Shown: positions 1-64,000 of the stretch, in pieces
How positions within the stretch are numbered: position 1 is the stretch's first letter
Layout: the number at the start of each line of letters is the position of its first letter
NCBI GenBank assembly: GCA_012719135.1
Contig: JAAYAW010000066.1
Span: 1 to 64,000, forward strand
Reading direction: 5' to 3'
Length of the DNA: 64,000 nucleotides
Source: Chloroflexota bacterium
GTDB taxonomy: Bacteria; Chloroflexota; Anaerolineae; UBA1429
Made by a program: the position numbers and the translations under genes
Notes under the pieces: model-generated
What the model saw: only the letters and a program-made list of their open reading frames with translations
What the model was told of the DNA's origin: nothing
Database searches by the model: none

Positions 1-1285
1 AGAGCACGGCGGCGTTGCTGGCGCCGAGTTCCATCGCCAGGCTGGCTACGACCTCACCCTGGAACGGGTCGAGGAAGCATGCGCGGAAGACGTACTCCTT
101 GTTGGAGCCGTCCTCGTTGATGGTCACCGCCGGGTTGGTAGAAGTCGGAGAGATTTGGAGCACGCCGTTGGCCTCAGCGATCTCAGAGATCGGGATGGAG
201 GCGCTGGAGCAGACTTCGCCCACGATATAGTGGACGCCGTCCTCAAAGATGACCTTGTTGGCGGCGTTGGCCGCCTCCTGCGCGTCACACCGGGAGTCCT
301 CAACGATCGGCTCGATCTCCCAGCCGGCCGCCTCGGCCTCTTCGATCGCCATCATCGCACCGTTGCGGGTGGATTCGCCAAAGGTTTTGACGTCGCCGCT
401 CAGCGGAGCAATGATCGCCATGCTGATCGGGAAGCCCGGCGCGGGGGCAACGCTGGATTCGGCGGGTGCTGCGTCTACGGGCTTGGCACTGCCCTCACCC
501 GAGATCCACTTGGTATAGATCTCGTCGTACTTGCCGTTCTCGCGCACTATGGCCAGCCCGTCATTGAACATCTGGATGAACTCGGGGTTTTGCCCCTTGT
601 TCACCAGCGCTCCATAGAACTCGTCAGTGATGGGCTCGCCCACGATCTTGAGCTTGCCAGCGAACTGCTCCGAGGCCAGCGCATAGTCCGCGGCGATGGG
701 CACATCCACGAGCACGGCCTCGAGCTTGCCACCGACCAGGTCCAGGAAGGCGAGATCGATCGTGTCGTACTCGTAGAGGGTGGCGCCCTCGATGTCCTGG
801 ACTTCAAAGGCGCCCGTGGTACCGATCTGGGCACCGATCGTCCGGCCTACGAGGTCCGACTCGCCAAAGATTCCCGTGTCCTCCATCGGGACAACGATCG
901 CCTGTCCGGAGTTGATGTACGGCTCGGTAAAGTCGTACTTTTCCTGGCGATCTTCACGGATGGTAACGGCCGACATGATCGCATCAGAATCGCCGGATTC
1001 GAGGCCGGCGAAGATGCCATCCCAGGCCGTGTTCTTCCACTCGACCTCAAAGCCCATCTCCTCGGCGATGGCGTTCAAGAGGTCGATGTCAAAGCCAACG
1101 ATATCCTTGTTCTCGTCGATGAACTCCATCGGCGGGAACGCCGCGTCGGTGGCTACGACATACTTGGTGACCTCGGCTCCTTCAGCCTCGGTCGCGGATG
1201 TCGCCGGCGGGGTTGTCGTGCATGCAGACAACACCATGCTGACGACCATCAAGATGGCCAACCAGGTACCCCACTTGGGCTTCAT
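1..1285 (-). CDS. Fused two-domain solute-binding lipoprotein (amino-acid type plus branched-chain type), 3' end missing
   Basis: The frame is open from an ATG at 1285 to the window edge (428 codons, no stop). Residues 1-22 are a lipoprotein signal peptide ending in LSAC, with C22 as lipidation site. Residues about 40-262 match the SBP_bac_3 family (polar amino-acid binding; PPMEF, IREDR, FTEPY and a C-terminal YDEIYTKW). An Ala/Pro-rich linker (about 263-287) leads into a second domain starting FPISMAIIAPLSG, which resembles the LivK/Peripla_BP_6 family. Both families are normally separate proteins, so this is a fusion. The SD AAGGAGGAG lies just upstream of the start. The ligand is unknown, and permease genes would lie beyond the edge. 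Confidence 0.85.
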   Translation of the reverse strand, partial: MKPKWGTWLAILMVVSMVLSACTTTPPATSATEAEGAEVTKYVVATDAAFPPMEFIDENKDIVGFDIDLLNAIAEEMGFEVEWKNTAWDGIFAGLESGDSDAIMSAVTIREDRQEKYDFTEPYINSGQAIVVPMEDTGIFGESDLVGRTIGAQIGTTGAFEVQDIEGATLYEYDTIDLAFLDLVGGKLEAVLVDVPIAADYALASEQFAGKLKIVGEPITDEFYGALVNKGQNPEFIQMFNDGLAIVRENGKYDEIYTKWISGEGSAKPVDAAPAESSVAPAPGFPISMAIIAPLSGDVKTFGESTRNGAMMAIEEAEAAGWEIEPIVEDSRCDAQEAANAANKVIFEDGVHYIVGEVCSSASIPISEIAEANGVLQISPTSTNPAVTINEDGSNKEYVFRACFLDPFQGEVVASLAMELGASNAAVL

Positions 1286-1343
1286 TGAGCGCTCCTCCTT
1301 GTTCCGCGTCGCGTCAACAGGAACCACTGGGCCAAACAACTCT

Positions 1344-1368
1344 GCTACAGCGCTCTGAGCGCTGCAGC
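1344..1368 (-). promoter_or_regulatory. Hairpin in the 5' leader of the fused binding protein
   Basis: An 11-bp inverted repeat with a 3-nt loop lies about 60 nt upstream of the start at 1285. The one non-Watson-Crick position is a G-U pair in the minus-strand RNA but A-C on the other strand, so it folds better in the binding-protein transcript. There is no U tract, so a regulatory or stabilising role is only a guess. Confidence 0.35.
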
Positions 1369-1473
1369 ACCCCCTCTCGCCCTGCCATTGGGAAGAAGCG
1401 TCATCGCTTGTGGTCGCTGGTTGGGGCCTTCGACCGCTCTGCTTAATCGTTGCAGAGATATAGATTGTTCCGC

Positions 1474-1479
1474 ATTATA
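1474..1479 (-). promoter_or_regulatory. Putative -10 element of the binding-protein gene
   Basis: A perfect TATAAT on the minus strand sits in an AT-rich patch of otherwise GC-rich DNA. No strong -35 is visible. Transcription from here would give a leader of roughly 180 nt before the ATG at 1285. The rest of the interval 1286-1602 holds only this leader and the divergent promoter. Confidence 0.5.
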
Positions 1480-1565
1480 ACACATTTGAACACGATGCGA
1501 AATCGGATCTGCCGCCGAAGCGCGGTACGTGGGCCCTGCCGGGTTGGGCGGGCCGCTCGACGGAC

Positions 1566-1571
1566 TATAAT
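1566..1571 (+). promoter_or_regulatory. Putative -10 element of the EamA permease gene
   Basis: TATAAT lies 31 bases before the ATG at 1603, with TTGGGC 16 bases further upstream as a weak -35. Confidence 0.5.
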
Positions 1572-1602
1572 GGGGCCCTAATCCGGTTCCGGGGAGTGAC
1601 GT

Positions 1603-2508
1603 ATGCAATCGATCAGTGTCGTGCTGTTGGTTGTGCTGGGAGCCATCTGGGGTGCGTCGTTCTTGCTCATCAAGATCGGCGCGCAGGAGGTCGCCCCGAT
1701 GACCTTTGCGACGCTCCGTGTGGCGATCGGAGCTCTCACCACGGCGATTGTTCTGGTAGCCACTCGGCAGGACCTGCGACGTTTCCGGGCGCAGTGGGGG
1801 CACCTCGTGATTATGGGGCTCTTTGGCATCGCACTCCCCTTTGCGGCGATCACCTGGGGCACTCAGCATATCCCGAGCAGCCTCTCGGCCATCCTGAATG
1901 GGATGATGCCGATCTTTACTTTTCTCGTGGTCGTGATCAATGGTAGCGAGAGGGCCACGTTTCGGCGGTTCCTGGGGGTCTCGCTCGGCTTTGCAGGAAC
2001 CGCGGTTCTTGTGCTGCCGCAGCTCTCGGCGGCCGACGGACACCTGGGCCTGCTCGGCGCTCTTGCGGTAGTGATGGCGGCGCTCAGTTACGCTGTGGCG
2101 GCCGTATACGCCAAGCGTCACGTCTCACATCTGCCGCCGCAACTGGCTTCATTCGGACAGTTGCTCACCGCCGCGCTCATGCTCCTCCCCTTTGCCATCA
2201 TCGAGCCATCCTGGCGCATGGCTGTAACGTGGCGTTCCATCGCTCCACTGCTGGCTCTTGGGGTGGTGGGCACCTCGCTGGCCTATCTGATCTACTATCG
2301 TTTGATACGCGATGCCGGGGCCACGTTTACCTCGCTGGTGACCTACATCTCGCCGCCCTTTGGCGTCTTTTGGGGGCGCGCCATTCTGCGTGAGCCGATC
2401 ACGTGGAACGTGGCAGCTGCTCTGGGGCTCATCACTCTCGGTCTGCTGCTCGTCCGAGCGGCGCCGTCAGCGCCCCGGGCGAACGCGTCCGCCATCGTGG
2501 GGGACTGA
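1603..2508 (+). CDS. EamA/DMT family permease
   Basis: 301 residues, predicted to form ten membrane helices as two EamA repeats. The first repeat opens with a helix containing GAIWGASFLLIKIGA. The second begins near residue 150 and ends in a hydrophobic helix followed by a short hydrophilic tail. Members of the drug/metabolite transporter superfamily export or exchange small metabolites such as amino acids. The substrate cannot be read from sequence. The length is normal for a full DMT carrier. It has its own promoter and no obvious operon partner, as the next gene begins about 150 bases on behind a separate -10-like TATACT. Confidence 0.85.
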   Translation: MQSISVVLLVVLGAIWGASFLLIKIGAQEVAPMTFATLRVAIGALTTAIVLVATRQDLRRFRAQWGHLVIMGLFGIALPFAAITWGTQHIPSSLSAILNGMMPIFTFLVVVINGSERATFRRFLGVSLGFAGTAVLVLPQLSAADGHLGLLGALAVVMAALSYAVAAVYAKRHVSHLPPQLASFGQLLTAALMLLPFAIIEPSWRMAVTWRSIAPLLALGVVGTSLAYLIYYRLIRDAGATFTSLVTYISPPFGVFWGRAILREPITWNVAAALGLITLGLLLVRAAPSAPRANASAIVGD

Positions 2509-2654
2509 GGTCCCGCTGCCGGTGATCGGCGGGGCCATGCCTGGGACGTGGCACCGCGCGCTAGGGCGTCCGCGATGGCACAGGGCGAACCGCTTTTCCC
2601 GCCCTTCTGGCCCGGCTATACTCCTCCTGACACACGGCTACGGGGAGGAGTGCC

Positions 2655-4148
2655 ATGGGCGAGAGCAGCAGATACCTGGCGTTCGATCTGGGAGCAGAGA
2701 GCGGGCGGGCTGTCGTGGGTACGCTCAGCGGCGAGCAACTGGCCCTCGAGACGATTCACCGCTTTAGCAATGGCCCCGTCCGCGTGTTCGACGGGCTCTA
2801 TTGGGATGTTCTCCATCTTTGGAGTCAGGTTCAGGCGGGATTACTGGCCTACCGCCGCGACTATGAGGCGCCCCTTCAGGGGATTGGCCTGGACACCTGG
2901 GGCGTGGACTTTGCCCTCCTGGACGCCAATGGGCAACTCCTCGGGAATCCGCGTCACTATCGCGACCCGCGAAACGCTGCGATGCTGGCCCTGGCCTTGG
3001 AGCGCGTCCCGCGCGAAGAGATATTCGCTGCCACGGGAATCCAGTTTATGCAGCTCAACTCTCTCTATCAGTTGCTCGCCATGCGTGAGCATGGTGATTC
3101 CGCGCTGGATCAAGCACGGAAGCTGCTGATGATGCCGGACCTGCTCAACTACTGGCTCACCGGAACCGCCGCCAGCGAGTTCACCGTGGCGACCACCACG
3201 CAGTTCTACGATCCGCGTGCGCGTGACTGGGCGCGCGATCTGCTGAGGCGGCTGGGCCTGCCCACCGACATCCTTCCTCGCGTCCTCCAGCCGGGCACCG
3301 TCCTCGGCCCGCTGGCACGCCCGCTGGTAGAGGAATCCGGGCTAGGGGAGGTCCCCGTCATCTTGCCGGCTACTCACGATACGGGGTCGGCGGTGGCGGC
3401 CGTACCTGCCGTTGGGAGCGGCTATGTCTATCTCAGCTCGGGGACCTGGTCGCTCATCGGTATCGAAGCGCCGGAGCCGATCATCACGCCTGAGGCCCTC
3501 GCCTACAACTTTACCAACGAGGGAGGCATCGGAGGGACCTACCGGGTCCTGAAGAACATCATGGGACTGTGGCTGGTGCAGGAGTGCCGCCGTACATGGG
3601 GCCTGGAGGGCGAAACGCTCTCGTATGACGAGATCACAGCCCTCGCCGAGGCCGCTCCCGCCTTCGGGCCACTGGTGGAGCCCGACGCAACAGGGTTCAT
3701 CGCGCCGGGGGATATGCCTGCTCGCATCCAGGCCTTTTGTGAAAGGTCCGGCCAGTTGGCGCCGCGATCTCGGGGCGAGATCGTCCGCTGTGCTCTGGAA
3801 AGCCTGGCCTGCAAGTACCGTTGGGCGGTGGAAAAGCTCGAGTGCATGGCCGGCAGGCCCCTGCAAGTGATTCACATTGTGGGCGGAGGCTCCCAGAACC
3901 GGCTGCTCTGCCAGTTCACCGCCGACGCCACGCACCGGCCCGTGGTTGCTGGACCCGTGGAGGCAACGGCGATCGGCAACATCATGATGCAGGCCATCGC
4001 CCGTGGACACATTGGCACACTGGAGGATGGCCGGCGCCTGGTGGCACGGTCCTTTGCGACGCAGACTTACACCCCGCGCGAGGACGATGGCTGGGAGCGC
4101 GCCTACGACCGGTTCCTGGATATCCATCGCTCCACCGCGGCGATATAG
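2655..4148 (+). CDS. rhaB: FGGY-family carbohydrate kinase, rhamnulokinase-like
   Basis: 497 residues with the FGGY/actin-fold layout. The N-terminal phosphate-1 motif is FDLGAESGRA, followed by DTWGVDFALLD, ATHDTGSAV and SSGTWSLIG in the middle, and a C-terminal adenosine motif around IVGGGSQNRLLCQ. These match rhamnulokinases, which phosphorylate L-rhamnulose at C1. Related L-fuculose kinases cannot be fully excluded, and no rhamnose isomerase or aldolase is nearby. The SD GGGGAGGAG precedes the ATG. The gene is 11 bases upstream of nagA, so the two are probably co-transcribed for sugar salvage. Confidence 0.8.
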   Translation: MGESSRYLAFDLGAESGRAVVGTLSGEQLALETIHRFSNGPVRVFDGLYWDVLHLWSQVQAGLLAYRRDYEAPLQGIGLDTWGVDFALLDANGQLLGNPRHYRDPRNAAMLALALERVPREEIFAATGIQFMQLNSLYQLLAMREHGDSALDQARKLLMMPDLLNYWLTGTAASEFTVATTTQFYDPRARDWARDLLRRLGLPTDILPRVLQPGTVLGPLARPLVEESGLGEVPVILPATHDTGSAVAAVPAVGSGYVYLSSGTWSLIGIEAPEPIITPEALAYNFTNEGGIGGTYRVLKNIMGLWLVQECRRTWGLEGETLSYDEITALAEAAPAFGPLVEPDATGFIAPGDMPARIQAFCERSGQLAPRSRGEIVRCALESLACKYRWAVEKLECMAGRPLQVIHIVGGGSQNRLLCQFTADATHRPVVAGPVEATAIGNIMMQAIARGHIGTLEDGRRLVARSFATQTYTPREDDGWERAYDRFLDIHRSTAAI

Positions 4149-4159
4149 GGGCCTCGCTG

Positions 4160-5323
4160 ATGCTGGCGAATCGAACTCTCCTCTTCCAGGGAGGAACGGT
4201 GTACACCGGCCGCACCGTCCTGGACGAGGGCTGGGTCCTCGTACGGGGCGGGCGCATCGCAGCGCTTGGATCGGGCCGGCCGCCGGCGGATGCCGCCGTC
4301 ACGGCGAGGGCTTTCGATCTCGACGGGCGCGCTCTGCTACCGGGCCTCATCGACCTGCACGCCCACGGGGCCCTGGGATGCGATACGATGGACGCCGACC
4401 GCGATTGCCTGCACACGATGGCCGCGTTCTATGCACAGCACGGGGCAACACGCTTCCTCGCCGCTACGATGAGCGCTGAGGCTCCGGCCATACAGGCGGC
4501 ACTCAGGGCGGTCGCTGAGGTGAGGGCAGAGGGCACGGGGGGTGCCATACTGGAGGGGGTTCACCTGGAGGGGCCCTATCTTGATCGCGACCACGCCGGC
4601 GCGCAAGCTGCCTGTGCGCTACGCGGCGCTCAGGCCTCCGAGTATCTACCCCTGCTGGATACGGGCGTCGTACGGATCGTCACCCTGGCGCCAGAGATCC
4701 CCGAGAACCGCGCGCTGATCGCCGAGGCCCGTGGGCGGGGCATCATCGTCTCCATGGGCCACACCGGCGCGAACTACGAGAGGGCTTGCGAGGCGGTGGA
4801 ACTCGGGGTCACGCATGTGACGCACGTGTACAACGCTATGCCTCCGCTTCACCATCGCGAACCCGGCGCCGTCGCCGCCGCTCTCTTGCAGGGTGCCCTC
4901 ACGTGCGAGATCATCGCGGATCTCGTTCACGTGCATCCTGCCATGCTCTCGCTCGCATGGCGCCTGAAGGGCCCGGATCGACTGGCGCTGGTGACCGACG
5001 CCATGGCCGGTACAGGCGTGCCCGATGGCACCTACGCCCTCGGGGGCAGGCCTGTTCGGGTGGAGGGTGGCATCGCACGAGGGGCTAACGGCGCTCTGGC
5101 GGGATCCACTCTCACGATGGAGCGAGCCCTGGCGAACATGGCCGCTGCGATCCGCGAACCACTGCAGGCCATCCTGCCCGCGGCCACGCGTGTTCCGGCC
5201 CGCGCCCTTGGCCTTCAGGCCGGCGAGATCGCCGTTGGCCTGGCCGGGGATCTCGTCGTCCTCTCAGCGAGCGGCGAGGTCGATCTCACCGCGGTCTCTG
5301 GCCAGATCGTCTGGGAGCGCTGA
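4160..5323 (+). CDS. nagA: N-acetylglucosamine-6-phosphate deacetylase
   Basis: 387 residues of the amidohydrolase superfamily. The metal-binding HAH is at residues 67-69 (PGLIDLHAHG) and the conserved LEGP Glu at 137. The GHT motif, the NAMPP segment and the late TDAMAGTG segment carry the other metal-binding and catalytic residues. It removes acetate from GlcNAc-6-phosphate to give glucosamine-6-phosphate. The frame is open much further upstream, over the kinase gene, but the N-terminus of the family aligns with the ATG at 4160, 11 bases after the kinase stop. No nagB is seen nearby. Confidence 0.9.
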   Translation: MLANRTLLFQGGTVYTGRTVLDEGWVLVRGGRIAALGSGRPPADAAVTARAFDLDGRALLPGLIDLHAHGALGCDTMDADRDCLHTMAAFYAQHGATRFLAATMSAEAPAIQAALRAVAEVRAEGTGGAILEGVHLEGPYLDRDHAGAQAACALRGAQASEYLPLLDTGVVRIVTLAPEIPENRALIAEARGRGIIVSMGHTGANYERACEAVELGVTHVTHVYNAMPPLHHREPGAVAAALLQGALTCEIIADLVHVHPAMLSLAWRLKGPDRLALVTDAMAGTGVPDGTYALGGRPVRVEGGIARGANGALAGSTLTMERALANMAAAIREPLQAILPAATRVPARALGLQAGEIAVGLAGDLVVLSASGEVDLTAVSGQIVWER

Positions 5324-5337
5324 CCGAACACGAAATG

Positions 5338-5371
5338 ACAGGAGGCCCGCAGCATACCGCGGGCCTCCTGT
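5338..5371. terminator. Bidirectional terminator hairpin between nagA and lgt
   Basis: A perfect 13-bp inverted repeat with an 8-nt loop lies between two convergent genes. There is no clear T tract on either side, so it is a strong hairpin that may act in both directions. Confidence 0.6.
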
Positions 5372-5387
5372 GACGTGCAAGCCGGAT

Positions 5388-6245
5388 CTAGGCCTGGCCT
5401 TTGGTCCCTCCCGAGGGGGCCTCTGCCTCAGGGTAGGCCCAGGGGACGCCTTCCTGATAGATCATCGATGGGCGCCTGAGCCGGTGCCGGATGTACATCA
5501 GGGCGCCAAAGATCACAAACACCACGACAGAGACTATCTGCGCTGTGGGGATGCCCCCGATCTTCCAAGCGTCAGGCCTAAAGTTGCCCTCAATAAAGTA
5601 CCGGATGGCTGAGTAGATCATCGCGTACAGGAAAAAGATGTCACCGTAGAGCCGACCCTGCTTCCAGCGCCGCGCCAGATGCAGCAGGAGCAAGCCGCCG
5701 GCGAGGTTCAGTAGCGATTCATAGAGAAAAGTGGGGTGAAAGTACTCGAAGGACTCAAAACCGGGCAGCCGGTGAGAGGGAGCGATATAGATGGCCCAAG
5801 GCAAGTCGGTTGGCGGCCCGTAGAGTTCCTGGTTAAAGAAGTTGCCCCAGCGGCCGATGGCCTGCGCGATCAACAGCCCAGGCGAGACATAGTCAATCCA
5901 TTCGAGAAAACGCAGGTGTTTGATGCGCGTGAAAAAGTACAGGCCGACCGCGCCGCCGGCAACGGCACCAAAGATGCCGAATCCGCTCATCTGCAGACCA
6001 AACATCTCGGAGGGATTCTGGGAGTAATACTCCCAGCTTGAGGCGATGTGATACAGGCGTGCCCCAATGATCCCGGTGAACAACGCCACGATCAGCAGGT
6101 TCCATGCGATTTCTGGATCGTGCCCGTTGCGAGAAGAGAGCTTGCTGACCAAGTAAGCCGCCAGCATGGCACCTGAGACGATCAGAACCCCATACCAATA
6201 GACGTTGATGGGGCCCAACCGCAAGAATACCGGGTTAGGCGTCAT
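5388..6245 (-). CDS. lgt: Prolipoprotein diacylglyceryl transferase
   Basis: 285 residues, polytopic, with the Lgt signature GRWGNFFNQE at residues 131-140. It transfers diacylglycerol from phosphatidylglycerol to the lipobox Cys of prolipoproteins in the cytoplasmic membrane. Several lipoproteins in this window (the fused binding protein, the ThiY-like protein and the DUF3048 protein) would be its substrates. The frame extends upstream, but the ATG at 6245 follows the SD GGGAGG and starts the family's usual N-terminus. It is transcribed from its own promoter just upstream. Confidence 0.95.
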   Translation of the reverse strand: MTPNPVFLRLGPINVYWYGVLIVSGAMLAAYLVSKLSSRNGHDPEIAWNLLIVALFTGIIGARLYHIASSWEYYSQNPSEMFGLQMSGFGIFGAVAGGAVGLYFFTRIKHLRFLEWIDYVSPGLLIAQAIGRWGNFFNQELYGPPTDLPWAIYIAPSHRLPGFESFEYFHPTFLYESLLNLAGGLLLLHLARRWKQGRLYGDIFFLYAMIYSAIRYFIEGNFRPDAWKIGGIPTAQIVSVVVFVIFGALMYIRHRLRRPSMIYQEGVPWAYPEAEAPSGGTKGQA

Positions 6246-6279
6246 GGGACCTCCCGAGCCTTGGGTTCGATACCCACCC

Positions 6280-6307
6280 ATTATACCTGATCCACCCGCA
6301 GGGCCAA
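6280..6307 (-). promoter_or_regulatory. Putative promoter of lgt
   Basis: TTGGCC, a 16-nt spacer and a perfect TATAAT on the minus strand, about 35 bases upstream of the lgt ATG. Confidence 0.55.
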
Positions 6308-6405
6308 GGCTCCATGCCGTCGCTGCCAACCCATGGGGGGCTGTCTGGCCGTGGCGCGCTCCCCCACGAGGGGCTAGCCAGGGCGCCGCCCGCCACCGGA
6401 ACGCA

Positions 6406-6423
6406 GGCCGCCAGAAGGCGGTT
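6406..6423 (-). terminator. Possible weak terminator after fabG
   Basis: A GC-rich hairpin with an AGAA/TTCT loop lies about 30 bases past the fabG stop. It has no T tract. The rest of the 209-base gap to lgt shows only the lgt promoter. Confidence 0.25.
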
Positions 6424-6454
6424 CCCGGCCGGATAGGGCGCACCGGAGAACCGG

Positions 6455-7201
6455 TCACATGCCCAGGCCGCCATCCACCCCCAGGACCTGTCCAGTGATG
6501 TAGCCTGCTTCGGGAGAGGCCAGAAAGGCCACCGCTGTCGCGATCTCTTCTGCTGAGCCCAGTCTGCCGAGGGGGATCTGGCCTACGGCCTGCTCGATCG
6601 CGTCGGCGGGTAGGGCGCGCGTCATCTCGGTATCGACGAACCCGGGCGCCACGGCATTGACTGTGATATGGCGGGGAGCCAACTCCCTGGCCATGGACTT
6701 GGTCAGGCCGATGAGGCCCGCCTTGGCAGCCGAATAGTTGGCCTGCCCAGCGTTCCCGCGCGTGCCGCTCACCGAGCTGATCTGGATGATGCGGCCGGCG
6801 CGGTTCTTTAGCATGATGCGTTGCACCGCCTTGATACACTGAAACGCGCCCTTGAGGTTCGTATCGAGTACGGCGTCCCAGTCATCCTCGGGCATGCGCA
6901 GCAGCAGGCCATCTCGGGTGATGCCGGCGTTGTTGATTAGGATATCGATGGTGCCAAACGCCTCCATCGCGGCCTCCACGAGCGCGATGGCTCCTGCCGC
7001 AGTGGCAACGTCCGCTTGAACCGTGATCGCCCCCTGCCCGGTATCCCGGATCGCCTGCGCGACCGCCTCCGCGGCCTCCCGATCGCGGAGGTAGTTCACC
7101 ACCACGTGGCAGCCATGTCGCGCCAACTCCAGTGCAATTGCCCGGCCGATGCCCCTTGACGCACCCGTCACCAAGGCGACACGTCCCCCGTTGGCGTTCA
7201 T
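6455..7201 (-). CDS. fabG: 3-oxoacyl-[ACP] reductase
   Basis: 248 residues of the short-chain dehydrogenase family. The NADP-binding TGASRGIG is at 12-19, NNAG near 90, the catalytic Ser at 142-143, and YxxxK at Y156/K160. The C-terminal GQVLGVDGG is typical of FabG. It reduces 3-oxoacyl-ACP in the elongation cycle. Its ATG overlaps the fabD stop by four bases, so fabK, fabD and fabG form a translationally coupled unit. The Arg next to the cofactor glycines (R16) fits NADPH use. Confidence 0.95.
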   Translation of the reverse strand: MNANGGRVALVTGASRGIGRAIALELARHGCHVVVNYLRDREAAEAVAQAIRDTGQGAITVQADVATAAGAIALVEAAMEAFGTIDILINNAGITRDGLLLRMPEDDWDAVLDTNLKGAFQCIKAVQRIMLKNRAGRIIQISSVSGTRGNAGQANYSAAKAGLIGLTKSMARELAPRHITVNAVAPGFVDTEMTRALPADAIEQAVGQIPLGRLGSAEEIATAVAFLASPEAGYITGQVLGVDGGLGM

Positions 7202-8175
7202 CTGTTCAGTGCCTCCCCGCTGGCGATCCAGTTCGCAACGCTCGCCGCATCGCACACCGTGACGAGCGAGGCGTCCGTCGTGATCCGCCGGATCAGACCC
7301 GAGAGAACGGCTTTCGGACCCACCTCCAGGATCGTGTCGACGCCCAAATTCGCGAATGCGCGGACCGATTCCACCCATCGCACCGGCGAGACGAGTTGCT
7401 GCAGCAGGCTGCTCCGGATCTCCTCCGGCTCGCTTTGCGGCTGTGCTGTCACATTGCTGATGATCGGGAAAGCAGGCCGCCGGAGAGCGGTGTCCGCAAG
7501 GGCCTCGCCGAACGCCTCCGCAGCGCCACCCATCAGCGGGGTGTGGCAGGCCACGCTCACGGCCAGCGGGACAACCCGCTTTGCCCTGCGGGCTTCGGCC
7601 AACTCGTGTGCCATCGCCAGAGCGTCCGCTGAGCCGGCGACTACGACCTGCCCGGGGGAATTGTAGTTGGCCACCCACAGCTGGTACTGCCGTGCACGGG
7701 CATCATCGACGAGCTCCTGTACCGCCTCATCGCTCAGCCCGAGGATGGCCGCCATGCCGCCCGGGCTTTTTGCCCCGGCCTCAGCCATCGCCTCCGCTCG
7801 CCGGCGCACCAGCCGAAGGCCATCCTCAAAGGTCATGCATCCCGCGGCCGTCAGGGCTGCGAACTCACCCAGGCTATGCCCGGCCCCACAGACGATCGCC
7901 ATCTCGGAGTCGCTTCCCGGGCCGCGCCATGCCATGGCCTCGCTCAGGTGCTCCCAAAGGGCCACTGTCGCGGTGTATATCGCCGGCTGCGTGTGTACCG
8001 TCTGATCCAGAGCCTGCACTGGCCCGTCCTGGCAGAGCGTAGAGAGGCTGTACCCCAGGATATCATCGGCCTCATCCAGCCTGCGCCGGGCTCCTGCGGA
8101 GAGAAGACGCAAGGCTGAGGCCATGCCGACGTATTGGCACCCTTGCCCCGGGAAGACGACCCCCAATGGGCTCAT
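7198..8175 (-). CDS. fabD: Malonyl-CoA:ACP transacylase
   Basis: 325 residues. The acyltransferase begins VVFPGQGCQYVGM, has the nucleophile motif GHSLGE (S101) and the late FxxxSNVT-like segment. It loads malonate from CoA onto ACP for FabF and FabH. It overlaps fabG downstream and fabK upstream by four bases each, consistent with tight translational coupling. No acpP gene is in this cluster. Confidence 0.95.
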   Translation of the reverse strand: MSPLGVVFPGQGCQYVGMASALRLLSAGARRRLDEADDILGYSLSTLCQDGPVQALDQTVHTQPAIYTATVALWEHLSEAMAWRGPGSDSEMAIVCGAGHSLGEFAALTAAGCMTFEDGLRLVRRRAEAMAEAGAKSPGGMAAILGLSDEAVQELVDDARARQYQLWVANYNSPGQVVVAGSADALAMAHELAEARRAKRVVPLAVSVACHTPLMGGAAEAFGEALADTALRRPAFPIISNVTAQPQSEPEEIRSSLLQQLVSPVRWVESVRAFANLGVDTILEVGPKAVLSGLIRRITTDASLVTVCDAASVANWIASGEALNR

Positions 8176-9134
8176 GCGGGTTCCTCCCGCGCGCCGAGGA
8201 ACGTTGGCAAGCGGGCTAGTAGCGAGGCTGCTTCCTGGCTGATTCGCTCAATGAGGTCCGCGGCCGGGAGGACGTCATGCACGAGGCCAGAGATCTGTCC
8301 GGCCATGACCGTGCCGTTCAGGACATCTCCCTTCATCGCAGCCATCTGGAGACGTCCGGTACCAAACTCCACCACCTCCGCCTCGGGCACGCCTGCTTTC
8401 TCCATAGATTCGAACTCACGGGACATCGGGTTACGCAGGCAGCGTACCGGGTGCCCGATGGTTACGCCGGTTACGAGTGTGGCCCGCTCGTTCGCCTTGA
8501 TGATGGCATCTTTGTAGTTTGCATGTGCGATGCACTCCTCCGTGCAGACAAAGCGTGTGCCCATCTGCACCCCGGCTGCCCCCAGCGCCAGTGCCGCCAC
8601 AAGCCCGCGCCCGTCTGCCACGCCGCCCGCGGCGATCACGGGAATCGACACGGCGTCCACGACCTGCGGTACCAGACTGAGGGTAGTAACGGTCCCGATA
8701 TGGCCCCCGGACTCCTCCCCTTCCGCGATAACGGCATCGACGCCCTGGCGCTCCAATCGCCGAGCCAGCGCCACCGACGCTACCACGGGAATCACGATGA
8801 TCCCGGCCTGCTTCAACCTCTCCACGTAGGGCGACGGGTTTCCGGCGCCTGTCGTGAGCACCGGCACACTTTCCTCGATGGCTAGCGCCATGACTTGCTC
8901 GGCCACGGGGCTGAACAGGGGTATGTTGACGCCAAAGGGCCGATCAGTGTGCGCCTTTGTCTGGCGGATCTGCTCGCGGACCCATTCGACCGGTGCGTTG
9001 CCTGCACCGATGATCCCCAGTGCGCCGCCCTCTGATACGGCGGCGGCCAGTTGCCAGGTCGCGACCCACGCCATCCCTCCCTGCAAGATGGGGTGGTCGA
9101 TCCCCAATAGATCGGTGAGCGGCGTTCTGATCAT
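8172..9134 (-). CDS. fabK: FabK-type enoyl-[ACP] reductase (2-nitropropane dioxygenase-like flavoprotein)
   Basis: 320 residues. The TIM-barrel flavoprotein opens with the family N-terminus TPLTDLLGIDHPILQGGMA and has the glycine-rich FMN-binding segments VIAAGGVADGRG and GAAGVQMGTRF. The family also includes nitronate monooxygenases. Its place next to fabD and fabG supports enoyl-ACP reduction, the last step of each elongation cycle. An ATG at 9176 in frame is possible, but the ATG at 9134 has the SD AGGAGG and fits the family. No fabI is seen here. Confidence 0.85.
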   Translation of the reverse strand: MIRTPLTDLLGIDHPILQGGMAWVATWQLAAAVSEGGALGIIGAGNAPVEWVREQIRQTKAHTDRPFGVNIPLFSPVAEQVMALAIEESVPVLTTGAGNPSPYVERLKQAGIIVIPVVASVALARRLERQGVDAVIAEGEESGGHIGTVTTLSLVPQVVDAVSIPVIAAGGVADGRGLVAALALGAAGVQMGTRFVCTEECIAHANYKDAIIKANERATLVTGVTIGHPVRCLRNPMSREFESMEKAGVPEAEVVEFGTGRLQMAAMKGDVLNGTVMAGQISGLVHDVLPAADLIERISQEAASLLARLPTFLGAREEPA

Positions 9135-9298
9135 ACGTCCTCCTGACGTGGCTGGCTGTGTCTCTATGGCAAACACCGTGCCTCCGGGCAGGTTGCGGCC
9201 CCGTGCGCACTGGCCGGAAGCAACTCCTGGCGCGGGAGCGGGTTAGTACTGGCAGAATACACTGCAAGGGCGCGCGGCAAAACAGGAGGAGGAATCCG

Positions 9299-10549
9299 TT
9301 GAACAGAGTAGTCGTCACTGGCATGGGGGCTGTGTCCCCTTTGGGCAACGATCTCGCCAGCACCTGGGACGGCATCGTGGCCGGGCGTTCGGGTGTTGGC
9401 CCGATTACGCGTTTTGATGCCACAGGCTATCGTACGACCATCGCGGCCGAGGTGCACTCGTTTGATGCCGAAGCGCACTTTCCGGCGAGAGATGTGCGGC
9501 GCATGGACTCTTGCGCTCAATACGCCCTGGTGGCTGCGCGTGAAGCTCTGCGCGATGCGGCCCTCTCCGACGAGGCATTCGCCGACGGGCTAGGCGCGCG
9601 CACGGCCGTAGTGATCGGCTCCGGCATCGGAGGCATGGGAACCGTGACAGAGCAACTCCGCGTGCTCATCGAGCGCGGGCCGGGCAAGGTCAGCCCTTAT
9701 CTCATCCCCATGATCCTGCCAGAGAGCGCAGCCAGCATGGTGGCGATAGAGCATGGGCTGCGAGGGCCCAACATGGCCGTGACCTCCGCCTGCGCGACCG
9801 GCGCCAACGCGATTGGCGAGGGCGTCCAGATGATCCGTCAGGGCCGTGCCGATGTGTGCGTGGCCGGCGGCTCCGAGGCGTCCGTGCTGGAGATCGCCAT
9901 GGCCGGGTTCGGCGCCATGCGAGCCTTGTCTACGCGCAATGAGGATCCCGCTCGTGCCTCCCGTCCCTTTGATCGCGATCGGGATGGCTTTGTGGTCGGA
10001 GAAGGAGCAGGGATTCTCGTTCTGGAGTCGCTGGCGCATGCCCTGGCGAGGGGCGCCACCGTACGCGCGGAGGTGCTGGGCTATGGCACCAATGACGATG
10101 CCTACCACATCACGGCACCAGAGCCCGATGGAGCCGGGGCCACGGCCTGCATGCGGTTGGCGCTCTCCTCGGCCGGGATCGAGCCCGAGCGGGTGGATTA
10201 CGTCAACGCCCATGGGACCAGCACGGTGCTCAACGATATCACCGAGACGAAAGCCATCAAAGCTGTCTTTGGAGAGCACGCTTACCGTCTACCAGTCAGC
10301 TCGACCAAATCCATGACGGGGCATCTGCTGGGCGCCGCCGGAGCGCTTGAGGCGATCCTATGCGTCTGTGCGCTCGAGTCGAGCACTGTGCCGCCCACGA
10401 TGAACTTGGAGCACCCCGACCCTGATTGCGATCTGGATTATGTGCCAGGGCGGGCGCGCCAGGTCGCCATCAGCACGGCACTCTCCAACTCCTTCGGATT
10501 CGGGGGACACAACGTCAGCCTCGTGTTCTCCAGGTACCAGGATGCCTGA
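9299..10549 (+). CDS. fabF: 3-oxoacyl-[ACP] synthase II
   Basis: 416 residues. KAS II has its nucleophile Cys at 165 (TSACATG), catalytic His at 305 (NAHGTST) and 342, and Lys at 337 (KSMTGH). It condenses acyl-ACP with malonyl-ACP during elongation. The start is a TTG preceded by AACAGGAGGAGG; no ATG or GTG in frame gives the family N-terminus NRVVVTGMG. It is divergent from fabK, and the 164-base gap presumably carries both promoters, although no clear consensus pair is visible. fabH follows with an 8-base overlap. Confidence 0.93.
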   Translation: MNRVVVTGMGAVSPLGNDLASTWDGIVAGRSGVGPITRFDATGYRTTIAAEVHSFDAEAHFPARDVRRMDSCAQYALVAAREALRDAALSDEAFADGLGARTAVVIGSGIGGMGTVTEQLRVLIERGPGKVSPYLIPMILPESAASMVAIEHGLRGPNMAVTSACATGANAIGEGVQMIRQGRADVCVAGGSEASVLEIAMAGFGAMRALSTRNEDPARASRPFDRDRDGFVVGEGAGILVLESLAHALARGATVRAEVLGYGTNDDAYHITAPEPDGAGATACMRLALSSAGIEPERVDYVNAHGTSTVLNDITETKAIKAVFGEHAYRLPVSSTKSMTGHLLGAAGALEAILCVCALESSTVPPTMNLEHPDPDCDLDYVPGRARQVAISTALSNSFGFGGHNVSLVFSRYQDA

Positions 10550-11699
10550 ACCCCGCTCAATGGCCGCGATCGTCGGATGGGGGATGTACGTGCCGGAACG
10601 CGTCGTCACCAACGAGGATTTGGCTCAGATGATGGATACGTCCGACGAGTGGATTCGTACGCGGACGGGCATAGAGAGGCGGCACTGGGCCCCGGATCAC
10701 CAGGCAACCGCCTCCATGGCGATCGAGGCCGGACGCCAGGCGCTGGAGGTGGCCGATGCCGATCCGCTCGATATCGGTCTGATCCTCCTGGCGACCATGA
10801 CTCCCGACTACGGAACACCTTCCACCGCTTGCCTGGTGCAGAGCGGCCTGGGGGCGGTCCATGCCGGCGCAGTGGACCTCAATGCCGGATGCTCCGGGTT
10901 CGTGTATGCCCTGACCCTGGCGCACGCCGCCATCGCCTCTGGCCAGGAAGAGATGGTGCTCGTCATCGGCGCGGATACGATGACGAGGATCGTGGACAGG
11001 CAGGACCGTAGCACGGCGGTGCTTTTTGGTGATGGCGCGGGCGCTGTCCTCCTGCGCGCATCCGATGGCGGCGCCGGCGTGCTGGCCACGATTTTGGGCG
11101 CGGACGGCTCTGGTGCCGATCTGCTCAAGGTGCCTGCCGGCGGTAGCGCCTTACCCGCTTCGGCCGAGTCGCTGGCCGCTCGGGAGCACTACCTGACAAT
11201 GGATGGGCACCAGGTGTTCCGTTTTGCCACGCGAGTTCTTCCTCGCGTGATCGAGCGTGTGGCCGAGCGGGCAGGCCTGGAGATCGGCGACATCGACTGG
11301 ATCATTCCTCACCAGGCCAATGCGCGCATCCTGGAGGCGACGGCGAGACGCCTTCGGCTTGATCTGGCGCGCTTTTACACCAACATCCAGGAGTACGGAA
11401 ACACCTCTGCCGCTTCGGTGCCGATCGCCCTGTGCGAGGCAGTCCGCAAGGGCCATGTCATCCCCGGGCAGATCCTGGTCCTCGCCGGCTTTGGCGCCGG
11501 GCTCACCTGGGCGGCTGCGGCCGTCCGCTGGGGTCCTGGCGCTCGCAAGCGGCGCGCCCCCTTCTACCGGCGCTGGTGGCGCTGGATGCTCTATCGCTGG
11601 GCTGCGGCACATAGCGTCGGTCGCCGGCTGTCGCGCCGGCTCTGTGCGAGCAAGCCGCTCGCGTCGCTGCTTTGTCGCCTGCGCCGTCGTCCGCAGTAG
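10542..11699 (+). CDS. fabH: 3-oxoacyl-[ACP] synthase III with Arg-rich C-terminal tail
   Basis: 385 residues from the ATG at 10542 (another ATG at 10560 is possible). The KAS III triad is visible as C117 (LNAGCSGF), H257 (IIPHQANARI) and N287 (GNTSAAS). FabH starts fatty-acid synthesis by condensing an acyl-CoA primer with malonyl-ACP. The normal fold ends near residue 330. Another 55 residues follow, with 17 Arg/Lys and many Trp, Tyr and Leu, which looks like a cationic amphipathic or membrane-contacting tail. No frameshift is needed to produce it. The gene overlaps fabF by 8 bases, implying coupled translation. Confidence 0.9.
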   Translation: MPEPRSMAAIVGWGMYVPERVVTNEDLAQMMDTSDEWIRTRTGIERRHWAPDHQATASMAIEAGRQALEVADADPLDIGLILLATMTPDYGTPSTACLVQSGLGAVHAGAVDLNAGCSGFVYALTLAHAAIASGQEEMVLVIGADTMTRIVDRQDRSTAVLFGDGAGAVLLRASDGGAGVLATILGADGSGADLLKVPAGGSALPASAESLAAREHYLTMDGHQVFRFATRVLPRVIERVAERAGLEIGDIDWIIPHQANARILEATARRLRLDLARFYTNIQEYGNTSAASVPIALCEAVRKGHVIPGQILVLAGFGAGLTWAAAAVRWGPGARKRRAPFYRRWWRWMLYRWAAAHSVGRRLSRRLCASKPLASLLCRLRRRPQ

Positions 11700-11782
11700 C
11701 TTTCCCGGAGGCATAACGTCTCGGTTCGCCTGAGGGGCTGAGGCGATCGCCCGCCCCGCAAAGGCCTCTCGGAGAGGCTCGC

Positions 11783-11814
11783 ACGGGCCCCGCTCGAACA
11801 TGGGCGGGGCCCGT
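11783..11814 (+). terminator. Terminator hairpin after fabH
   Basis: An 11-bp perfect stem lies about 80 bases past the fabH stop, followed by a pyrimidine-rich but not T-rich tail. The remainder of the 276-base gap to the sigma gene contains the ECF-type promoter. Confidence 0.55.
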
Positions 11815-11907
11815 ATCGTCCGTCTCCCCTGTATCGCGGTCGCCTGCCCTCGTGTAGCCGTTTCCTGGATCAGTGACGGGTTTGGGATCGGCCAGTCTCG
11901 ACGTGCG

Positions 11908-11936
11908 CCAAACTTTTAACCTTCCTGCCTCGTCTA
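11908..11936 (+). promoter_or_regulatory. ECF-type promoter of the sigma/anti-sigma operon
   Basis: An AAAC-TTTT -35 block (11908-11917) and CGTCTA (11931-11936) are separated by the spacing usual for ECF sigma promoters. The pattern resembles Bacillus SigV/SigW-type promoters. Its position directly before an ECF sigma gene suggests autoregulation. Confidence 0.6.
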
Positions 11937-11975
11937 TACACTGAACGGAGGAAACATGGCATTGGGGGTAAAGCA

Positions 11976-12473
11976 TTGGCCAATCAGCAATTCTACCAGA
12001 GGCTGGCCGCTCATCTCCGAGCGGAGCAGGATCGGCTCTATCGTCTGGCGTTCAGCTATGCGGGAAACGAGCAGGATGCGATGGATATCCTGCAGACCGC
12101 TCTGGTCAAGGCGCTCACGGCTGCTCCTCTTCGGGAGCCGCAGTACTTGGGGACCTGGGTCTACCGCATCGTAGTGAACACCGCGCTGGATTGGCTGCGC
12201 CTTCGCAAGCGGTTCGTGCCCGTTGACGATGGCTATTTTGACGCGGTCCCAGCCACCAGCGAGCGTGCTCCGGGCGAGGATGTGCTGCCACGCGAGGATC
12301 TGAAGCAGGCCCTCGACTCGTTGCCTACCGAGTACAAGACGATCGTCGTTCTGCGCTATTTTGAAGAGCTAAAGCTCCAGGAGGTGGCCGACGTGCTGGA
12401 GCTGAACGTGAACACAGTCAAGACGCGGCTGTATGCCGCTCTGCGGATGCTTCGCCTGGAAATGGAGGTATAG
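11976..12473 (+). CDS. ECF-family RNA polymerase sigma factor
   Basis: 165 residues with sigma region 2 (DRLYRLAFSYAGNEQDAMDILQ, then TWVYRIVVNTALDWLR) and region 4 (LKQALDSLPTEYKTIVVLRYFEELKLQEVADVL, then VNTVKTRLYAAL). It is paired with an RsiV-like anti-sigma gene, so it is likely a SigV-type stress sigma factor. The start is uncertain: TTG at 11976 has SD-like GGGGGT upstream, whereas the strongest SD (GGAGG) points to an ATG at 11956 that is out of frame. An ECF-type promoter lies just upstream. Confidence 0.88.
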   Translation: MANQQFYQRLAAHLRAEQDRLYRLAFSYAGNEQDAMDILQTALVKALTAAPLREPQYLGTWVYRIVVNTALDWLRLRKRFVPVDDGYFDAVPATSERAPGEDVLPREDLKQALDSLPTEYKTIVVLRYFEELKLQEVADVLELNVNTVKTRLYAALRMLRLEMEV

Positions 12474-12476
12474 ATC

Positions 12477-13376
12477 ATGACCAAGGGTATGGATCAACTC
12501 AAGGCTCGCTATGATGCGACTCCTATCCCCTCTCACTTGGCCGCACGAGTGGACGATCTCTGCGAAAGCCACCGGCCCCGGACGAGCGTTTGGAGTGTGC
12601 CCGGATGGCGTTGGGCCCTGGCGACGGCAGCGGGAGCTCTGTTCTTTCTGACCCTTGCGGTGAACGCCCTGCCTGCACAGGCTTCCACGTTGAGCGATAT
12701 TCCGGTGCTTGGGTCCTTGGTCCGAGTGCTCACCTTTGTTGACTATGCTGCCGAAGAAAGCGGCTACGAGGCGCATATTCGCATCGCACGCATCGAGGGT
12801 TTGGAGAATCAACAGCTGGAAGACGCGATCAACGCCGAACTTCTGGCGGATGGGCAGGCCCTCATAGCGCAGTACGAGGCCGATGTCGCCGCACTGCAGG
12901 CGGAGTACGGAGAGGAGACCATCCACAGAGGCGTGGAGACGTACTATGAGATCATGTGCTCGAACGATGAGGTCTTTTCGCTGCGGGTAGAGTATTTCGT
13001 GGCCGCTGGAGGCTCGAACACCAGCTATGACTTTTACAACGTCAACCAGCGGACCGGTGAGCTCATGACTCTGGGTTCTCTTTTCCGCCCGGGCACAGAC
13101 CATCTCGAGGTCATCAACGAGTATCTCCTGGAGCAGATGCGGGCAGCCGTAGATGAGGCCGGACACCCGCTCTATTGGGTCGACGAGACGGACCCGTACG
13201 TGGACGCTTTCGAGGGGATCGAGGCGGACCACGACTTTTACGTCAGTCAGGAGGGCAGACTCGTCATCGCCTTTGACAAGTATGAGGTGGCGCCGGGGTA
13301 CGTCGGCACACCGGAGTTTGTGATCCCGACGGAGTTGATTGAGAGCTTGCTGGCGGAGGGGGTGCCCATCCACTGA
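12477..13376 (+). CDS. RsiV-like membrane anti-sigma factor (DUF3298-type extracytoplasmic domain)
   Basis: 299 residues. A cytoplasmic N-terminal stretch of about 43 residues should bind the sigma factor. One membrane helix follows (about 45-63), then a large outer domain with segments such as TYYEIMCSNDEVFSLRVEYF and DFYNVNQRTGEL, which resemble the DUF3298 part of RsiV. Immediately after the helix is an A-Q-A motif (67-69), a good signal peptidase I site. In Bacillus subtilis, RsiV is cut by signal peptidase when lysozyme binds it. It starts three bases after the sigma stop, with its SD inside the sigma gene. Confidence 0.75.
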   Translation: MTKGMDQLKARYDATPIPSHLAARVDDLCESHRPRTSVWSVPGWRWALATAAGALFFLTLAVNALPAQASTLSDIPVLGSLVRVLTFVDYAAEESGYEAHIRIARIEGLENQQLEDAINAELLADGQALIAQYEADVAALQAEYGEETIHRGVETYYEIMCSNDEVFSLRVEYFVAAGGSNTSYDFYNVNQRTGELMTLGSLFRPGTDHLEVINEYLLEQMRAAVDEAGHPLYWVDETDPYVDAFEGIEADHDFYVSQEGRLVIAFDKYEVAPGYVGTPEFVIPTELIESLLAEGVPIH

Positions 13377-13398
13377 TCGCTTTCGGGATGCTGTACCG

Positions 13399-13430
13399 CA
13401 GGCCTGGGCGCCAACCGGCGCCCAGGCCTG
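13399..13430 (+). terminator. Terminator of the sigma/anti-sigma operon
   Basis: A perfect 14-bp stem with a 4-nt AACC loop lies 22 bases after the anti-sigma stop, followed by a short pyrimidine tail. The facing gene ends at 13500, so it may serve both strands. Confidence 0.65.
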
Positions 13431-13499
13431 CTTCTCTACGGCTTATCCGCTGCTCGCGCATTCTCGCCATGCTGTGTCAGCAGGCAGGAGAGGGACACG

Positions 13500-13979
13500 C
13501 TATGGCTGGGCGTCGGGGCTTCCCGCCGCTCTGCTGCGCATCAGCAGGCTCCAGGTGCCCTCCTGTACGACCTCTTCCTGCTGATTGAGCACGGTCACCT
13601 GCAGTGTCACCAGTCCGCCGCCCTGGCTTGGCATCGGACGCACGCGGCTCACGGTGCTGGTGAGGCCGATCGTATCCCCAATAAGAATCGGTCTCTTGAA
13701 TCGCCAGTCCAGGCTGGTAAAGGCCATAACGGTGCCTTCCAGGTATCCGGCCTGAGCAGCCAGCCCCGATGCCACGGACAGGCCAAGCAGGCCGTGCGCG
13801 ATGCGCTCGCCGAACGGGGTGGACCGGGCATACTCCGCATCAACATGGAGGGCGTTATAGTCGCCGGAAAGGCCCGCGAACTGAACAATGTCCGCCTCGG
13901 TGATGGTGCGGCGTGGCGAGTCCATTTCCTGGCCCACCTGGAAATCCTCCAGGTACCAGCCCCGGGTCGTGTATGACAT
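13500..13979 (-). CDS. MaoC-like hot-dog fold dehydratase
   Basis: 159 residues. The hydratase 2/MaoC motif is GLSGDYNALHVDAEYA followed by RIAHGLLGLSVASGL, with catalytic Asp and His in the first part. The family hydrates enoyl-CoA or enoyl-ACP thioesters. The ATG at 13979 has the SD AGGAGG, so the slightly longer frame upstream is unlikely. It stands alone between a terminator and the divergent SanA-like gene, so its pathway is not shown by context. Confidence 0.85.
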   Translation of the reverse strand: MSYTTRGWYLEDFQVGQEMDSPRRTITEADIVQFAGLSGDYNALHVDAEYARSTPFGERIAHGLLGLSVASGLAAQAGYLEGTVMAFTSLDWRFKRPILIGDTIGLTSTVSRVRPMPSQGGGLVTLQVTVLNQQEEVVQEGTWSLLMRSRAAGSPDAQP

Positions 13980-14086
13980 GGCAACCTCCTGCACGCGTAA
14001 CGGTTCCCCTGTACTAACACCAGGTCGCCTGGGACGTTGCGTGGCGGCTGGTTACTGCGAGCTTCGTTCGTCGAGCTGTGCGGTGC

Positions 14087-14092
14087 TATAAT
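14087..14092 (+). promoter_or_regulatory. Putative -10 element of the SanA-like gene
   Basis: TATAAT lies 31 bases before the TTG at 14124, with TTCGTT 18 bases upstream as a weak -35. It argues against translation starting at the earlier ATG at 14037. Confidence 0.45.
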
Positions 14093-14123
14093 CGGCAGCA
14101 ACTACTCCGATGGGAGAGCCACA

Positions 14124-14780
14124 TTGAAGCACCGAACTTGGCGGCACAGACTCGGACTTTTTCTAGCGGGGCTCGCGACGGCGGCCCTGATCTGTGCATT
14201 CCTGGTCGTGCTGTTGCGCTGGTGGACAAACCAGCACTATGGCAAGGCGATCTACACAATCGAGACGGCGCCCTCCCGCCCTATCGCCATCGTATTCGGT
14301 GCCGGCGTGTGGCCCGACGGTCGCCTAAGCCCGGTGTTGGAGGATCGCGTGTACACGGCTGTGCTGCTGTACCGGGCGGGCAAGGTGCGCAAGCTCCTCA
14401 TGACGGGCGACAATCGCTTTGCGGACTACAACGAGCCGCAACACATGCGTGAGTACGCTCAGGCGCTGGGTGTCCCCGATGAGGATATCGTTCTGGATTA
14501 TGCCGGGCGCCGGACGTATGACAGCTGCTACCGCGCTCGCCACATCTTTGCCGTCGATAGTGCGATTCTGGTGACGCAGTCCTATCATCTCGATCGGGCG
14601 CTCTTTACCGGGAACGGCCTTGGAATCGATGCGGTTGGGGTCGCCGCAGATCGAAGAGACTATCAGCACATCGAACACTACTGGTGGCGCGAGTTGGCGG
14701 CCACTGCGCTGGCGGCCGTGGAAGTGTACGTTACCCGCCCTCTACCGGTTCTGGGGGAAAGGCTGCCGATTGAGTACTGA
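14124..14780 (+). CDS. SanA/YdcF-like DUF218 membrane protein
   Basis: 218 residues. One N-terminal membrane helix (about 11-33) is followed by a DUF218 domain with IVFGAGVWPDGRLSPVLEDRV, LLMTGDN, RTYDSCYRAR and VTQSYHLDRAL. This order is characteristic of SanA (vancomycin sensitivity in E. coli) and its relatives, which affect the cell envelope by an unknown biochemical activity. The start chosen is the TTG after GGGAG, because a promoter lies downstream of the earlier ATG. It is convergent with rsgA. Confidence 0.82.
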   Translation: MKHRTWRHRLGLFLAGLATAALICAFLVVLLRWWTNQHYGKAIYTIETAPSRPIAIVFGAGVWPDGRLSPVLEDRVYTAVLLYRAGKVRKLLMTGDNRFADYNEPQHMREYAQALGVPDEDIVLDYAGRRTYDSCYRARHIFAVDSAILVTQSYHLDRALFTGNGLGIDAVGVAADRRDYQHIEHYWWRELAATALAAVEVYVTRPLPVLGERLPIEY

Positions 14781-14808
14781 CCGGCGTGCTGGCGAGCACT
14801 GCCCGCCC

Positions 14809-15726
14809 TCAGAAAGCGTACGCGAACATCTTGCAGTAGCTCTCATAGCGCCGAGCATCGATCTCGCCACTCTGCACCGCGTCCTGCACGGCGCAGCCTG
14901 GCTCATGGATGTGGGTGCAGGGCTGAAACCGGCAGTGCCCGAGATAAGGCCTCATCTCCGGGAAAAACGCTTCGAGTTGCTCCGGCTCAATATCCCAGAA
15001 CATGAACACTCGCAATCCAGGTGTGTCCGCAACATAGATGCCCGGCTCGGGGTTCAGTAAGGAGGCCACCACGGTGGTGTGCTTTCCCCGGTCGTGATAC
15101 TCGCTGATCGGCCCGGTCTTGAGGTCGAGATCCGGCCACAATCCATTGAGCAGGCTGGATTTCCCTGCGCCTGAGGGGCCCGTCAACACGGACATCTTGC
15201 CTCGAAGCATACTCCTCAGTGACTCGAGGTTCTCGCCGCGGGCCGCACTCACCTCGATGACGGCGTAGCCGATCCTGCGGTAGACGTCAAAGGGGTTCTC
15301 CTCGCCCGGCTCTAGGAGGTCGGATTTGTTGGCCACGATCACGACGGGGAGATCCGCCGCCTCGCAGGCCACCAGATAGCGATCGAGCATCAGCGGGTTC
15401 GGCTCGGGATTGTGGTGCGCAAAGACCACCAGAACCTGGTCTGGGTTTGCCAAGATCACCTGTTCCTGGCCGGCCATGGTGCCTGGACGCGGCGGCGGAG
15501 GGCGGCGAGAGAGGACTCGGACACGGGGCAACACGCTCTCGATGATGCCAGAGCCTTCCTCGGTTGGCACCCAGCACACGCGATCGCCGAGAGCCACCAG
15601 GTCCGTGCCGCGACGCTCGCGCTTTAGCCTGCCCCTGATGGTGCAATCGACGATGCCCTCTTTGGTCTGTACATAGTGGTGGCCGCCGTGCACCCGGATC
15701 ACCAGATCACCGCACCGTTCGGTCAT
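14809..15726 (-). CDS. rsgA: Small ribosomal subunit biogenesis GTPase
   Basis: 305 residues. Circularly permuted GTPase with the order G4 (ANKSD), G1 (GPSGAGKSS), G3 (DTPG). It has an N-terminal OB-fold and a C-terminal zinc site (CRFQPCTHIHEPGC). RsgA helps mature the 30S subunit. The ATG at 15726 matches the family N-terminus and has a purine-rich SD; the frame upstream of it is open but lacks homology. Confidence 0.93.
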   Translation of the reverse strand: MTERCGDLVIRVHGGHHYVQTKEGIVDCTIRGRLKRERRGTDLVALGDRVCWVPTEEGSGIIESVLPRVRVLSRRPPPPRPGTMAGQEQVILANPDQVLVVFAHHNPEPNPLMLDRYLVACEAADLPVVIVANKSDLLEPGEENPFDVYRRIGYAVIEVSAARGENLESLRSMLRGKMSVLTGPSGAGKSSLLNGLWPDLDLKTGPISEYHDRGKHTTVVASLLNPEPGIYVADTPGLRVFMFWDIEPEQLEAFFPEMRPYLGHCRFQPCTHIHEPGCAVQDAVQSGEIDARRYESYCKMFAYAF

Positions 15727-15838
15727 GCTTTTCCATCCCGCCAGCCGTCTAGGGCGACATAAGCTGCCTGTAGCGCAGGGCAGTCTAGCATGGGGCCAGA
15801 TGCGGGTCAATGAACCCCGCAGCCTTGTCAGATATCAC

Positions 15839-15868
15839 TTGGCGCTCAGCGGGACGCAGCGGTATACT
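15839..15868 (+). promoter_or_regulatory. Putative promoter of the glycosyltransferase gene
   Basis: TTGGCG, an 18-nt spacer and TATACT, 55 bases before the ATG at 15924. Confidence 0.5.
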
Positions 15869-15923
15869 GCCCCCCGCGAGGGGACCCTGTGTCTGTCGGA
15901 TTCCACGAAACGAGCACGGCCTT

Positions 15924-16595
15924 ATGAAGCTTTCTGTACTGATGCCCGTCTATAACGAGGAAGCGGGGTTGGAGAGCATTCTCCAGCGCGTGAATGCCGT
16001 CGCAGTGGATAAGGAGATCATCATCGTGGATGATTGCTCCACCGATGGCACTCGGCGCATCCTCCAGGCCATCGATCTGCCCGGGGTGCGGGTGTTCCGC
16101 CATCCGGAGAACAGGGGCAAAGGAGCCGCCATCCGCACCGCCATCGCGGCTGCCCGGGGAGACGCGATCATCATTCAGGACGCCGACCTGGAGTACTCTC
16201 CGGAGGAGTACCCGGTTCTGCTTGCCCCCATCCTATCCGGCGACGCGAGCGTGGTGTACGGCGTTCGTGATCTCTCGGGCCAGCGGCTCACTACGCGTTG
16301 GGGAAATCGCTTCCTCACCGCACTGACGAACCTGCTCTATGGTATCCGCGTGCACGACATGGAGACCTGCTACAAACTCGTGCTCACTTCCATTGCCTCC
16401 CGGCTGGATCTCGAGTGCAATCGGTTTGACCTTGAGCCCGAGATCACAGCCAAGATCGCGCGCATGGGCCACCGGATTCATGAGGTGCCGATCTCCTACG
16501 CGCCGCGCGCAGAGAAAAAGCTCTCGCCCTGGCGGGACGGCTGGCCGGCTGTGCTTGCCCTGCTGCGTTACCTGAGATGGAAGCCTGCCGAGTAG
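15924..16595 (+). CDS. Family 2 glycosyltransferase (dolichol-phosphate mannosyltransferase-like)
   Basis: 223 residues. The GT-A fold is seen in LMPVYNEEAGLESIL, IIVDDCSTDG and the metal-binding DAD of QDADLEYSPEEY. This resembles DPM1/polyprenol-phosphate sugar transferases, which move a sugar from a nucleotide donor to a lipid phosphate. There are no C-terminal membrane helices. The ATG at 15924 begins exactly at the family N-terminus; the SD is weak. The real donor and acceptor are unknown. Confidence 0.87.
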   Translation: MKLSVLMPVYNEEAGLESILQRVNAVAVDKEIIIVDDCSTDGTRRILQAIDLPGVRVFRHPENRGKGAAIRTAIAAARGDAIIIQDADLEYSPEEYPVLLAPILSGDASVVYGVRDLSGQRLTTRWGNRFLTALTNLLYGIRVHDMETCYKLVLTSIASRLDLECNRFDLEPEITAKIARMGHRIHEVPISYAPRAEKKLSPWRDGWPAVLALLRYLRWKPAE

Positions 16596-16674
16596 CCCCG
16601 CCTGGACCCCTCGCTTTCAGCGGAACCAGCAGCCCTCAAAACGGCTCGAGATGGGCAGCCTGCATCGCCAGTTC

Positions 16675-16702
16675 TTTACAAAATAACTAAACAATGTATA
16701 AT
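16675..16702 (+). promoter_or_regulatory. Promoter of copA
   Basis: TTTACA, a 16-nt spacer and a perfect TATAAT in a markedly AT-rich stretch, 41 bases before the ATG. No convincing CopY or CsoR operator was found. Confidence 0.65.
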
Positions 16703-16742
16703 GATGGTATAGGTATGACGGCCGCTAGTATGAGGTGCTCCG

Positions 16743-19196
16743 ATGAGCGAACAGAAAGTGGAAATCGATGTTCTGGGCATGACCTGCGCGGCGTGTGCCA
16801 ACACGGTGGAGCGCCGGCTCAATCGCGCTGAGGGTGTCCGTGAGGCACACGTCAATATCGGGACCGAGCGTGCCTCGATTACCTTCGATCCGACCATTCT
16901 GGACGTCTCTCGGCTCGTGGAGCAGGTTCGAGAGGCAGGATACGATGCCGCGGTAGAGCGCGCCGTGCTGCCCATCGGCGGGATGACCTGTGCGGCTTGC
17001 GTTCGGCACGTCGAACGGGCCCTTTCCCGGGTGCCCGGCGTCCTGGACGTGACGGTGAATCTCGCCACCGAACGAGCCACGCTCTCCTTCCTGCCGGCTT
17101 CGGCAACGCGAGCGGATTTTGAGCGTGCCGTGGAGACGGCGGGTTACGAGGTGTTGCCGGACGTCTCCTCGGACCTGCTCGCCGATGCCCCGGATCTGGA
17201 AACGATCAAAATGCGGGATGCGCGTCGCCGGATGTGGATCGCCTGGGCCTTTGCTGGGCCGATCGTCATTCTCATGTTGATGCACATGGTCTTTGGCATC
17301 CACTGGGCCGGCATGACGACGATGGATCTCGTGCTGATGTCCCTTGCCCTGCCCGTGCTCCTGTGGCCTGGCTGGCCCACGTTTCGCTCGGCGTGGAATG
17401 CGGTTCGTCACGGGAACGCCAATATGGACGTGCTCATTGCCATGGGCACCGGCGCCTCCTGGCTCAGCGCCCCCCTTTCACTGGTGACCCCTCTCGCCAG
17501 CTATGGCGGGGTTTCCGCAATGATCATGGCCATACACCTGACGGGCCGGTACATCGAGGCCAGCGCGCGCGGGCGTGCTTCGCAGGCCATCCGCAGGCTC
17601 TTGCAGATGGGCGCCAAGCAAGCCACCTTGCTCGTCGACGGACACGAGTATCAGGTGCCTCTGGCTCAGGTTCGAGTGGGCGACGTGCTCCTGGTGCGCC
17701 CCGGCGAAAAGATACCCACCGATGGGCTTTTGTTGGAGGGAGAGAGCGCCGTCGATGAGTCCATGGCTACCGGAGAGTCCATGCCTGTGACCAGGCGCCC
17801 GGGCGACGCGCTCATTGGAGCCACGGTGAACCAGGGAGGCTTGCTGAGAGTCCAGGCTACCCGTGTGGGTGCCGATACCTTTCTTTCTCAGGTCATTCGA
17901 ATGGTCGAGCAGGCACAGGGCACACGTGTCCCGATTCAAGCCTTTGCCGATCGTGTGACGGCCGTGTTTGTGCCCGTGGTGATCGGCGTGGCCCTGCTCA
18001 CGGCGCTCCTCTGGTTATTCGCCGGGGACGTGTTGCGAGGTGTTCTGGTCGCGGTAGAGTCCTTCCTCCCGTGGGTCGATCCCGATGCGTCCATCCTGAC
18101 CCTCGTGTTGGCGGCTACCGTGTCTGTCCTGGTCGTGGCCTGCCCCTGTGCGCTCGGTCTGGCTACCCCAACGGCCCTGATGGTGGGCAGCGGCATGGGC
18201 GCTCAGCAGGGCGTGCTCATCCGCAATGGGGCGGCCATCCAGACCTTGAACGGTGTTCGAGTCGTAGCCTTTGACAAGACGGGGACTCTGACGGTTGGGA
18301 AGCCTCGCGTCACAACAATCGTGGCCCGGGATGGCGATGACCGCGCCGTGCTGGCCCTGGCGGCTTCTGCCGAGCAAGGCAGCGAACACCCGCTCGGGCA
18401 GGCACTTGTGCAGGAGGCGACGGCCCGCGGCATTCCGCTGGCAGAGATTCTGGATTTCCGGGCCGTGCGGGGCCAGGGCGTGGTGGCGTCCGTCCAGGGA
18501 GAGCTTGTGCGCGTCGGAAGCAGGGACCTCCTCAGGGAGGCGGGGATCGATTCCTCTCTCGTCGAGCCGGAGCTGGCCGGGCTCGAGAGCCAGGCCCAGA
18601 CGAGCATGCTGGTGGCCCGAGGGGCGCGCATCATTGGGATCGTCGCTGTCGCGGATCCCATCCGGCCGGAATCGGCCGCCGTCATCGAGCGGCTGGCGAG
18701 CCTGGGAATCCGAACCGCGATGTTGACCGGCGATAACCCGCACACGGCGCAGGCGATCGCCGATCAGGCGGGGATCGACCATGTTCTGGCGGGCGTGCTA
18801 CCCGAGGCCAAGGTATCCGAGATCATTCGCCTTCAGGAGCGCTATGGGCCGGTTGCCATGGTGGGTGACGGCATCAACGATGCGCCCGCACTCTCGCAGG
18901 CGGATGTGGGCATCGCCATAGGGACCGGGACGGACATTGCCATCGAGTCCGCCGACGTCACGCTTCTGAGTGGCGATCTCGGGGGGGTGGTGCGGGCAGT
19001 GCGCCTTGGCCGCGCCACCTACGCCAAGATCCGGCAAAACCTCTTCTGGGCGTTCTTTTACAACGTCGTGATGATTCCGCTGGCGGTGATGGGCCTCATG
19101 CATCCTGCTCTGGCGGAGCTGGCGATGGCCTTCAGCTCGGTATCAGTGGTCACCAACGCCAACCTGCTGCGGCGCGTCGATATCTCGGCGCCCTGA
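16743..19196 (+). CDS. copA: Copper-translocating P1B-type ATPase
   Basis: 817 residues. Two N-terminal heavy-metal-binding domains carry MTCAAC motifs (C15/C18 and C83/C86). The ATPase core shows TGES, the transmembrane CPC (C467-P-C469), DKTGT (phosphorylated D511), SEHPLG and [13 protein letters not shown] with two MxCxxC domains indicates export of Cu(I), perhaps Ag(I). The length is normal. It is monocistronic with its own promoter, and no CsoR, CopZ or CopY gene is adjacent. Confidence 0.95.
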
Positions 19197-19342
19197 GCCG
19201 TGCAATCAGGGCACCCTCCCGACGGGTTTTGACGGCGCTCTGCGGTGCCGCTAAACTGGCTCTGCTGCCCGATTCTGCCGCTGCCTGGCCTCAGAGGGAA
19301 TGAGCTTCATGTCGGCCTCCGCCTCCCCATTCTGCTGGTCCC

Positions 19343-20437
19343 GTGCTGTTGATGCGTAATCCCCTGGTCTGGCTGCTGTGGGCGGCCTCGGCCGCTGTTC
19401 TTGCGCTCTCGATGCGCAATCCTCTTTACCTGACGCTGATCGTCCTGGCAACCTGGCTCGTGTACCTGGGCGTGGCTCCGGACACTCCCATGGCAGGCGG
19501 CTGGCGTGCGCTTCTCCGGCTGGGCCTGATCATCTGGCTCATCACCATCCCTTTTGGGGCGTTGATGAACCACACGGGCGAGATCGTTCTCTTGTCGCTC
19601 CCGGAGAATTGGCCTCTCATCGGCGGCCCCGTCACGCTGGAGGCTGTGCTCGGCGGCGCCGCATCGGGCTATGCCCTGTGGACGCTTCTCTTTATCTTTG
19701 CGGCCTTCAACCTGGCCACCGATGCCAGCCAACTGATGCGGATGGCGCCCGCCTTTCTCTATCAGGCGGGTGTTGTGGCGACCATCGCGCTGACGTTTGT
19801 TCCCCAGATGCTCCAGAGTGCTCGCGAGATCCGCGAGGCCCAGCGGATCCGGGGGCATCACTTTAGGAACTGGCGGGATTCACTCCCTCTGGCCATGCCC
19901 CTGCTGACGACGGCCTTTGAGCATGCCGTGCAACTGGCAGAGTCGATGGAATCCCGCGGGCTCAGCGGTGAGCTTACAGATCTTGGCCCCGGCAGAACGC
20001 GCCTTCTGCGTGGGTCCCTCGCCCTGGGGCTGCTGCTGCTGATGGCCGGGCTCGTGCTGCGCATCACCTGGATCCAAGCTGCCGGCGACGGGATCCTGCT
20101 GGCCGGCGTTCTGCTGATGGCCGGCGTGTTCTGGCAGCTGGGGCGGCATTCCCGTCGGACGCGGTATGGCCTGCAGATCTGGGGCCCGGGAGATGGGGCC
20201 GTCGCCCTGGGCAGCGTGGTGGCGCTGGCCGCCGGAGTTCTCGCCGCGCGATCGAACCCGGCGCTGGTCTCCTACGCGCCCCATGTCGATGGCGTGCTGA
20301 TCCCCCCTTTTAGCCCTACCCTCGGCCTTGCGGTAGCCCTACTGGCGGTGCCTGGCGTCGTTTCGCTCGTGCAGGATCGGCCACCGTCCGTGAAGGGCGA
20401 GGATGGCCGGCCGGTCAGTTCGGACACCTTGCCGTGA
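19343..20437 (+). CDS. Energy-coupling factor transporter transmembrane (T) component
   Basis: 364 residues with N-terminal membrane helices, a cytoplasmic coupling region with the ARG-type motifs AQRIRG and ESRGL, and further C-terminal helices. This is the EcfT architecture, but somewhat longer than usual because of the extra C-terminal helices. The start is either GTG 19343 or ATG 19352; no clear SD is visible. Its stop overlaps the start of the ATPase gene (GTGA), so the three ECF genes are one operon. No cobalamin or TPP riboswitch was recognised upstream. Confidence 0.82.
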   Translation: MLLMRNPLVWLLWAASAAVLALSMRNPLYLTLIVLATWLVYLGVAPDTPMAGGWRALLRLGLIIWLITIPFGALMNHTGEIVLLSLPENWPLIGGPVTLEAVLGGAASGYALWTLLFIFAAFNLATDASQLMRMAPAFLYQAGVVATIALTFVPQMLQSAREIREAQRIRGHHFRNWRDSLPLAMPLLTTAFEHAVQLAESMESRGLSGELTDLGPGRTRLLRGSLALGLLLLMAGLVLRITWIQAAGDGILLAGVLLMAGVFWQLGRHSRRTRYGLQIWGPGDGAVALGSVVALAAGVLAARSNPALVSYAPHVDGVLIPPFSPTLGLAVALLAVPGVVSLVQDRPPSVKGEDGRPVSSDTLP

Positions 20438-22032
20438 TCACGCTAAGGGGGCTCACGTACACCTACCCCGGGGCCGTTCGCCCGGTTCTGGAGGCGGTTG
20501 ATCTCACCGTGCCAGCGGGTGCCTTTGTCCTGGTCACAGGCGCCTCTGGCTCGGGCAAGTCCACTTTGCTGCGTGCTCTGAACGGCCTCGTGCCGCACTT
20601 TAGCGGCGGGGCCATCTCCGGAGTGCTCCAGGTCGCCGCGAGAAACCCATTGCAACTTGGCCCTAGAGGGATGAGCGCCTGTGTCGGATGTGTGTTTCAG
20701 GATCCAGAGAGCCAGTTTGTCTTTGACTCGGTCGAAGCGGAACTCGCCTTTGCCATGGAGAATCATGCCGTACCACGCCTCCTTATGGAGCGCCGTATCG
20801 ACGCTGTGCTCGATCGTCTCGGCATGGGCCATCTGCGAGGGCGTCGCATCAGCACGCTATCCGGGGGAGAAAAGCAGCGCGTGGCGCTGGCTTCTGCGCT
20901 TACCCTTGAGCCTCAGATTCTGGTGCTCGATGAACCGACCTCTCAGCTGGACCCGGAGGGTGCCGAGCAGGTACTGAGTCTCCTGGCCCGTCTCAACCAG
21001 GATCAGGGCATCACGGTTGTGCTCTCGGAGCATCGCGTCGAACGCGTGCTTCCCCATGCCGATCTGCTGATTCATCTTCCGGGCGACGGCACCCTGATCT
21101 CTGGTTCTCCGCGCGAGGTGCTGCCGCACACGGATCAGGCCCCGCCGCTGGTGCAGCTGGGCGTTGAACTGGGCTGGACCCCTCTGCCCCTCTCTGTCCA
21201 CGAGGCCCGCTCTCATGCGGCCGGCCATGCTCTTGCGACGTCCAGCCACACGCGTGTTCGCGCCGTCACGAGCGATGCGCCGGATGCGATCACGGCCAAC
21301 GGACTGTCCTACGCCTACGGCGAGCACGTCGCTCTGTCCGATGCGAACCTGCGTGTGCGGCAGGGCGAGATTGTGGCGCTCATGGGCGCAAACGGTTCCG
21401 GCAAGACCACGCTGCTCAGGCTGCTGGTTGGCCTGCTCCGTCCGATACGAGGCGATCTGTACATTCGTGGGCAGGATGCCCGCCATCTGACGCTTGAGGA
21501 GAGGATACGGACACTGGGCTATGTGCCTCAGAATCCCAACGCGCTCCTCTTTGCTGAGACTGTGGCCGATGAGCTTGCTTTTACCCGCCGGAGCCATGGC
21601 CTTTCGCCGGATCTGCCGGAGGGATTGCTCGAAGCACTTGGGATCGAATCCCTCCTCGATCAGTACCCTAGAGACCTCTCCGTCGGCGAGCGGCAGAGGG
21701 TTGCCCTCGGAGCCATTCTGGCCGCAGAGCCAGAGATCGTGCTCCTGGACGAGCCGACTCGGGGCGTGGATCGGGCGCAGAAAGAGGCCTTTATGCGGTA
21801 CCTCGCCAGGGAGCGCGAAGAGGGACGGACGCTGTTGGTGGCCACGCATGACGTTGAGTTGGTCGCCGAATCCATGGACCGGATCGTGCTCCTTGCCGAG
21901 GGAAGCGTGTGTGATGATGGCCCAACGTGCGATGTGATGGCCCGCCACCCGGACTATTGCAGCCAGATCGGTCGCGTTTTCGACGACGGACGGCTCCTCA
22001 CCGTTCGTGACGTGCTGGGTGCGGTCCGATGA
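20434..22032 (+). CDS. Fused EcfA-EcfA' ATPase of an ECF transporter
   Basis: 532 residues with two complete ABC ATPase domains. The first has Walker A GASGSGKST, signature LSGGEKQR and Walker B ILVLDEPTSQLDPEG. The second starts near residue 285 and has Walker A GANGSGKTT, signature LSVGERQR and Walker B VLLDEPTRGVDRA. In most ECF systems these are two genes. The start is a GTG overlapping the T-component stop, and the stop overlaps the S-component ATG. It powers vitamin uptake at the inner membrane. Confidence 0.92.
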   Translation: MITLRGLTYTYPGAVRPVLEAVDLTVPAGAFVLVTGASGSGKSTLLRALNGLVPHFSGGAISGVLQVAARNPLQLGPRGMSACVGCVFQDPESQFVFDSVEAELAFAMENHAVPRLLMERRIDAVLDRLGMGHLRGRRISTLSGGEKQRVALASALTLEPQILVLDEPTSQLDPEGAEQVLSLLARLNQDQGITVVLSEHRVERVLPHADLLIHLPGDGTLISGSPREVLPHTDQAPPLVQLGVELGWTPLPLSVHEARSHAAGHALATSSHTRVRAVTSDAPDAITANGLSYAYGEHVALSDANLRVRQGEIVALMGANGSGKTTLLRLLVGLLRPIRGDLYIRGQDARHLTLEERIRTLGYVPQNPNALLFAETVADELAFTRRSHGLSPDLPEGLLEALGIESLLDQYPRDLSVGERQRVALGAILAAEPEIVLLDEPTRGVDRAQKEAFMRYLAREREEGRTLLVATHDVELVAESMDRIVLLAEGSVCDDGPTCDVMARHPDYCSQIGRVFDDGRLLTVRDVLGAVR

Positions 22033-22835
22033 GTGATCGCAACCGGTGGTCGCACCTTGTCCTCATGATGGCCAGCCTCGTGGGCGTGCTGGCGTTCTTG
22101 TACCCCTTCTTGATCGACGGATCGGGCTCGGGCGGCGCAGGGGCTTCTTCGGCCGCGGCGCTCCAGCAGTCCCCTCTCCTGATGATCGTTGTGGTGGGGC
22201 TGTCTCTGGCCGCCATTCTCGCCACTCTCGGGGCGGGGGCCATGAATGCCCGAATGGTGGCGATTTTGGGCGTGTTGACGGCGGCCAATGCCGTGCTCCG
22301 CGCCGTGCCGGGCCCGGCCGGTTTTGCTGCGGTCTTTACCCTGCCCGTGCTGTGCGGCTATGCGTATGGGGCCACTTTCGGGTTCCTGCTGGGGTCTCTA
22401 TCTCTTTTGGTTTCCGCTTTGATTGGCGGAGGAATCGGACCCTGGCTGCCGTATCAGATGCTCGCGCTGGGGTGGGTGGGCATGACCTCGGCCTGGATCC
22501 CGGATCTACGCCGGCGCCCGCGAACTGAGGTCGCAGTGCTATCGATCTGGGCGCTGGCTTGGGGCTTTGTCTTTGGGGCGATCATGAACATCTGGTTCTG
22601 GCCCTACATTTACGCCCCGCAACAATCGGGCATGTACTGGGAGCGCGGGCAGGGCCTGATCGAGTCGCTGAGGAGCTACGCCGTCTTTTACGTGGTGACA
22701 TCGCTCTGGTGGGATCTGGCCCGGGCTTCCGGGAACGCCCTGCTCACGGGGCTGATGGCCCGTCCTGTGCTCACACTGCTGAGGCGATTCGAGAGGCGGT
22801 TCTTTTTCGCTTGGACCGATCAGACGAGTTCCTGA
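22029..22835 (+). CDS. ECF transporter substrate-binding (S) component, substrate unknown
   Basis: 268 residues, about seven or eight membrane helices. The central segment (AYGATFGFLLGSLSLLVSAL, then IGPWLPYQMLALGWVGM) is typical of ECF S components that bind a vitamin. It overlaps the ATPase gene by four bases, completing an S-A-A'-T set. The larger size and extra N-terminal helices recall S components assigned to cobalamin, but no B12 riboswitch is visible, so the substrate should be left open. Confidence 0.75.
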   Translation: MSDRNRWSHLVLMMASLVGVLAFLYPFLIDGSGSGGAGASSAAALQQSPLLMIVVVGLSLAAILATLGAGAMNARMVAILGVLTAANAVLRAVPGPAGFAAVFTLPVLCGYAYGATFGFLLGSLSLLVSALIGGGIGPWLPYQMLALGWVGMTSAWIPDLRRRPRTEVAVLSIWALAWGFVFGAIMNIWFWPYIYAPQQSGMYWERGQGLIESLRSYAVFYVVTSLWWDLARASGNALLTGLMARPVLTLLRRFERRFFFAWTDQTSS

Positions 22836-22861
22836 AGAGGCTCCCTAGCCACGGGCCCGAG

Positions 22862-23728
22862 CTAGTGAGGCCCTGCCGAGGGCCACGCGCCTACGCCCAC
22901 GACGCCCGGTCCGCCATGACACGCGAGGACCGGCCCCGCCTCGCCGACGACAATGCCCTGCTCGCGGGAAGGCAGAAACTGAACCAGCAGCTCAACCAGC
23001 CTGTGAGCCAGTTCAGGCGCGCGGACGTGCATGACCACGAGATCGTCCAGTGGCCCCATGCGCAGAATCTCCAGAGAGAGCCTCTTGAGGCTTCGCCCGG
23101 TGGAGCGCGCCACTCCCAACAGGCGCAACTCGCCATCAACCATGGTGAGCGCAGCCTTGAGTGACATGGCCCTGGCAAGGCGGTCAATCAGCGGCATCAG
23201 CATCGCGGCCCGGCCGCCATGGCGGACACTCTCCATCGATTCCAGATGGATCATGATCTGGCCCCGATCGCGAAGTGCGAGGATCCGCGTCAGTATTTCC
23301 TCGCGTGAGGCGCCTTCCTGAGCCATCTGCGCGGCGGTCAGCACGAGATGCCCAACGCCCATGGAGAGGGCATGGGAATCCACAACGGAGACTCGCTCAC
23401 CGAACCCCCGGCCGGCCGCGCAGGCCGTCGAGTAGGTGCCCGAGTGCTTGCTCGTGATCGTGATGCAAATCACGTCGTATCCGCGCTTGACCAGATCATC
23501 AAACACAAGGTAGAAGGCGCCCAGGCTGGGCTGCGACGTGCTGGGGCGCATCCCGGAGCGAGTGGCCCGCTCCCAGAAGGCATCCGGTGTCAGCTCGGGC
23601 TCCTCGACAGCTTCATCGCCGAACAGAACCACCAGCGGAACCACGGAGATGCCAAGCGCTTGAGCGGCACCGGCGGGCAGGTCGGAACCACTGTCCGTCA
23701 CGATTCGGACCGGTCGGGCTATCGTCAT
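22862..23728 (-). CDS. DegV family fatty-acid-binding protein
   Basis: 288 residues. The DegV fold opens with VRIVTDSGSDLP and contains the lipid-contacting Ser/Thr segments (STSQPSLGAF, TITSKHSGTYSTA) and VVDSHALSMGVG. Related proteins (FakB) bind fatty acids and present them to the FakA kinase. No fakA is next to it. It overlaps the GNAT-like gene upstream by four bases, so both are probably translated together. Confidence 0.87.
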   Translation of the reverse strand: MTIARPVRIVTDSGSDLPAGAAQALGISVVPLVVLFGDEAVEEPELTPDAFWERATRSGMRPSTSQPSLGAFYLVFDDLVKRGYDVICITITSKHSGTYSTACAAGRGFGERVSVVDSHALSMGVGHLVLTAAQMAQEGASREEILTRILALRDRGQIMIHLESMESVRHGGRAAMLMPLIDRLARAMSLKAALTMVDGELRLLGVARSTGRSLKRLSLEILRMGPLDDLVVMHVRAPELAHRLVELLVQFLPSREQGIVVGEAGPVLACHGGPGVVGVGAWPSAGPH

Positions 23729-24879
23729 AGCGCCGCAGGGGAGAGCGGCTTGTCATAGATCCGGTACGTTCGGTAGATCTTACCGCCCATTCCCTCTATG
23801 CCACGGATGACTTTGTAGTTGTCCTCAAGGATCCAGGACATCTCAGCGCGACGGTACCCCTTGGGGTAGGCCGCCTCGCTCGCCATCTTGTAAAAGAGCG
23901 CCTCGATGCCCTTCAGCCGGTGCTCCTCAAGCACGCCCATGATCATGACTCGGAGTGTATCGATCTCCTTCTGGTGCAAGAGCAGCTTGGCCCAACCGAA
24001 AGGCAGCAGGCGGCCATGGGCATAGGGCAGGATCTGGTTCATGTCCGGGATGGAAAGGAACACGCCGACGATCTCATCGCGTATAAAGGCGAGGTACGAC
24101 AGGCTCGGGTCCACCACGGACTTGAGCTCGTCCAGGAGATAGGCGTACTCACGATCTGTCATCGGGAGCGCGCCCCAGTTCTTGGCCCAGGCCTGCCGGT
24201 GGACCGGCTTGATCAGTTCCACATCATCGGCCAGATGGCGCATGTTGATCGGCCGCACCTGAACGTGGTACCGATCCTGCGCGATCTGCGCCAACCGCGT
24301 CAGGCGGGCGGGCAATCCCTCCACGTTCGGGCCGAACTCGAGCAACTGAACGTCAAAGGCATAGAGGTCCTTGGCCTTGGTAAAGCCGTATCGCTCGAGC
24401 ATCCCGGGGTAGTAGGGCTTGTTGTATGCCATCATGATCACAGGCGCCCCGTCAAACCCATCGATGAGCATCGCGCACTCGTCATTGATGTTCAGGTTCA
24501 TGGGGCCGCGCATCACCTGGAGCCCGCGCCCGGCCAGCCAGTTCGCTGCGGCGTCCAGCAACGCCCGGGCCACTGCGTCATCCTCGATGGTCTCAAAGAC
24601 ACCAAAGAAGCCGACCGCCTCGTCCCATACCTCCTGATGCACCCTGTCCGCGATGGCCGCGATGGTCCCCACGATGGCGCCATCGCGCTCTGCGATAAAG
24701 AGCTGCATCTCTGCATGATCAAAGTACGGATTGTGCTCCGGTTCCAGGTGCTTGATGCGATCGCCGATAAGGGGTGGGACATAGTTGGGATCGCCCTGGT
24801 AGAGACGCATCGGGAAGGTCGCGACCTTGCGCACGTCGGCGCGCGACGTCGCCTCCCGGACGAGAACGGTTGCTGCCAT
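23725..24879 (-). CDS. GNAT-like N-acetyltransferase superfamily protein
   Basis: 384 residues. The N-terminal half shows GNAT-like strands (MQLFIAERDGAIVGTIAAI, then GFFGVFE) and the second half a further GNAT-like region ending in MSWILEDN. Proteins of this organisation (YghO-like) are widespread and uncharacterised. It is coupled to degV by a four-base overlap. The substrate and even activity are unknown. Confidence 0.65.
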   Translation of the reverse strand: MAATVLVREATSRADVRKVATFPMRLYQGDPNYVPPLIGDRIKHLEPEHNPYFDHAEMQLFIAERDGAIVGTIAAIADRVHQEVWDEAVGFFGVFETIEDDAVARALLDAAANWLAGRGLQVMRGPMNLNINDECAMLIDGFDGAPVIMMAYNKPYYPGMLERYGFTKAKDLYAFDVQLLEFGPNVEGLPARLTRLAQIAQDRYHVQVRPINMRHLADDVELIKPVHRQAWAKNWGALPMTDREYAYLLDELKSVVDPSLSYLAFIRDEIVGVFLSIPDMNQILPYAHGRLLPFGWAKLLLHQKEIDTLRVMIMGVLEEHRLKGIEALFYKMASEAAYPKGYRRAEMSWILEDNYKVIRGIEGMGGKIYRTYRIYDKPLSPAAL

Positions 24880-25008
24880 ACTGCCTCCTGGACGGCGTAA
24901 GTGTGCAGGTACAGCGATCTCCGTCGCGGCGGCGGCCAGGCGACGGATGTAGCGGATAGTCTACACCCGCCGCATTCCGGAAGCAATCTGTGGCCTGTGC
25001 GCGCGGAT

Positions 25009-25599
25009 TCACTCCTCGTGTATCTGCTCAGGCCCGGGCTCGGGTTGCCCCGCCAAGGGAAAGCCGCGAACCGCTCTCCACGGCGTGCCGGGCGCCTCCT
25101 CCATGAGGTGCAGTTCGTGGATCTCCACCGTGAGGTAAAGCTGGCGCGTCGCCAGAGCGGCGAGTGCGCGATCCCGCTCCTCCACGGTTAGCCCAAGCCC
25201 CAGTGTGACGTGGGGCAGGTACCCATCTGTCGGCAGCTCTCTCTGCAGACGGATGTGGCGGCGCAGGATCCCGTGAACCTGCCGGTGCAGCCTGAGGAGT
25301 GGACCGCTGCGCTGGACGTGGACGTAGACGGCGTAGGACCCCTCTCCATCGAAGGTGCCGGCCCCGCCGATCGCCAGGGTAAAGGGCTGCGTGCGACGGC
25401 ACTGGCGTGCGAGGCGCATGAGAACCGTATCGGGTCGCTCCGCCCGCCACACGTAGGGGCCCGCCACCGTGATATGGAACCCCATGATGGGCCGCGTGAT
25501 GCCGGCCGTGCTGAGGAAGGCATCCTCAATCAGGATCTCCGCTGACCTGGGGATCCTGGCCACCAAGGCGTAGCGCGCCGCCCTTTGCGACTTATCCAT
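25009..25599 (-). CDS. 2H phosphoesterase (2'-5' RNA ligase family)
   Basis: 196 residues with two HxT motifs (FHITVAGP near residue 42 and LPHVTLGLG near 130), the catalytic signature of the 2H superfamily that includes ThpR and cyclic phosphodiesterases. The spacing between motifs fits the family. The substrate is probably a 2',3'-cyclic or 2'-5' RNA end, but context gives no support. It lies between the thiamine operon and the GNAT-like gene, all on the minus strand. Confidence 0.78.
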   Translation of the reverse strand: MDKSQRAARYALVARIPRSAEILIEDAFLSTAGITRPIMGFHITVAGPYVWRAERPDTVLMRLARQCRRTQPFTLAIGGAGTFDGEGSYAVYVHVQRSGPLLRLHRQVHGILRRHIRLQRELPTDGYLPHVTLGLGLTVEERDRALAALATRQLYLTVEIHELHLMEEAPGTPWRAVRGFPLAGQPEPGPEQIHEE

Positions 25600-25670
25600 A
25601 AAGCTTGACCATGAGTTCTCCCAGGGTGAAAGGAGGGTCCCATCTCCGGTGAGCCGTGCCGTATCGCGAG

Positions 25671-26153
25671 CTAGGCGCGATCATGGGAAGACGAGAAGGG
25701 ATGCTGGCGCCGGTTGAGCCACTCGTTCAATGTGTTCAATCCTTCCGTCGCTCGCCTGCGTTGTAATGGCGCGGGCTGCAACGCCTCGAATTCGTCTTCG
25801 TCGAGCAGGAGGCGTTTCCCTGTCGGGATGGCCAGCAGATCCAATGCGAGATCGGCCCATTCGACGCTATCTCGACAGATACGGGTGCTCTCTAGAAGAT
25901 TGCAGTACCAGCCCTTGAGCGCGCCACCCGGGTCGTGTACGGCAAAGATGTTAAAGGGCTCTCTCGCGTAAAAGTACTCGATCAGCACATCGCCGGGTTC
26001 GATCGTGAACAGCCCCAGTTTCACTGGCTCCTGTGATGTCCAGCGGCATCTCACGGCCAGCATGTCCGCGCTCTCTTCCACCAGGACGCCGGTGTAGGTC
26101 ACCAGGCGATTGCCCTGGTGATCGAGCATGGTGATCGTGATCTGTCTAGGCAC
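25671..26153 (-). CDS. DUF402 family protein in the thiamine operon
   Basis: 160 residues from a GTG at 26153 that overlaps the ABC ATPase stop by 8 bases (an ATG at 26186 is the alternative). The DUF402 pattern is seen in YFYAREPFNIFAVHDPGGALKGWYCN and the acidic segment WADLALDLLAIPTG with LLDEDEFE. Known members (Ntdp, FomD) are metal-dependent phosphatases of nucleoside di- and triphosphates or related compounds. As the last gene of a thiamine operon it could act on a thiamine phosphate; this is inference only. Confidence 0.75.
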   Translation of the reverse strand: MPRQITITMLDHQGNRLVTYTGVLVEESADMLAVRCRWTSQEPVKLGLFTIEPGDVLIEYFYAREPFNIFAVHDPGGALKGWYCNLLESTRICRDSVEWADLALDLLAIPTGKRLLLDEDEFEALQPAPLQRRRATEGLNTLNEWLNRRQHPFSSSHDRA

Positions 26154-26922
26154 TGGATTCTCGCAGCGTGTTGAGGATCTCATCACGATAGCTGATGAAT
26201 GATGGTTGACCTAGGAGCCCCTCTCCCCGAGGACGGGATAGATCCACGGTGATCTCCGAAACGATGCGGCCCGGCCGGGGAGACATGACATAGATCCGAT
26301 CGGAGAGCAGAACGGCCTCGTCCACGTCATGGGTGACAAAGACCATCGTGCGCTCAAAGCGCTCCCAGATGTCCAGAAGCCAGTCGCGCATGGTGCGCCG
26401 GGTGAGCGCGTCGAGGGCGCCAAGGGGCTCGTCCAGGAGGACGACTTCCTGCTCGCATAACAACGTCCGCAGCAAGGCCGCGCGCTGGCGCATCCCACCG
26501 GATAGTTCGTGTGCGTAACTGCGCTCGAACCCCTCCAGGCCGAAGAGAGGAAGGAGTGAGCGCGCCCGCTCTCGTGCGATGGCCACATCGCGTCCCATGA
26601 TCTCAGGCCCCAGCGTCAGGTTGTCCAGAAGCCGTCTCCAGGGCAAGAGCCCATCCCGCTGCGGCATGTATCCCACCCGCCCCAGGCGCGGCGCGGAGCG
26701 GTCGCCCTGCAGTGCGATCTCGCCGTCGTCCGGATCGAGCAGCCCCGCGACCAAGTTCAGGAGCGTGCTCTTCCCGCACCCGCTGGGGCCGACGATGCTG
26801 ACGAACTCCCGTTGCCGCGCTTCCATGCTGACCCGGTCGAGGGCATAGAAGACCCGCCCGTCGACCTGGAAGGCCTTGCTCACCTGCTCTACGCGAATGA
26901 TGGGCATCTCTTGTTGTGGCAC
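26146..26922 (-). CDS. thiZ: ABC transporter ATPase, thiamine precursor uptake
   Basis: 258 residues: Walker A GPSGCGKST, Q-loop MPQRDGLLPW, signature ELSGGMRQR, Walker B VVLLDEPLGALD and switch His in VFVTHDVDEA. It belongs to the nitrate/sulfonate/taurine-type ATPases. Its position after an NMT1-like binding protein and a permease under a TPP riboswitch identifies it as the ThiZ component. It begins one base before the binding-protein stop ends. Confidence 0.85.
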   Translation of the reverse strand: MPQQEMPIIRVEQVSKAFQVDGRVFYALDRVSMEARQREFVSIVGPSGCGKSTLLNLVAGLLDPDDGEIALQGDRSAPRLGRVGYMPQRDGLLPWRRLLDNLTLGPEIMGRDVAIARERARSLLPLFGLEGFERSYAHELSGGMRQRAALLRTLLCEQEVVLLDEPLGALDALTRRTMRDWLLDIWERFERTMVFVTHDVDEAVLLSDRIYVMSPRPGRIVSEITVDLSRPRGEGLLGQPSFISYRDEILNTLRESSA

Positions 26923-27924
26923 TTAGGGCAAGTACTCGTTCGTAAAGGCTTCGTCCACCGCGATGGGCCTCTCGATCAGCCCCTGGTCAGCCATCCATTC
27001 GCTCAAGCCTTCCCACACCCCGCGTTCTTGCACCCCCCAGGAGGCGGCATCGTCCTGGTATCGCGGGCTGAGATAGGCCTGGCTGGCGCGTACGAGCTCT
27101 GGATCGCTCTCCGGCGAGTACTTGAGCAGGATGTCGGCCGCCTCATCGGGGTGGCCGATGGCGTACTCGTAGCCTCTCGCGGTGGCGCTCAGTACCCTCC
27201 GCGCCAGATCGCCCTTATCCGCCAGCGTCGTCTCGCCCGCGATGAGTACCGGCGTGTAGTAGTCCGGCACGCAGGAGCCATATAGCGGGACCACGGCGAG
27301 GTCGATGCCCTTCAGTTGCGCCTGGACGCCATCCCAGCCCAGAAAGATCCAGGCCAGATCGACGTTGCCGCCGACCAGCGCGGGGAACGCGTCAAAGCCC
27401 ACGTCGATAAAGTCGACCAGAGCGGAATCGCCGCCATCACAGGCCATCAGGCTACTCATGATCGCCGGCTCAATGGGCAGGCTGTACGAGGCATACGTGT
27501 GGCCCTGGAAGTCGCGCGGCCGCTCGATCCCGCTCGATGCCAGCGCCGCAAAGGCGGAGGTGTTGTGCTGAACCAACGCGGCGATCGATACCACGGGAAT
27601 GCCCGTGCTGCGCGCAAGCGTTACTTCTTCCTGAAAGCTGACGCCGAACTCGGTGTTGCCCGCCGCGACCTGCTTCAGTGCTGCTGACGGGTCGGAGGGG
27701 ATCTGTATCTGGAGGTCGATGCCCTCCTCCGCGTACCAGCCCTTTTCCAGCGCGACATACAGGCCTGTATGGTTCGTGTTCGGCACCCAATCCAGCGAGA
27801 GCACAGCGGGCTCCAGCGTAGACGGAGCGCATCCGGCGAAGGATATCGCCAAGGCACACATGATCGCGACGAGAGTGTTGCGACCTGTGTGAGCCAATCC
27901 CTTTGTTACCGTATCTCTTCCCAT
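26923..27924 (-). CDS. thiY: NMT1/THI5-like solute-binding lipoprotein, thiamine precursor uptake
   Basis: 333 residues with a lipoprotein signal peptide ending ISFAGC (C32). The mature part starts with LDWVPNTNHTGLYVALEKGWY, the NMT1/ThiY hallmark, followed by the sensor-like segment EFGVSFQEEV. ThiY proteins bind formylaminopyrimidine or HMP-type thiamine precursors. It overlaps the permease gene by 19 bases. Operon context (TPP riboswitch, thiamine pyrophosphokinase) supports a thiamine-related ligand. Confidence 0.87.
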   Translation of the reverse strand: MGRDTVTKGLAHTGRNTLVAIMCALAISFAGCAPSTLEPAVLSLDWVPNTNHTGLYVALEKGWYAEEGIDLQIQIPSDPSAALKQVAAGNTEFGVSFQEEVTLARSTGIPVVSIAALVQHNTSAFAALASSGIERPRDFQGHTYASYSLPIEPAIMSSLMACDGGDSALVDFIDVGFDAFPALVGGNVDLAWIFLGWDGVQAQLKGIDLAVVPLYGSCVPDYYTPVLIAGETTLADKGDLARRVLSATARGYEYAIGHPDEAADILLKYSPESDPELVRASQAYLSPRYQDDAASWGVQERGVWEGLSEWMADQGLIERPIAVDEAFTNEYLP

Positions 27925-28694
27925 TCTTCCGTTCTCCTAGAGCTCCAATACCAGCGCAGGGCTGCGCGTTCGAGAAGCGTTACAGCGCCGAACAGCATCA
28001 AGCTCAGCATTGCTGTCACGGCGATACTGACGAAAACCCAGTCTGTGCGGAATGAGTTGGTTGCCCGCAACATGAACACACCCAGGCCGCTGCTGGCGCC
28101 TACCCACTCGCCCATAATGGCGCCGACGACGCTGTAGGTGATGCCCACCTTGATGCCGGTGAAGAACGCCGGCAGCGCGCCCGGCAGGCGGACCTTGCGA
28201 AAGATCTGCGATCGGGTGGCTCCCATCGTGCGTAGCAGCGCGATCTGCTCGGCATCTGTGCTTTGCAGCCCATCGGCCGTGTTGATCACGATCGGGAAAA
28301 AGCACACCAGCGCGACGACGATGACCTTCGGTAGGATGCCATAGCCGAACCAGATGACCAAGAGCGGCGCGATCGCAATCACTGGGACCGTCTGCGACAG
28401 AACCAGCAGAGGATACACCGCCGCCCGCACGGTACTGGAGTAGTCCACCAGCATGCCCAGGCCCAGGCCGACAAAGAGAGCCAGGGCAAACCCGGCCAGC
28501 GTCTCGCGGGTGGTCTCCCAGATATGGGGGCAGAGTATGGGTGCTGCCTGCCAGCCAGCCCGAGCGATCTGTACAGGGCTGGGCAACAACCAATCCTGGA
28601 CCCCGAGCAGGTTGACGGCCGCCTGCCAGCCGCAGAGCAGTGCGGTGCAGAGTGCCACAGATGGCCAAAGCTGGCGGAGCCGACGGCGGATCAT
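27906..28694 (-). CDS. thiX: ABC transporter permease, thiamine precursor uptake
   Basis: 262 residues, about six helices, with the binding-protein-dependent permease (EAA) loop LLRTMGATRSQIFRKVRLPGALP. It belongs to the SsuC/TauC-type permeases. The ATG at 28694 overlaps the stop of the thiamine-binding protein gene and has GAGGAG upstream; the longer frame upstream lies over that gene. With ThiY and ThiZ it forms the complete importer. Confidence 0.87.
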   Translation of the reverse strand: MIRRRLRQLWPSVALCTALLCGWQAAVNLLGVQDWLLPSPVQIARAGWQAAPILCPHIWETTRETLAGFALALFVGLGLGMLVDYSSTVRAAVYPLLVLSQTVPVIAIAPLLVIWFGYGILPKVIVVALVCFFPIVINTADGLQSTDAEQIALLRTMGATRSQIFRKVRLPGALPAFFTGIKVGITYSVVGAIMGEWVGASSGLGVFMLRATNSFRTDWVFVSIAVTAMLSLMLFGAVTLLERAALRWYWSSRRTEEWEEIR

Positions 28695-28957
28695 GGCTCC
28701 TCGCCGGACTGGGGAACAGGGCAGGCATCGGATAGCGTGATCTGCATTACCGCCGGGCCGAGCGCCGTAGCCCTCCGGTAGCCCTCCCGTATCGCGGCAA
28801 ACACCGCCTCTTCGCCGCCCCACACCAGCGTGCTCATCGGGCCGATCTGGTGATCCAGGCCACTCTCGGTCAGCGCATCAAGAAACGCCTCAACCGGCCG
28901 ATCGAGATCGCGCCGTCCCAGCGGGTACAGACCGATCTGGGCGCTGACGGTCTTCAT
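28691..28957 (-). CDS. Thiamine-binding protein of the MTH1187/YkoF family
   Basis: 88 residues. The ferredoxin-like fold begins VSAQIGLYPLG and contains the SGLDHQIGPMSTLVWG segment typical of the MTH1187/YkoF family, members of which bind thiamine or its pyrimidine part. The ATG at 28957 has the SD GGAGGGTGGAG. Four-base overlaps with the methyltransferase upstream and the permease downstream embed it in the operon. It may bind thiamine in the cytoplasm, since no signal peptide is seen. Confidence 0.78.
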   Translation of the reverse strand: MKTVSAQIGLYPLGRRDLDRPVEAFLDALTESGLDHQIGPMSTLVWGGEEAVFAAIREGYRRATALGPAVMQITLSDACPVPQSGEEP

Positions 28958-29646
28958 TTCTCCACCCTCCCAACCAACAGAGCACCGCGCCGGCGCCAGA
29001 GCACCCGGCCCAGCCTCTCCAACAGCGGAGCGGCCCTGACGGCGCGGCCGGAGGCAGGCAGAAAGCCGCTGCTGTTCCACCGTACGGCTCCGCAACAACT
29101 CAGTAGGTCGCAGAACTGCTCGCTGGTTCTCAGTTGCGCCTGGTGGAAGGGCGACTCGGGGTCAAGCGCCATCTCCTGGTACAACCTGCCCCACGGCCCC
29201 CGCGAATTGAGCGTGCCCATTACCATCCGACCGCCCGGCTTGAGCACGCGGCAGATCTCCGCTGTGGTCCTGGCGGGATCCCGGACGAACTCGATGGCCG
29301 TGACGGAAACCACCAGGTCAAATGTGCCATCGGGAAAGGGCAGTTGCTCCGCCACGCCTCGCAGCCACGATACCGCGGCGGACTTGGCCCGTGCTACAGA
29401 GAGCATCTCAGCGGAGGGATCTAGCCCGATGACGCGCAATCCGCGATCGGCCAGCGCGCAAGCATAGTGGCCGGTGCCGGTACCGACGTCCAGGGCACGC
29501 TCTCTGGCCAGCGGCCGCGACATCCGCATGACCAGGTCCATCTGCCAGCGATGCATCGCGGCGCCTAGTGCGCTCCCGTACCAGGCGTCATATGCGCGAG
29601 CGATCGCGCCCTTGACGAAGGGATTGCGAGAGTCCTGGCTCATCAT
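28954..29646 (-). CDS. Class I SAM-dependent methyltransferase in the thiamine operon
   Basis: 230 residues. Motif I DVGTGTGHYACALADRG, then GLDPSAEMLSVARAK, and the post-motif LPFPDGTFDLVVSVTAIEF are a type 11 methyltransferase. Its start (ATG 29646) overlaps the thiamine pyrophosphokinase stop by four bases and it overlaps the next gene by four, so it is a real operon member. No thiamine pathway step needs such an enzyme, so its substrate is unknown. Confidence 0.82.
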   Translation of the reverse strand: MMSQDSRNPFVKGAIARAYDAWYGSALGAAMHRWQMDLVMRMSRPLARERALDVGTGTGHYACALADRGLRVIGLDPSAEMLSVARAKSAAVSWLRGVAEQLPFPDGTFDLVVSVTAIEFVRDPARTTAEICRVLKPGGRMVMGTLNSRGPWGRLYQEMALDPESPFHQAQLRTSEQFCDLLSCCGAVRWNSSGFLPASGRAVRAAPLLERLGRVLWRRRGALLVGRVEK

Positions 29647-30311
29647 GGGCCTGCTTCCGGCTGCTGATGCGGCGTGTGCACGAGCAAGAGTCGCCCCGCC
29701 GAGAGCCACACCCTGGCGTGGCTGGTCAGCAGGACGTTGCTGATTCCCCTGGAGGGGCCAAAGCGCAGCGTCTCGCCCCGCAGTGGGTACTGTAGGCCCT
29801 CGGTGTGTACGCCGATGGCATCGCCTCCCCAGGGGATCAGGCTCACGGTGTCTCCGGGGGAGCCATCGACCTCTGCGCCTGGGCCGACAATCTGAACCGT
29901 GGAGACGCCGTCATATATCCGGACGTTCAGCTCCCGTCCCTCTGGCATGATCAGCAGTGATAGGTTTGCCAGCGTGTGGTCGATCCTTCCTCCCAGGGCG
30001 CCGAGCACGAGGATCTCCCGAGGGCCGCGCGCGAATGCGGAGGCCAGAGCGAGCTCACCATCGGTCTCATCCTTCGAGGCGGGGTAACGTTGGATGCGGC
30101 ATCCCGCCCCCGCCAGCCGCTGCAGCAACTCGGGGCTTACCGAGTCCATGTCGCCCACGATCTCTTGAGGCGTTCGCCCATGGGCATCCAGCCAGTTCGC
30201 ACCGCCGTCGGCGGCAATGACCCAGTCCGCAGAGTCAACCCATTCCAGCAGCCGGGCCTCATGGGTGAACCGGCCGTTGAGCACTACCACAACCCGCTCG
30301 TCGAGAGGCAT
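29643..30311 (-). CDS. thiN: Thiamine pyrophosphokinase
   Basis: 222 residues. Motifs of the TPK family: ADGGANWL, VGDMDSV, YPASKDETDGELAL and GGRIDHTLANL, the last three forming the ATP/thiamine site. It converts thiamine to thiamine diphosphate. First gene behind the TPP riboswitch, so the product feeds back on its own operon. Confidence 0.93.
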   Translation of the reverse strand: MPLDERVVVVLNGRFTHEARLLEWVDSADWVIAADGGANWLDAHGRTPQEIVGDMDSVSPELLQRLAGAGCRIQRYPASKDETDGELALASAFARGPREILVLGALGGRIDHTLANLSLLIMPEGRELNVRIYDGVSTVQIVGPGAEVDGSPGDTVSLIPWGGDAIGVHTEGLQYPLRGETLRFGPSRGISNVLLTSHARVWLSAGRLLLVHTPHQQPEAGP

Positions 30312-30334
30312 ATGTCTCCAGTGCCAGACAGCAA

Positions 30335-30363
30335 GAGCCGCAGACCATAGGGGCCTGCGGCTC
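30335..30363 (-). terminator. Intrinsic terminator of the TPP riboswitch
   Basis: A 9-bp GC-rich stem (GAGCCGCAG/CTGCGGCTC) followed by a T-rich run lies between the riboswitch aptamer and the thiN start. It is the likely expression platform: TPP binding should favour it and stop transcription. Confidence 0.7.
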
Positions 30364-30379
30364 GTATCGCGATCCGTGC

Positions 30380-30457
30380 TTCCCTACGCTGGCATGACCC
30401 AGATCAGGTACAGGGGTCGATGGGCGGCCATCCTCTCAGCCCTTTGGGGCTCCCCCA
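30380..30457 (-). ncRNA. TPP (THI-box) riboswitch
   Basis: The minus strand shows the conserved aptamer blocks in order: the GGGGAGCCCC helix, CTGAGAGG, ACCCCTGTACCTGATCTGG and the closing GCCAGCGTAGGGAA. These match the THI element, and the downstream genes are all thiamine-related. It controls the thiN-to-DUF402 operon. Confidence 0.97.
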
Positions 30458-30477
30458 GCTCATCTTCGGTTGCCTCC

Positions 30478-30506
30478 AGTATATCTGCCCTGGCCCGAGC
30501 GGTCAA
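30478..30506 (-). promoter_or_regulatory. Promoter of the thiamine operon
   Basis: TTGACC, a 17-nt spacer and TATACT on the minus strand, placing the transcription start just before the riboswitch. Confidence 0.75.
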
Positions 30507-30558
30507 GGATCGCCGGTTCGGCTTTAGTCACTGGAGATCTACCGGTAATCGGTGCACG

Positions 30559-30587
30559 TTGACAGCACCCTTATGGTATGTTAGCAT
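30559..30587 (+). promoter_or_regulatory. Promoter of the ftsZ pair
   Basis: TTGACA, a 17-nt spacer and TAGCAT, about 75 bases before the first ftsZ start. It is divergent from the thiamine promoter. The gap 30312-30660 is fully accounted for by the terminator, riboswitch and two promoters. Confidence 0.7.
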
Positions 30588-30660
30588 CCTCCCAATATCC
30601 AGGGGCGTTTGCCGCACGCGATCGTTTGCAGCTCGAATCCGTGTGATGGGGGAGACGGAG

Positions 30661-31731
30661 ATGGACGTGCCAGTGACTGCCGCAGAGAGGCTGCAACGCA
30701 TCAAGGTTATCGGCGTGGGTGGCGGTGGATCGAATGCCGTCAAGCGCATGATCGAAGCCGGCATCGTCGGCGTTGACTTTATCGCCGTCAACACCTCGCT
30801 CAAGGAACTCAAGGGCACTCGCGCGCCCGTACGCCTGCAGATCGGTGAACAGGTCACGCATGGTCTCAGCACCGGTGGAGACGTGTCTCTCGGCACCCAG
30901 GCTGCCGAGGCGGCAACCGAGCAGATCCAGGCCCTGCTGGAGAACACCGACATGGTGTTCATAGCGGCGACGCTCGGGGGCGGCACGGGTACCGGTGCAG
31001 CGCCGGTCATTGCGCGGATCGCCAAGCGCCTGGGTATTCTCACGGTTGCGGTGGTGACGAAACCCTTTGGCTTTGAGGGCTCCCGCAAGACGCGCCTGGC
31101 GGAGACCGGGCTGCAGGCGCTCACGAAGACGGTGGATGCCGAGATTGTGATCTCGAACGACCGGTTGCTCACCCTGGACGTGCGCGATCTCCGGCTGACC
31201 GATGCCTTCCTGCTGGCGGACGAGATGCTGCACCAGTCCGTCCAGACGGTGTGCGACTTTGTGCTCAAGGTCGGCGTCATCAACGTCGATCTGCGCGATG
31301 TGACGGCCATTCTCACAGGCGGCGGCCGGACGATGGTCAACGTCACGCGGGCCAAGGGCGATGATCGTGCGATCGTGGCTGCGCAGGAGGCGGTCATCAG
31401 CCCGCTGCTGGATATCTCCCTTGAGGGCGCCACTGGTCTGCTGCTGAACATCGAGGGGGGAAATCTCTCTATCGGAGAGGTGCACGCCGCTGCGGACCTG
31501 ATCACACGGATGACTTCACCGGATGCGAACATCATCTGGGGCTATGTGGACAACAAGGATCTGGGCGATGAGATCGTCATCACGGTGATCGCCACGGGCT
31601 ATCGGGCCGGGATCGACGGCCAGATCCAGGGGGACACGCCCATCACCCGTGATTCGCCGATTGAGGTGGATCTGGATCACAGGCCCTTTGATCCGCTGGA
31701 TCTGGACGTGCCCACGAGGCTGCGCCGTTAG
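30661..31731 (+). CDS. ftsZ: Cell division protein FtsZ, first paralogue
   Basis: 356 residues. Tubulin-like GTPase with [10 protein letters not shown] near the N-terminus, the GTP-binding GGGTGTG at 106-112 and the T7 loop N208, D210 and D213 ([10 protein letters not shown]), so it should be able to polymerise and hydrolyse GTP. The C-terminal linker is very short and ends [11 protein letters not shown], a degenerate version of the usual partner-binding peptide. The ATG at 30661 follows a GGGGGAGACGGAG SD; an ATG at 30646 is the alternative. The second ftsZ follows at once. Confidence 0.93.
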
Positions 31732-31808
31732 GCCGCTCGCCCGGGCTTGCCAGCGGGCATGGTGCGGCTAGAATGAGGCAAGCTACTGCGGGAACGCGGG
31801 AGGGACCC

Positions 31809-32888
<1,080 letters not shown>

Positions 32889-32915
32889 CGCGAGGCGCCG
32901 GCAAGGGGAAAGCAG

Positions 32916-32940
32916 AGGGAGCCTACGGGCTCCCTTTTTG
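32916..32940 (+). terminator. Intrinsic terminator after the ftsZ pair
   Basis: An 8-bp stem closed by a TACG (UNCG-type) tetraloop and followed by TTTTT. The hairpin may also stop the convergent aromatic operon, though the T run is on the + strand. Confidence 0.85.
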
Positions 32941-32965
32941 TCTGCACGCCCGCTCTTGCTGGTAC

Positions 32966-33397
32966 TTATTCCTGCGCCAGGCCCTCCAACGCGAGGATGT
33001 AGCCGTACCATCCCAATCCGCAGATCTGTCCTCGGCAAACCGGCGCCGTGACGGACGTATGCCGGAAGGCTTCCCTCGCATGGATGTTGGAGAGATGCAC
33101 CTCAACAGCCGGCGCACTGATCGCTGCCAGTGCATCGCGCAGGGCATAGGAGTAGTGTGTGAAAGCGCCAGGGTTGATCACGATGCCATCCGCCCAGCTA
33201 TCCGCATCGTGGATCGCGTCGATCAACGCCCCCTCGTGATTCGATTGCGCGATCCGGAGGTCCACGCCGCGCTCGGAGGCCCACTGCCGGAGGCGGCCAT
33301 TGATCTCCTCCAGCGTCAGGCTTCCATAGACCCCGGGTTCACGTCGCCCCAGCATGTTCAGATTGGGGCCATGGAGCACCAGCAGGCTCTTGCTCAT
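32966..33397 (-). CDS. aroQ: Type II 3-dehydroquinate dehydratase
   Basis: 143 residues. Motifs [18 protein letters not shown] (catalytic Tyr), [23 protein letters not shown] and [14 protein letters not shown] (catalytic His) are those of AroQ. It dehydrates 3-dehydroquinate to 3-dehydroshikimate. It is the last gene of the aromatic operon and overlaps the fused aroKB gene by four bases. Confidence 0.95.
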
Positions 33398-34971
33398 GGT
33401 GTCTCTCTCCTCAGTGCAGCAATGACTTCCACCTCGGTCACATCATCCACCACAATCACCTGCCCGATCTGAGTGGGCAACACAAAGCGCAGCTGACGGC
33501 CCTGCTTTTTCTTGTCCGCTTGCATGGCTTCATATACCTCCTCCGGATCGTGAGGAGGAGGGTCCACCGGCAATCCGTGGGCGCGGAAGGCGTCCGCGAT
33601 GCGCCGTGTCGTTGCCGGAGAGGAGATGCCACGCGCTTCGGCCAGGAGCGCGGCGCGCACCGTCCCGATGCTCACGGCCAGCCCGTGGTGCAGCCCATAG
33701 CCCTCCAGCACTTCGTAGGCGTGCGCAAAAGTATGCCCCAGGTTGAGGACGGCGCGCCTTCCCCGCTCGTGGGGATCCTCCTCCACGGTGTCGATCTTGA
33801 CCTGCAGGGCGCGGGCGATCAGATCAGAAAGATCCGGCCGCGTGGCAGCGGGTTCCAGCATGGCAAAGAGCTCCGGATCGGCGATGATGCCCGCTTTGAT
33901 GATCTCGGCCATGCCCGCCCGGCTTTCGTTCTCCGGCAGGCTGTTGAGGACCGCCGGATCCAGCAACACCAGAAGGGGCTGCACAAAGGCGCCGACGAGG
34001 TTCTTGCCCTGTGGCAGGTCCACGGCAACTTTGCCGCCCACGCTCGCGTCCACCATGCCCAGCAGGCTCGTGGGGATGGCGACAAAGGGTACCCCGCGCA
34101 TATAGGTCGCCGCGGCAAAGCCAGCCATGTCGGTGATGACGCCCCCGCCAAGGCCCACGACGAAACCCGATCGACCGAGGCCGCTGGCAAAGAAGCGATC
34201 GTACAGGTGGCTCACGGTCTGCAGGGTCTTGTTCTGCTCCCCGGGCGGAAGCACGATGGTGCTGACGCGAAAGCCCCGATCCGACAGGGCTTCCTGGAGG
34301 CGGGCTCCCCAATGGGGCCAAACGTGCTCATCGCTGACGAGCGCGACCTCGCAAAGCGGATGGGCAGCGGCGAGGAGGTCGCCGGCGTAGCCCAACCCGC
34401 CCGGAATCAGATGGACCGGATAGCTACTCACAGGGGTGCGCACCAGCCAGAGCCGCGGGTTCGCCTCGGCCAGCAAGTGCACCGCTTCGACCACCTGGTC
34501 GATGGTCCGATCGGTCGTATCGATGTGATACGGGATCTCGCTATAGGCTCTCTGGCGCTGGGAAAGCAGGTCACGCACACGGACCTCTGGTGAGTCACCA
34601 TAGAGCATGGGTCTATCGCTGCTGCCCTTCAGGCGGGCGATGATCCCCTCCGGTGCGCAGTCCAGGCAGATCACGAGTCCGCTTCGCGAGAGGACCTGGC
34701 GGTTCTCTGGATTCACCAGACATCCGCCTCCAGTTGCGATGACCAGATCGGTGCGCTGGCTGAGGTCGGCACAGAGACCGCTCTCCAGGTGTCGAAAGGC
34801 ATCCTCCCCCAGTTGCGAGAATATCTCGGGTATCGTGTGTCCCGCTCGCGTGACGATCTCATCGTCCATATCGATGAACGTGCGCCCCATGCGTTCGGCC
34901 AAGCGCCGCGCGACGCTGGTCTTGCCCGTTCCCATAAAGCCGGTCAGTATCAGGTTACGCCTTCCGGTCAT
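33394..34971 (-). CDS. aroKB: Bifunctional shikimate kinase / 3-dehydroquinate synthase
   Basis: 525 residues. Residues 1 to about 165 are shikimate kinase (Walker [30 protein letters not shown]). The rest is dehydroquinate synthase ([45 protein letters not shown], the metal-binding His in NLGHTFAHA and HGLAVSIG). The two activities are steps five and two of the shikimate pathway. The fusion is in frame with no stop. It overlaps aroC by 17 bases and aroQ by 4. Confidence 0.95.
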
Positions 34972-36064
34972 GGGCTATCCTTTCCAGGATGATCTCGACT
35001 CGATCCCCCCCGTAGCGCTCGAGCAACGCATCGGCCAGCACCAGGGCAGCCATCGCTTCCGCCACCACCGCCGCAGCGGGCACGGCACAGACGTCGGAGC
35101 GCTGGTATTGCGTGGCGGCTGCCTCTCCGGTCGCTCTATCGATGGTGTCGATGGGAGTGATCGTGGTCGGGATCGGCTTCATGGCCAAGCGGATCCAGAG
35201 CGGTTCGCCATTGGTCATGCCCCCTTCCATCCCGCCGGCGCGATTGGTCTTCCGGATGCCTCCGCTGTACAGCGCATCGTGTACCCGGGTGCCGGGGGCT
35301 GAGGCATTGGCAAAGGCAGGCCCGATCTCGATCCCTTTTATCGCCTGGATGCTCATCAACGCTTGCGCCAGACGTCCGTCCAGGCGGCGATCCCATTGCA
35401 CGTGGGTGCCGAGGCCGGGCATGAGTCCCCATGCGGCCACGACGATCGTTCCACCCAACGAATCTCCAGCCTCCCGGGCAGTATCGATCGCCGCGCGCAT
35501 GGCCTGTGCCGTGGCTTCGTCCGGGCAGCCGACATCCGACAGGAGCGCCCGCCCGCAGAGCCGATCGGGAGGATCAGCCTGCTCTGGCATATGTGCCGTT
35601 CCGATGGATTCCACATAGCTCCCGATGGCGATGCCCGCGGCGCTGAGCAACTGGCGCGCCAGCGCCCCGGCCGAGACCCGTGCGGCCGTCTCACGGGCGC
35701 TCGCGCGCTCCGCCACGAGCCGCAGATCCTCGATCCCGTACTTGAGGGCGCCGGCGAGATCCGCATGTCCCGGGCGGGGGCGCGTCCACGGCGGCACCTC
35801 GCGTTCACGCCAGTTCTCATAGTCGCGGTTTGGCACCATCATGGCCACCGGCGCGCCGATCGTTCTCCCGTCGAAGACGCCTCCGAGCAGACGTACGCGA
35901 TCTGTCTCGATCTGCTGGCGGGCTCCGCGGCCGTATCCCGACTGGCGACGACGCAGTTGTTCGTCGATCGCGTTGGCATCAACCAGGAGCCCGGCCGGCA
36001 TACCCTCTAAGATGCAAACCAGAGCCGGGCCGTGCGACTCCCCGGCGGTGAACATGCGCAGCAT
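34955..36064 (-). CDS. aroC: Chorismate synthase
   Basis: 369 residues. FMN-dependent enzyme with the signatures GESHGPALVCILEGMPAG, GRGARQQIETDRV, RPGHADLAGALKYG and RASARETAARV, plus GGMEGGMTNGEP. It makes chorismate from EPSP. The ATG at 36064 has a strong SD (GGAGGAGGGG) and lies just past the aroE stop; the frame upstream is open but inside aroE. Confidence 0.95.
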   Translation of the reverse strand: MLRMFTAGESHGPALVCILEGMPAGLLVDANAIDEQLRRRQSGYGRGARQQIETDRVRLLGGVFDGRTIGAPVAMMVPNRDYENWREREVPPWTRPRPGHADLAGALKYGIEDLRLVAERASARETAARVSAGALARQLLSAAGIAIGSYVESIGTAHMPEQADPPDRLCGRALLSDVGCPDEATAQAMRAAIDTAREAGDSLGGTIVVAAWGLMPGLGTHVQWDRRLDGRLAQALMSIQAIKGIEIGPAFANASAPGTRVHDALYSGGIRKTNRAGGMEGGMTNGEPLWIRLAMKPIPTTITPIDTIDRATGEAAATQYQRSDVCAVPAAAVVAEAMAALVLADALLERYGGDRVEIILERIAHDRKA

Positions 36065-36065
36065 A

Positions 36066-36950
36066 CTACCCCTCCTCCAGGGCGTCTTGGCACGCCTCTC
36101 GCATGGCGTCCACCGGGGGTTCGGTCCCCGTCCAAAGCCGAAAGGCTTCGGCTCCCTGGTGAACGAGCATGCCGAGGCCGTTGGCGGCCCGTGCCCCACT
36201 CTGACGCGCCAGGGCCATCAGCCGGGTCTCACGGGGCGTATAGATCAGGTCGAACAACGGCACGCTCCCCGGGTAAGCTACCTCCGAGGGCCACGGGCAC
36301 TCCCCTGCCTGGGGCGACATGCCAACGATGGTCGTGTTGACGATCAGGTCGACCCGGGGCGCGCAGGCAGCCAGCGTCTCTGGCCGTAGAACGCTTGCAT
36401 CGACCTGAGGGCCGGGCAGGGCCTTTCGCAGATCACTCGCCAGAGCAGTCGCACGCTCACCGGTTCGGTTGAGAATCACCAGGCGTGTGCCCCGCGAGAG
36501 CAGTGCGTAGCCCACGGCGCGCGCAGCCCCCCCCGCACCCAGGATGAGAGCGGTGTCGGCCTCGCTCATATGGGCTTCGCTGAGGGCACGTAGAAAGCCA
36601 GAGGCGTCGGTGTTGTGCCCGCGGATCTTGTCTCCCATCAGGAGCGTATTCACGGCTCCGATGGCGCGTGCTTCAGGGCTCAGTTCGTCGACGAGATGCA
36701 CGAGGGCCTGTTTGTGCGGTACCGTAGCGTTCATGCCTCTGAGGCCGAGGGCACTGACCCCGCGCAAGGCTTCCTTGAGCCGCGCGGGAGGTACGGCAAA
36801 AGGCACATAGCACCAGTCCATCCCCAGCGCCGCGAAAGCAGCGTTGTGCATCGCTGGTGAGATCGTGTGTTCCACCGGCCAACCCAGGAGGCCGACCATC
36901 TGTGTGTGGCCTGTGACGGTCACGCTGGTTCGGATTCTGCTGACGCTCAT
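36066..36950 (-). CDS. aroE: Shikimate dehydrogenase
   Basis: 294 residues. Substrate site HTISPAMHNAAF, catalytic Lys in NATVPHKQAL and Asp in NTDASGFLRAL, then the NADP glycine loop LGAGGAARAVGYAL and NRTGERA. It reduces dehydroshikimate to shikimate. Four-base overlap with aroA upstream, one-base gap to aroC downstream. Confidence 0.94.
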   Translation of the reverse strand: MSVSRIRTSVTVTGHTQMVGLLGWPVEHTISPAMHNAAFAALGMDWCYVPFAVPPARLKEALRGVSALGLRGMNATVPHKQALVHLVDELSPEARAIGAVNTLLMGDKIRGHNTDASGFLRALSEAHMSEADTALILGAGGAARAVGYALLSRGTRLVILNRTGERATALASDLRKALPGPQVDASVLRPETLAACAPRVDLIVNTTIVGMSPQAGECPWPSEVAYPGSVPLFDLIYTPRETRLMALARQSGARAANGLGMLVHQGAEAFRLWTGTEPPVDAMREACQDALEEG

Positions 36951-38248
36951 GGACGCACCTCGGCTCCCAGAGAGGCCATGGTGCCTGCAAAGCCCGGGTA
37001 CGAATCCGCTATGCGTTCGGCGCCGAGCACGATCGTCTCGCCGTTCGCTACCAGGCCGGCCACGGCGATCGTCATCCCCAGCCGGTGGTCGTCATGGCTG
37101 TCGACGAGCGTCCCAACGAGTGGCGTGGGTCCTATTATGTCAAATCCATCCGGGGTCGGGGCGATCTCTGCTCCCAGGGCGCGCAATGCTGTCACCGTGG
37201 TGCCGATTCGATCCGTCTCTTTGACGCGCAGTTCGCGCGCATCCCGCACGTGCGTCTCACCTGTGGCCTGGGTGGCAGCGAGGGCGAGGATCGGGAACTC
37301 ATCGATCGCGCGGGGTACCACCTCGCCGCCGATGGATATGCCTTTCAGTGAGGAATGACGCACGAGCAGGTCGGCCACCGGTTCCCCGCCCTCCAGGTGC
37401 GCGTTTTCCTCTGCGATGTCCGCGCCCATCTCACGCAGCAGGTCCAGCAGTCCTGTACGCGTCCTGTTAGTGCCCACATTCTCGATCACAACCTCACTGC
37501 CGGGCACCAGGAGCGCCGCGACGCACAGGTACGCTGCAGAGGAAAAGTCCCCGGGCACGTGCACATCCAGCGGCTGTAGGCTCTGCACGGGCCCATCCAG
37601 GGTGTGAGCCAGATCTTGGCTGTGAACGGTTACTCCGCACGCCTCGAGCATCCGCTCGGTGTGATCCCGCGAAGGCCCCGGCTCTACGACCTCAGTCCTG
37701 CCCTCGGCATACAGCCCGGCCAGCAACAGACTGGACTTGACCTGTGCACTCGCCACGGGAAGAAGGTGACGCGCGCCCGCGAGCGGCGATCCTTCGATCA
37801 GCAGCGGAGGCAGGCGGTCGTCCCGAGCGCCCCTTATCCGAGCCCCCATGGCGCGCAGGGGCAGGATGACGCGATCCATGGGTCTCGCCAGCAACTGATC
37901 GTTTCCGGTGAGTTCGCTGGGAAAGCGCTGTCCGGAGAGCAGGCCGGCCATCAGGCGCATGGCCGTCCCAGAGCGCACGCAGTCCAGCGGTCTCGCGGGC
38001 GCCGACCACCCGTTGAGCCCACGCCCGCGAACCAGAATGGTGCTCTGGCCTTGGCGCTCGATATCGATGCCCAGTTCGGCCAGGCAGCCAGCCGTGGCCC
38101 GGCAATCCTCGCCGTGCAGGTATCCCTCGATGCGCGACGGCCCATCACCGAGACTGCCCAACAGGAGGGCCCGATGGGTGATCGATTTGTCCCCCGGAAC
38201 GGTGACGTGGCCAGAAAGGGAGGTCGCTCTTTTGGTCCGAAGCTGCAT
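36947..38248 (-). CDS. aroA: 3-phosphoshikimate 1-carboxyvinyltransferase (EPSP synthase)
   Basis: 433 residues. PGDKSITHRALLLGSL near the N-terminus, then LDCVRSGTAMRLMAGLLSGQ, PGDFSSAAYL, EFPILALAATQATGET and DSHDDHRLGMTIAVAGL. It joins shikimate-3-phosphate with PEP. The Gly-Thr-Ala pattern in SGTAMR resembles class I enzymes. It begins three bases after the tyrA stop. Confidence 0.95.
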   Translation of the reverse strand: MQLRTKRATSLSGHVTVPGDKSITHRALLLGSLGDGPSRIEGYLHGEDCRATAGCLAELGIDIERQGQSTILVRGRGLNGWSAPARPLDCVRSGTAMRLMAGLLSGQRFPSELTGNDQLLARPMDRVILPLRAMGARIRGARDDRLPPLLIEGSPLAGARHLLPVASAQVKSSLLLAGLYAEGRTEVVEPGPSRDHTERMLEACGVTVHSQDLAHTLDGPVQSLQPLDVHVPGDFSSAAYLCVAALLVPGSEVVIENVGTNRTRTGLLDLLREMGADIAEENAHLEGGEPVADLLVRHSSLKGISIGGEVVPRAIDEFPILALAATQATGETHVRDARELRVKETDRIGTTVTALRALGAEIAPTPDGFDIIGPTPLVGTLVDSHDDHRLGMTIAVAGLVANGETIVLGAERIADSYPGFAGTMASLGAEVRP

Positions 38249-38251
38249 CGG

Positions 38252-39109
38252 TCAGATCCTTCTGCGGCGTTCTGCAGCCGCCTCTAGCCTCTGTCGGAGT
38301 TGTGCTGCGTCATCGGCCTGGAGGGACTCGGCGAGCTCCGCCAGTTCGGTTTGCGCGAGGCGGAGCACATCCAGGATGGGCCCGCGGTTGGTGGCCAGGA
38401 TGTCCATCATCATCGGAACACTGCCTGCGGCCACCCGGCTGGTATCGCGAAAACCTCCTGCGGCCAGCGACCAGAGTATCGGGTCATCGGCGCCGACACG
38501 CTCAGCGGCGAGCACGAGGGAGGTGGCCAGCATGAACGGCAGGTGACTGATCGCGGCCACCAGCCTGTCATGTCGTGCGGGCTCCAGGTAGGTGGGCCGG
38601 GCGCCCACCGCGCGGACAAGGGTCTCCGCCAGGGATCGCGCCTCCACGGCTGTCCGGTCCAGGGGACACAGCACAAAGGCGCGATCCTGGTATAGGCCCG
38701 GCTCGGCCATGGTCAATCCGGAGCTTTCCTTGCCGCACATGGGATGGCCGCCCACCGGCTGTATGCCTGCCGGCAGGTCCGCCATCGCTGCGCAGATGGC
38801 GGCCTTTGTGCTCCCCACGTCCAGCACGAGCGCTCCAGGCTTGAGCCAGGGGCCGATTTCCCCCAGCTTCTGCAGGATATCTCCTACCGGCGTGCACAGC
38901 ACCACGATGTCGGCATCGGCCATACCGGCGCACAGATCCGTCTCTCCCCGGTGGATAAAGCGCAGCGTGAGGGCCGTGTGCAGGCTGCTCTGCCTGCGAG
39001 CGATCCCGATCACTTCGCGGCAGGCGTTTCGTGCACACAGCGCCGCTGCCAGCGATCCGCCCATCAAGCCCAGCCCAACCACGGCGACCCGAGCCTCAGA
39101 TAGCTCCAT
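38252..39109 (-). CDS. tyrA: Prephenate dehydrogenase
   Basis: 285 residues. Rossmann loop VAVVGLGLMGGSLA, then VLCTPVGDI, DVGSTKA and the substrate motif GGHPMCGKESSG, ending in the all-helical dimer domain with ISHLPFMLATSL. It oxidises prephenate (or arogenate) on the way to tyrosine. Its presence makes tyrosine the branch product made by this operon, which fits the Tyr-rich leader peptide. Confidence 0.93.
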   Translation of the reverse strand: MELSEARVAVVGLGLMGGSLAAALCARNACREVIGIARRQSSLHTALTLRFIHRGETDLCAGMADADIVVLCTPVGDILQKLGEIGPWLKPGALVLDVGSTKAAICAAMADLPAGIQPVGGHPMCGKESSGLTMAEPGLYQDRAFVLCPLDRTAVEARSLAETLVRAVGARPTYLEPARHDRLVAAISHLPFMLATSLVLAAERVGADDPILWSLAAGGFRDTSRVAAGSVPMMMDILATNRGPILDVLRLAQTELAELAESLQADDAAQLRQRLEAAAERRRRI

Positions 39110-39117
39110 AGCGGGCT

Positions 39118-40131
39118 CTACAGCGAACGGCCGACGGCCTCGGCGACGCGCCTGAGGTCCGCGATGGTTTGAGTATAGACATCCGGGGACACCGACTGGG
39201 CGCCATCTGAGAGGGCCATCTCGGGGTGAGGATGCATCTCGATGAGCAGCCCGTCGGCGCCTGCGGCGACGGACGCACGGGAGAGCGCGTTCACGTACCG
39301 TGCCCTTCCAGAGGCATGGCTGGGATCCATAAAGACCGGGAGGTGCGTCAGTTCCTTGAGGACCGGCACCGCGCTGACGTCCAACGTGTTGCGCGTGGTG
39401 GTCTCAAAGGTACGGATCCCCCGCTCACACAGGATCACCTGTTCGTTGCCGTTGGACATGATGTACTCGGCCGACATCAAGAGCTCCTCAATGGTGGACA
39501 TCATACCACGTTTAAGCATCACCGGGCGGGCAGACCGGCCGACGGCGTCCAGCAGGGCATAGTTCTGCATGTTGCGCGTGCCCACCTGGAGGATATCCGC
39601 TACGCCAGCCACCATCGGCACTTGCTCTGGCGACATGACCTCTGTGATGATCGCCAGCCCCAGCGACGACTTGATCTGGGCGAGCAACTCGAGGCCCTTA
39701 TCTCCCATGCCACGGAAGCTGTAGGGAGAAGTTCGGGGCTTGAAGGCCCCTCCTCGAAAGATCATCCCTCCGTTGGCCTTGACGATTTCCGCCGCCTCGA
39801 ACACCTGCTCCCGGCTTTCGACCGAGCAGGGGCCCCCGATGACCACAACCGGTTGATCGCCTATTCGGGCGCCGTTGACGGTGATGACCGTGTCCTCCGG
39901 GTGAAAGTCCCGGCTGGCGAGCTTGAACGGCTTGAGGACACGGACGACCCGTTCCACCCCTTCCATCAAGTCAAAGGTGGATTCATCCAACCGACGCTCA
40001 TCTCCGATGACGCCGATGATCGTGCGCTCTTCACCGGGGGAGATATGCGGCTTGAAGCCGAGTTGCGATACCCTATCAATGACGGCCGTAACCTGATCCT
40101 GCGGTGCGCCGTTTCGCATAATGATGATCAT
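39118..40131 (-). CDS. aroF: 3-deoxy-7-phosphoheptulonate synthase (DAHP synthase), type I beta with regulatory domain
   Basis: 337 residues. Residues 1 to about 75 form an N-terminal ferredoxin-like domain that binds feedback inhibitors in the Thermotoga-type enzyme. The catalytic barrel carries [35 protein letters not shown] and DPSHASGRA. It joins PEP and erythrose-4-phosphate, the first step of the pathway. It starts six bases past aroH. Confidence 0.95.
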
Positions 40132-40137
40132 GATCGC

Positions 40138-40521
40138 TTACTCCTCTGGACGCAGAGACGTGTTTACCCAATCTGGGCGAAGCGACACGGCCTCTCTCTG
40201 GTACACATGATGGACGTCGCGAGGCGGGCAATCGGTGTTCCACCATAGTAGAACGCGGACGCAGCGTCGCAGGCTGCCTGGCACCGGGATTTCGTTGCCG
40301 TTCAGCATAGGGAGCGCGGTCCATCCCAAGTCACGGGCGGCTCGGGCGGGGAAAGCCGCGTGAAGGTCCTGTGTCACGGTAAAGTAGGCCGCCGCCAGGT
40401 CGTCCACCTGAACGCCATTGGCTGATACCATCTCCTGTAGTAGCGCGCGAGTGGCCTGAAGGATCTCTTCTTCGCTGTCTGCGGCCACGGTTGTGGCCCC
40501 TCGGATGCCGCGGACGGGCAT
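40138..40521 (-). CDS. aroH: Chorismate mutase, AroH type
   Basis: 127 residues. The trimeric AroH fold is recognised by VRGIRGATTVAADSEEEIL, the VSANGVQVDDLAAAYFTVTQDL segment and ALPMLNGNEIPVPGSLRRCVRVLL. It converts chorismate to prephenate. The ATG at 40521 has SD AAAGGAG. It is the first structural gene, so readthrough of the leader terminator controls the whole operon. Confidence 0.95.
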   Translation of the reverse strand: MPVRGIRGATTVAADSEEEILQATRALLQEMVSANGVQVDDLAAAYFTVTQDLHAAFPARAARDLGWTALPMLNGNEIPVPGSLRRCVRVLLWWNTDCPPRDVHHVYQREAVSLRPDWVNTSLRPEE

Positions 40522-40546
40522 GTTCTTCTCCTTTGACTGCTGAAGA

Positions 40547-40580
40547 CAAAAAAAGCGTGGGGCTTGGCGCTCCACGCTTT
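40547..40580 (-). terminator. Attenuator-type intrinsic terminator before aroH
   Basis: On the minus strand AAAGCGTGG pairs with CCACGCTTT across an 11-nt loop, followed by a run of T (seven T in total from the 3' arm). It lies 26 bases before the aroH ATG, inside the operon leader, so it must be read through for the operon to be expressed. Confidence 0.88.
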
Positions 40581-40636
40581 GACGACCGCTTGTCTGTTGG
40601 GAAGGCTTCTATGTCTCCCGGGTGTGCAGCGCGCAA
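40564..40636 (-). promoter_or_regulatory. Candidate antiterminator pairing in the aro leader
   Basis: The segment 40624-40636 (TTGCGCGCTGCAC) can pair with 40564-40575 (GTGGAGCGCCAA), part of the terminator 5' arm and loop. This gives 11 bp with one bulge and one G-G mismatch. The two structures exclude each other. The upstream strand lies inside the last codons of the leader peptide gene. Confidence 0.6.
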
Positions 40637-40764
40637 TTCCCCGCTATGGAGAGGGGATAATAGTACAATGCACCGGCGCTGGCGGCTGCACAGCAGAGCG
40701 CTCCGGGTGTTAACCCGGTAGCCTCCAGAGGTCGTACCTTCGCCAGAGTGGCGCTGTGCTGCAT
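40609..40764 (-). CDS. Leader peptide with three consecutive Tyr codons
   Basis: A 51-codon frame with an ATG seven bases after GGGGAG. It contains TAC-TAT-TAT at 40657-40665 (residues 34-36) and stops 28 bases before the terminator. The product has no other recognisable feature. Its position between the operon promoter and the attenuator, in front of DAHP synthase, chorismate mutase and prephenate dehydrogenase, suggests a tyrosine-sensing leader peptide. It is too short to support homology. Confidence 0.6.
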   Translation of the reverse strand: MQHSATLAKVRPLEATGLTPGALCCAAASAGALYYYPLSIAGNCALHTRET

Positions 40765-40791
40765 GCGGCAACTCCCCAACAGATTGGGGAC

Positions 40792-40820
40792 ATCTTAGCA
40801 CCTCGCGATTGTAGAGTCAA
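40792..40820 (-). promoter_or_regulatory. Promoter of the aromatic amino-acid operon
   Basis: TTGACT, a 17-nt spacer and TAAGAT on the minus strand. Transcription would start near 40785, some 20 bases before the leader peptide ATG and 260 bases before aroH. Confidence 0.75.
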
Positions 40821-40868
40821 GTGGCGACCTCCACGGAGTGGGTTGCCAGGCGCCCGGTGCAACTGTGG

Positions 40869-40874
40869 TACAAT
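40869..40874 (+). promoter_or_regulatory. Putative -10 element of the DUF72 gene
   Basis: TACAAT with an upstream TG, 42 bases before the ATG at 40916. No well-spaced -35 is visible. Confidence 0.4.
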
Positions 40875-40915
40875 GTCCGCACAGTGCGTCTGGCGCGTGC
40901 ATAAGGAGATGGGTG

Positions 40916-41752
40916 ATGGGCAGCGTCTACGTGGGTACCTGCAACTGGTCCGATCACGCCAGCTTTTATCCAGCAGGGCTGCCAGCTAATCAACAGATCG
41001 GCTACTACTCGCAGCGATTTCCCCTTGTAGAGGTCAACTCCACTTACTATCGGCTGATGCCGGCTCGTAACTTTGCTCTGTGGGCGGAACGGACGCCCCC
41101 GGGCTTTGTCTTTGACGTCAAGGCGTTCAAGCAGTTGACCCATCATGACCGGAGTGCGCCCCCTACTACGGAGGTACACGGCCAGTTCAGCGCGTCGGTT
41201 CAGCCGCTTCGTGATACGGGCAAGCTCGGTGCACTGCACTTTCAGTTCCCGCCCTGGTTCATGTCCGGCGATCGCAACCTGGCGTACCTGGTTTCTCTGC
41301 GGGAGATCTATCCCCAGGACCTCATCTCTGTCGAGTTCAGGCATCGCAGCTGGTACGAGCCTGAGGCTTACGCTCGCGTGCGCGAGGCCCTGAGGGCCTC
41401 CGGGATCGCGTTGACGGTTGTGGATGAGCCCCAGGTGGGGACCGGATCGGTGCCCACCGTGCTGGACGTGACCAGGCCGGAGATCGTCATCATACGATTC
41501 CATGGAAGGAATGCGGCGACCTGGTATGCGCGTGCAAAAACCACCGGAGAGCGGTTCAACTACCTGTATACGACGCCGGAACTGAATGAGTGGGTGCCTC
41601 GGCTCGGAGAACTGGCGGCACTGGCTGCTACAGTCCATGTGCTGTTCAACAACAATGCAGAGGACTATGCCGTCCAGAATGCGCATCAGATGCGCATGCT
41701 CCTTCGCGAGGGGTTGCCGGGCGCGTTCGTTGTGAGCTCCCCGGAGGAATGA
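40916..41752 (+). CDS. DUF72 family protein
   Basis: 278 residues. TIM-barrel-like DUF72 protein: VYVGTCNWSDHASFYPAGLP at the N-terminus, VEVNSTYYRLM, FDVKAFKQLTH, HFQFPPWF and RFHGRN are the family's conserved blocks. YecE-like proteins have no established function. SD AAGGAG lies upstream. It is monocistronic and divergent from the aromatic operon. Confidence 0.88.
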   Translation: MGSVYVGTCNWSDHASFYPAGLPANQQIGYYSQRFPLVEVNSTYYRLMPARNFALWAERTPPGFVFDVKAFKQLTHHDRSAPPTTEVHGQFSASVQPLRDTGKLGALHFQFPPWFMSGDRNLAYLVSLREIYPQDLISVEFRHRSWYEPEAYARVREALRASGIALTVVDEPQVGTGSVPTVLDVTRPEIVIIRFHGRNAATWYARAKTTGERFNYLYTTPELNEWVPRLGELAALAATVHVLFNNNAEDYAVQNAHQMRMLLREGLPGAFVVSSPEE

Positions 41753-41855
41753 CCCGGAGCGGTATACGCCCCGCGTCATCCGCCCAGGGCGGCAGGGGCC
41801 AACGCGGGTTGAGGCGTTCCCCTCGGGCCGCGGGCGGACGCTATATGCGAACAGA

Positions 41856-41871
41856 TGTTTCACGTGGAACA
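41856..41871. promoter_or_regulatory. parS-like site 1
   Basis: TGTTTCACGTGGAACA, one mismatch from the canonical 16-bp ParB-binding palindrome TGTTTCACGTGAAACA. It lies in the gap before the methyltransferase gene, near dnaN. Confidence 0.85.
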
Positions 41872-41885
41872 CAGGGGGTTGGGCA

Positions 41886-42779
41886 TTGAGCACAGATCGC
41901 CGCGACGCGCCTCGAATCATCGACTATGGGGCGTCGACCTACAGGACCGACTTTTGGCAGGGTCAGGGCCGCGAGTATGAGGACGCCGTGGAGCGCGTCG
42001 CCATCCGGGCCATGCTCCCGAGGAAGGGCGAACGGCTCGTGGATATCGGCGCGGGCTTTGGCCGTCTCGCCGATCTCTACGAGGGCTACCGCGAGGTTAT
42101 CCTGCTGGACTATTCTGCGCCTGAGCTTGAGGATGCGCGCCAGCACCTGGGCGACGGGCGGTACATCTATGTCGCCGCCGATATCTACCGGATGCCCCTG
42201 GCGACGGGAGCGGTAGACACTGCCGTAATGGTGCGTGTGCTGCACCACATCGCCGATGTGCCCGCCGCGATGGCGCAACTGTCCCGCATCCTGGTTACCG
42301 GGGGGACGCTCCTTTTAGAGTTTGCCAACAAGCGGCACCTCAAGAACATCGTCCGTTTCCTGCTGCGCCGTGGAGCGAGTCCTTTCGGGCCGTATCCGGT
42401 GGAGTTCGCTCCCCTGCACTATGACTTTCACCCCGGATGGGTGGAAAAGCGCCTCACAGAGGCTACGTTTCACGTGGAACGTCGTCGTTCGGTATCGCTT
42501 TTTCGCGCCGGCTTCCTCAAGCAACGCGTTCCGCTGAGCTGGTTGATCGCCCTGGATGGCGCTCTGCAGCGCTTGACTGCGGCTTTTACCCCTGCCCCCA
42601 GCATGTTCTTTCAGGCGATCCGGCAGCAAGGCACCGTGGCCCGCCCGCTGGAGCGCGCGGCGCTGTTTCGCTGCCCCGATTGTGGCCATGAGCCTCTGGA
42701 GGCCGCGAGCGGTGGCTTGCTGTGCGCCGGCTGTGGCCGCCTCTGGCCTCAGGTGAACGGAGTCTATATCCTCAAGTAG
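41886..42779 (+). CDS. SAM-dependent methyltransferase with C-terminal zinc ribbon
   Basis: 297 residues. The methyltransferase core has motif I VDIGAGFGRLADLY and a following acidic LLDYSAPELEDAR. The last 35 residues hold two CxxC pairs (CPDCGHEP and CAGCGRLWP), a Trm112-like zinc ribbon normally found as a separate protein. The start is a TTG after GGGGG. The gene contains a second parS-like site. The substrate is unknown. Confidence 0.8.
   Translation: MSTDRRDAPRIIDYGASTYRTDFWQGQGREYEDAVERVAIRAMLPRKGERLVDIGAGFGRLADLYEGYREVILLDYSAPELEDARQHLGDGRYIYVAADIYRMPLATGAVDTAVMVRVLHHIADVPAAMAQLSRILVTGGTLLLEFANKRHLKNIVRFLLRRGASPFGPYPVEFAPLHYDFHPGWVEKRLTEATFHVERRRSVSLFRAGFLKQRVPLSWLIALDGALQRLTAAFTPAPSMFFQAIRQQGTVARPLERAALFRCPDCGHEPLEAASGGLLCAGCGRLWPQVNGVYILK
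42466..42481. promoter_or_regulatory. parS-like site 2, inside the methyltransferase gene
   Basis: CGTTTCACGTGGAACG: the central 14 bases are identical to site 1, and the outer pair C/G keeps the palindrome. It lies 610 bases from site 1. Confidence 0.75.
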
Positions 42780-42791
42780 CGCCCTGCGGGG

Positions 42792-42820
42792 TTGACCGGA
42801 TGCGAGGCGCGCTCTATACT
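42792..42820 (+). promoter_or_regulatory. Promoter of dnaN-recF
   Basis: TTGACC, a 17-nt spacer and TATACT, 33 bases before the dnaN ATG. Confidence 0.75.
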
Positions 42821-42852
42821 GCCGCGGTTAGGTCATTGAGGAGGGAGTAACG

Positions 42853-43983
42853 ATGAAGGTCTCCTGCATGCAAGCGAATCTCGCGCGTGGTCTCTCGGTG
42901 GTCGGTCGCGCTGTGGCCACGCGAAGCACGTTACCCGTGCTGTCCAACATTCTGCTGTCCACCGAGGAGTCGCGGCTAAAGCTCTCGGCGACCAACCTGG
43001 AGATCGGCATCAACTGTTGGATTCCCGCCAAGGTCGAGCGGGAGGGGGCAACCACGATCCCCGCTCGTCTGCTCAGCGATTTCGTGAACTCACTCTCCGG
43101 CGAAAAGGTGGATATGGAGTTGATTGCTCGGACGCAGACGCTCCACGTCCGGTGCGATCGTTCGGAAGCGAACATCAAAGGCATCGACGCCCAGGAGTAC
43201 CCGCTCATCCTGGTCCCCGATGAGGATGAGCCGATTCGGATCGGCACCGATGAGCTTCAGCAGATGATCGATCGGGTGGCTTTTGCTGCGGCTACGGACG
43301 AAAGCCGTCCGGTGCTCACCGGAGTCCAGGCTGAACTCGGTCCGGAATCGTTCACCTTCGCGGCAGCGGATAGCTACCGGCTATCGGTGAGTTCCATGCC
43401 TCTTGACCGGGGGCCCGAGACCCAGATGAGCGTGATCATCCCGGCCCGCGCCCTGCAAGAGCTGCGCCGTATCTCCAGTGATGAGGATTCCGTTGAGGTG
43501 CGCGTCGCGGGGAACCGGAACCAGATCTTTTTCCACCTGGATTCGGTGGATCTCGTCTCGCAGCTCGTGGAAGGCTCCTTCCCGGACTATAAGCAGATCA
43601 TACCGCAGAGCCACAACACACGTACGGTGGTGAGCACCGGCGAGTTTCTCAAGGCCGTCCGTATCGCCGCGATCTTTGCGCGCGATTCGGCCAACATCTG
43701 CCAGATCCACGTGGCGCCCAACGGCACGGCGGGCTACGGTCGGCTGATCGTCTCGGCCACCTCGCAAGAGCACGGAGATAACGTGAGTGAGCTCGACGCG
43801 CGTGTAGAAGGGCCACCGATCGATATCGCCTTCAATGCGCGCTACTTGCAGGAGGCCCTCGGCGTGATCGATACGGCTGAGGTGGCTCTTGAGACCCGTG
43901 ACCCCACCAACCCCGGCGTCATCAGGCCCGTCGGCGGTGGCGATTTCACCCATATCATCATGCCCATGCAGGTGGCTCGCTAG
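42853..43983 (+). CDS. dnaN: DNA polymerase III sliding clamp (beta subunit)
   Basis: 376 residues. The three-domain clamp begins MKVSCMQANLARGLSVVGRAVATRSTLPVLSNIL with the usual LSATNLEIGI, then EYPLIL, the central DSYRLSVSS and the C-terminal IRPVGGGDFTHIIMPMQ, the last giving the partner-binding pocket. It encircles DNA and holds the polymerase. SD GAGGAGGGAG. It is followed after 8 bases by recF, the common dnaN-recF order near bacterial origins, but no dnaA lies in the window. Confidence 0.95.
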   Translation: MKVSCMQANLARGLSVVGRAVATRSTLPVLSNILLSTEESRLKLSATNLEIGINCWIPAKVEREGATTIPARLLSDFVNSLSGEKVDMELIARTQTLHVRCDRSEANIKGIDAQEYPLILVPDEDEPIRIGTDELQQMIDRVAFAAATDESRPVLTGVQAELGPESFTFAAADSYRLSVSSMPLDRGPETQMSVIIPARALQELRRISSDEDSVEVRVAGNRNQIFFHLDSVDLVSQLVEGSFPDYKQIIPQSHNTRTVVSTGEFLKAVRIAAIFARDSANICQIHVAPNGTAGYGRLIVSATSQEHGDNVSELDARVEGPPIDIAFNARYLQEALGVIDTAEVALETRDPTNPGVIRPVGGGDFTHIIMPMQVAR

Positions 43984-43991
43984 GCGACGGG

Positions 43992-45254
43992 ATGTTCATT
44001 CGCCGGCTGGAGCTGGACAACTACCGCAACTATGCGCGCCTGGAGATCGATCTCTCGGCGCGCATACATCTCCTGGTGGGTGACAACGCCCAGGGCAAGA
44101 CGAACCTGCTGGAGGCGATCTACTACCTGGCGACCACGCGCTCGCCGCTGGCCGGCCAGGATCGAGAGCTGATCCGCTGGCAATCGGGCGCTCAGGACCT
44201 GATTCCCAACGCCCAGCTGGCCCTCTTGTACGAGCGCGACGAAGAACGACACTCGCTGGAGGCTTCGCTGGTTTGCGAGCCGACCGAGCAGGGAGGTGCC
44301 GGGGAAGACGTGTTCCGCCGGCAGTTACGTCACGATGGCGTAAATCGTCGCGCGATGGATATTGTCGGCAAGCTGAACGTGGTCCTCTTCCTGCCGGAGG
44401 ATATTCTGCTCGTCTCCGGGTCGCCTGGCGAGCGCCGTCGCTACCTGGACGTGTTTCTGTGCCAACTGGATGCACGCTACTGCCGCACGCTCTCAGCGTA
44501 CAATCGCGTGCTCTCCCAACGGAATGCGCTGTTGAAGCGGATTCGCGAGGGCTCTGCTCGCACGAACGAGTTGGGCTACTGGGATAGCCAGATCGCCAGA
44601 TTGGGGGCTTACGTCATGGCCCGGCGCATGTGGGCCATCAGCCATCTGGACCCGCTCGCCTGTGAGGCTCAACGCGCGCTGACTGGCGGCCAGGAGGGGC
44701 TGCGCCTGACATACGAGCACACCCTGCGCGCGGGGGAAGCTCTTGATCTGGCGTTCCGTGTGCTGGGGGATATCCAGCTCCACTGGGGAACGCAAGGCAA
44801 CGAACCGTCCGAGGACGCGGTCGCCAAGTTGGAGGCTTACTATGCCGAGTGCCTCGCGGCGGTGCGGCGCGACGAACTGAATCGGGCCGTCACGCTGGTG
44901 GGTCCGCATCGCGATGACATGCGTTTCGTGCTGGATGGCTATGACGCGCGCGTGTACGGATCGCGCGGGCAGCAAAGGACGGCAGCGCTTGCCATCAAGC
45001 TCTCAGAGACCTCGCTCATGCGAGAAAGCATCGGGGATATGCCCATCCTGCTGCTGGACGACGTTCTTTCAGAGCTCGATCGCCAACGCGGGCGCTATGT
45101 CTTGGAGCGTACGGCCGAGGCTGGCCAAGTTTTCGTCACCACCACGTCCCTGGACGAGGTCCCGGGCTCCTTTTCTGCGCAGGCGTGCGTTTGGCGCGTG
45201 CAGGCGGGCTCCATTCTTCCCTGGGAGCAGCTCGCTTCCAGGCTGCCACAATGA
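43992..45254 (+). CDS. recF: DNA replication and repair protein RecF
   Basis: 420 residues. ABC-type ATPase with Walker A GDNAQGKTN (residues 30-38), the DNYRNY start, the signature segment GSRGQQRTAALAIKLSE and Walker B PILLLDDVLSELD. It loads RecA at gaps with RecO and RecR. The length is slightly above the usual 360-370. It lies directly after dnaN. Confidence 0.94.
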   Translation: MFIRRLELDNYRNYARLEIDLSARIHLLVGDNAQGKTNLLEAIYYLATTRSPLAGQDRELIRWQSGAQDLIPNAQLALLYERDEERHSLEASLVCEPTEQGGAGEDVFRRQLRHDGVNRRAMDIVGKLNVVLFLPEDILLVSGSPGERRRYLDVFLCQLDARYCRTLSAYNRVLSQRNALLKRIREGSARTNELGYWDSQIARLGAYVMARRMWAISHLDPLACEAQRALTGGQEGLRLTYEHTLRAGEALDLAFRVLGDIQLHWGTQGNEPSEDAVAKLEAYYAECLAAVRRDELNRAVTLVGPHRDDMRFVLDGYDARVYGSRGQQRTAALAIKLSETSLMRESIGDMPILLLDDVLSELDRQRGRYVLERTAEAGQVFVTTTSLDEVPGSFSAQACVWRVQAGSILPWEQLASRLPQ

Positions 45255-45266
45255 CAGGAGGCGAAC

Positions 45267-45785
45267 ATGATGCAGTCGGGACTGGTTGAGTTGCCGGTGA
45301 TGCCCGGTTCCATCGAGGAGTTCCTCAGAATGCAGGAGGAACTGGCCAGAACGCCGGAGGGTGGCGCCGCCGTACTGGTCATGGCGCTGCTGCTGTATCG
45401 CGATAACCCTGATTTCGGCGCCGCTTGCGTGGCTGCCAGCGTGGATCGATCGCGCGTGACGACGGACGGCTCCCTGCGCCGCGGTGATGCGCGGCGTATC
45501 GCAGAGCAGTTCGCGGCAAACCCGGGTATCCCGGCCGCCTACATCGAGGGCACAACCCCTGGCGAGGGCTATGCGCTGCCGGCGCTGCCATGGCGGCTTG
45601 AGATGAGCACAAACCCCTACTCCGGAGATCCCGGGGGGGACGAGACAAAGCTCTTTCTGTCTTGCTCCGGCGCCGATTCGCCGCGTCCGGTGAGCTTGAG
45701 GAAGGATGCTCGTGGTCTCTGGCGCGCTTACGAGTGGAGCAGTCTGCTGATGGGGATTCGGCCGGCCGGGCGGCGAGAGGGGTGA
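45267..45785 (+). CDS. Conserved hypothetical protein (DUF6935-like)
   Basis: 172 residues, cytoplasmic, no signal peptide or membrane segment. It opens PVMPGSIEEFLRMQEELARTPEGGAAVLVMALLLYRDNPDFG, which recalls the DUF6935 family; the assignment is from memory and weak. It starts 12 bases after recF with SD GGAGG, so it is likely co-transcribed. Function is unknown. Confidence 0.6.
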   Translation: MMQSGLVELPVMPGSIEEFLRMQEELARTPEGGAAVLVMALLLYRDNPDFGAACVAASVDRSRVTTDGSLRRGDARRIAEQFAANPGIPAAYIEGTTPGEGYALPALPWRLEMSTNPYSGDPGGDETKLFLSCSGADSPRPVSLRKDARGLWRAYEWSSLLMGIRPAGRREG

Positions 45786-45788
45786 GAC

Positions 45789-46550
45789 CTAATCACCAGT
45801 GAGCGGTCGCTTGGCGGGAATTCCTGTCCGCCGGGGATATCGATCTGGTGTGGGCGCTACTTTGTCTATTATCACGAGGCTGTGCTCGGGCAAGAGATCG
45901 GGGACGGGCACAGCCTTGATGGCCATGAGTTTGCCGCCGAGGATGCCGGTCGCTCTCGCGGCGGCCTCGGCCTCCTGAACTGCATCCTCGCCTTTGGGGG
46001 CGATGAAGCGCCCTCCAATACGGCAAAACGGCAGGCAGTATTCCACCAGCGTGCTCAGCGGTGCGACGGCACGGGCGACCACGATATCGTAGCTCTCTCG
46101 GTGGGCGGAATCATGTGCCAGCTCCTCGGCGCGTCCCTGCACAATCTCCACCTCAAGCCCGAGTCGGCGAGCGATGTGCCCCAGATAGTTCACCTTCTTG
46201 CCGATCGATTCGAGCAATGTGAGCCTGAGATCCGGAACCAGGATCTTGAGCGGGAGCCCTGGGAAGCCTGCTCCCGTGCCGACGTCCAGGCATCGCAAGG
46301 CATGGCCCGATCGCTGAACCGGCACTGCGTCGGGTATGGTGTTGGGGGCGACCCCGGAGGGAAAGGCGAGCAGGCACGTCAGCGAATCCAGCAAGTGCCG
46401 CGTCTGCACCTCCTGGTATCCCGTGATGGCCGTAAGGTTCAACTGCTCGTTGCAGCGGCAGAGCTCCTCGTAAAGCGTCTGAAAGCTGGCGAGGTGCAGT
46501 GCGCTGAGTTGAAGGCCCAGGCGCGCGGCTCCCTCTCGAAGTGTCTCCAT
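45789..46550 (-). CDS. rsmG: 16S rRNA (guanine-527-N7) methyltransferase
   Basis: 253 residues from the ATG at 46550 (a TTG at 46580 is possible and would overlap the FAD oxidase stop). The GidB/RsmG pattern is LNLTAITGYQEVQTRHLLDSLTCL, DVGTGAGFPGLPLKIL and VARAVAPLSTLVEYCLP. It methylates G527 of 16S rRNA. It is convergent with the recF operon, and rsmG is often found near the origin. Confidence 0.92.
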   Translation of the reverse strand: METLREGAARLGLQLSALHLASFQTLYEELCRCNEQLNLTAITGYQEVQTRHLLDSLTCLLAFPSGVAPNTIPDAVPVQRSGHALRCLDVGTGAGFPGLPLKILVPDLRLTLLESIGKKVNYLGHIARRLGLEVEIVQGRAEELAHDSAHRESYDIVVARAVAPLSTLVEYCLPFCRIGGRFIAPKGEDAVQEAEAAARATGILGGKLMAIKAVPVPDLLPEHSLVIIDKVAPTPDRYPRRTGIPAKRPLTGD

Positions 46551-46572
46551 GCCGCTGTCCACCCGTTTCTGC

Positions 46573-47952
46573 TCAGGCAAAGATCTTGCCGGGGTTCATG
46601 ATGCCTCGAGGATCAAAGACGCTCTTGATGGCGCGCATCATCTCCACTGCCGGCCCGTGCTCTTCCTCCAGGTAGATCTTTTTCGCCAGCCCAACGCCGT
46701 GTTCTCCGGCGATGGTGCCCCCCAGCGCCAGCGCGCGCCTCACGATCAGATCGGTCGCATGGCTGCCGAGCCGCGCCATTTCTGCGTCATCCCGCGCGAT
46801 GATCGTCTCCGTGTGCAGGTTGCCATCGCCAGCGTGTCCGAATACATAGATGCGCAGGCCCGTCTCTCGCGCTACCTGGTGTGCGTACTCGACCATTTCC
46901 CCAAAGTGCGAGATCGGCAGGCAAACGTCGCCAGAGATCAGGATCTCACCAGCGTGCGACAGCTTGATTGAGTTGCGTGCCTCGCGCCGAGCGGCCCACA
47001 GGACGGCACGCTGCTCAGGCGTATCGGCCAGCTCAAAGCTGGCACAATGGTTGTCGGTGCAGATCTCGCGCATGTAGGCCGCCTGGTCCTCCACCCCCAG
47101 CTTGGGGCCGTGGAACTCGATGAACAGCGTCGGAGTCTCTCGCAACGAAAGGCCCTGTTGTTCATTCGTGACACGCACCGTTCCGCTATCGAGCAGTTCG
47201 ATCGCGGCCACATCGAGCCCGTACCGCACGGCGTCATAGACCGCCGCGGTGGCGTCGTTGAGGGTCTCGAATACGGCTACGGCTGAAGAGACTTGCTCCG
47301 GCAATCCCATCAAGCGCAGAGTGATCTCGGTGATCACCCCGAGAGTGCCCTCGGAGCCGATAAAGAGGCCCACAAGGTCATAGCCACTGGTGCTCTTCTT
47401 GGCGCGGCTGCCCACATCCATGATCCGCCCATCGGGCAGCACGACCTTGAGCTTCATGACATAGTTGCGCGTTACACCATACTTGACAGCGTGCATGCCG
47501 CTGGAGTTGTTGGAGACCATCCCTCCCAGGGTAGCCACGTCCGCTGAGCCCGGAGCCGGTGGGAAAAAGAGTCCCAGTCTCCGCAGATGCGCATTGAGGT
47601 CGTCATAGACGATCCCCGGCTGTACCGTTGCCTGTAGATCATCCTCATTGACCTCGATGATCTCTTTGAGACGGTACATGGCCAGGATGATGCCGCCGCA
47701 TACAGGCACGGGATTCCCTTCCAGGCTGGAACCGCCACTCCAGGGGACCACCGGAATCTCGTTCTCATACGCGTAGCGAAGAATGGCCGCGATCTCCTGC
47801 GTGTTCGCTGGCCAGACGATGGCATCCGGCAGGCTGGGCTCTACGCAGGACTCATCGATCGAATGCGCCTCCAGGTCGACGGGGCGTGCCGATACGTTGC
47901 TCGCCCCCACGATGCTGGCTAGCGCTTCCAGGTCGACGTTGTATCTCACCAC
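46573..47952 (-). CDS. FAD-binding oxidase, glycolate/D-lactate dehydrogenase type
   Basis: 459 residues. The PCMH-type FAD domain has VVPWSGGSSLEGNPVPV and GGMVSNNSSGMHAVKYG. The C-terminal cap ends with HAGDGNLHT and the final NPGKI, as in GlcD and D-lactate dehydrogenases. It probably oxidises a 2-hydroxy acid; no GlcE or GlcF partner is adjacent. It is 21 bases downstream of ftsK on the same strand. Confidence 0.88.
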   Translation of the reverse strand: MVRYNVDLEALASIVGASNVSARPVDLEAHSIDESCVEPSLPDAIVWPANTQEIAAILRYAYENEIPVVPWSGGSSLEGNPVPVCGGIILAMYRLKEIIEVNEDDLQATVQPGIVYDDLNAHLRRLGLFFPPAPGSADVATLGGMVSNNSSGMHAVKYGVTRNYVMKLKVVLPDGRIMDVGSRAKKSTSGYDLVGLFIGSEGTLGVITEITLRLMGLPEQVSSAVAVFETLNDATAAVYDAVRYGLDVAAIELLDSGTVRVTNEQQGLSLRETPTLFIEFHGPKLGVEDQAAYMREICTDNHCASFELADTPEQRAVLWAARREARNSIKLSHAGEILISGDVCLPISHFGEMVEYAHQVARETGLRIYVFGHAGDGNLHTETIIARDDAEMARLGSHATDLIVRRALALGGTIAGEHGVGLAKKIYLEEEHGPAVEMMRAIKSVFDPRGIMNPGKIFA

Positions 47953-47973
47953 GGGCCTCCGATCTGTCAGGCA

Positions 47974-50436
47974 CTACTCATAGTCGTCATCTTCGACTGC
48001 ATCGCCATTCCCACTCTCGGCGCCGGTCGCTCGGACCTGGCGCGCCTTGCTGGTGCCCGTTGGCGGACCGATGATGCCCTGCTCTTCGAGAGTGTCGATC
48101 ATGCGTGCGGCGCGTGAATAGCCGATGCGCAGGCTGCGCTGGAGAAAGGACACCGAAGCCTTTCCGTGCCGGATCACCAGGTCCGTAGCCTCGCTCAGCA
48201 GTGGATCACTGTTATCATCGGTATCCAGCGTTTCCTCAATATTCATATTGGGCATACTCGGCCATAGCGGTTTTTGTACGGTTTTGCCCGGATCAACCGG
48301 CTCTGCTTCTCGGTGTGTCTCCGGCTGAGTGTTCTGGGATTTCCAGAAGGAGATGATCCGCTCCAACTCACCGTCAGATACGTAACAACCCTGTATGCGG
48401 GCGAGTTTGGGCGAGTCCGGGGCCATGTACAGCGCGTCGCCCGAACCCAGCAACTTGTCTGCCCCGGGTGTATCGAGGATCACGCGTGAATCGACCTGAG
48501 AGGAGACCAGAAAGCTGAGGCGCGCGGGAAAGTTTGCCTTGATCAGGCCGGTAACCACATCCACGGAGGGGCGCTGAGTGGCGATCACCAGGTGGATCCC
48601 CGTCGCTCGCGAGAGCTGGGCGATGCGGCAGATGTGCCGCTCCACTTCGTCGGGGGCCACCATCATCAGATCGGCCAGTTCATCGATGAACATGACGATG
48701 TTGGGCAGGTGAGGGGATCCGCGGGCGATCATCTTCTTGTTATAGCTCTCCAGATTCCTCGCGCCCGCATCGGAAAAGAGCTGGTAGCGGCGGTCCATTT
48801 CGGCAGCGAGCCACTTGAGTACGCCGACCACCCGGCCCGCCTCAACCACCACCGGAGTGATGAGGTGCGGGATGCCGTTGTAGTTGGAGAGTTCCACCCG
48901 TTTGGGATCGACCATCAGCAGCCTGAGATCCTCCGGCGTGTTCCGGCACAGCAGACAGGCGATGATGGCGTTGATGCAGACGCTCTTGCCCGATCCGGTG
49001 GCCCCCGCAATGAGCAGATGGGGCAGAGAGGCCAGATCGTCCACTACCGGCAAGCCGGACACATCACGGCCAAAGGCTGCCATCAGCGAGCGCTGTCCCT
49101 GGCGACGGAACTCGTCGGATTCCATCACGCTTCTCAGGCCAACCATGGCGGTCTCTTTGTTCGGCACTTCGATGCCGACGATGCCCTTCCCCGGCACCGG
49201 GGCCTCAATACGAATGGGGGAAGCGGCCAGGGCAAGGGCAATATCGTTGCTCAGGGAGGCGATCTTGGCCACCTGAACCTTCATGCGTTTGACCTTCCCC
49301 TTGCGGTCCTGTCTCTCGACGTAGCCGGGCTCGAGCCCAAACTGCGTTACGACGGGACCAGGGTTGACCTCAACCACCGCCACCGGCACGCCGAGGCTGA
49401 GCAGGGTTTCCTCGATGATCCGCGTTTTCTCGCGGATGTCCCTGAGGCTCATGGGGGATTCGTCGTCCAGAGCGAGTATGTCCTCTACAGGGGGTAGCGC
49501 CCACCGGCGTGCTTCATAGGTCGATACGTCCGGCACGTCGGCGATCTCCTGAGGTGTTGGTCTGGACGCGGCCGGCGAAGGAACTGAAGCGGGCTCTCCT
49601 TTGGTCATCGATTCTCGGCCGGATGGTTCGGCCTGGGCTGACGCGCTGCCCACAGGTGAGGAAACGGCAGTCTGGACGGGTGTTACGACTTGCGCCGATG
49701 CCTTCGCCTGAGTTCTGTTGCGCACGCGGATGACAGGGGCTGTTCTCGGCGTCTCCGACGGCGAGGGACTCGTCTGCCCCGTGCCTGCGACCGCTGACAG
49801 CCATCCCCAGATGCGTTTCCCAAGAGAGACGCTATCGCGCACGATCTCCTCGAGCGAGAGATCCAGCGTCACGGTCAGAGCGAGGGTCAGGATCAGCACA
49901 AAGACGACCAACGCACCGGACCAGCCGAAGGCCACTTGCAGAGCGGAGCTGATCGCTGCGCCCAGCAGGCCGCCGCGGCTGGCCTCGGCCAGGTCCGTGC
50001 TCGAAGGGATCGATAGATGGTGGGCCAGGCCCAGCAGCGTCACCAGCATCAGGAGGCCGCCAGCGAGTCGCTTCCATGGAAGCGCGAGTGGTTCGCCGCT
50101 CAGCCTCGTGAGCAACCACAAGGAAGGAATCACGAGCACCAGCGGGACGGCAAAGCGACCCCATCCGAGCGCCCGTGTGAGCAGCGTGACCCACCACTCA
50201 CCAAATGCGCCCCGGCCCTCATCGAGTACGCTCAAGAGCGTGATCAGGGCAACTCCCAGCAGCATGACGCCTGCGCCATAGGCGACCTGTGCCGCGCTGA
50301 TGTGTATGCCGGCGCGCCCAGTCCGCCGCTTGTTGCGTGCCGGAGTCGTCTTCGCCGTGCGCCTGGAGGCAGGGGCTCCACTGCGCCCTCGGGTGCTGGT
50401 TCTTCTGGTGGTCCGGGTCGGGGCTCGCTTGGTCAT
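47974..50436 (-). CDS. ftsK: DNA translocase FtsK/SpoIIIE
   Basis: 820 residues from the ATG (a GTG two codons earlier is also possible). A basic N-terminus precedes four membrane helices (about 50-190). A linker rich in Pro, Ser and Thr follows, then the motor with Walker A AGATGSGKSV, Walker B VMFIDELADLMM and IATQRPSVDVVTGLIKANFPARLSF. The winged-helix gamma domain is at the end (VSFLQRSLRIGYSRAARMIDTLEEQGIIG) and should recognise KOPS. It pumps chromosome ends at the division septum. Extended -10 TATAAT lies upstream. Confidence 0.93.
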   Translation of the reverse strand: MTKRAPTRTTRRTSTRGRSGAPASRRTAKTTPARNKRRTGRAGIHISAAQVAYGAGVMLLGVALITLLSVLDEGRGAFGEWWVTLLTRALGWGRFAVPLVLVIPSLWLLTRLSGEPLALPWKRLAGGLLMLVTLLGLAHHLSIPSSTDLAEASRGGLLGAAISSALQVAFGWSGALVVFVLILTLALTVTLDLSLEEIVRDSVSLGKRIWGWLSAVAGTGQTSPSPSETPRTAPVIRVRNRTQAKASAQVVTPVQTAVSSPVGSASAQAEPSGRESMTKGEPASVPSPAASRPTPQEIADVPDVSTYEARRWALPPVEDILALDDESPMSLRDIREKTRIIEETLLSLGVPVAVVEVNPGPVVTQFGLEPGYVERQDRKGKVKRMKVQVAKIASLSNDIALALAASPIRIEAPVPGKGIVGIEVPNKETAMVGLRSVMESDEFRRQGQRSLMAAFGRDVSGLPVVDDLASLPHLLIAGATGSGKSVCINAIIACLLCRNTPEDLRLLMVDPKRVELSNYNGIPHLITPVVVEAGRVVGVLKWLAAEMDRRYQLFSDAGARNLESYNKKMIARGSPHLPNIVMFIDELADLMMVAPDEVERHICRIAQLSRATGIHLVIATQRPSVDVVTGLIKANFPARLSFLVSSQVDSRVILDTPGADKLLGSGDALYMAPDSPKLARIQGCYVSDGELERIISFWKSQNTQPETHREAEPVDPGKTVQKPLWPSMPNMNIEETLDTDDNSDPLLSEATDLVIRHGKASVSFLQRSLRIGYSRAARMIDTLEEQGIIGPPTGTSKARQVRATGAESGNGDAVEDDDYE

Positions 50437-50487
50437 GTCCACCTGTTTCGAGCATGCGCGCCAGGGCCTGTGCCACTGGACGGGCGC

Positions 50488-50493
50488 ATTATA
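50488..50493 (-). promoter_or_regulatory. Extended -10 element of ftsK
   Basis: TATAAT preceded by TGC on the minus strand, in the 66-base gap between the RNase J and ftsK genes. No good -35, which extended -10 promoters do not need. Confidence 0.55.
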
Positions 50494-50508
50494 GCATACC
50501 TGGCTGCG

Positions 50509-52152
50509 TCACACTTTGAGCAGAATGGGTATCACGATCGGCCGCCGACCCGTCTCCGCCAGCGCCAGACGCCGGAGCGCGGCGTCGATCCGTTGCAGCA
50601 TCTCGTTCCGGTTGCCTCCTCGGGCAACGATCTGGGTGATCTCCGTCTTGATCCTCTCCCCGATTCCGTCGGTCTCAGCCTGGTACATAAAGCCGCGGCT
50701 CTCAATGTGCGGGTCTCCAACGATGCTGTTGCTGTACTTGTCCAGTACAACCGTGGCAATCAGCACGCCGTTACTGGCCATGGCCGAGCGCTCCACCTGG
50801 ATGCCCTGTTCCATCTCGGCAACCGCGCTGCCATCCACATAGTATAGTCCTTCGCTGACCCGCCCGGCTCGCCGCGGCCCGCTCTCGTCGATCTGCAGAA
50901 CGTCTCCGGATTCGATCACGAACACGTTTTCGCGGGGCACGCCACACTGCTCGGCAAGCCGACTGTGCCATACCAGGTGCCGGTACTCGCCGTGGATGGG
51001 CACAAAGTAGCGCGGACGAACCAGGTTGATCAGCATCTTCTGCTCTTCTTGGCTGGCGTGCCCGGACACGTGCACGTCGAGTACTTCGTCGTAATAGACC
51101 GTTGCGCCCAGCCGGAATAGCGAATCCAGGGTTCGGTTGATCATCTCCTCGTTCCCCGGTATGGGCGAGGCAGATACCACGATCGTGTCGCCGGGACCGA
51201 TCGTTACGGTGGGAAAGTCGTCCTTGCTCATCCGGACCAACGCCGATGTCGGTTCTCCCTGTGATCCCGTACACAGGACTGTGACCCGGGCCGGGTCCAC
51301 ATCATCGACACGTTCCGGTGCGAGAAGCTCATCGTCGTCGACGTGCAAATATCCCAGGCTGCGAGCGACGCGAACGTTCCGGATCATGCTCCGGCCGACG
51401 ATGGCGATCTGTCGACCATATCGCACCGAGGCGTCGATCACCTGCTGAAGCCGCGAGATGTTGGATGCGAACGATGCCACGATCACGCGGCCCTCTGCCT
51501 CACCGATGACGCGTGCCAGCGTCTGTCCCAGAACGCTCTCGGAAGGCGTATAGCCGGCCTGCTCTGCGTTGGTGCTGTCCGAGAGCAGCATCAGGACGCC
51601 CTCGGCTCCCAGCGTTGCCAGGCGAGCAAAGTCCGTTCGGCGCCCATCCGCTGGGCTGTGGTCGAACTTAAAGTCGCCCGAGTGCACGACAACGCCCAAC
51701 GGTGTGTGAATCGCCAGCCCTATGCAGTCGGGAATACTGTGGCTCACATGAAAGCACTCGACAATAAAGGCCCCCACTGCGATCTGATCTCCGGAGGCGA
51801 CCGTGTGCATATCCGCTGTGCGTACCTGGGCGTCGGGCAGTTTCGCCTCGATCAAACCCCTGGTCAGCGCCGTCGCGTAGACGGGCGCCTGCACCCTCTC
51901 CAGCAGGTAAGGCAGGGCTCCAATGTGATCCTCATGCCCGTGGGTGATGATGATGCCGCGGACGCGATCGCTCCGCTGGAAGACATAGGACATGTCCGGG
52001 AGGACGACGTCGATCCCGAGCATGTCGTTCTCAGGGAACATCAGGCCGGCATCGACGATCATGAGGTCATCGTCGTACTCGAACACGAGCATGTTGCGGC
52101 CGATCTCTCCCAGGCCGCCCAGGGCAATGATGTGCAGGCGAGAGTTGTTCAC
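50509..52152 (-). CDS. rnj: Ribonuclease J
   Basis: 547 residues. The metallo-beta-lactamase/beta-CASP motif HGHEDHIG (H71, H73, D75, H76), followed by SHSIPDCIGLAI, HSGDFKFDHSP, the beta-CASP segment and HVSGHASQEEQ. RNase J cleaves RNA by 5' exo- and endonuclease activity. The start is a GTG after the UDG gene, with only a weak SD. Length is typical. Confidence 0.93.
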   Translation of the reverse strand: MNNSRLHIIALGGLGEIGRNMLVFEYDDDLMIVDAGLMFPENDMLGIDVVLPDMSYVFQRSDRVRGIIITHGHEDHIGALPYLLERVQAPVYATALTRGLIEAKLPDAQVRTADMHTVASGDQIAVGAFIVECFHVSHSIPDCIGLAIHTPLGVVVHSGDFKFDHSPADGRRTDFARLATLGAEGVLMLLSDSTNAEQAGYTPSESVLGQTLARVIGEAEGRVIVASFASNISRLQQVIDASVRYGRQIAIVGRSMIRNVRVARSLGYLHVDDDELLAPERVDDVDPARVTVLCTGSQGEPTSALVRMSKDDFPTVTIGPGDTIVVSASPIPGNEEMINRTLDSLFRLGATVYYDEVLDVHVSGHASQEEQKMLINLVRPRYFVPIHGEYRHLVWHSRLAEQCGVPRENVFVIESGDVLQIDESGPRRAGRVSEGLYYVDGSAVAEMEQGIQVERSAMASNGVLIATVVLDKYSNSIVGDPHIESRGFMYQAETDGIGERIKTEITQIVARGGNRNEMLQRIDAALRRLALAETGRRPIVIPILLKV

Positions 52153-52163
52153 TGGCTGTCCAC

Positions 52164-52769
52164 CTAGAACAAGGTGAGCTGTGCCGGAGGCACAGGCGGC
52201 TTGGGGCCGGGCTCGCTATCCTGGAGGCTGGAAAGGATCTCTGGAATGCGGCGCATGTCCTGCTCCAGGAACGTGCGGTAACTGGGCTGGTGGAGCGCGG
52301 CCGCAGGGTGGAACATCGGGTAATACAGGATGTCGCCTACGCGCTTGGTTTGCCCATGGACCTTGGTGATAGAGACGCCTCGAAAGGCCAGCTGCATGGA
52401 AAAGCGTCCCAGCGTCACGATCATCTGAGGCCGGAGGAGTTCGATCTGGGCATCCAAGTATCCCCGGCAGGACTCGATCTCGTCGGGTTGCGGGTCCCTG
52501 TTGTCTGGCGGCCTGCACTTGACCACATTGGTGACAAACACCTGCTCCCGGCTCATATTGATGCTTGCCAGGAGCGTGTCCAGCAGGTTGCCCGCTGCGC
52601 CCACAAAGGGGATGCCTTGTTGGTCTTCGTGAAACCCGGGAGCCTCGCCGATGAGCATGATCCTTACTGTGTCTGATCCGCTACCGGGGACCGCATGGGT
52701 CCGTGTCCGCGACAGCCGGCAACGGCTGCACTGGCGAATCTGCGTGGCAAGCGAATCGAGCTCATACAT
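52164..52769 (-). CDS. Family 4 (iron-sulfur) uracil-DNA glycosylase
   Basis: 201 residues. The four Fe-S cysteines are C14, C17, C85 and C101 (CSRCRL, NVVKCRPP, ESCRGYL). The active-site motifs are GEAPGFHEDQQGIPFVG and the late HPAA. UDG family 4 enzymes remove uracil from DNA and are typical of thermophiles and of bacteria lacking family 1 Ung. It sits 11 bases upstream of the RNase J gene. Confidence 0.92.
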   Translation of the reverse strand: MYELDSLATQIRQCSRCRLSRTRTHAVPGSGSDTVRIMLIGEAPGFHEDQQGIPFVGAAGNLLDTLLASINMSREQVFVTNVVKCRPPDNRDPQPDEIESCRGYLDAQIELLRPQMIVTLGRFSMQLAFRGVSITKVHGQTKRVGDILYYPMFHPAAALHQPSYRTFLEQDMRRIPEILSSLQDSEPGPKPPVPPAQLTLF

Positions 52770-52903
52770 CGGCGGGCCTCCAGCGGGGGGGGATCGGTCA
52801 CAACACGGAAAGGTTACCCATGGCGCGCATTATACAGTGGCCGGGGGCACGCGTCTAGGCCCGCTGTCGGTCGCCGTCTGGGTCTCGTGCGGAGGAGCGC
52901 ATC

Positions 52904-52932
52904 TTGATGATGCGTCCGTGCGAGCCTACAAT
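52904..52932 (+). promoter_or_regulatory. Promoter of the inositol-phosphatase-like gene
   Basis: TTGATG, a 17-nt spacer and TACAAT, 30 bases before the TTG start. Confidence 0.65.
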
Positions 52933-52962
52933 CGTCAACAATTGAGTTGGGAGGAGGCACCC

Positions 52963-53727
52963 TTGATCGAACTGGCAAAGCGTGCGGCACGGTGTGCGGC
53001 TCAGATCTTGATGGATATGTACCAGCAGCCGATGGAAGTGCGCGTCAAAGGCGAGCGGGACATCGTGACTGCGGCGGACGTGGCGGCGGAGGCGGCGGTG
53101 ATGCAGGAGATCCTGGCGGGCTGCCCGGATGCCTGGATCATCTCCGAAGAGACGCACAGCAGGCGCATGTCCGATGCCGACCGCCCGACCTGGTACATTG
53201 ACCCTCTGGACGGCACCACGAACTATGCCAGAGGATACCCCAGCTTTAGTGTATCGATCGCCATGGCGCAGCGCGGAAACCTGATCTGTGGCGCCGTGTA
53301 TGATCCGTTGCAGAACCATCTCTTTTGGGCCGAGAGGGGTAAGGGGGCCTGGCTGAACGACGCACCACTCCGCGTCAGCGAGCGAAGCGTGCTGCTGGAG
53401 AGCATTCTCCTGCTGGATTGGCCCCGCGATCAGCAGATTCGCCAGAAGAGCGCTCAGGCGCTTGCCGCTCTTGTGCCGCTGACGGAAGCCGTCCGCTCCA
53501 CCGGCTCCGCCGCGCTTTCACTCTGCTATCTGGCCGCTGGATGGGCAGACCTCTACTTCCAGTACACCCTCAAGCCGTGGGACGTCGCCGCGGGCGCACT
53601 GATCATCGAAGAGGCCGGGGGGCACCTTTCCGGCATCGATGGCCGCCCCTATGCGCTGGAGCAACCGGACTGGCTGGCCTCCAATGGGCGTTTGCACCGA
53701 GCCGTGCTCGAGACCGGTGCCTTCTAG
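52963..53727 (+). CDS. Inositol monophosphatase family protein
   Basis: 254 residues. Metal site residues appear in SEET (61-64) and YIDPLDGTTNYARG (D80, D83), and the late WDVAAGALIIEEAGG. The family hydrolyses inositol-1-phosphate, fructose-1,6-bisphosphate or PAP; the exact substrate is uncertain. The start is a TTG with SD GGGAGGAGG, and the promoter above rules out the longer upstream frame. Confidence 0.9.
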   Translation: MIELAKRAARCAAQILMDMYQQPMEVRVKGERDIVTAADVAAEAAVMQEILAGCPDAWIISEETHSRRMSDADRPTWYIDPLDGTTNYARGYPSFSVSIAMAQRGNLICGAVYDPLQNHLFWAERGKGAWLNDAPLRVSERSVLLESILLLDWPRDQQIRQKSAQALAALVPLTEAVRSTGSAALSLCYLAAGWADLYFQYTLKPWDVAAGALIIEEAGGHLSGIDGRPYALEQPDWLASNGRLHRAVLETGAF

Positions 53728-53746
53728 TTCTCAGCGGCTGGACGGC

Positions 53747-53764
53747 GGTCGGATCCTCCCGACC
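53747..53764 (+). terminator. Possible terminator after the inositol-phosphatase-like gene
   Basis: A 6-bp hairpin 20 bases past the stop, without a T run. Nothing else is seen in the 256-base gap to the NUDIX gene. Confidence 0.25.
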
Positions 53765-53983
53765 ACAGGGGCCCTTGAGCACCAACTCTGATGGTGATGT
53801 GTGAGTTCGCGATACGTTGGCTTGCGCCTGGCTGGATACCGAATGCGACTCGATGCCAGCGAGCCGGCTCGCGCGTTCTTTGCCGGCACACTCTCACCCA
53901 ACCGGGCAGGGCGGCTCCTCCGCCTGATTGGGTGTGCAGCCCGCCACTGACGCCGGACAGGCGCCGAATGAGGACCCGATCAT

Positions 53984-54589
53984 TCAGTGGGCAACGCCTT
54001 GGGCATTCTGCGCCGCTTCGCAGTGGCCTGCACTGGCGGCCTCACACGAAGCTGTGCCATCGCCCGCCGCCTCCACCGCACATTCGGCAGAGCGCCAACG
54101 GAACGCCATGTCCCCACCCGGCAGTACTTCATGCAGCCCGTAGAGCACCCCTCGCTCGGCAGCCAGGATCCGCGGCAGCAGGTCCGGCAGATCAGCGACC
54201 ATCTCATCCCAGGGCAGTGCGGATAGGGCGTGCCATTCCAGGCTTCCCTCCGCCCCCGGATGCGCCTCCGGGCCAGGTACGTGCCCGAGGAACACAAAGA
54301 GGAGAACCCCCGGATTGCCATCTCTTCCGGAGACATGAACCAGCGCGCGCAACGAAAGCACGTCAGGAACCAACCCAGCCTCTTCCTGAATCTCACGGAG
54401 CGCCCCGGAGAGCGGATCTTCGCCGGGTTCTAGGTGTCCCCCCAACCCGTTGAGGAGGTTGGGCCACAGTCGTTTGTCCGGAGCGCCGCGTAGCAGTAGG
54501 AGGCGATCGCCGTTCTGCACAAAGACCAGCGTTCTGGGCACCACCGTATAGCGAGCGTTGTCGGTTGTTCCCTGCTCCTCAAACCGCAT
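53984..54589 (-). CDS. NUDIX hydrolase (MutT-like)
   Basis: 201 residues. The NUDIX box GGHLEPGEDPLSGALREIQEEAGL fits Gx5Ex7REUxEExGU, preceded by a typical MutT start (RTLVFVQNGDRLLLLRG). The nucleotide substrate is uncertain. The last 40 residues are Ala-rich and unrelated to the fold. Start ATG 54589 has the SD GGAG; the longer frame is over the next gene's promoter. It is divergent from the DUF3048 gene. Confidence 0.87.
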   Translation of the reverse strand: MRFEEQGTTDNARYTVVPRTLVFVQNGDRLLLLRGAPDKRLWPNLLNGLGGHLEPGEDPLSGALREIQEEAGLVPDVLSLRALVHVSGRDGNPGVLLFVFLGHVPGPEAHPGAEGSLEWHALSALPWDEMVADLPDLLPRILAAERGVLYGLHEVLPGGDMAFRWRSAECAVEAAGDGTASCEAASAGHCEAAQNAQGVAH

Positions 54590-54611
54590 TGAGCATCTCC
54601 TTCGCGGACAG

Positions 54612-54639
54612 TTGGACTCGTCCGCTTCTATGCTATAAT
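54612..54639 (+). promoter_or_regulatory. Promoter of the DUF3048 lipoprotein gene
   Basis: TTGGAC, a 16-nt spacer with an upstream TGC and TATAAT, about 68 bases before the ATG. Confidence 0.65.
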
Positions 54640-54706
54640 GGCTCACGCTCTCGGGCACGCGCGCCATCGAGCTCCTTACAGTGCCGTTCAGGAGGACTAT
54701 AGTAGC

Positions 54707-55846
54707 ATGGGCTTTCCCGCAGGCAAGCGAGCCGTATCGGTCCTCGCCGGGATCTGCCTGGGCTGGATCGGTCTCCTCTCCCTTGCCGGCTGTGCCGAGG
54801 AGCAGCCGCCCCCCCTCGTCGAACCTACGGCGAGGCCGACAGCCAGACCCACCTTTACGCTTCGCCCGGAGCCCAGCGCCACAGCTGTGCGCCCTTCGCC
54901 TACGGCGACGGCCACCATCACGCCAACGCCAGCGCCCACGCGGGCGGATGATGTCAGCCCGCTAACGGGGATGCGGGTCGATCCCGCGCTTTTACACCGT
55001 CGCGTGCTGGCCTTTCGCATCGGTAACGATCCGGTGATTCGCCCTCAAGAGGGCCTGGGCGCTGCCGATTTCGTCTACGAGGAGATCATGGACGGGTGGA
55101 CCGTCACGCGGTTCACGGCTCTATTCTTGGAGAGCGAAGCCGAACGCGTTCGCCCGCTGCGCAGCGCGCGCCTGGCGAACCTGACCATGATTCCACAGTA
55201 CGACGCTGCGCTGGTTCACACGGGAGCCAGCGATCCGATCCGGTTCCTGCTCTCCCAGTCCGACATCGTGGACCTCGACCAGTACTTTCATGGCGCCCCA
55301 TACGGCATGCTGACCGGGTATGATTGGCGCGGACGCATGTACAGCTCAACCGGTGCTGTGCGCCAGTACCTCGAAGAACGAGGATGGGAGAGCGAGGACC
55401 TGATTGAAGGCTATGTCTTTGACGTTGAGGCTCCCTCGGGTGAACCGGCGACCTCGGTCTCGATCCCTTACCCGGCCGGTGATGTAGAGTGGGTTTATGA
55501 TGCAGGCACCGGCCAGTATCTGCGCGAGGTGGACGGCGTTGCGCATACCGACGCCCTCACCGGTGATCAGATCGGCGCGGCGAACGTGATCTTGTTCTAT
55601 ACTGTGCATGGCGAGACCGACATAGTAGAAGATACCAACGGGGCCACAGCGATCGATATCGTCATGACGGGCTCTGGGCGAGCGGTCGTGGTTCGCGATG
55701 GGATCCAGATCGAGGGGGAGTGGCGCCGGACCGCGCCAGACCAGGTAATCCTGTACTGGGATAGCGCTGGCGAGGTCATCCCTCTCAAACCGGGCAAAAC
55801 GTGGATCGAGCTGATGCCGCCAGGGCATGACGTCTCGCTTCGCTGA
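54707..55846 (+). CDS. DUF3048 family lipoprotein (YerB-like)
   Basis: 379 residues. The signal peptide ends LSLAGC (C29). A Pro/Thr-rich spacer (about 34-80) follows. The DUF3048 domain has SPLTGMRVDPALLHRRVLAFRIGN, then RPQEGLGAADFVYEEIMDGWTVTRFTALFL, RPLRSARLANL and a C-terminal lobe ending in TWIELMP. The family (YerB, B. subtilis) is cell-surface and of unknown function. The ATG at 54707 begins the signal peptide. Confidence 0.85.
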   Translation: MGFPAGKRAVSVLAGICLGWIGLLSLAGCAEEQPPPLVEPTARPTARPTFTLRPEPSATAVRPSPTATATITPTPAPTRADDVSPLTGMRVDPALLHRRVLAFRIGNDPVIRPQEGLGAADFVYEEIMDGWTVTRFTALFLESEAERVRPLRSARLANLTMIPQYDAALVHTGASDPIRFLLSQSDIVDLDQYFHGAPYGMLTGYDWRGRMYSSTGAVRQYLEERGWESEDLIEGYVFDVEAPSGEPATSVSIPYPAGDVEWVYDAGTGQYLREVDGVAHTDALTGDQIGAANVILFYTVHGETDIVEDTNGATAIDIVMTGSGRAVVVRDGIQIEGEWRRTAPDQVILYWDSAGEVIPLKPGKTWIELMPPGHDVSLR

Positions 55847-55870
55847 CGCCCGGTTGCGAGGCCTGACGAT

Positions 55871-55898
55871 TTGACGTCTACCTAACCGCTGCTAGAAT
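55871..55898 (+). promoter_or_regulatory. Promoter of the tatA pair
   Basis: TTGACG, a 16-nt spacer and TAGAAT, 34 bases before the first tatA ATG. Confidence 0.7.
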
Positions 55899-55931
55899 TG
55901 TGTTGGCACGTATACCAAGGAGAAAGCAGAC

Positions 55932-56231
55932 ATGCCACAACTCGGTGTCCCTGAACTGGTTCTGATTCTGGTGATTGTTGTCGCGGTGTTCGGTGCCGGC
56001 AAGCTGGCGAATATCGGCGGCGCTCTGGGCAAGGGTATTAAGGACTTTCGCAAGAGCGTCCGAGATGAGGATGAGCCCACCACACCTCGGACTGAGAATG
56101 CACCCGTTGCCCCTCAGGCGATGAGCGCTCCCCAGGCCACTGCTACTCAGCAGGTGGTCGCGCCTCAGTCGGATACGGCCCAGGCTCCGGCGAGCCCGGA
56201 GTCGGCACAGGGCGATTCGTCCGCCCAGTAG
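55932..56231 (+). CDS. tatA: Twin-arginine translocase subunit TatA/E, first copy
   Basis: 99 residues. An N-terminal helix with PELVLILVIVVAVFGAGKL is followed by the amphipathic helix of TatA ([14 protein letters not shown]). The remaining 50 residues form a low-complexity tail rich in Ala, Pro, Gln and Thr. TatA forms the pore for folded, Tat-signal proteins. No tatC is in the window. SD is an AGGAGAA. Confidence 0.92.
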   Translation: MPQLGVPELVLILVIVVAVFGAGKLANIGGALGKGIKDFRKSVRDEDEPTTPRTENAPVAPQAMSAPQATATQQVVAPQSDTAQAPASPESAQGDSSAQ

Positions 56232-56284
56232 TACGCTCATCCAGGTTCCAGCCTGGGTGAGGATCGTTAGCACAAGGAGGCGTG

Positions 56285-56482
56285 ATGGGGCATCTAGGAA
56301 CGCCTGAACTGATCATTATCCTGGTTATTGTGGTCGTCATCTTTGGCGCCGGTAAGCTTCCGGAACTCGGCGGGGCGCTGGGCAAGGGCATCAAAGAGTT
56401 TCGCAGCGCATCCAAGGACATTGAGGGCGCCACGAAGGACGTACAGGAAGTGGCCGATATGGCCAAGATCGACAAGGTCTGA
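56285..56482 (+). CDS. tatA: Twin-arginine translocase subunit TatA/E, second copy
   Basis: 65 residues. It is more compact than the neighbour: one membrane helix ([19 protein letters not shown]), then [16 protein letters not shown] and a short acidic/Lys tail. SD AAGGAGG; a GTG three bases earlier is also possible. 53 bases after the first copy, without a terminator between them. Confidence 0.9.
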
Positions 56483-56519
56483 TCGCACAGGATTCTGTTG
56501 CGTTCGCCTCTGCCCGTGG

Positions 56520-56562
56520 GAGACCGGCCCGCCTCACCATGAGGTTGTGTGCCGGTCTCTTG
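56520..56562 (+). terminator. Terminator after the tatA pair
   Basis: A 9-bp outer stem (GAGACCGGC/GCCGGTCTC) encloses a 5-bp inner hairpin, and a short T-rich tail follows. Confidence 0.6.
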
Positions 56563-56608
56563 TGCGCTAGAGTACACGGTACAACGGTACCGAAAGGAGG
56601 GGAGCGGG

Positions 56609-57436
56609 ATGTTCACCCTTTCCGGGTTCGCGGATGAGATCTCGGCCGATCTCGACGAACAACTGGATGTGCTGCAAAGTCTCGGTATCGGCCACCTCGA
56701 ACTGCGCGGCGTCTGGGGGACCGGCGTGTTGGATCTCACCGATGAACAGGTCAAGAGGGTCAAACGCACGCTGGATGATCGCGGCGTTCGCGTCTCGGCT
56801 ATCGGCTCCCCCATCGGGAAGATCGGCGTGACGGACCCCTTCGAGCCCCACCTCGTCGCCTTCCGGCGCGCCGTGATGCTCGCCGAGTACTTTGAGACGC
56901 CCTATATCCGCATGTTCTCCTTCTTCGTGCCAGAGGGCCAGGCGGATGCGCACCGCGATGGGGTGATGCGCCGTTTGGACGCGCTGCTGGAGGCCTCCAT
57001 GAGCCATCCGGTGGTGCTCCTGCACGAGAATGAGCGCCACATCTATGGCGACATCCCGAGCCGGTGTGCGGATATCATGCGCACCTTTGATTCGCCACGG
57101 CTTCGATTCACCTTTGACCCTGCCAACTTTGTGATGTGCGGCGTGCACCCCTACAGTGAAGGCTACGAGCTCCTCAAAGACTATATCGTGTATCTGCATA
57201 TCAAGGATGCCTTGATGTCACCCGGCCAGGTCGTTCCGGCGGGCCAGGGCGATGGGGAACTGGAGCCGCTGATGCGCAGCCTCGTAGAGGCGGGCTATGA
57301 TGGCTTTGCCTCTTTGGAGCCGCATCTCAGCGTGGCGGGAGAGTTTAGCGGCTTTTCGGGCCCCGAGAACTTTGAGGTTGCTACCAGAGCCCTGCGTTCG
57401 CTGATGACCCAAATCGGCGCCCAGGAACGCAGCTAG
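56609..57436 (+). CDS. Sugar phosphate isomerase/epimerase (AP endonuclease 2-like TIM barrel)
   Basis: 275 residues. The xylose isomerase-like TIM barrel opens SGFADEISADLDEQLDVLQSLGI and has metal-site residues in LLHENERH, FTFDPANFVMCG, LHIKDA and the final SLEPHL. The family isomerises or epimerises sugars or sugar phosphates. It is followed 16 bases later by galU. SD AAAGGAGGGG. The sugar is unknown. Confidence 0.85.
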   Translation: MFTLSGFADEISADLDEQLDVLQSLGIGHLELRGVWGTGVLDLTDEQVKRVKRTLDDRGVRVSAIGSPIGKIGVTDPFEPHLVAFRRAVMLAEYFETPYIRMFSFFVPEGQADAHRDGVMRRLDALLEASMSHPVVLLHENERHIYGDIPSRCADIMRTFDSPRLRFTFDPANFVMCGVHPYSEGYELLKDYIVYLHIKDALMSPGQVVPAGQGDGELEPLMRSLVEAGYDGFASLEPHLSVAGEFSGFSGPENFEVATRALRSLMTQIGAQERS

Positions 57437-57452
57437 AAGGAAGGGAACACCC

Positions 57453-58355
57453 ATGCCAGTGCAAGCCATCCTCAAGGCCGTGATTCCCGTTGCCGGGATG
57501 GGCACGCGCCTGCTCCCTGCCACAAAGTCCCAACCCAAGGAGATGCTTCCGGTAGGCAGGAGACCGGTGGTGCAGTATGTGGTTGAAGAGATGGAGCAGG
57601 CCGGGCTGAACCAGATCCTCTTTGTCACCGGTCGGAAAAAGAGCGCGATCGAGGATCACTTTGACGCCGATCCGGAGTTGGTGCGCCTGCTGTCAGCGGC
57701 GGATAGCTACACGTTGCTGGAGGAGTTGGACTATACCGAGACGGACGCGACCTTCTTTTACACTCGGCAGAGCACTCCGCTGGGTCTCGCCGATGCCGTC
57801 CGCCATGCCAAGCGTTTTGTCGGTGACGAGCCTTTTGTGGTGGCTCTGGGCGATTCGATCATCCGGAATGGCCGCGAGGGGAGCCTCTGTCGCTCGTTGA
57901 TGGAGGCCCACATCGCCAGTGGTGCGGCCTGCACCGTAGCTCTGGAGCAGGTGGCGCCTGAAGATACCTATCGATATGGCATCGTCGCTCCCCAATCCGG
58001 TGCAGACCTTGCGGGGGCCTTTGAGATCGACGATCTCGTGGAAAAGCCGGCCCCAGGCTCCGCGCCATCCAACCTCGCCATCGCGGCCCGCTATGTGTTT
58101 GGTCCGGCGATCTTTGACGCCATCGATCGCACCGTGCCTGACCGCAAGGGGGAGATGCAGCTGACCGATTCCATTCGCCTGCTCAAGCAGATGGGAGAAA
58201 AGGTCTGCGGCCTGTGCCTGAGCGAGGGGGAGCGGCGCTACGATATCGGCAACTTTGAGAGCTACTTTACCGCCTTCATGGACTTTGCGCTGGCCGACGA
58301 AAAGTATGGCTACATGGTCCGGCAGTACCTCAAACGCAAAGCACGCGAGCTCTGA
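57453..58355 (+). CDS. galU: UTP-glucose-1-phosphate uridylyltransferase
   Basis: 300 residues. The nucleotidyltransferase begins AVIPVAGMGTRLLPATKSQPKEMLPV, then VEEMEQAGLNQILFVTGRKKSAIEDHFD and the active GEMQLTDSI. It makes UDP-glucose from UTP and glucose-1-phosphate. It ends three bases before the GHMP kinase gene, suggesting that the kinase makes the sugar-1-phosphate it uses, or a related one. Confidence 0.92.
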   Translation: MPVQAILKAVIPVAGMGTRLLPATKSQPKEMLPVGRRPVVQYVVEEMEQAGLNQILFVTGRKKSAIEDHFDADPELVRLLSAADSYTLLEELDYTETDATFFYTRQSTPLGLADAVRHAKRFVGDEPFVVALGDSIIRNGREGSLCRSLMEAHIASGAACTVALEQVAPEDTYRYGIVAPQSGADLAGAFEIDDLVEKPAPGSAPSNLAIAARYVFGPAIFDAIDRTVPDRKGEMQLTDSIRLLKQMGEKVCGLCLSEGERRYDIGNFESYFTAFMDFALADEKYGYMVRQYLKRKAREL

Positions 58356-58358
58356 GGC

Positions 58359-59357
58359 ATGGATACCGTACGATGCTCGGCGCCCGGGCGTTGCGGGATC
58401 ATCGGCAACCCCACCGACATGTACGGGGGTGCCGTCATCTCATGCACCGTGCCTTTTCGTGCCCGGGTGAGTGTGTCCCCCTGCGAGCGGCTCATCCTCG
58501 AGACGGGCGGGCAATCCCTAGAGATCCTCAGCGACGATGATCTCCGCCTGCAAGGCGACTACTTTGATGTCGCGCGGGCCGTCCTGGACTATATGCGCGA
58601 TGACGCCCTCACCTGCCGGATCAGCTATAGCTCTGAGATCCCCATCGGATCCGGCGTGTCGAGCTCCACGGCGCTCACCGTAGCGATCCTCTACGGCTTG
58701 CTGCGCTTTCGCCACATCGAGTACTCCCCGTATCGCGTCGCGGAGCTGGCGCGCTACACTGAGCTGAACCACCTGCGCATCATCTGCGGCTACCAGGACG
58801 CCTACATGTGCACCTTTGGTGGGCTGAACTATATGGACTTCCGGGGCAAGGCTTTCTACCGGGAGGCGGCGGAGGAGCTGTATGCCACGATAGAGCCGCT
58901 GGCCCCCTTTGTCCCGCGGGTACCTCTGCTGGTCGCTCACACGGGCGTGGTGCATTCGTCGGATTCGGTTCATCGCCCCCTGCGGGAGCGCTGGCTAGAA
59001 GGGGATCGCGAGGTGCGGCAGGGCTACGAGGAGATCACCCGCCTCGCTCAGGAGGGGAAGAGGGCCCTGCTTCTGGCTGATTGGGATCGCCTTGGCCGTC
59101 TGATGAACGAGAACCACGCCATCCAGCGCGATCTCGGTGGCTCGGGCGATGAGAATGAACGGCTCATACAGCTGGCCCTGGGCCACGGCGCTCTGGGGGC
59201 CAAGCTGGCGGGCGCCGGTGGTGGTGGCACCATCATCGCCCTGCACCCCGAGCCGCAGGCACTGGCGGAGGCCCTCTTGGAGGATGGCGTTGAGCTGGTC
59301 TTTGAGCCGCGACCGGTGCGCGGAGCCAGCCTCGATGAGGATCCCTGGGATCGGTGA
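58359..59357 (+). CDS. GHMP family sugar kinase
   Basis: 332 residues. The ATP loop PIGSGVSSSTA (residues 95-105) and the C-terminal GAKLAGAGGGGTIIAL are GHMP motifs; APGRCGIIGNPTDMYGG is the substrate-side motif. The overall pattern suggests a sugar-1-kinase such as glucuronokinase or an L-fucose/D-glycero-heptose-like kinase. The tight pairing with galU favours a kinase that makes a 1-phosphate. Specific substrate not known. Confidence 0.85.
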   Translation: MDTVRCSAPGRCGIIGNPTDMYGGAVISCTVPFRARVSVSPCERLILETGGQSLEILSDDDLRLQGDYFDVARAVLDYMRDDALTCRISYSSEIPIGSGVSSSTALTVAILYGLLRFRHIEYSPYRVAELARYTELNHLRIICGYQDAYMCTFGGLNYMDFRGKAFYREAAEELYATIEPLAPFVPRVPLLVAHTGVVHSSDSVHRPLRERWLEGDREVRQGYEEITRLAQEGKRALLLADWDRLGRLMNENHAIQRDLGGSGDENERLIQLALGHGALGAKLAGAGGGGTIIALHPEPQALAEALLEDGVELVFEPRPVRGASLDEDPWDR

Positions 59358-59373
59358 GCCGGCTGCACATATG

Positions 59374-59399
59374 AAAAGCCCACCCCCGTGGGATGGGCT
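59374..59399 (-). terminator. Terminator downstream of tRNA-Val
   Basis: AGCCCA/TGGGCT stem on the minus strand followed by TTTTC, just past the tRNA 3' end. It may also stop the + strand operon. Confidence 0.65.
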
Positions 59400-59405
59400 C
59401 ATGGC

Positions 59406-59482
59406 TGGTGGGCAGGATAGGACTCGAACCTACGACCTCCACGATGTCAACGTGGCGCTCTAACCAACTGGGCTACCTGCCC
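59406..59482 (-). tRNA. tRNA-Val (anticodon GAC), CCA encoded
   Basis: The minus strand folds as a cloverleaf: acceptor GGGCAGG/CCTGCCC, D arm with AGTTGGTTAGAGC, anticodon stem CCACG/CGTGG with loop TTGACAT (anticodon GAC, Val), T arm with GGTTCGAGTCC, discriminator A and an encoded CCA. Confidence 0.97.
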
Positions 59483-59599
59483 GGACACCCCTATTATAGC
59501 GGCATGTACGTCTTCTGCAAGTAGAGGCCTTTGCGGGTGGACGGGCCCCATCACCGTCTCGACCGCCGTGGCGCTTGATCACGGGCCGGGCGCGGCTCT

Positions 59600-59628
59600 T
59601 TGATCGATAGGCCTCAGGCTGGTATAAT
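59600..59628 (+). promoter_or_regulatory. Promoter of the MoaD-AOR-ferredoxin(-HdrA) operon
   Basis: TTGATC, a 17-nt spacer and a perfect TATAAT, about 40 bases before the MoaD-like gene. Confidence 0.75.
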
Positions 59629-59666
59629 GAGTCTGATACAGAGCGCTGGGCTGGGAGTCGCGTGCG

Positions 59667-59945
59667 ATGAAGCTCAAAGTTGAGTTCCTTGGGCTGGCGA
59701 GGGAGCTGGCCGGCGATGCCGAAGCGGTTGTGACGGTTGACGACCGCGCCACCTGGCATGACCTTATCTCTGCCTTGGCTGATGCCTACCCCTCCTTCGT
59801 TGGCCCGATAGTTCTCCCCGATCGATCCAATCTGACGGCGGCCTACATGCTGAACGTCGGAGGCCGCGCCATTGTGCGTGACTTGGATGTGCCTGTGCAG
59901 CCGGGGCAGCGCCTGTTGCTCATGTTCGCAGAAGCAGGAGGCTAG
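59667..59945 (+). CDS. MoaD/ThiS-family sulfur carrier
   Basis: 92 residues. The beta-grasp fold starts MKLKVEFLGLARELAG and ends in the GG needed for adenylation and thiocarboxylation. MoaD-type proteins carry sulfur for molybdopterin. Placed four bases before an AOR-family gene, it is likely to supply the tungsto- or molybdopterin cofactor of that enzyme or to regulate it. Confidence 0.88.
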   Translation: MKLKVEFLGLARELAGDAEAVVTVDDRATWHDLISALADAYPSFVGPIVLPDRSNLTAAYMLNVGGRAIVRDLDVPVQPGQRLLLMFAEAGG

Positions 59946-59949
59946 GGAT

Positions 59950-61815
59950 ATGTACGCCTATACCGGCAAGATTCTGCACGTGGATCTCACCAATCAGACC
60001 ACCCGTGTTCAGGAACTGGAGCCGGAGTTTCTGAAACGCTACCTGGGCGGCGTGGGCCTGGCGACACGGCTGCTGTATGACAACACTCCGGCTGGCTGTG
60101 ATCCATTGGGCCCTGATAACGCCCTCTGTTTCGCCTGCTCCTCGTTTGCGGGTACGACGATCCCCGTCGGCACTAAGCATGGCGTGGCCTCCAAGAGTCC
60201 CCTTACGGGCTTTGTTGGTGACTCGCTCTCCGGGAGCCACTTTTCGGAAATGCTCCGGCGCGCCGGCTGGGATGGCATGGTCCTCAAAGGGCAAGCCCCC
60301 CGCTGGCTATACCTCGTCATCGATGACGATCTGGTGCGCTTTGTGGATGCTCAGCCCTACATGGGGAAGGGCGCGGTAGAGGTACAGTCGATCCTGCGCG
60401 AAGAGCTGGGCGATGACAACTACCGGGTCAGCGCGATTGGGCCGGCGGGCGAGCATCTCGTGCGCTTTGCCAGCATCGACAACGACGGGCGGCAGGTCGG
60501 CCGCACCGGCAATGGCGCGGTGATGGGCTCCAAGCGGCTCAAGGCCATCGCGATTCGCGGGTCCCGGCCGGTCACGGTGGCCGATCCCAAAGGCCTCATG
60601 GCGGCGAGTCTCAAGCTGATCAAGACGTCGCAGGGGCCCGGAACGGTCAAGTATCGGACTCTCGGCACGCCTTCCAACGTGCTCAACATGAACGCGATCG
60701 GTGTGTTGCCCACAAGGAATTTCTCTGAGACGACTTTTGAGCACGCCGAGACGATCAGTGGCGAGTACCTGCGCGATCACTACCGCGTAAAATCCGTGAG
60801 TTGCTCCAGTTGTTCAATCGCCTGCGAGCAGTGGGGCGTTGTTCGGGATGGCAAGTACAAGGGCGCCAAGATCGGCCTGGATTACGAGCCGCTCTTTGCG
60901 CTGGGATCCAACTGCGGCATCGGGACGCTGCCCCCCATCATCAAGCTGGTGGAGATGTCCGACGAGTTGGGGATGGATGCCATGAGCGCCGGCGTGGTGA
61001 TCAGCTGGGCGATGGAGTGCTACGAGAGGGGTCTCCTGACTCAGGAAGACTGCGATGGCCTGGAACTGGCGTTTGGCAACGAGGACGCCGCGATCGAGGT
61101 GTTGCGCAAGATAGCCTACCGCGAGGGCATCGGTGATCTCCTCGCCGAGGGGACCATGCGTGCCTCGGAGAGGCTTGCCAAGGGCAGCGAGCACTTTGCT
61201 ATGCACGTCAAGGGTTTGGAAATGCCAGGCTATGACGTACGCAGCCTAAAGACCTTTGCCGCGGGCCTGGCCGTCGGGACCCGGGGCGCCTGCCACAACC
61301 GCTCTCTGGCTTATGAGCTGGACATCAAGGGCGTGTTTGACCGGTTCACGGCCGACGACGGCCGGGGCAAAGCAATGGTGGATAACGAGAACTTTGCCTG
61401 CATCCTCGATTGCCTGGTGCTGTGCAAGTTCCTGCGCAACTGCTTTGATGACTTTGGACCCGATGTCGCCGCCATCTATACGATGACGACGGGCATTTTT
61501 CTGACGGCCGACGAGTTGATGGCCGTCGGGGAACGTGTCTGTAATCTCAAGAAGGCCTTTAACATCCGCGAGGGCTGGACGCGCGCCGACGATACACTCC
61601 CTCCCCGGGTTCTGGAGGATCCCATCCCGACCGGCCCTAGCAAGGGCAGCTACGTTACGCGCGAGGAGCTCGACTTGCTGATCGCGAACTACTATCAGGC
61701 CCGCGGCTGGACGGCCGACGGGCTCATCCCTCGGGAAAAGCTCGTTGAGCTGGGCCTTGAGGACATCGCGGACGAGGTCGGTGTCGATACGGTGCCGGCC
61801 GGGCAGGCCATCTAG
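59950..61815 (+). CDS. Aldehyde:ferredoxin oxidoreductase family protein (tungsten enzyme)
   Basis: 621 residues. The N-terminal AOR domain starts YAYTGKILHVDL with YLGGVGLATRLLYDNTP and GTKHGVASKSPLTG. The 4Fe-4S cluster cysteines are C285, C288 and C292 (CSSCSIAC) and one of C484/C488/C492. The tungstopterin-binding segments follow. Family members oxidise aldehydes with ferredoxin, and BamB of benzoyl-CoA reductase class II also belongs here. The ATG at 59950 is preceded by GGAGG. No aldehyde is implied by context, since the next genes are a polyferredoxin and HdrA. Confidence 0.9.
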   Translation: MYAYTGKILHVDLTNQTTRVQELEPEFLKRYLGGVGLATRLLYDNTPAGCDPLGPDNALCFACSSFAGTTIPVGTKHGVASKSPLTGFVGDSLSGSHFSEMLRRAGWDGMVLKGQAPRWLYLVIDDDLVRFVDAQPYMGKGAVEVQSILREELGDDNYRVSAIGPAGEHLVRFASIDNDGRQVGRTGNGAVMGSKRLKAIAIRGSRPVTVADPKGLMAASLKLIKTSQGPGTVKYRTLGTPSNVLNMNAIGVLPTRNFSETTFEHAETISGEYLRDHYRVKSVSCSSCSIACEQWGVVRDGKYKGAKIGLDYEPLFALGSNCGIGTLPPIIKLVEMSDELGMDAMSAGVVISWAMECYERGLLTQEDCDGLELAFGNEDAAIEVLRKIAYREGIGDLLAEGTMRASERLAKGSEHFAMHVKGLEMPGYDVRSLKTFAAGLAVGTRGACHNRSLAYELDIKGVFDRFTADDGRGKAMVDNENFACILDCLVLCKFLRNCFDDFGPDVAAIYTMTTGIFLTADELMAVGERVCNLKKAFNIREGWTRADDTLPPRVLEDPIPTGPSKGSYVTREELDLLIANYYQARGWTADGLIPREKLVELGLEDIADEVGVDTVPAGQAI

Positions 61816-61824
61816 GAGGGCCAG

Positions 61825-62319
61825 ATGACACAACCAGCGTACCAGCACGTCATCTGCGATCCGGATCTGTGTACCGGTTGCCGCCTGTGTGAGTATGTCT
61901 GTTCCGCCAACAAGCATGGCGTGTTTGATCCCAACCTGGCTCGTATCCGCGTCGTTCGCATCGAGCCGGTTACGATGACGGCGATCAGTTGCCGGATGTG
62001 CGCTGATGCGCCCTGCGTGATCGCATGTCCGCGCGATGCGCTCTCGCGTGCCCCAGAGACGGGCGTCATCCTGGTGGATGATACCAAGTGCGATGGCTGT
62101 GGCTGGTGCGTGGAAGCCTGCGACTTTGGCGCGATCGTGCTGAACCCTGCATCCAAGACGGCCGAGATCTGCGATCTCTGCGCCGATCAAGAGGATGGAC
62201 CGCAGTGCGTAATCTACTGCCCCAAAGAGGCCCTTTCGCTCTCGACGCCCGAGGTCCTTCGCCAAAAGGCCCGACGGGACGTGGTCAAACGCCTCTTTGA
62301 GGAACTGCTTACCCCGTAA
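61825..62319 (+). CDS. 4Fe-4S polyferredoxin subunit (four clusters)
   Basis: 164 residues with four CxxCxxCxxxC-type sets: C16/19/22/26, the CRMCADAPCVIAC set near 57-70, CDGCGWCVEAC near 90-100, and CDLCADQEDGPQCVIYC near 115. It resembles the electron-transfer subunits of the DmsB/CooF/HycB type. It lies nine bases after the AOR gene, so it probably carries electrons between the AOR subunit and the HdrA protein. Confidence 0.9.
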   Translation: MTQPAYQHVICDPDLCTGCRLCEYVCSANKHGVFDPNLARIRVVRIEPVTMTAISCRMCADAPCVIACPRDALSRAPETGVILVDDTKCDGCGWCVEACDFGAIVLNPASKTAEICDLCADQEDGPQCVIYCPKEALSLSTPEVLRQKARRDVVKRLFEELLTP

Positions 62320-62426
62320 CAAGCGATCTCTACACCGCCGTGATCCGGGCTCGGCTGCTCTTTGCTGGCCAGATCGCGGACATCATCGTGTCTCATAGAT
62401 AGCTACGCCACATCAGGAGTGGGGGG

Positions 62427-64000
62427 ATGACGATCAGCGAGGACCTGCGCATTGGCGTGTATGTCTGCAGTTGCGGCTCGAACATCGGCGGCGTAATCGA
62501 TCCTGCAGAGGTCGCGGACTATGCCAGGACGTTACCTGGCGTCGTCTGGGCCCGCACGAATCTCTATATGTGCGGTGATCCCGGCCAAAACGCCATCAGG
62601 CAGGATATCATCGAACATCGGCTTAACCGCGTTGTGGTGGCGGCGTGCAGCGTACGGATGCACGAGCCGACCTTCCGCGCCTGCGTCGCAGAGGCGGGCA
62701 TGAATCCGTTTCTCATGGAGATGGTGAACATCCGCGAGCAGGATACCTGGGTGCACGGCCACGAGCCCGAGCGCGCTCTGATCAAGGCCAGGGAAATGAT
62801 TGCGGCCGGGGTCGCCAAGGTCGCCTATTCCCAGCCCCTGACGCCCATCACCGTACCGGTCACCAAGACCGCCATGGTGATCGGCGGCGGCGTCGCCGGG
62901 ATCAGTGCGGCGCTGGACCTGGGTGATATGGGAATCCACACCTATCTTGTGGAGAGGGAGCAGAGCATCGGTGGAACGATGGCTCAGCTCAACAAGACCT
63001 TTCCCACAATGGACTGTAGTATTTGAATACTCGCACCCAAGATGGTTGACGCGGCGCGTCATCCCAAGGTCGAGATTCTCTCCTATTCTGAGGTCGAGCG
63101 AGTCGATGGCTACATCGGCAACTTTCTCGTCGGCGTAGCGCAAAAGCCGCGTTACGTCATCGCGGACCAGTGTACGGGCTGCGGCGATTGCGCTCGCGTC
63201 TGCCCGATCGAGATCCCGAACGCCTTTGAGATGGGCCTGGCGCCCCGCAAGGCGATCGACGTCCCACACGGGCAGGCGGTGCCCCTCGTCTATACCATCG
63301 ACATGGATCACTGCATCCAGTGCTTCAAGTGCGTGACGGCCTGCGGCCACCGCGACGCAATCGATTTCTCGCAGGAGGCGCAGTACTCTGAGCTGGACGT
63401 GGGCGCGATCATCGTGGCCACTGGCTTTGAGAGCTTTGACCCGACGGTGATACCTGAATACGGCTATGGCGTGTATCCCAATGTGATCACCGCCATGGAG
63501 CTCGAGCGGCTGGACAACTCTGCCGGGCCGACGGTTGGCCGACTGGTGCGCCCGTCGGATGGGCGCGAACCTGCGAGTATGGCGATCATCCAGTGTGTCG
63601 GCTCCCGGGACAAGCGATACAACGAGTACTGCTCCGGCTTCTGCTGCATGTACGCCATCAAGAACGCGATCCTGATGAAGCAGATGATCCCCTCCATGGA
63701 GATCAGCATCTTCTATATGGATATCCGCACGCCCTCCAAGGGCTACGAGGAGTTCTACAACCAGGCTCGGAAGATGGGCATCCGCTTTATCCACGGGCGA
63801 CCGTCGCAGATCACCCAAGACCCGGTCACTCATAACCTCTTTGTGGAGGCCGAGGATCAGGAGCTGGGGCAGGTCCTCGAACTGGAGACAGATCTGGTGG
63901 TGCTGTCCGCCGCGGCCATTCCTCGGGCTGATGCCGCGGATGTTTCCACCAAGTTGACGCTCTCGCGCAGCCCCGGTGGCTTTTTCATGGAGTACCATCC
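62427..64000 (+). CDS. hdrA: Heterodisulfide reductase subunit A-like flavoprotein, selenocysteine-containing (3' end missing)
   Basis: 524 complete codons are visible, assuming the TGA at 63024-63026 (codon 200) is read as Sec; the frame then stays open to the window edge. The N-terminal domain has CSCGSNIGG (C14/C16), the FAD loop VIGGGVAGIS is at 151-160, and TFPTMDCSI precedes the Sec, followed by ILAPKMVDAA, the HdrA-conserved context. Two 4Fe-4S sets follow (C249/252/255/259 and C296/299/302/306), then C390, C402, C406 and C407 (CSGFCCMYAIK), the ligands of a further cluster. HdrA is the flavin-based bifurcation or electron hub. SD is AGGAG. An upstream 107-base gap contains no clear promoter. 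Confidence 0.9.
63044..63064 (+). promoter_or_regulatory. Candidate bacterial SECIS hairpin
   Basis: Bases 63044-63052 pair with 63056-63064 (9 positions, one T-T mismatch) around a 3-nt GGC loop, starting 17 bases after the TGA. The loop is 26 bases from the TGA and starts with G. These fit the bacterial SECIS rules (short apical loop with G in the first two positions, 16-37 bases from the UGA). Confidence 0.55.

Follow-up and report, generated by a model that had tools for sequence, protein, structure and literature searches.

A SigV-RsiV-type sigma/anti-sigma pair in a Chloroflexota genome, probably acquired from Bacillota

Analysis of a 64,000-nucleotide stretch of a Chloroflexota genome (hereafter the window; contig JAAYAW010000066.1 of assembly GCA_012719135.1) uncovered a two-gene operon that we read, with a probability of roughly three in four, as a SigV-RsiV-type signalling pair that was acquired from Bacillota, is triggered by lysozyme and yields a RIP-released sigma factor acting on its own promoter. 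The system itself is known; it is the host group that is unusual, and RsiV is rare there. The initial annotation had placed such a gene pair at 11908-13376, and both genes are indeed present: an ECF sigma factor gene (11976-12473) and, behind it, an anti-sigma factor gene (12477-13376), each on the + strand. The pair is flanked by fabH (inside 10440-11699, + strand) and, on its 3' side, by a MaoC-like gene on the opposite strand (13500-13994, - strand), both neighbours being named by reading their translations; the operon does not include oatA.

The sigma factor (165 aa, TTG start) contains the Pfam domains Sigma70_r2 and r4_2, and its top NCBIfam match is SigV (NF053879). We call it SigV-like because it scores 172 bits on this curated model and the cut-off is 190. 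The sigma factors of the three other Chloroflexota copies of the pair also stay below that cut-off (186.2, 168.5 and 177.6 bits), and the one from the Bacillota sister locus, L009, scores lower than the window's (152.6 bits). Among the seven SigV-model matches in its own genome, the window's sigma factor is the best (171.5 bits; the second reaches 80.9). Its TTG start at 11976 aligns with the TTG starts in L005 and L003, and a GGGGG run (11964-11968, + strand) is a possible ribosome-binding site, judging from the sequence alone. The ATG at 11956, which stands behind GGAGG, was ruled out as the sigma start, for it lies in another frame. This GGAGG-ATG (11947-11978) opens a frame of 72 aa that overlaps the sigma gene and could damp its translation.

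The second gene (12477-13376, + strand, ATG start) encodes an RsiV anti-sigma factor of 299 aa. It passes the NCBIfam RsiV equivalog model NF052658 (258.5 bits against a cut-off of 250) with a match that runs over profile positions 2-281 of 286 and takes in the intracellular and switch parts, and it is the single RsiV match in its genome. Pfam found DUF3298 (E 3.9e-16) and PdaC/DUF4163 (1e-6), bearing out the DUF3298-type outer domain that had been proposed, while DUF4179, in which the RsiV switch resides (PMC6066255), reached a sub-threshold 21.5 bits against 30.1. A phmmer search of the PDB returned RsiV from Bacillus subtilis (5jen, E 8.5e-34). Comparison of the predicted outer-domain structure with RsiV, suggested at the outset, gave a clear relationship: an AlphaFold model built from 22 sequences (mean pLDDT 83, with values below 50 at residues 33-46 and at 73-79, the latter in the poorly predicted switch segment) retrieved 5jen_A in Foldseek (E 2.8e-21) and superposed on 5JEN with a VIA Z of 25.7 and 1.7 A over 204 aligned residues. 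The outer domain (residues 79-299; 12711-13373, + strand), composed of DUF4163/PdaC and DUF3298, is thus predicted to have the lysozyme-receptor fold. The window protein is 30% identical to B. subtilis RsiV over the aligned part (69/228 columns).

RsiV from the window has one membrane helix, at residues 47-65 (12615-12671, + strand), where hydropathy is highest; no other stretch of 19 residues exceeds 1.6, and AlphaFold places a helix at 44-64 with low confidence. This helix runs into P66-A67-Q68-A69, of which A67-Q68-A69 (12675-12683, + strand) forms a signal-peptidase-I-type motif, as indicated by the 5jen alignment and by motif counts. A69 is shared by every one of the 22 homologues aligned and lies opposite A64 of B. 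subtilis RsiV, and the window's A-Q-A is therefore two residues closer to the helix than A64-Q65-A66 is in that protein. It occupies the same alignment place as V67-F68-A69 of Clostridioides difficile RsiV, after which that protein is cut (PMC9044953), with A-X-A in the window instead of V-X-A. In the 65 of 81 rows that were scored (16 were not), a small residue at -3 (A, S, G, V, T or C) together with A at -1 was found in 51 at the window's position and in 44 at the B. subtilis position. These results uphold the initial description of one helix followed by A-Q-A, with the position corrected to that of C. difficile, and they support a predicted signal-peptidase-type site in this RsiV. Residues 70-91 (12684-12749, + strand; STLSDIPVLGSLVRVLTFVDYA) would make up the protective segment, with putative DUF4179-type amphipathic helices assigned by alignment to B. 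subtilis and a DUF4179 score below threshold; residues 72-91 align with B. subtilis residues 67-86, which shield the cleavage site (PMC6066255).

An exact sequence match upstream of the sigma gene (11910-11936, + strand) corresponds to an ECF/SigV-type promoter of the pair, with the -35 element AAACTTTT, the -10 element CGTCTA and an AAC-to-CGTC spacing of 17. It can be written as AAAC-N17-CGTCTA, the pattern originally reported, or as AACTTTT-N13-CGTCTAT. AAC-N17-CGTCTAT precedes the sigma gene in each of the four copies from Chloroflexota, although in the copy of the same-genus genome G001 (AACAAAA...CGTCTAT) it comes without the T-rich part, and L009 has the same promoter type with a spacing of 16. 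Across the family, a region from -150 to +90 around the mechanically assigned sigma start contained AAC-N15-18-CGTC at 33 of 47 loci, compared with 13 of 470 letter-shuffled controls, and lacked it at 14 loci. The promoter is thus borne out, and its conservation makes autoregulation of the pair, a trait expected of SigV (ECF30 group), a well-supported prediction.

Bacillus detects lysozyme with such a pair and thereby turns on defences of its cell wall. How the window's pair would work follows from the B. subtilis system (PDB 5JEN), with which it shares the operon order, the single helix with A-X-A, a putative switch segment, the predicted outer-domain fold, S169/P259/Y261 and the predicted autoregulation. 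RsiV would hold the sigma factor at the membrane. A lysozyme, bound in the active-site cleft, is the probable ligand of its outer domain, and this contact would pull the amphipathic segment after A-Q-A off the membrane, whereupon signal peptidase I would cut at A-Q-A and a RasP-type site-2 protease would then cut within the membrane. The freed sigma factor would transcribe its own operon from the AACTTTT/CGTCTA promoter. In C. difficile, RsiV undergoes this two-step proteolysis by signal peptidase and then RasP (PMC9044953), and both enzymes are likewise encoded in the window's genome: a signal peptidase I (159.6 bits) and an RseP/RasP-type M50 site-2 protease (TIGR00054; 150.1 bits for the best part and 239 summed in frame, cut-off 147.55). 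In one relative with the pair, G011, whose assembly consists of about 1010 pieces, the best site-2 protease match stays below the cut-off (20.9 bits). A further role of the RsiV ectodomain could be to inhibit lysozyme, an activity that RsiV of B. subtilis has in vitro (PMC5014341). Overexpression of RsiV left B. subtilis unprotected against 20 ug/ml lysozyme in the experiment described in PMC8287880; that test is confounded, however, because RsiV there also shuts the sigma factor off.

Lysozyme is our best guess for the ligand; the contact residues drift in relatives. Table 2 of PMC5014341 lists 16 lysozyme-contact residues of B. subtilis RsiV, of which eight are identical in the window protein, compared with 69/228 alignment columns overall, and eight differ. 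S169, P259 and Y261, which were mutated in B. subtilis, correspond to identical residues in the window (S180, P273 and Y275), and Y255, G260 and H139 (B. subtilis numbering) are also kept. In the other Chloroflexota copies, H139 is replaced by N and Y261 by S in L007, H139 by P in L008, and S169 by G and Y261 by S in L057, leaving Y261 in two, S169 in three and H139 in two of the four. This drift gives an appreciable, about one-in-three standing to the alternative that the sigma/anti-sigma and proteolytic steps are the same and that the RsiV-type switch has changed its ligand, to another wall-cleaving enzyme (a phage or bacterial muramidase, or a G- or I-type lysozyme of protists) or to a wall fragment. 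The habitat of these genomes, which we take to be anaerobic digesters, has no obvious source of C-type lysozyme and would fit such a change. Against it, the window copy keeps all six of the residues just named, and S169 and Y261 vary across the whole alignment of 82 rows (35 with S and 39 with G at site 169; 53 with Y and 15 with S at site 261), so the drift is not special to the Chloroflexota copies. The two domains need not bring lysozyme binding with them: Rv1980c, which combines DUF4163 and DUF3298, did not bind lysozyme in the tests of PMC5014341. For the lysozyme-triggered pair that we favour, the Chloroflexota copies lead one to ask what lysozyme a free-living bacterium would encounter.

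The output of the pair may differ from that of its known counterparts. The window's genome probably specifies a cell wall, since it has five PF00905 transpeptidase matches, and it encodes two polysaccharide deacetylases. Unlike in the B. subtilis system, with its oatA, no OatA-type acyltransferase over the cut-off was found in this genome (best PF01757, Acyl_transf_3, 17.9 of 31 bits). G001 and G011 also lack an Acyl_transf_3 match over the cut-off, G013 has one, and a weak search with a single distant query found no acyltransferase among the ORFs at 80 rsiV loci. Unlike in C. difficile, where pdaV is a target of CsfV (SigV), no pdaV was seen under the promoter in the window's genome.

A search of this genome with the strict consensus AAC-N17-CGTCTA gave 14 sites, one of them the pair's own and nine inside genes with Pfam support (L101, L109, L113, L121, L125, L140, L141, L143 and L144). 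The remaining four all lack a T-rich -35: one spans the stop codon of a gene for a PEP-utilising enzyme, ~0.3 kb before dnaG (L117), two are located within or opposite ORFs that match nothing in Pfam (L142 and L145) and one falls between two minus-strand ORFs (L105). The pair itself is the only convincing target in this strict search, and the immediate output would for that reason be more sigma factor and more RsiV. The motif is not enriched across four genomes (60 sites, against 107 for the reversed control); the T-rich forms are more frequent than their controls, with 19 against 4 for AACTTTT-N12-14-CGTC and 20 against 8 for AACTTT-N14-CGTCTAT at one mismatch or fewer, though 4 against 6 for the latter in G001. 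Three of these 20 are sigV promoters and one precedes a penicillin-binding protein gene in G011; of the remaining 16, a crude mechanical test assigns 15 to ORFs. The same test also counts the G011 penicillin-binding protein and sigV sites as in-ORF on some strand, and the gap was revealed only by the sequence and Pfam. The window's genome holds five of the 20, four of them inside ORFs. C101:50598 (AACTTTT...CGTCTA) was discarded as a second target, a coding coincidence that encodes residues 195-203 of another ECF sigma factor (210 aa); a similar site in G013 (L166) likewise falls within an ORF of 209 aa.

In G011:C105 (L201 1294-1361) a zero-mismatch site occupies the gap that separates the genes for a polyprenyl synthetase and a class A penicillin-binding protein (Transgly plus Transpeptidase; the contig is cut at the end of the latter gene); by a hand estimate, the size and composition of such a genome would lead one to expect ~0.01 sites of this kind. 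In G013:C4 (L207 2889-2963) AACTCTT-N13-CGTCTA occupies the same gap. The two penicillin-binding proteins are orthologous (64% identity over 398 aa). The ortholog in the window's genome (52% identity) abuts the synthetase gene, and no SigV-type site is found there. These promoters in two relatives point to wall repair as a candidate output, which may have been rewired relative to O-acetylation and which can be tested. Such an output would not be foreign to the system, because SigV of B. subtilis also reaches the penicillin-binding protein PbpX (PMC8287880). In G013:C66 (L200 3473-3500), a one-mismatch SigV-type site, the sixteenth of the set just described and the one outside ORFs by the mechanical test, overlaps a polysaccharide deacetylase gene at its 3' end and precedes a lipoprotein-like ORF without a Pfam match.

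The scarcity of targets in the window's own genome, with no further convincing promoter among its 14 strict sites, would also be expected if the pair were no longer regulated, or had shed its wider output, and set only a basal level of its own expression. We consider this improbable, roughly a one-in-eight matter, because both reading frames are intact in all four Chloroflexota copies, which also keep the cleavage motif, the segment that follows it and the promoter type, because two relatives have an extra promoter target, and because the target search used the strict consensus only.

The pair belongs to its Chloroflexota host. In G001, a genome from the same genus, the genes follow one another in the window's order, FabH-sigV-rsiV-MaoC-ElyC/SanA (L005/L007; names read from the translations), which excludes a stray contig, and the G+C content of the pair (60-63%) lies inside that of the region (60-66%). 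Contamination or mis-binning was thereby ruled out, and the assignment of the host to Chloroflexota is supported. Among 60 genomes (the window's own and 59 relatives), a search for RsiV at E 1e-3 matched five: the own genome, G001, G011, G013 and one fragment of 19.5 bits. The own genome, G011 and G013 exceed the RsiV cut-off, and G001 reaches 238.1 bits; within the family, RsiV is found in the own genome and 3 of 14 relatives. Of 400 genomes from the phylum (the own genome included; G001, G011 and G013 are not among the matches), 14 matched and only the own genome was over the cut-off, the other 13 scoring 19.5 to 129 bits, mostly in the outer domain. In a different family of the same class, G228:C1:2642798-2644472 carries two adjacent DUF3298-type proteins (L087 and L099) with 129 and 128.6 bits to RsiV over profile positions 77 to 278.

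Phylogenies of both proteins, which had been proposed as a check, point to an origin in Bacillota. From a scan of named genomes, 80 of 157 matching loci, nearly all from Bacillota, entered the trees (the other 77 are in no tree); the sigma tree is smaller, since the sigma gene was found by rule in 50 of 81 rows. The RsiV tree places the window beside L007 and L008, both from Chloroflexota, and next to these L009 from 'Bacillota bacterium SUG69' (100/100), while the fourth Chloroflexota copy, L057, sits on a long branch (1.2) among rows from Bacillales and a single one from Atribacterota (97/88). A single Chloroflexota clade was rejected for RsiV (AU p 3.75e-8). The sigma tree also recovers the window with L007, L008 and L009 (100/95), with L008 joining L009 inside; for the sigma factor, neither a single Chloroflexota clade (p 0.122) nor a clade of the window, L007 and L008 without L009 (p 0.194) was rejected. 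As to co-evolution of the two proteins, their trees agree on one four-member clade and branch differently inside it. L009 is the nearest relative of both proteins outside Chloroflexota, and its RsiV is 47% identical to the window's, whereas the G+C content of its locus is 43.5%, compared with about 60-66% around the window's pair. On the simplest reading, the trees suggest transfer from Bacillota to Chloroflexota, at least twice for RsiV, with the direction taken from the make-up of the trees. A Candidatus Atribacteria record (L058 3824-4762) contains an RsiV-like outer domain, with no adjacent sigma gene found by rule.

That the pair is an ordinary ECF sigma factor beside a generic DUF3298 protein, and not RsiV by descent, is very improbable: the domain does occur in other proteins, and the 13 further phylum genomes match below the cut-off, but the window protein matches nearly the full RsiV profile above its cut-off, intracellular and switch parts included, its outer domain resembles RsiV more closely (Z 25.7) than it does the DUF3298 structures 3CYG, 3S5T, 4E72 and MPT64 (2HHI; Z 19.9, 15.3, 14.6 and 5.9), whose records do not call them anti-sigma factors, and the operon, promoter and tree all speak for RsiV.

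RsiV is a bacterial lysozyme receptor that has been studied in depth, and its sigma group has been described as almost confined to Firmicutes (PMC6066255, PMC5014341), and the initial annotation expected a Chloroflexota pair to widen that range. An RsiV pair in Chloroflexota agrees with this expectation, though its novelty is tempered by a 2018 table in which Lewerke and co-workers count 3 sequences with DUF4179, from 2 Chloroflexi species (PMC6066255). In the literature searched, which covers few subscription titles, we found no account of a Chloroflexota SigV-RsiV pair. That the copies are intact and syntenic, and seem to have been gained more than once, suggests a sensor that spreads as a module of two genes and their promoter. 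A more far-reaching scenario, which we regard as rather doubtful, is that the lysozyme switch passed on two or more occasions from Bacillota to a single family of uncultured, wall-bearing Chloroflexota. There it would have been rewired from OatA-type O-acetylation to new wall synthesis, which two of the members would carry out through a class A penicillin-binding protein, whereas in the window's species its output may be only its own anti-sigma factor, shed as a lysozyme inhibitor.

Elsewhere in the window, reading of the translations indicated two adjacent FtsZ-like ORFs (30217-31731 and 31773-32888), and a long ORF at 59872-61815 reads like a tungsten-dependent aldehyde ferredoxin oxidoreductase.

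Follow-up and report, generated by a model that had tools for sequence, protein, structure and literature searches.

The leader region and the operon in the window

The window, that is the whole stretch of 64,000 nucleotides that was analyzed, carries on its minus strand the genes aroH-aroF-tyrA-aroA-aroE-aroC-aroKB-aroQ, in this order 3' of a leader region. In profile searches the first gene of the operon, aroH (40138..40521), matched the monofunctional chorismate mutase model TIGR01796 with 138 bits (cut-off 82). The second, aroF (39118..40131), matched the DAHP synthase model NF006421 with 486 bits. The prephenate dehydrogenase gene tyrA (38252..39109) matched NF005107 with E=6.5e-58, which is under the cut-off of this model. 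Profile matches to aroA, aroE, aroC, a fused aroK-aroB and aroQ (32966..38248, minus strand) supply the remaining shikimate pathway. The operon covers the complete route to chorismate and then leads onward towards tyrosine; the searches agree with a preliminary description of this DNA, which had named aroH, aroF and tyrA as an aromatic operon. The prephenate dehydratase gene pheA of the Phe branch is located on a different contig of the same genome. AroH-PheA fusions, with both matches in one long open frame, seem to be common in the class (e.g. G199, G141, G045, G024). The window also contains a TPP riboswitch above the Rfam cut-off (30364-30466, minus strand).

Between 40820 and 40522 the minus strand reads, in this order, a promoter, a Shine-Dalgarno-like GGGGAG, an open reading frame of 51 codons and an intrinsic terminator, followed by the ATG of aroH. 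The promoter (40792..40820, minus strand) consists of a -35 element TTGACT, a 17 nt spacer and a -10 element TAAGAT preceded by TG; it is the sole promoter-like match within 1 kb, where 0.2 are expected. The GGGGAG (40772..40777, minus strand) lies 7 nt 5' of the leader ATG at 40764-40762. The predicted leader frame (40609..40764, minus strand), identified from the sequence and by comparison with relatives, encodes MQHSATLAKVRPLEATGLTPGALCCAAASAGALYYYPLSIAGNCALHTRET; its tail is GALYYYPLSIAGNCALHTRET, followed by the stop TAG at 40611-40609. It contains the putative regulatory codons TAC-TAT-TAT for Tyr-Tyr-Tyr (40657..40665, minus strand) 15 codons 5' of the stop. An in-frame run of three Tyr codons in a started frame of the leader region occurred in 0.05% of dinucleotide shuffles.

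The terminator stem AAAGCGTGG-A-GC / GC-C-CCACGCTTT pairs 40580-40569 with 40563-40552 and is followed by a T run to 40548, which leaves 26 nt to the aroH ATG (40521). It is present in the minimum-free-energy and in the centroid fold. A simple terminator scan of the window missed this structure (40580-40548); the A.C mismatch close to the loop is the probable reason. All these parts, from the promoter to the terminator 26 nt before aroH, are located where the preliminary description had placed them.

The region can be divided into four minus-strand segments of the kind known from attenuators. The candidate for segment 1, the protector (40668..40677), adjoins the Tyr codons on their 5' side; its limits are uncertain, and its GGUGCA is able to pair with UGCAC of segment 2. 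Segment 2, the putative antiterminator arm GCGCGCUGCAC (40624..40634), is located within the end of the leader frame. Segment 3, the 5' arm of the terminator AAAGCGUGGAGCGC (40567..40580), is the alternative partner of segment 2, and segment 4 is the 3' arm GCCCCACGCTTT with the T run (40548..40563), as defined by the fold. Segments 2 and 3 form 8 of 9 possible pairs between 40632-40624 (GCGCUGCAC) and 40575-40567 (GUGGAGCGC). A pairing of the leader end with the terminator arm had been proposed for 40624-40636 and 40564-40575, which is essentially right.

Directly 3' of the Tyr codons a small hairpin CCCC...GGGG (40639..40656, minus strand) is found, which is kept in part of the family; it occurs at the same place in L003, L004, L009 and L010. 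The CCCC in the 3' arm of the terminator is a possible alternative partner of its GGGG.

The energy of the antiterminator pairing in the window is unexceptional, with 28 of 100 shuffles being equally good (z -0.64). Hence the window by itself backs the idea of an attenuator only moderately, and the decisive evidence is comparative.

Leaders upstream of aroH in the class and beyond

We searched for AroH in 298 genomes of the class to which the window belongs and obtained a match in 202 of them. The comparative set comprises 124 regions upstream of aroH, each with a length of at least 250 nt. A leader frame rich in Tyr and Phe codons was present at 115 of the 124 loci and in 35 of the 38 families of the class. 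At 110 of the 124 loci a started frame contained at least five Phe or Tyr residues within eight codons, compared with 1.07 expected from dinucleotide shuffles. Phe plus Tyr was the top-ranked residue pair in the leaders; the runner-up, Ala plus Leu, reached 65 loci. Conservation of the Tyr run in related leaders had been set beforehand as a test; the run is kept, together with Phe codons. Both synonyms are used for each residue (TTT 333, TTC 100, TAT 208, TAC 182), which argues for selection on the amino acid that is read.

The other parts of the element recur as well. A promoter of the type TTGA[CT]N-N15-18-TANNNT is located 5' of the leader at 96 of 107 loci (3.5 expected), and a terminator follows the leader with consistent spacing in 111 of 115 cases. 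The median distance is 14 codons from the last Phe or Tyr codon to the stop and 26 nt from the stop to the terminator. The four leaders without a called terminator (L013, L052, L063, L119) have a hairpin-and-T-like sequence by eye.

Some leaders differ in their layout. In L007, L027 and L126 the stop follows 3-4 codons past the run of Tyr codons, and the arm that would act as antiterminator is located 3' of the stop, like in E. coli trpL. Two loci of family f73 (L175, L182) have an aromatic leader FYFYAYL before aroH without an obvious intrinsic terminator; the control there is perhaps translational or Rho-dependent. A search of genome contigs with AroH found one distant Dehalococcoidia locus (L032), at which no leader was seen.

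The element is also found in other classes. Genome G402, which is placed in the same phylum, has it, and so do relatives from families f70, f80, f106 and f109. The malate dehydrogenase of G402 has one difference from PDB 1guy/1uxg over 309 residues. The source of 1guy is Chloroflexus aurantiacus, and we take G402 to be this species. Its element comprises a leader MVGSRFYTYFFYFTSRKPDWSLRISWR, a promoter TTGACG...TATAGT and a terminator. In family f93 the leaders are short, centered on Tyr and followed by terminators. In families f63, f88, f99 and f101 the element is absent where aroH directly follows a trpA-like gene.

Alternative RNA structures

The pairing between segments 2 and 3 was better than that of shuffled segments 2, with a mean z of -2.06 over 103 loci. 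Furthermore, segment 2 preferred its own terminator arm over the arms from other loci (p<=2e-4). Taking a single locus from each of the 31 families gave the same preference (z about -5.9, with a range of -4.5 to -7.6), and a gapless count of pairs in the helix agreed (p=0.0005). Across the loci several positions of the helix are occupied by at least four standard pair types; examples are GGCUGC/GCAGCC, GGUUGC/GCAACC, CGUCUCCAC/GUGGAGACG and CGUCCCACG/CGUGGGACG. Among the 11 closest sequences alone the covariation was not significant because the helix hardly varies there. The folding check returned the terminator and the alternative helix as initially proposed, and over the class the antiterminator co-varies with the terminator.

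Next we consider the position of the ribosome. According to an equilibrium calculation, not a kinetic one, the helix between segments 2 and 3 forms in 93% of the loci when a modelled ribosome resides on the aromatic codons. The share is 29% if the ribosome is placed at the stop and 31% without a ribosome; this contrast is partly built in, because a stalled ribosome hides the upstream partners. As a control, segment 2 was shuffled; the pairing in the stalled state then fell to 5.2 pairs, compared with 7.8 for the native sequence (p 2e-15). As computed, the formation of this helix would depend on where the ribosome stands.

In the median, segment 2 begins 13 nt past the last aromatic codon, with 19 nt left between its end and the stop. 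It had been proposed that a ribosome which reaches the stop covers this segment; it would consequently do so only in part, and a helix between segments 1 and 2 would have to do part of the work. The support for this helix is weaker: over 103 loci the mean effect is small (z -0.54), although the pairing is better than with permuted partners (p=0.0005). Within the folding model the structural results match the classical order 1-2-3-4.

Probable mechanism and signal

A leader frame rich in regulatory codons is located between the promoter and the first gene, and a terminator precedes this gene; over the class, pairing and covariation point to an antiterminator (2:3) that cannot coexist with the terminator (3:4). 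On this basis we are confident that the aroH leader is a classical 1-2-3-4 attenuator of transcription, mediated by the ribosome. The leader, its codons, the terminator, the promoter and the co-varying helix are read from sequence and comparison; we infer from them that the attenuator responds to the charging of tRNA. RNA polymerase would start at the promoter and a ribosome would enter the leader frame. With plentiful charged tRNA-Tyr the ribosome would pass TAC-TAT-TAT and reach the stop; segment 2 would then be covered or held by segment 1, the terminator would form from segments 3 and 4, and transcription would end before aroH. A lack of charged tRNA-Tyr would instead stall the ribosome on the Tyr codons, where it would cover segment 1. 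Segment 2 would be free to pair with segment 3, no terminator would form, and aroH-aroF-tyrA-aroA-aroE-aroC-aroKB-aroQ would be transcribed.

The leader in the window has Tyr codons and no Phe or Trp codon. This favors tyrosine alone as the likely signal in the species of the window, and the Tyr-only codons fit an operon that makes tyrosine while pheA is located elsewhere. The preliminary description had named tyrosine as the signal. This stands for the window; most of the relatives mix Phe and Tyr codons and about one third add Trp. Among 115 leader clusters 77 contain Phe and Tyr, 37 contain all three aromatic residues, and one, that of the window, contains Tyr alone. The family is thus likely a sensor of aromatic aminoacyl-tRNA, with the window as a nearly unique member that is narrowed to Tyr. 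Seven leaders of family f38 (L092, L079, L103, L099, L047, L057, L063) have a FSFGNFWFGYYF-type core with all three aromatic residues; they are possibly three-way sensors.

On balance, and with no great confidence, we favor an attenuator which is ancient and phylum-wide and which integrates the charging states of tRNA-Phe and tRNA-Tyr, in some lineages also that of tRNA-Trp, and in this way sets the flux into the shared shikimate pathway. The needs for Trp and for synthetases would be served by T-boxes, and the lineage of the window would have narrowed the sensor to Tyr alone. A rather unlikely explanation is that the element is a general aromatic sensor throughout: Phe, Tyr and in part Trp codons would report any shortage past chorismate, and the loss of Phe codons in the window would be drift with no change in role. 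The composition of the 115 leaders is consistent with this explanation, as is the fact that chorismate is the common product which serves all three aromatic amino acids. We also considered whether leaders have more Phe codons where the operon includes pheA. The relation was weak across loci (p=0.057) and vanished in family averages (p=0.9); this independence is again in line with a general sensor. However, in the leader of the window a ribosome could not stall on Phe or Trp codons, as there are none, and the leaders near it (L005, L027, L126, L007; several on three consecutive Tyr codons), as well as those of family f93 (L139, L183), are centered on Tyr.

An arrest of the nascent peptide by free Tyr or Phe or by an inhibitor, of the TnaC or Erm type, would give the same RNA architecture. 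We consider it very unlikely since the leaders have no fixed motif; the order and the number of Phe and Tyr residues vary freely, which fits sensing at the level of codons.

It is still less probable that a T-box or another riboswitch that binds tRNA or a ligand controls the terminator and that the frame is incidental. T-boxes are known in Chloroflexi (PMC3766115). A search of the whole genome for T-boxes gave eight candidates, three of them over the Rfam cut-off, and none at the aroH leader. The candidates (including L189-L196) precede genes which we assigned by eye as trpB, ileS, trpS, serS, trpE, valS, thrS and pheS; the one upstream of trpE is L188/L193 (C57:73145-73474). No T-box for Tyr is among these eight. 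Rfam searches of the leader region in the window at two thresholds, amino acid leaders included, and at the loci of twelve relatives gave no match, and the UGGNACC motif is absent from the leader in the window. With neither a covariance-model match nor this motif, we reject a T-box (RF00230) identity for the aroH leader; the conservation of Phe/Tyr codon runs at the amino acid level also argues against a riboswitch. The organism appears to use two kinds of sensor for tRNA charging.

That the frame encodes a functional small aromatic-rich protein, with the terminator as merely a weak insulator, is equally improbable: its aromatic core is indeed conserved at the amino acid level, but the conservation is limited to this run while the remaining peptide, the length and the start vary, and the codons past the run co-vary with the terminator arm as in an RNA element.

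The attenuator that we propose shares the alternative 1-2-3-4 hairpins, the regulatory codons and the intrinsic terminator with pheL-pheA and trpL-trp of E. coli. The latter use Phe or Trp codons and belong to gammaproteobacteria, whereas segment 2 of the Chloroflexota leaders is mostly located inside the leader frame, before the stop. For aroR, a Phe-Tyr-Phe leader before aroF in Corynebacterium glutamicum, attenuation by ribosome stalling has been reported (Neshat et al. 2014), with a response to limitation of Phe and not of Tyr according to PMC11802643; this reported lack of a Tyr response weighs against our reading. It is likewise an aromatic-codon leader peptide before a DAHP synthase operon, and it is from another phylum; we liken the two by functional logic. 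The uORFC-13-1 motif of Acholeplasma (PMC8632094) also combines a predicted upstream frame and a terminator before aroF; it differs in having Phe instead of Tyr codons, in its phylum and in being a prediction only. T-box riboswitches (RF00230), of which the genome has candidates elsewhere, resemble the proposed attenuator in that they respond to the charging of tRNA and act on a terminator; in contrast to it they bind tRNA directly without translation.

Leader-peptide attenuation was described in Proteobacteria and Actinobacteria and then, in 2010, for a His case in Firmicutes (PMC2965389). The attenuators catalogued in 2013 are those for His, Leu, Thr, Trp, Ile/Val and Phe (PMC3766115). Seliverstov et al. 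found no Phe or Tyr elements in the Actinobacteria that they examined (PMC1262725). In the open-access literature we found no account of such an attenuator in Chloroflexota, nor of a Tyr-specific attenuator.

Together, the leaders suggest that Chloroflexota probably sense a shortage of aromatic amino acids via ribosome stalling. A multi-aromatic attenuator with Tyr codons over several Chloroflexota classes would broaden both the set of amino acids and the set of lineages for this type of control. Its coexistence with T-box candidates in one genome opens the choice between two sensors of tRNA charging to study, and the presence of the element in Chloroflexus aurantiacus may make a laboratory test possible.
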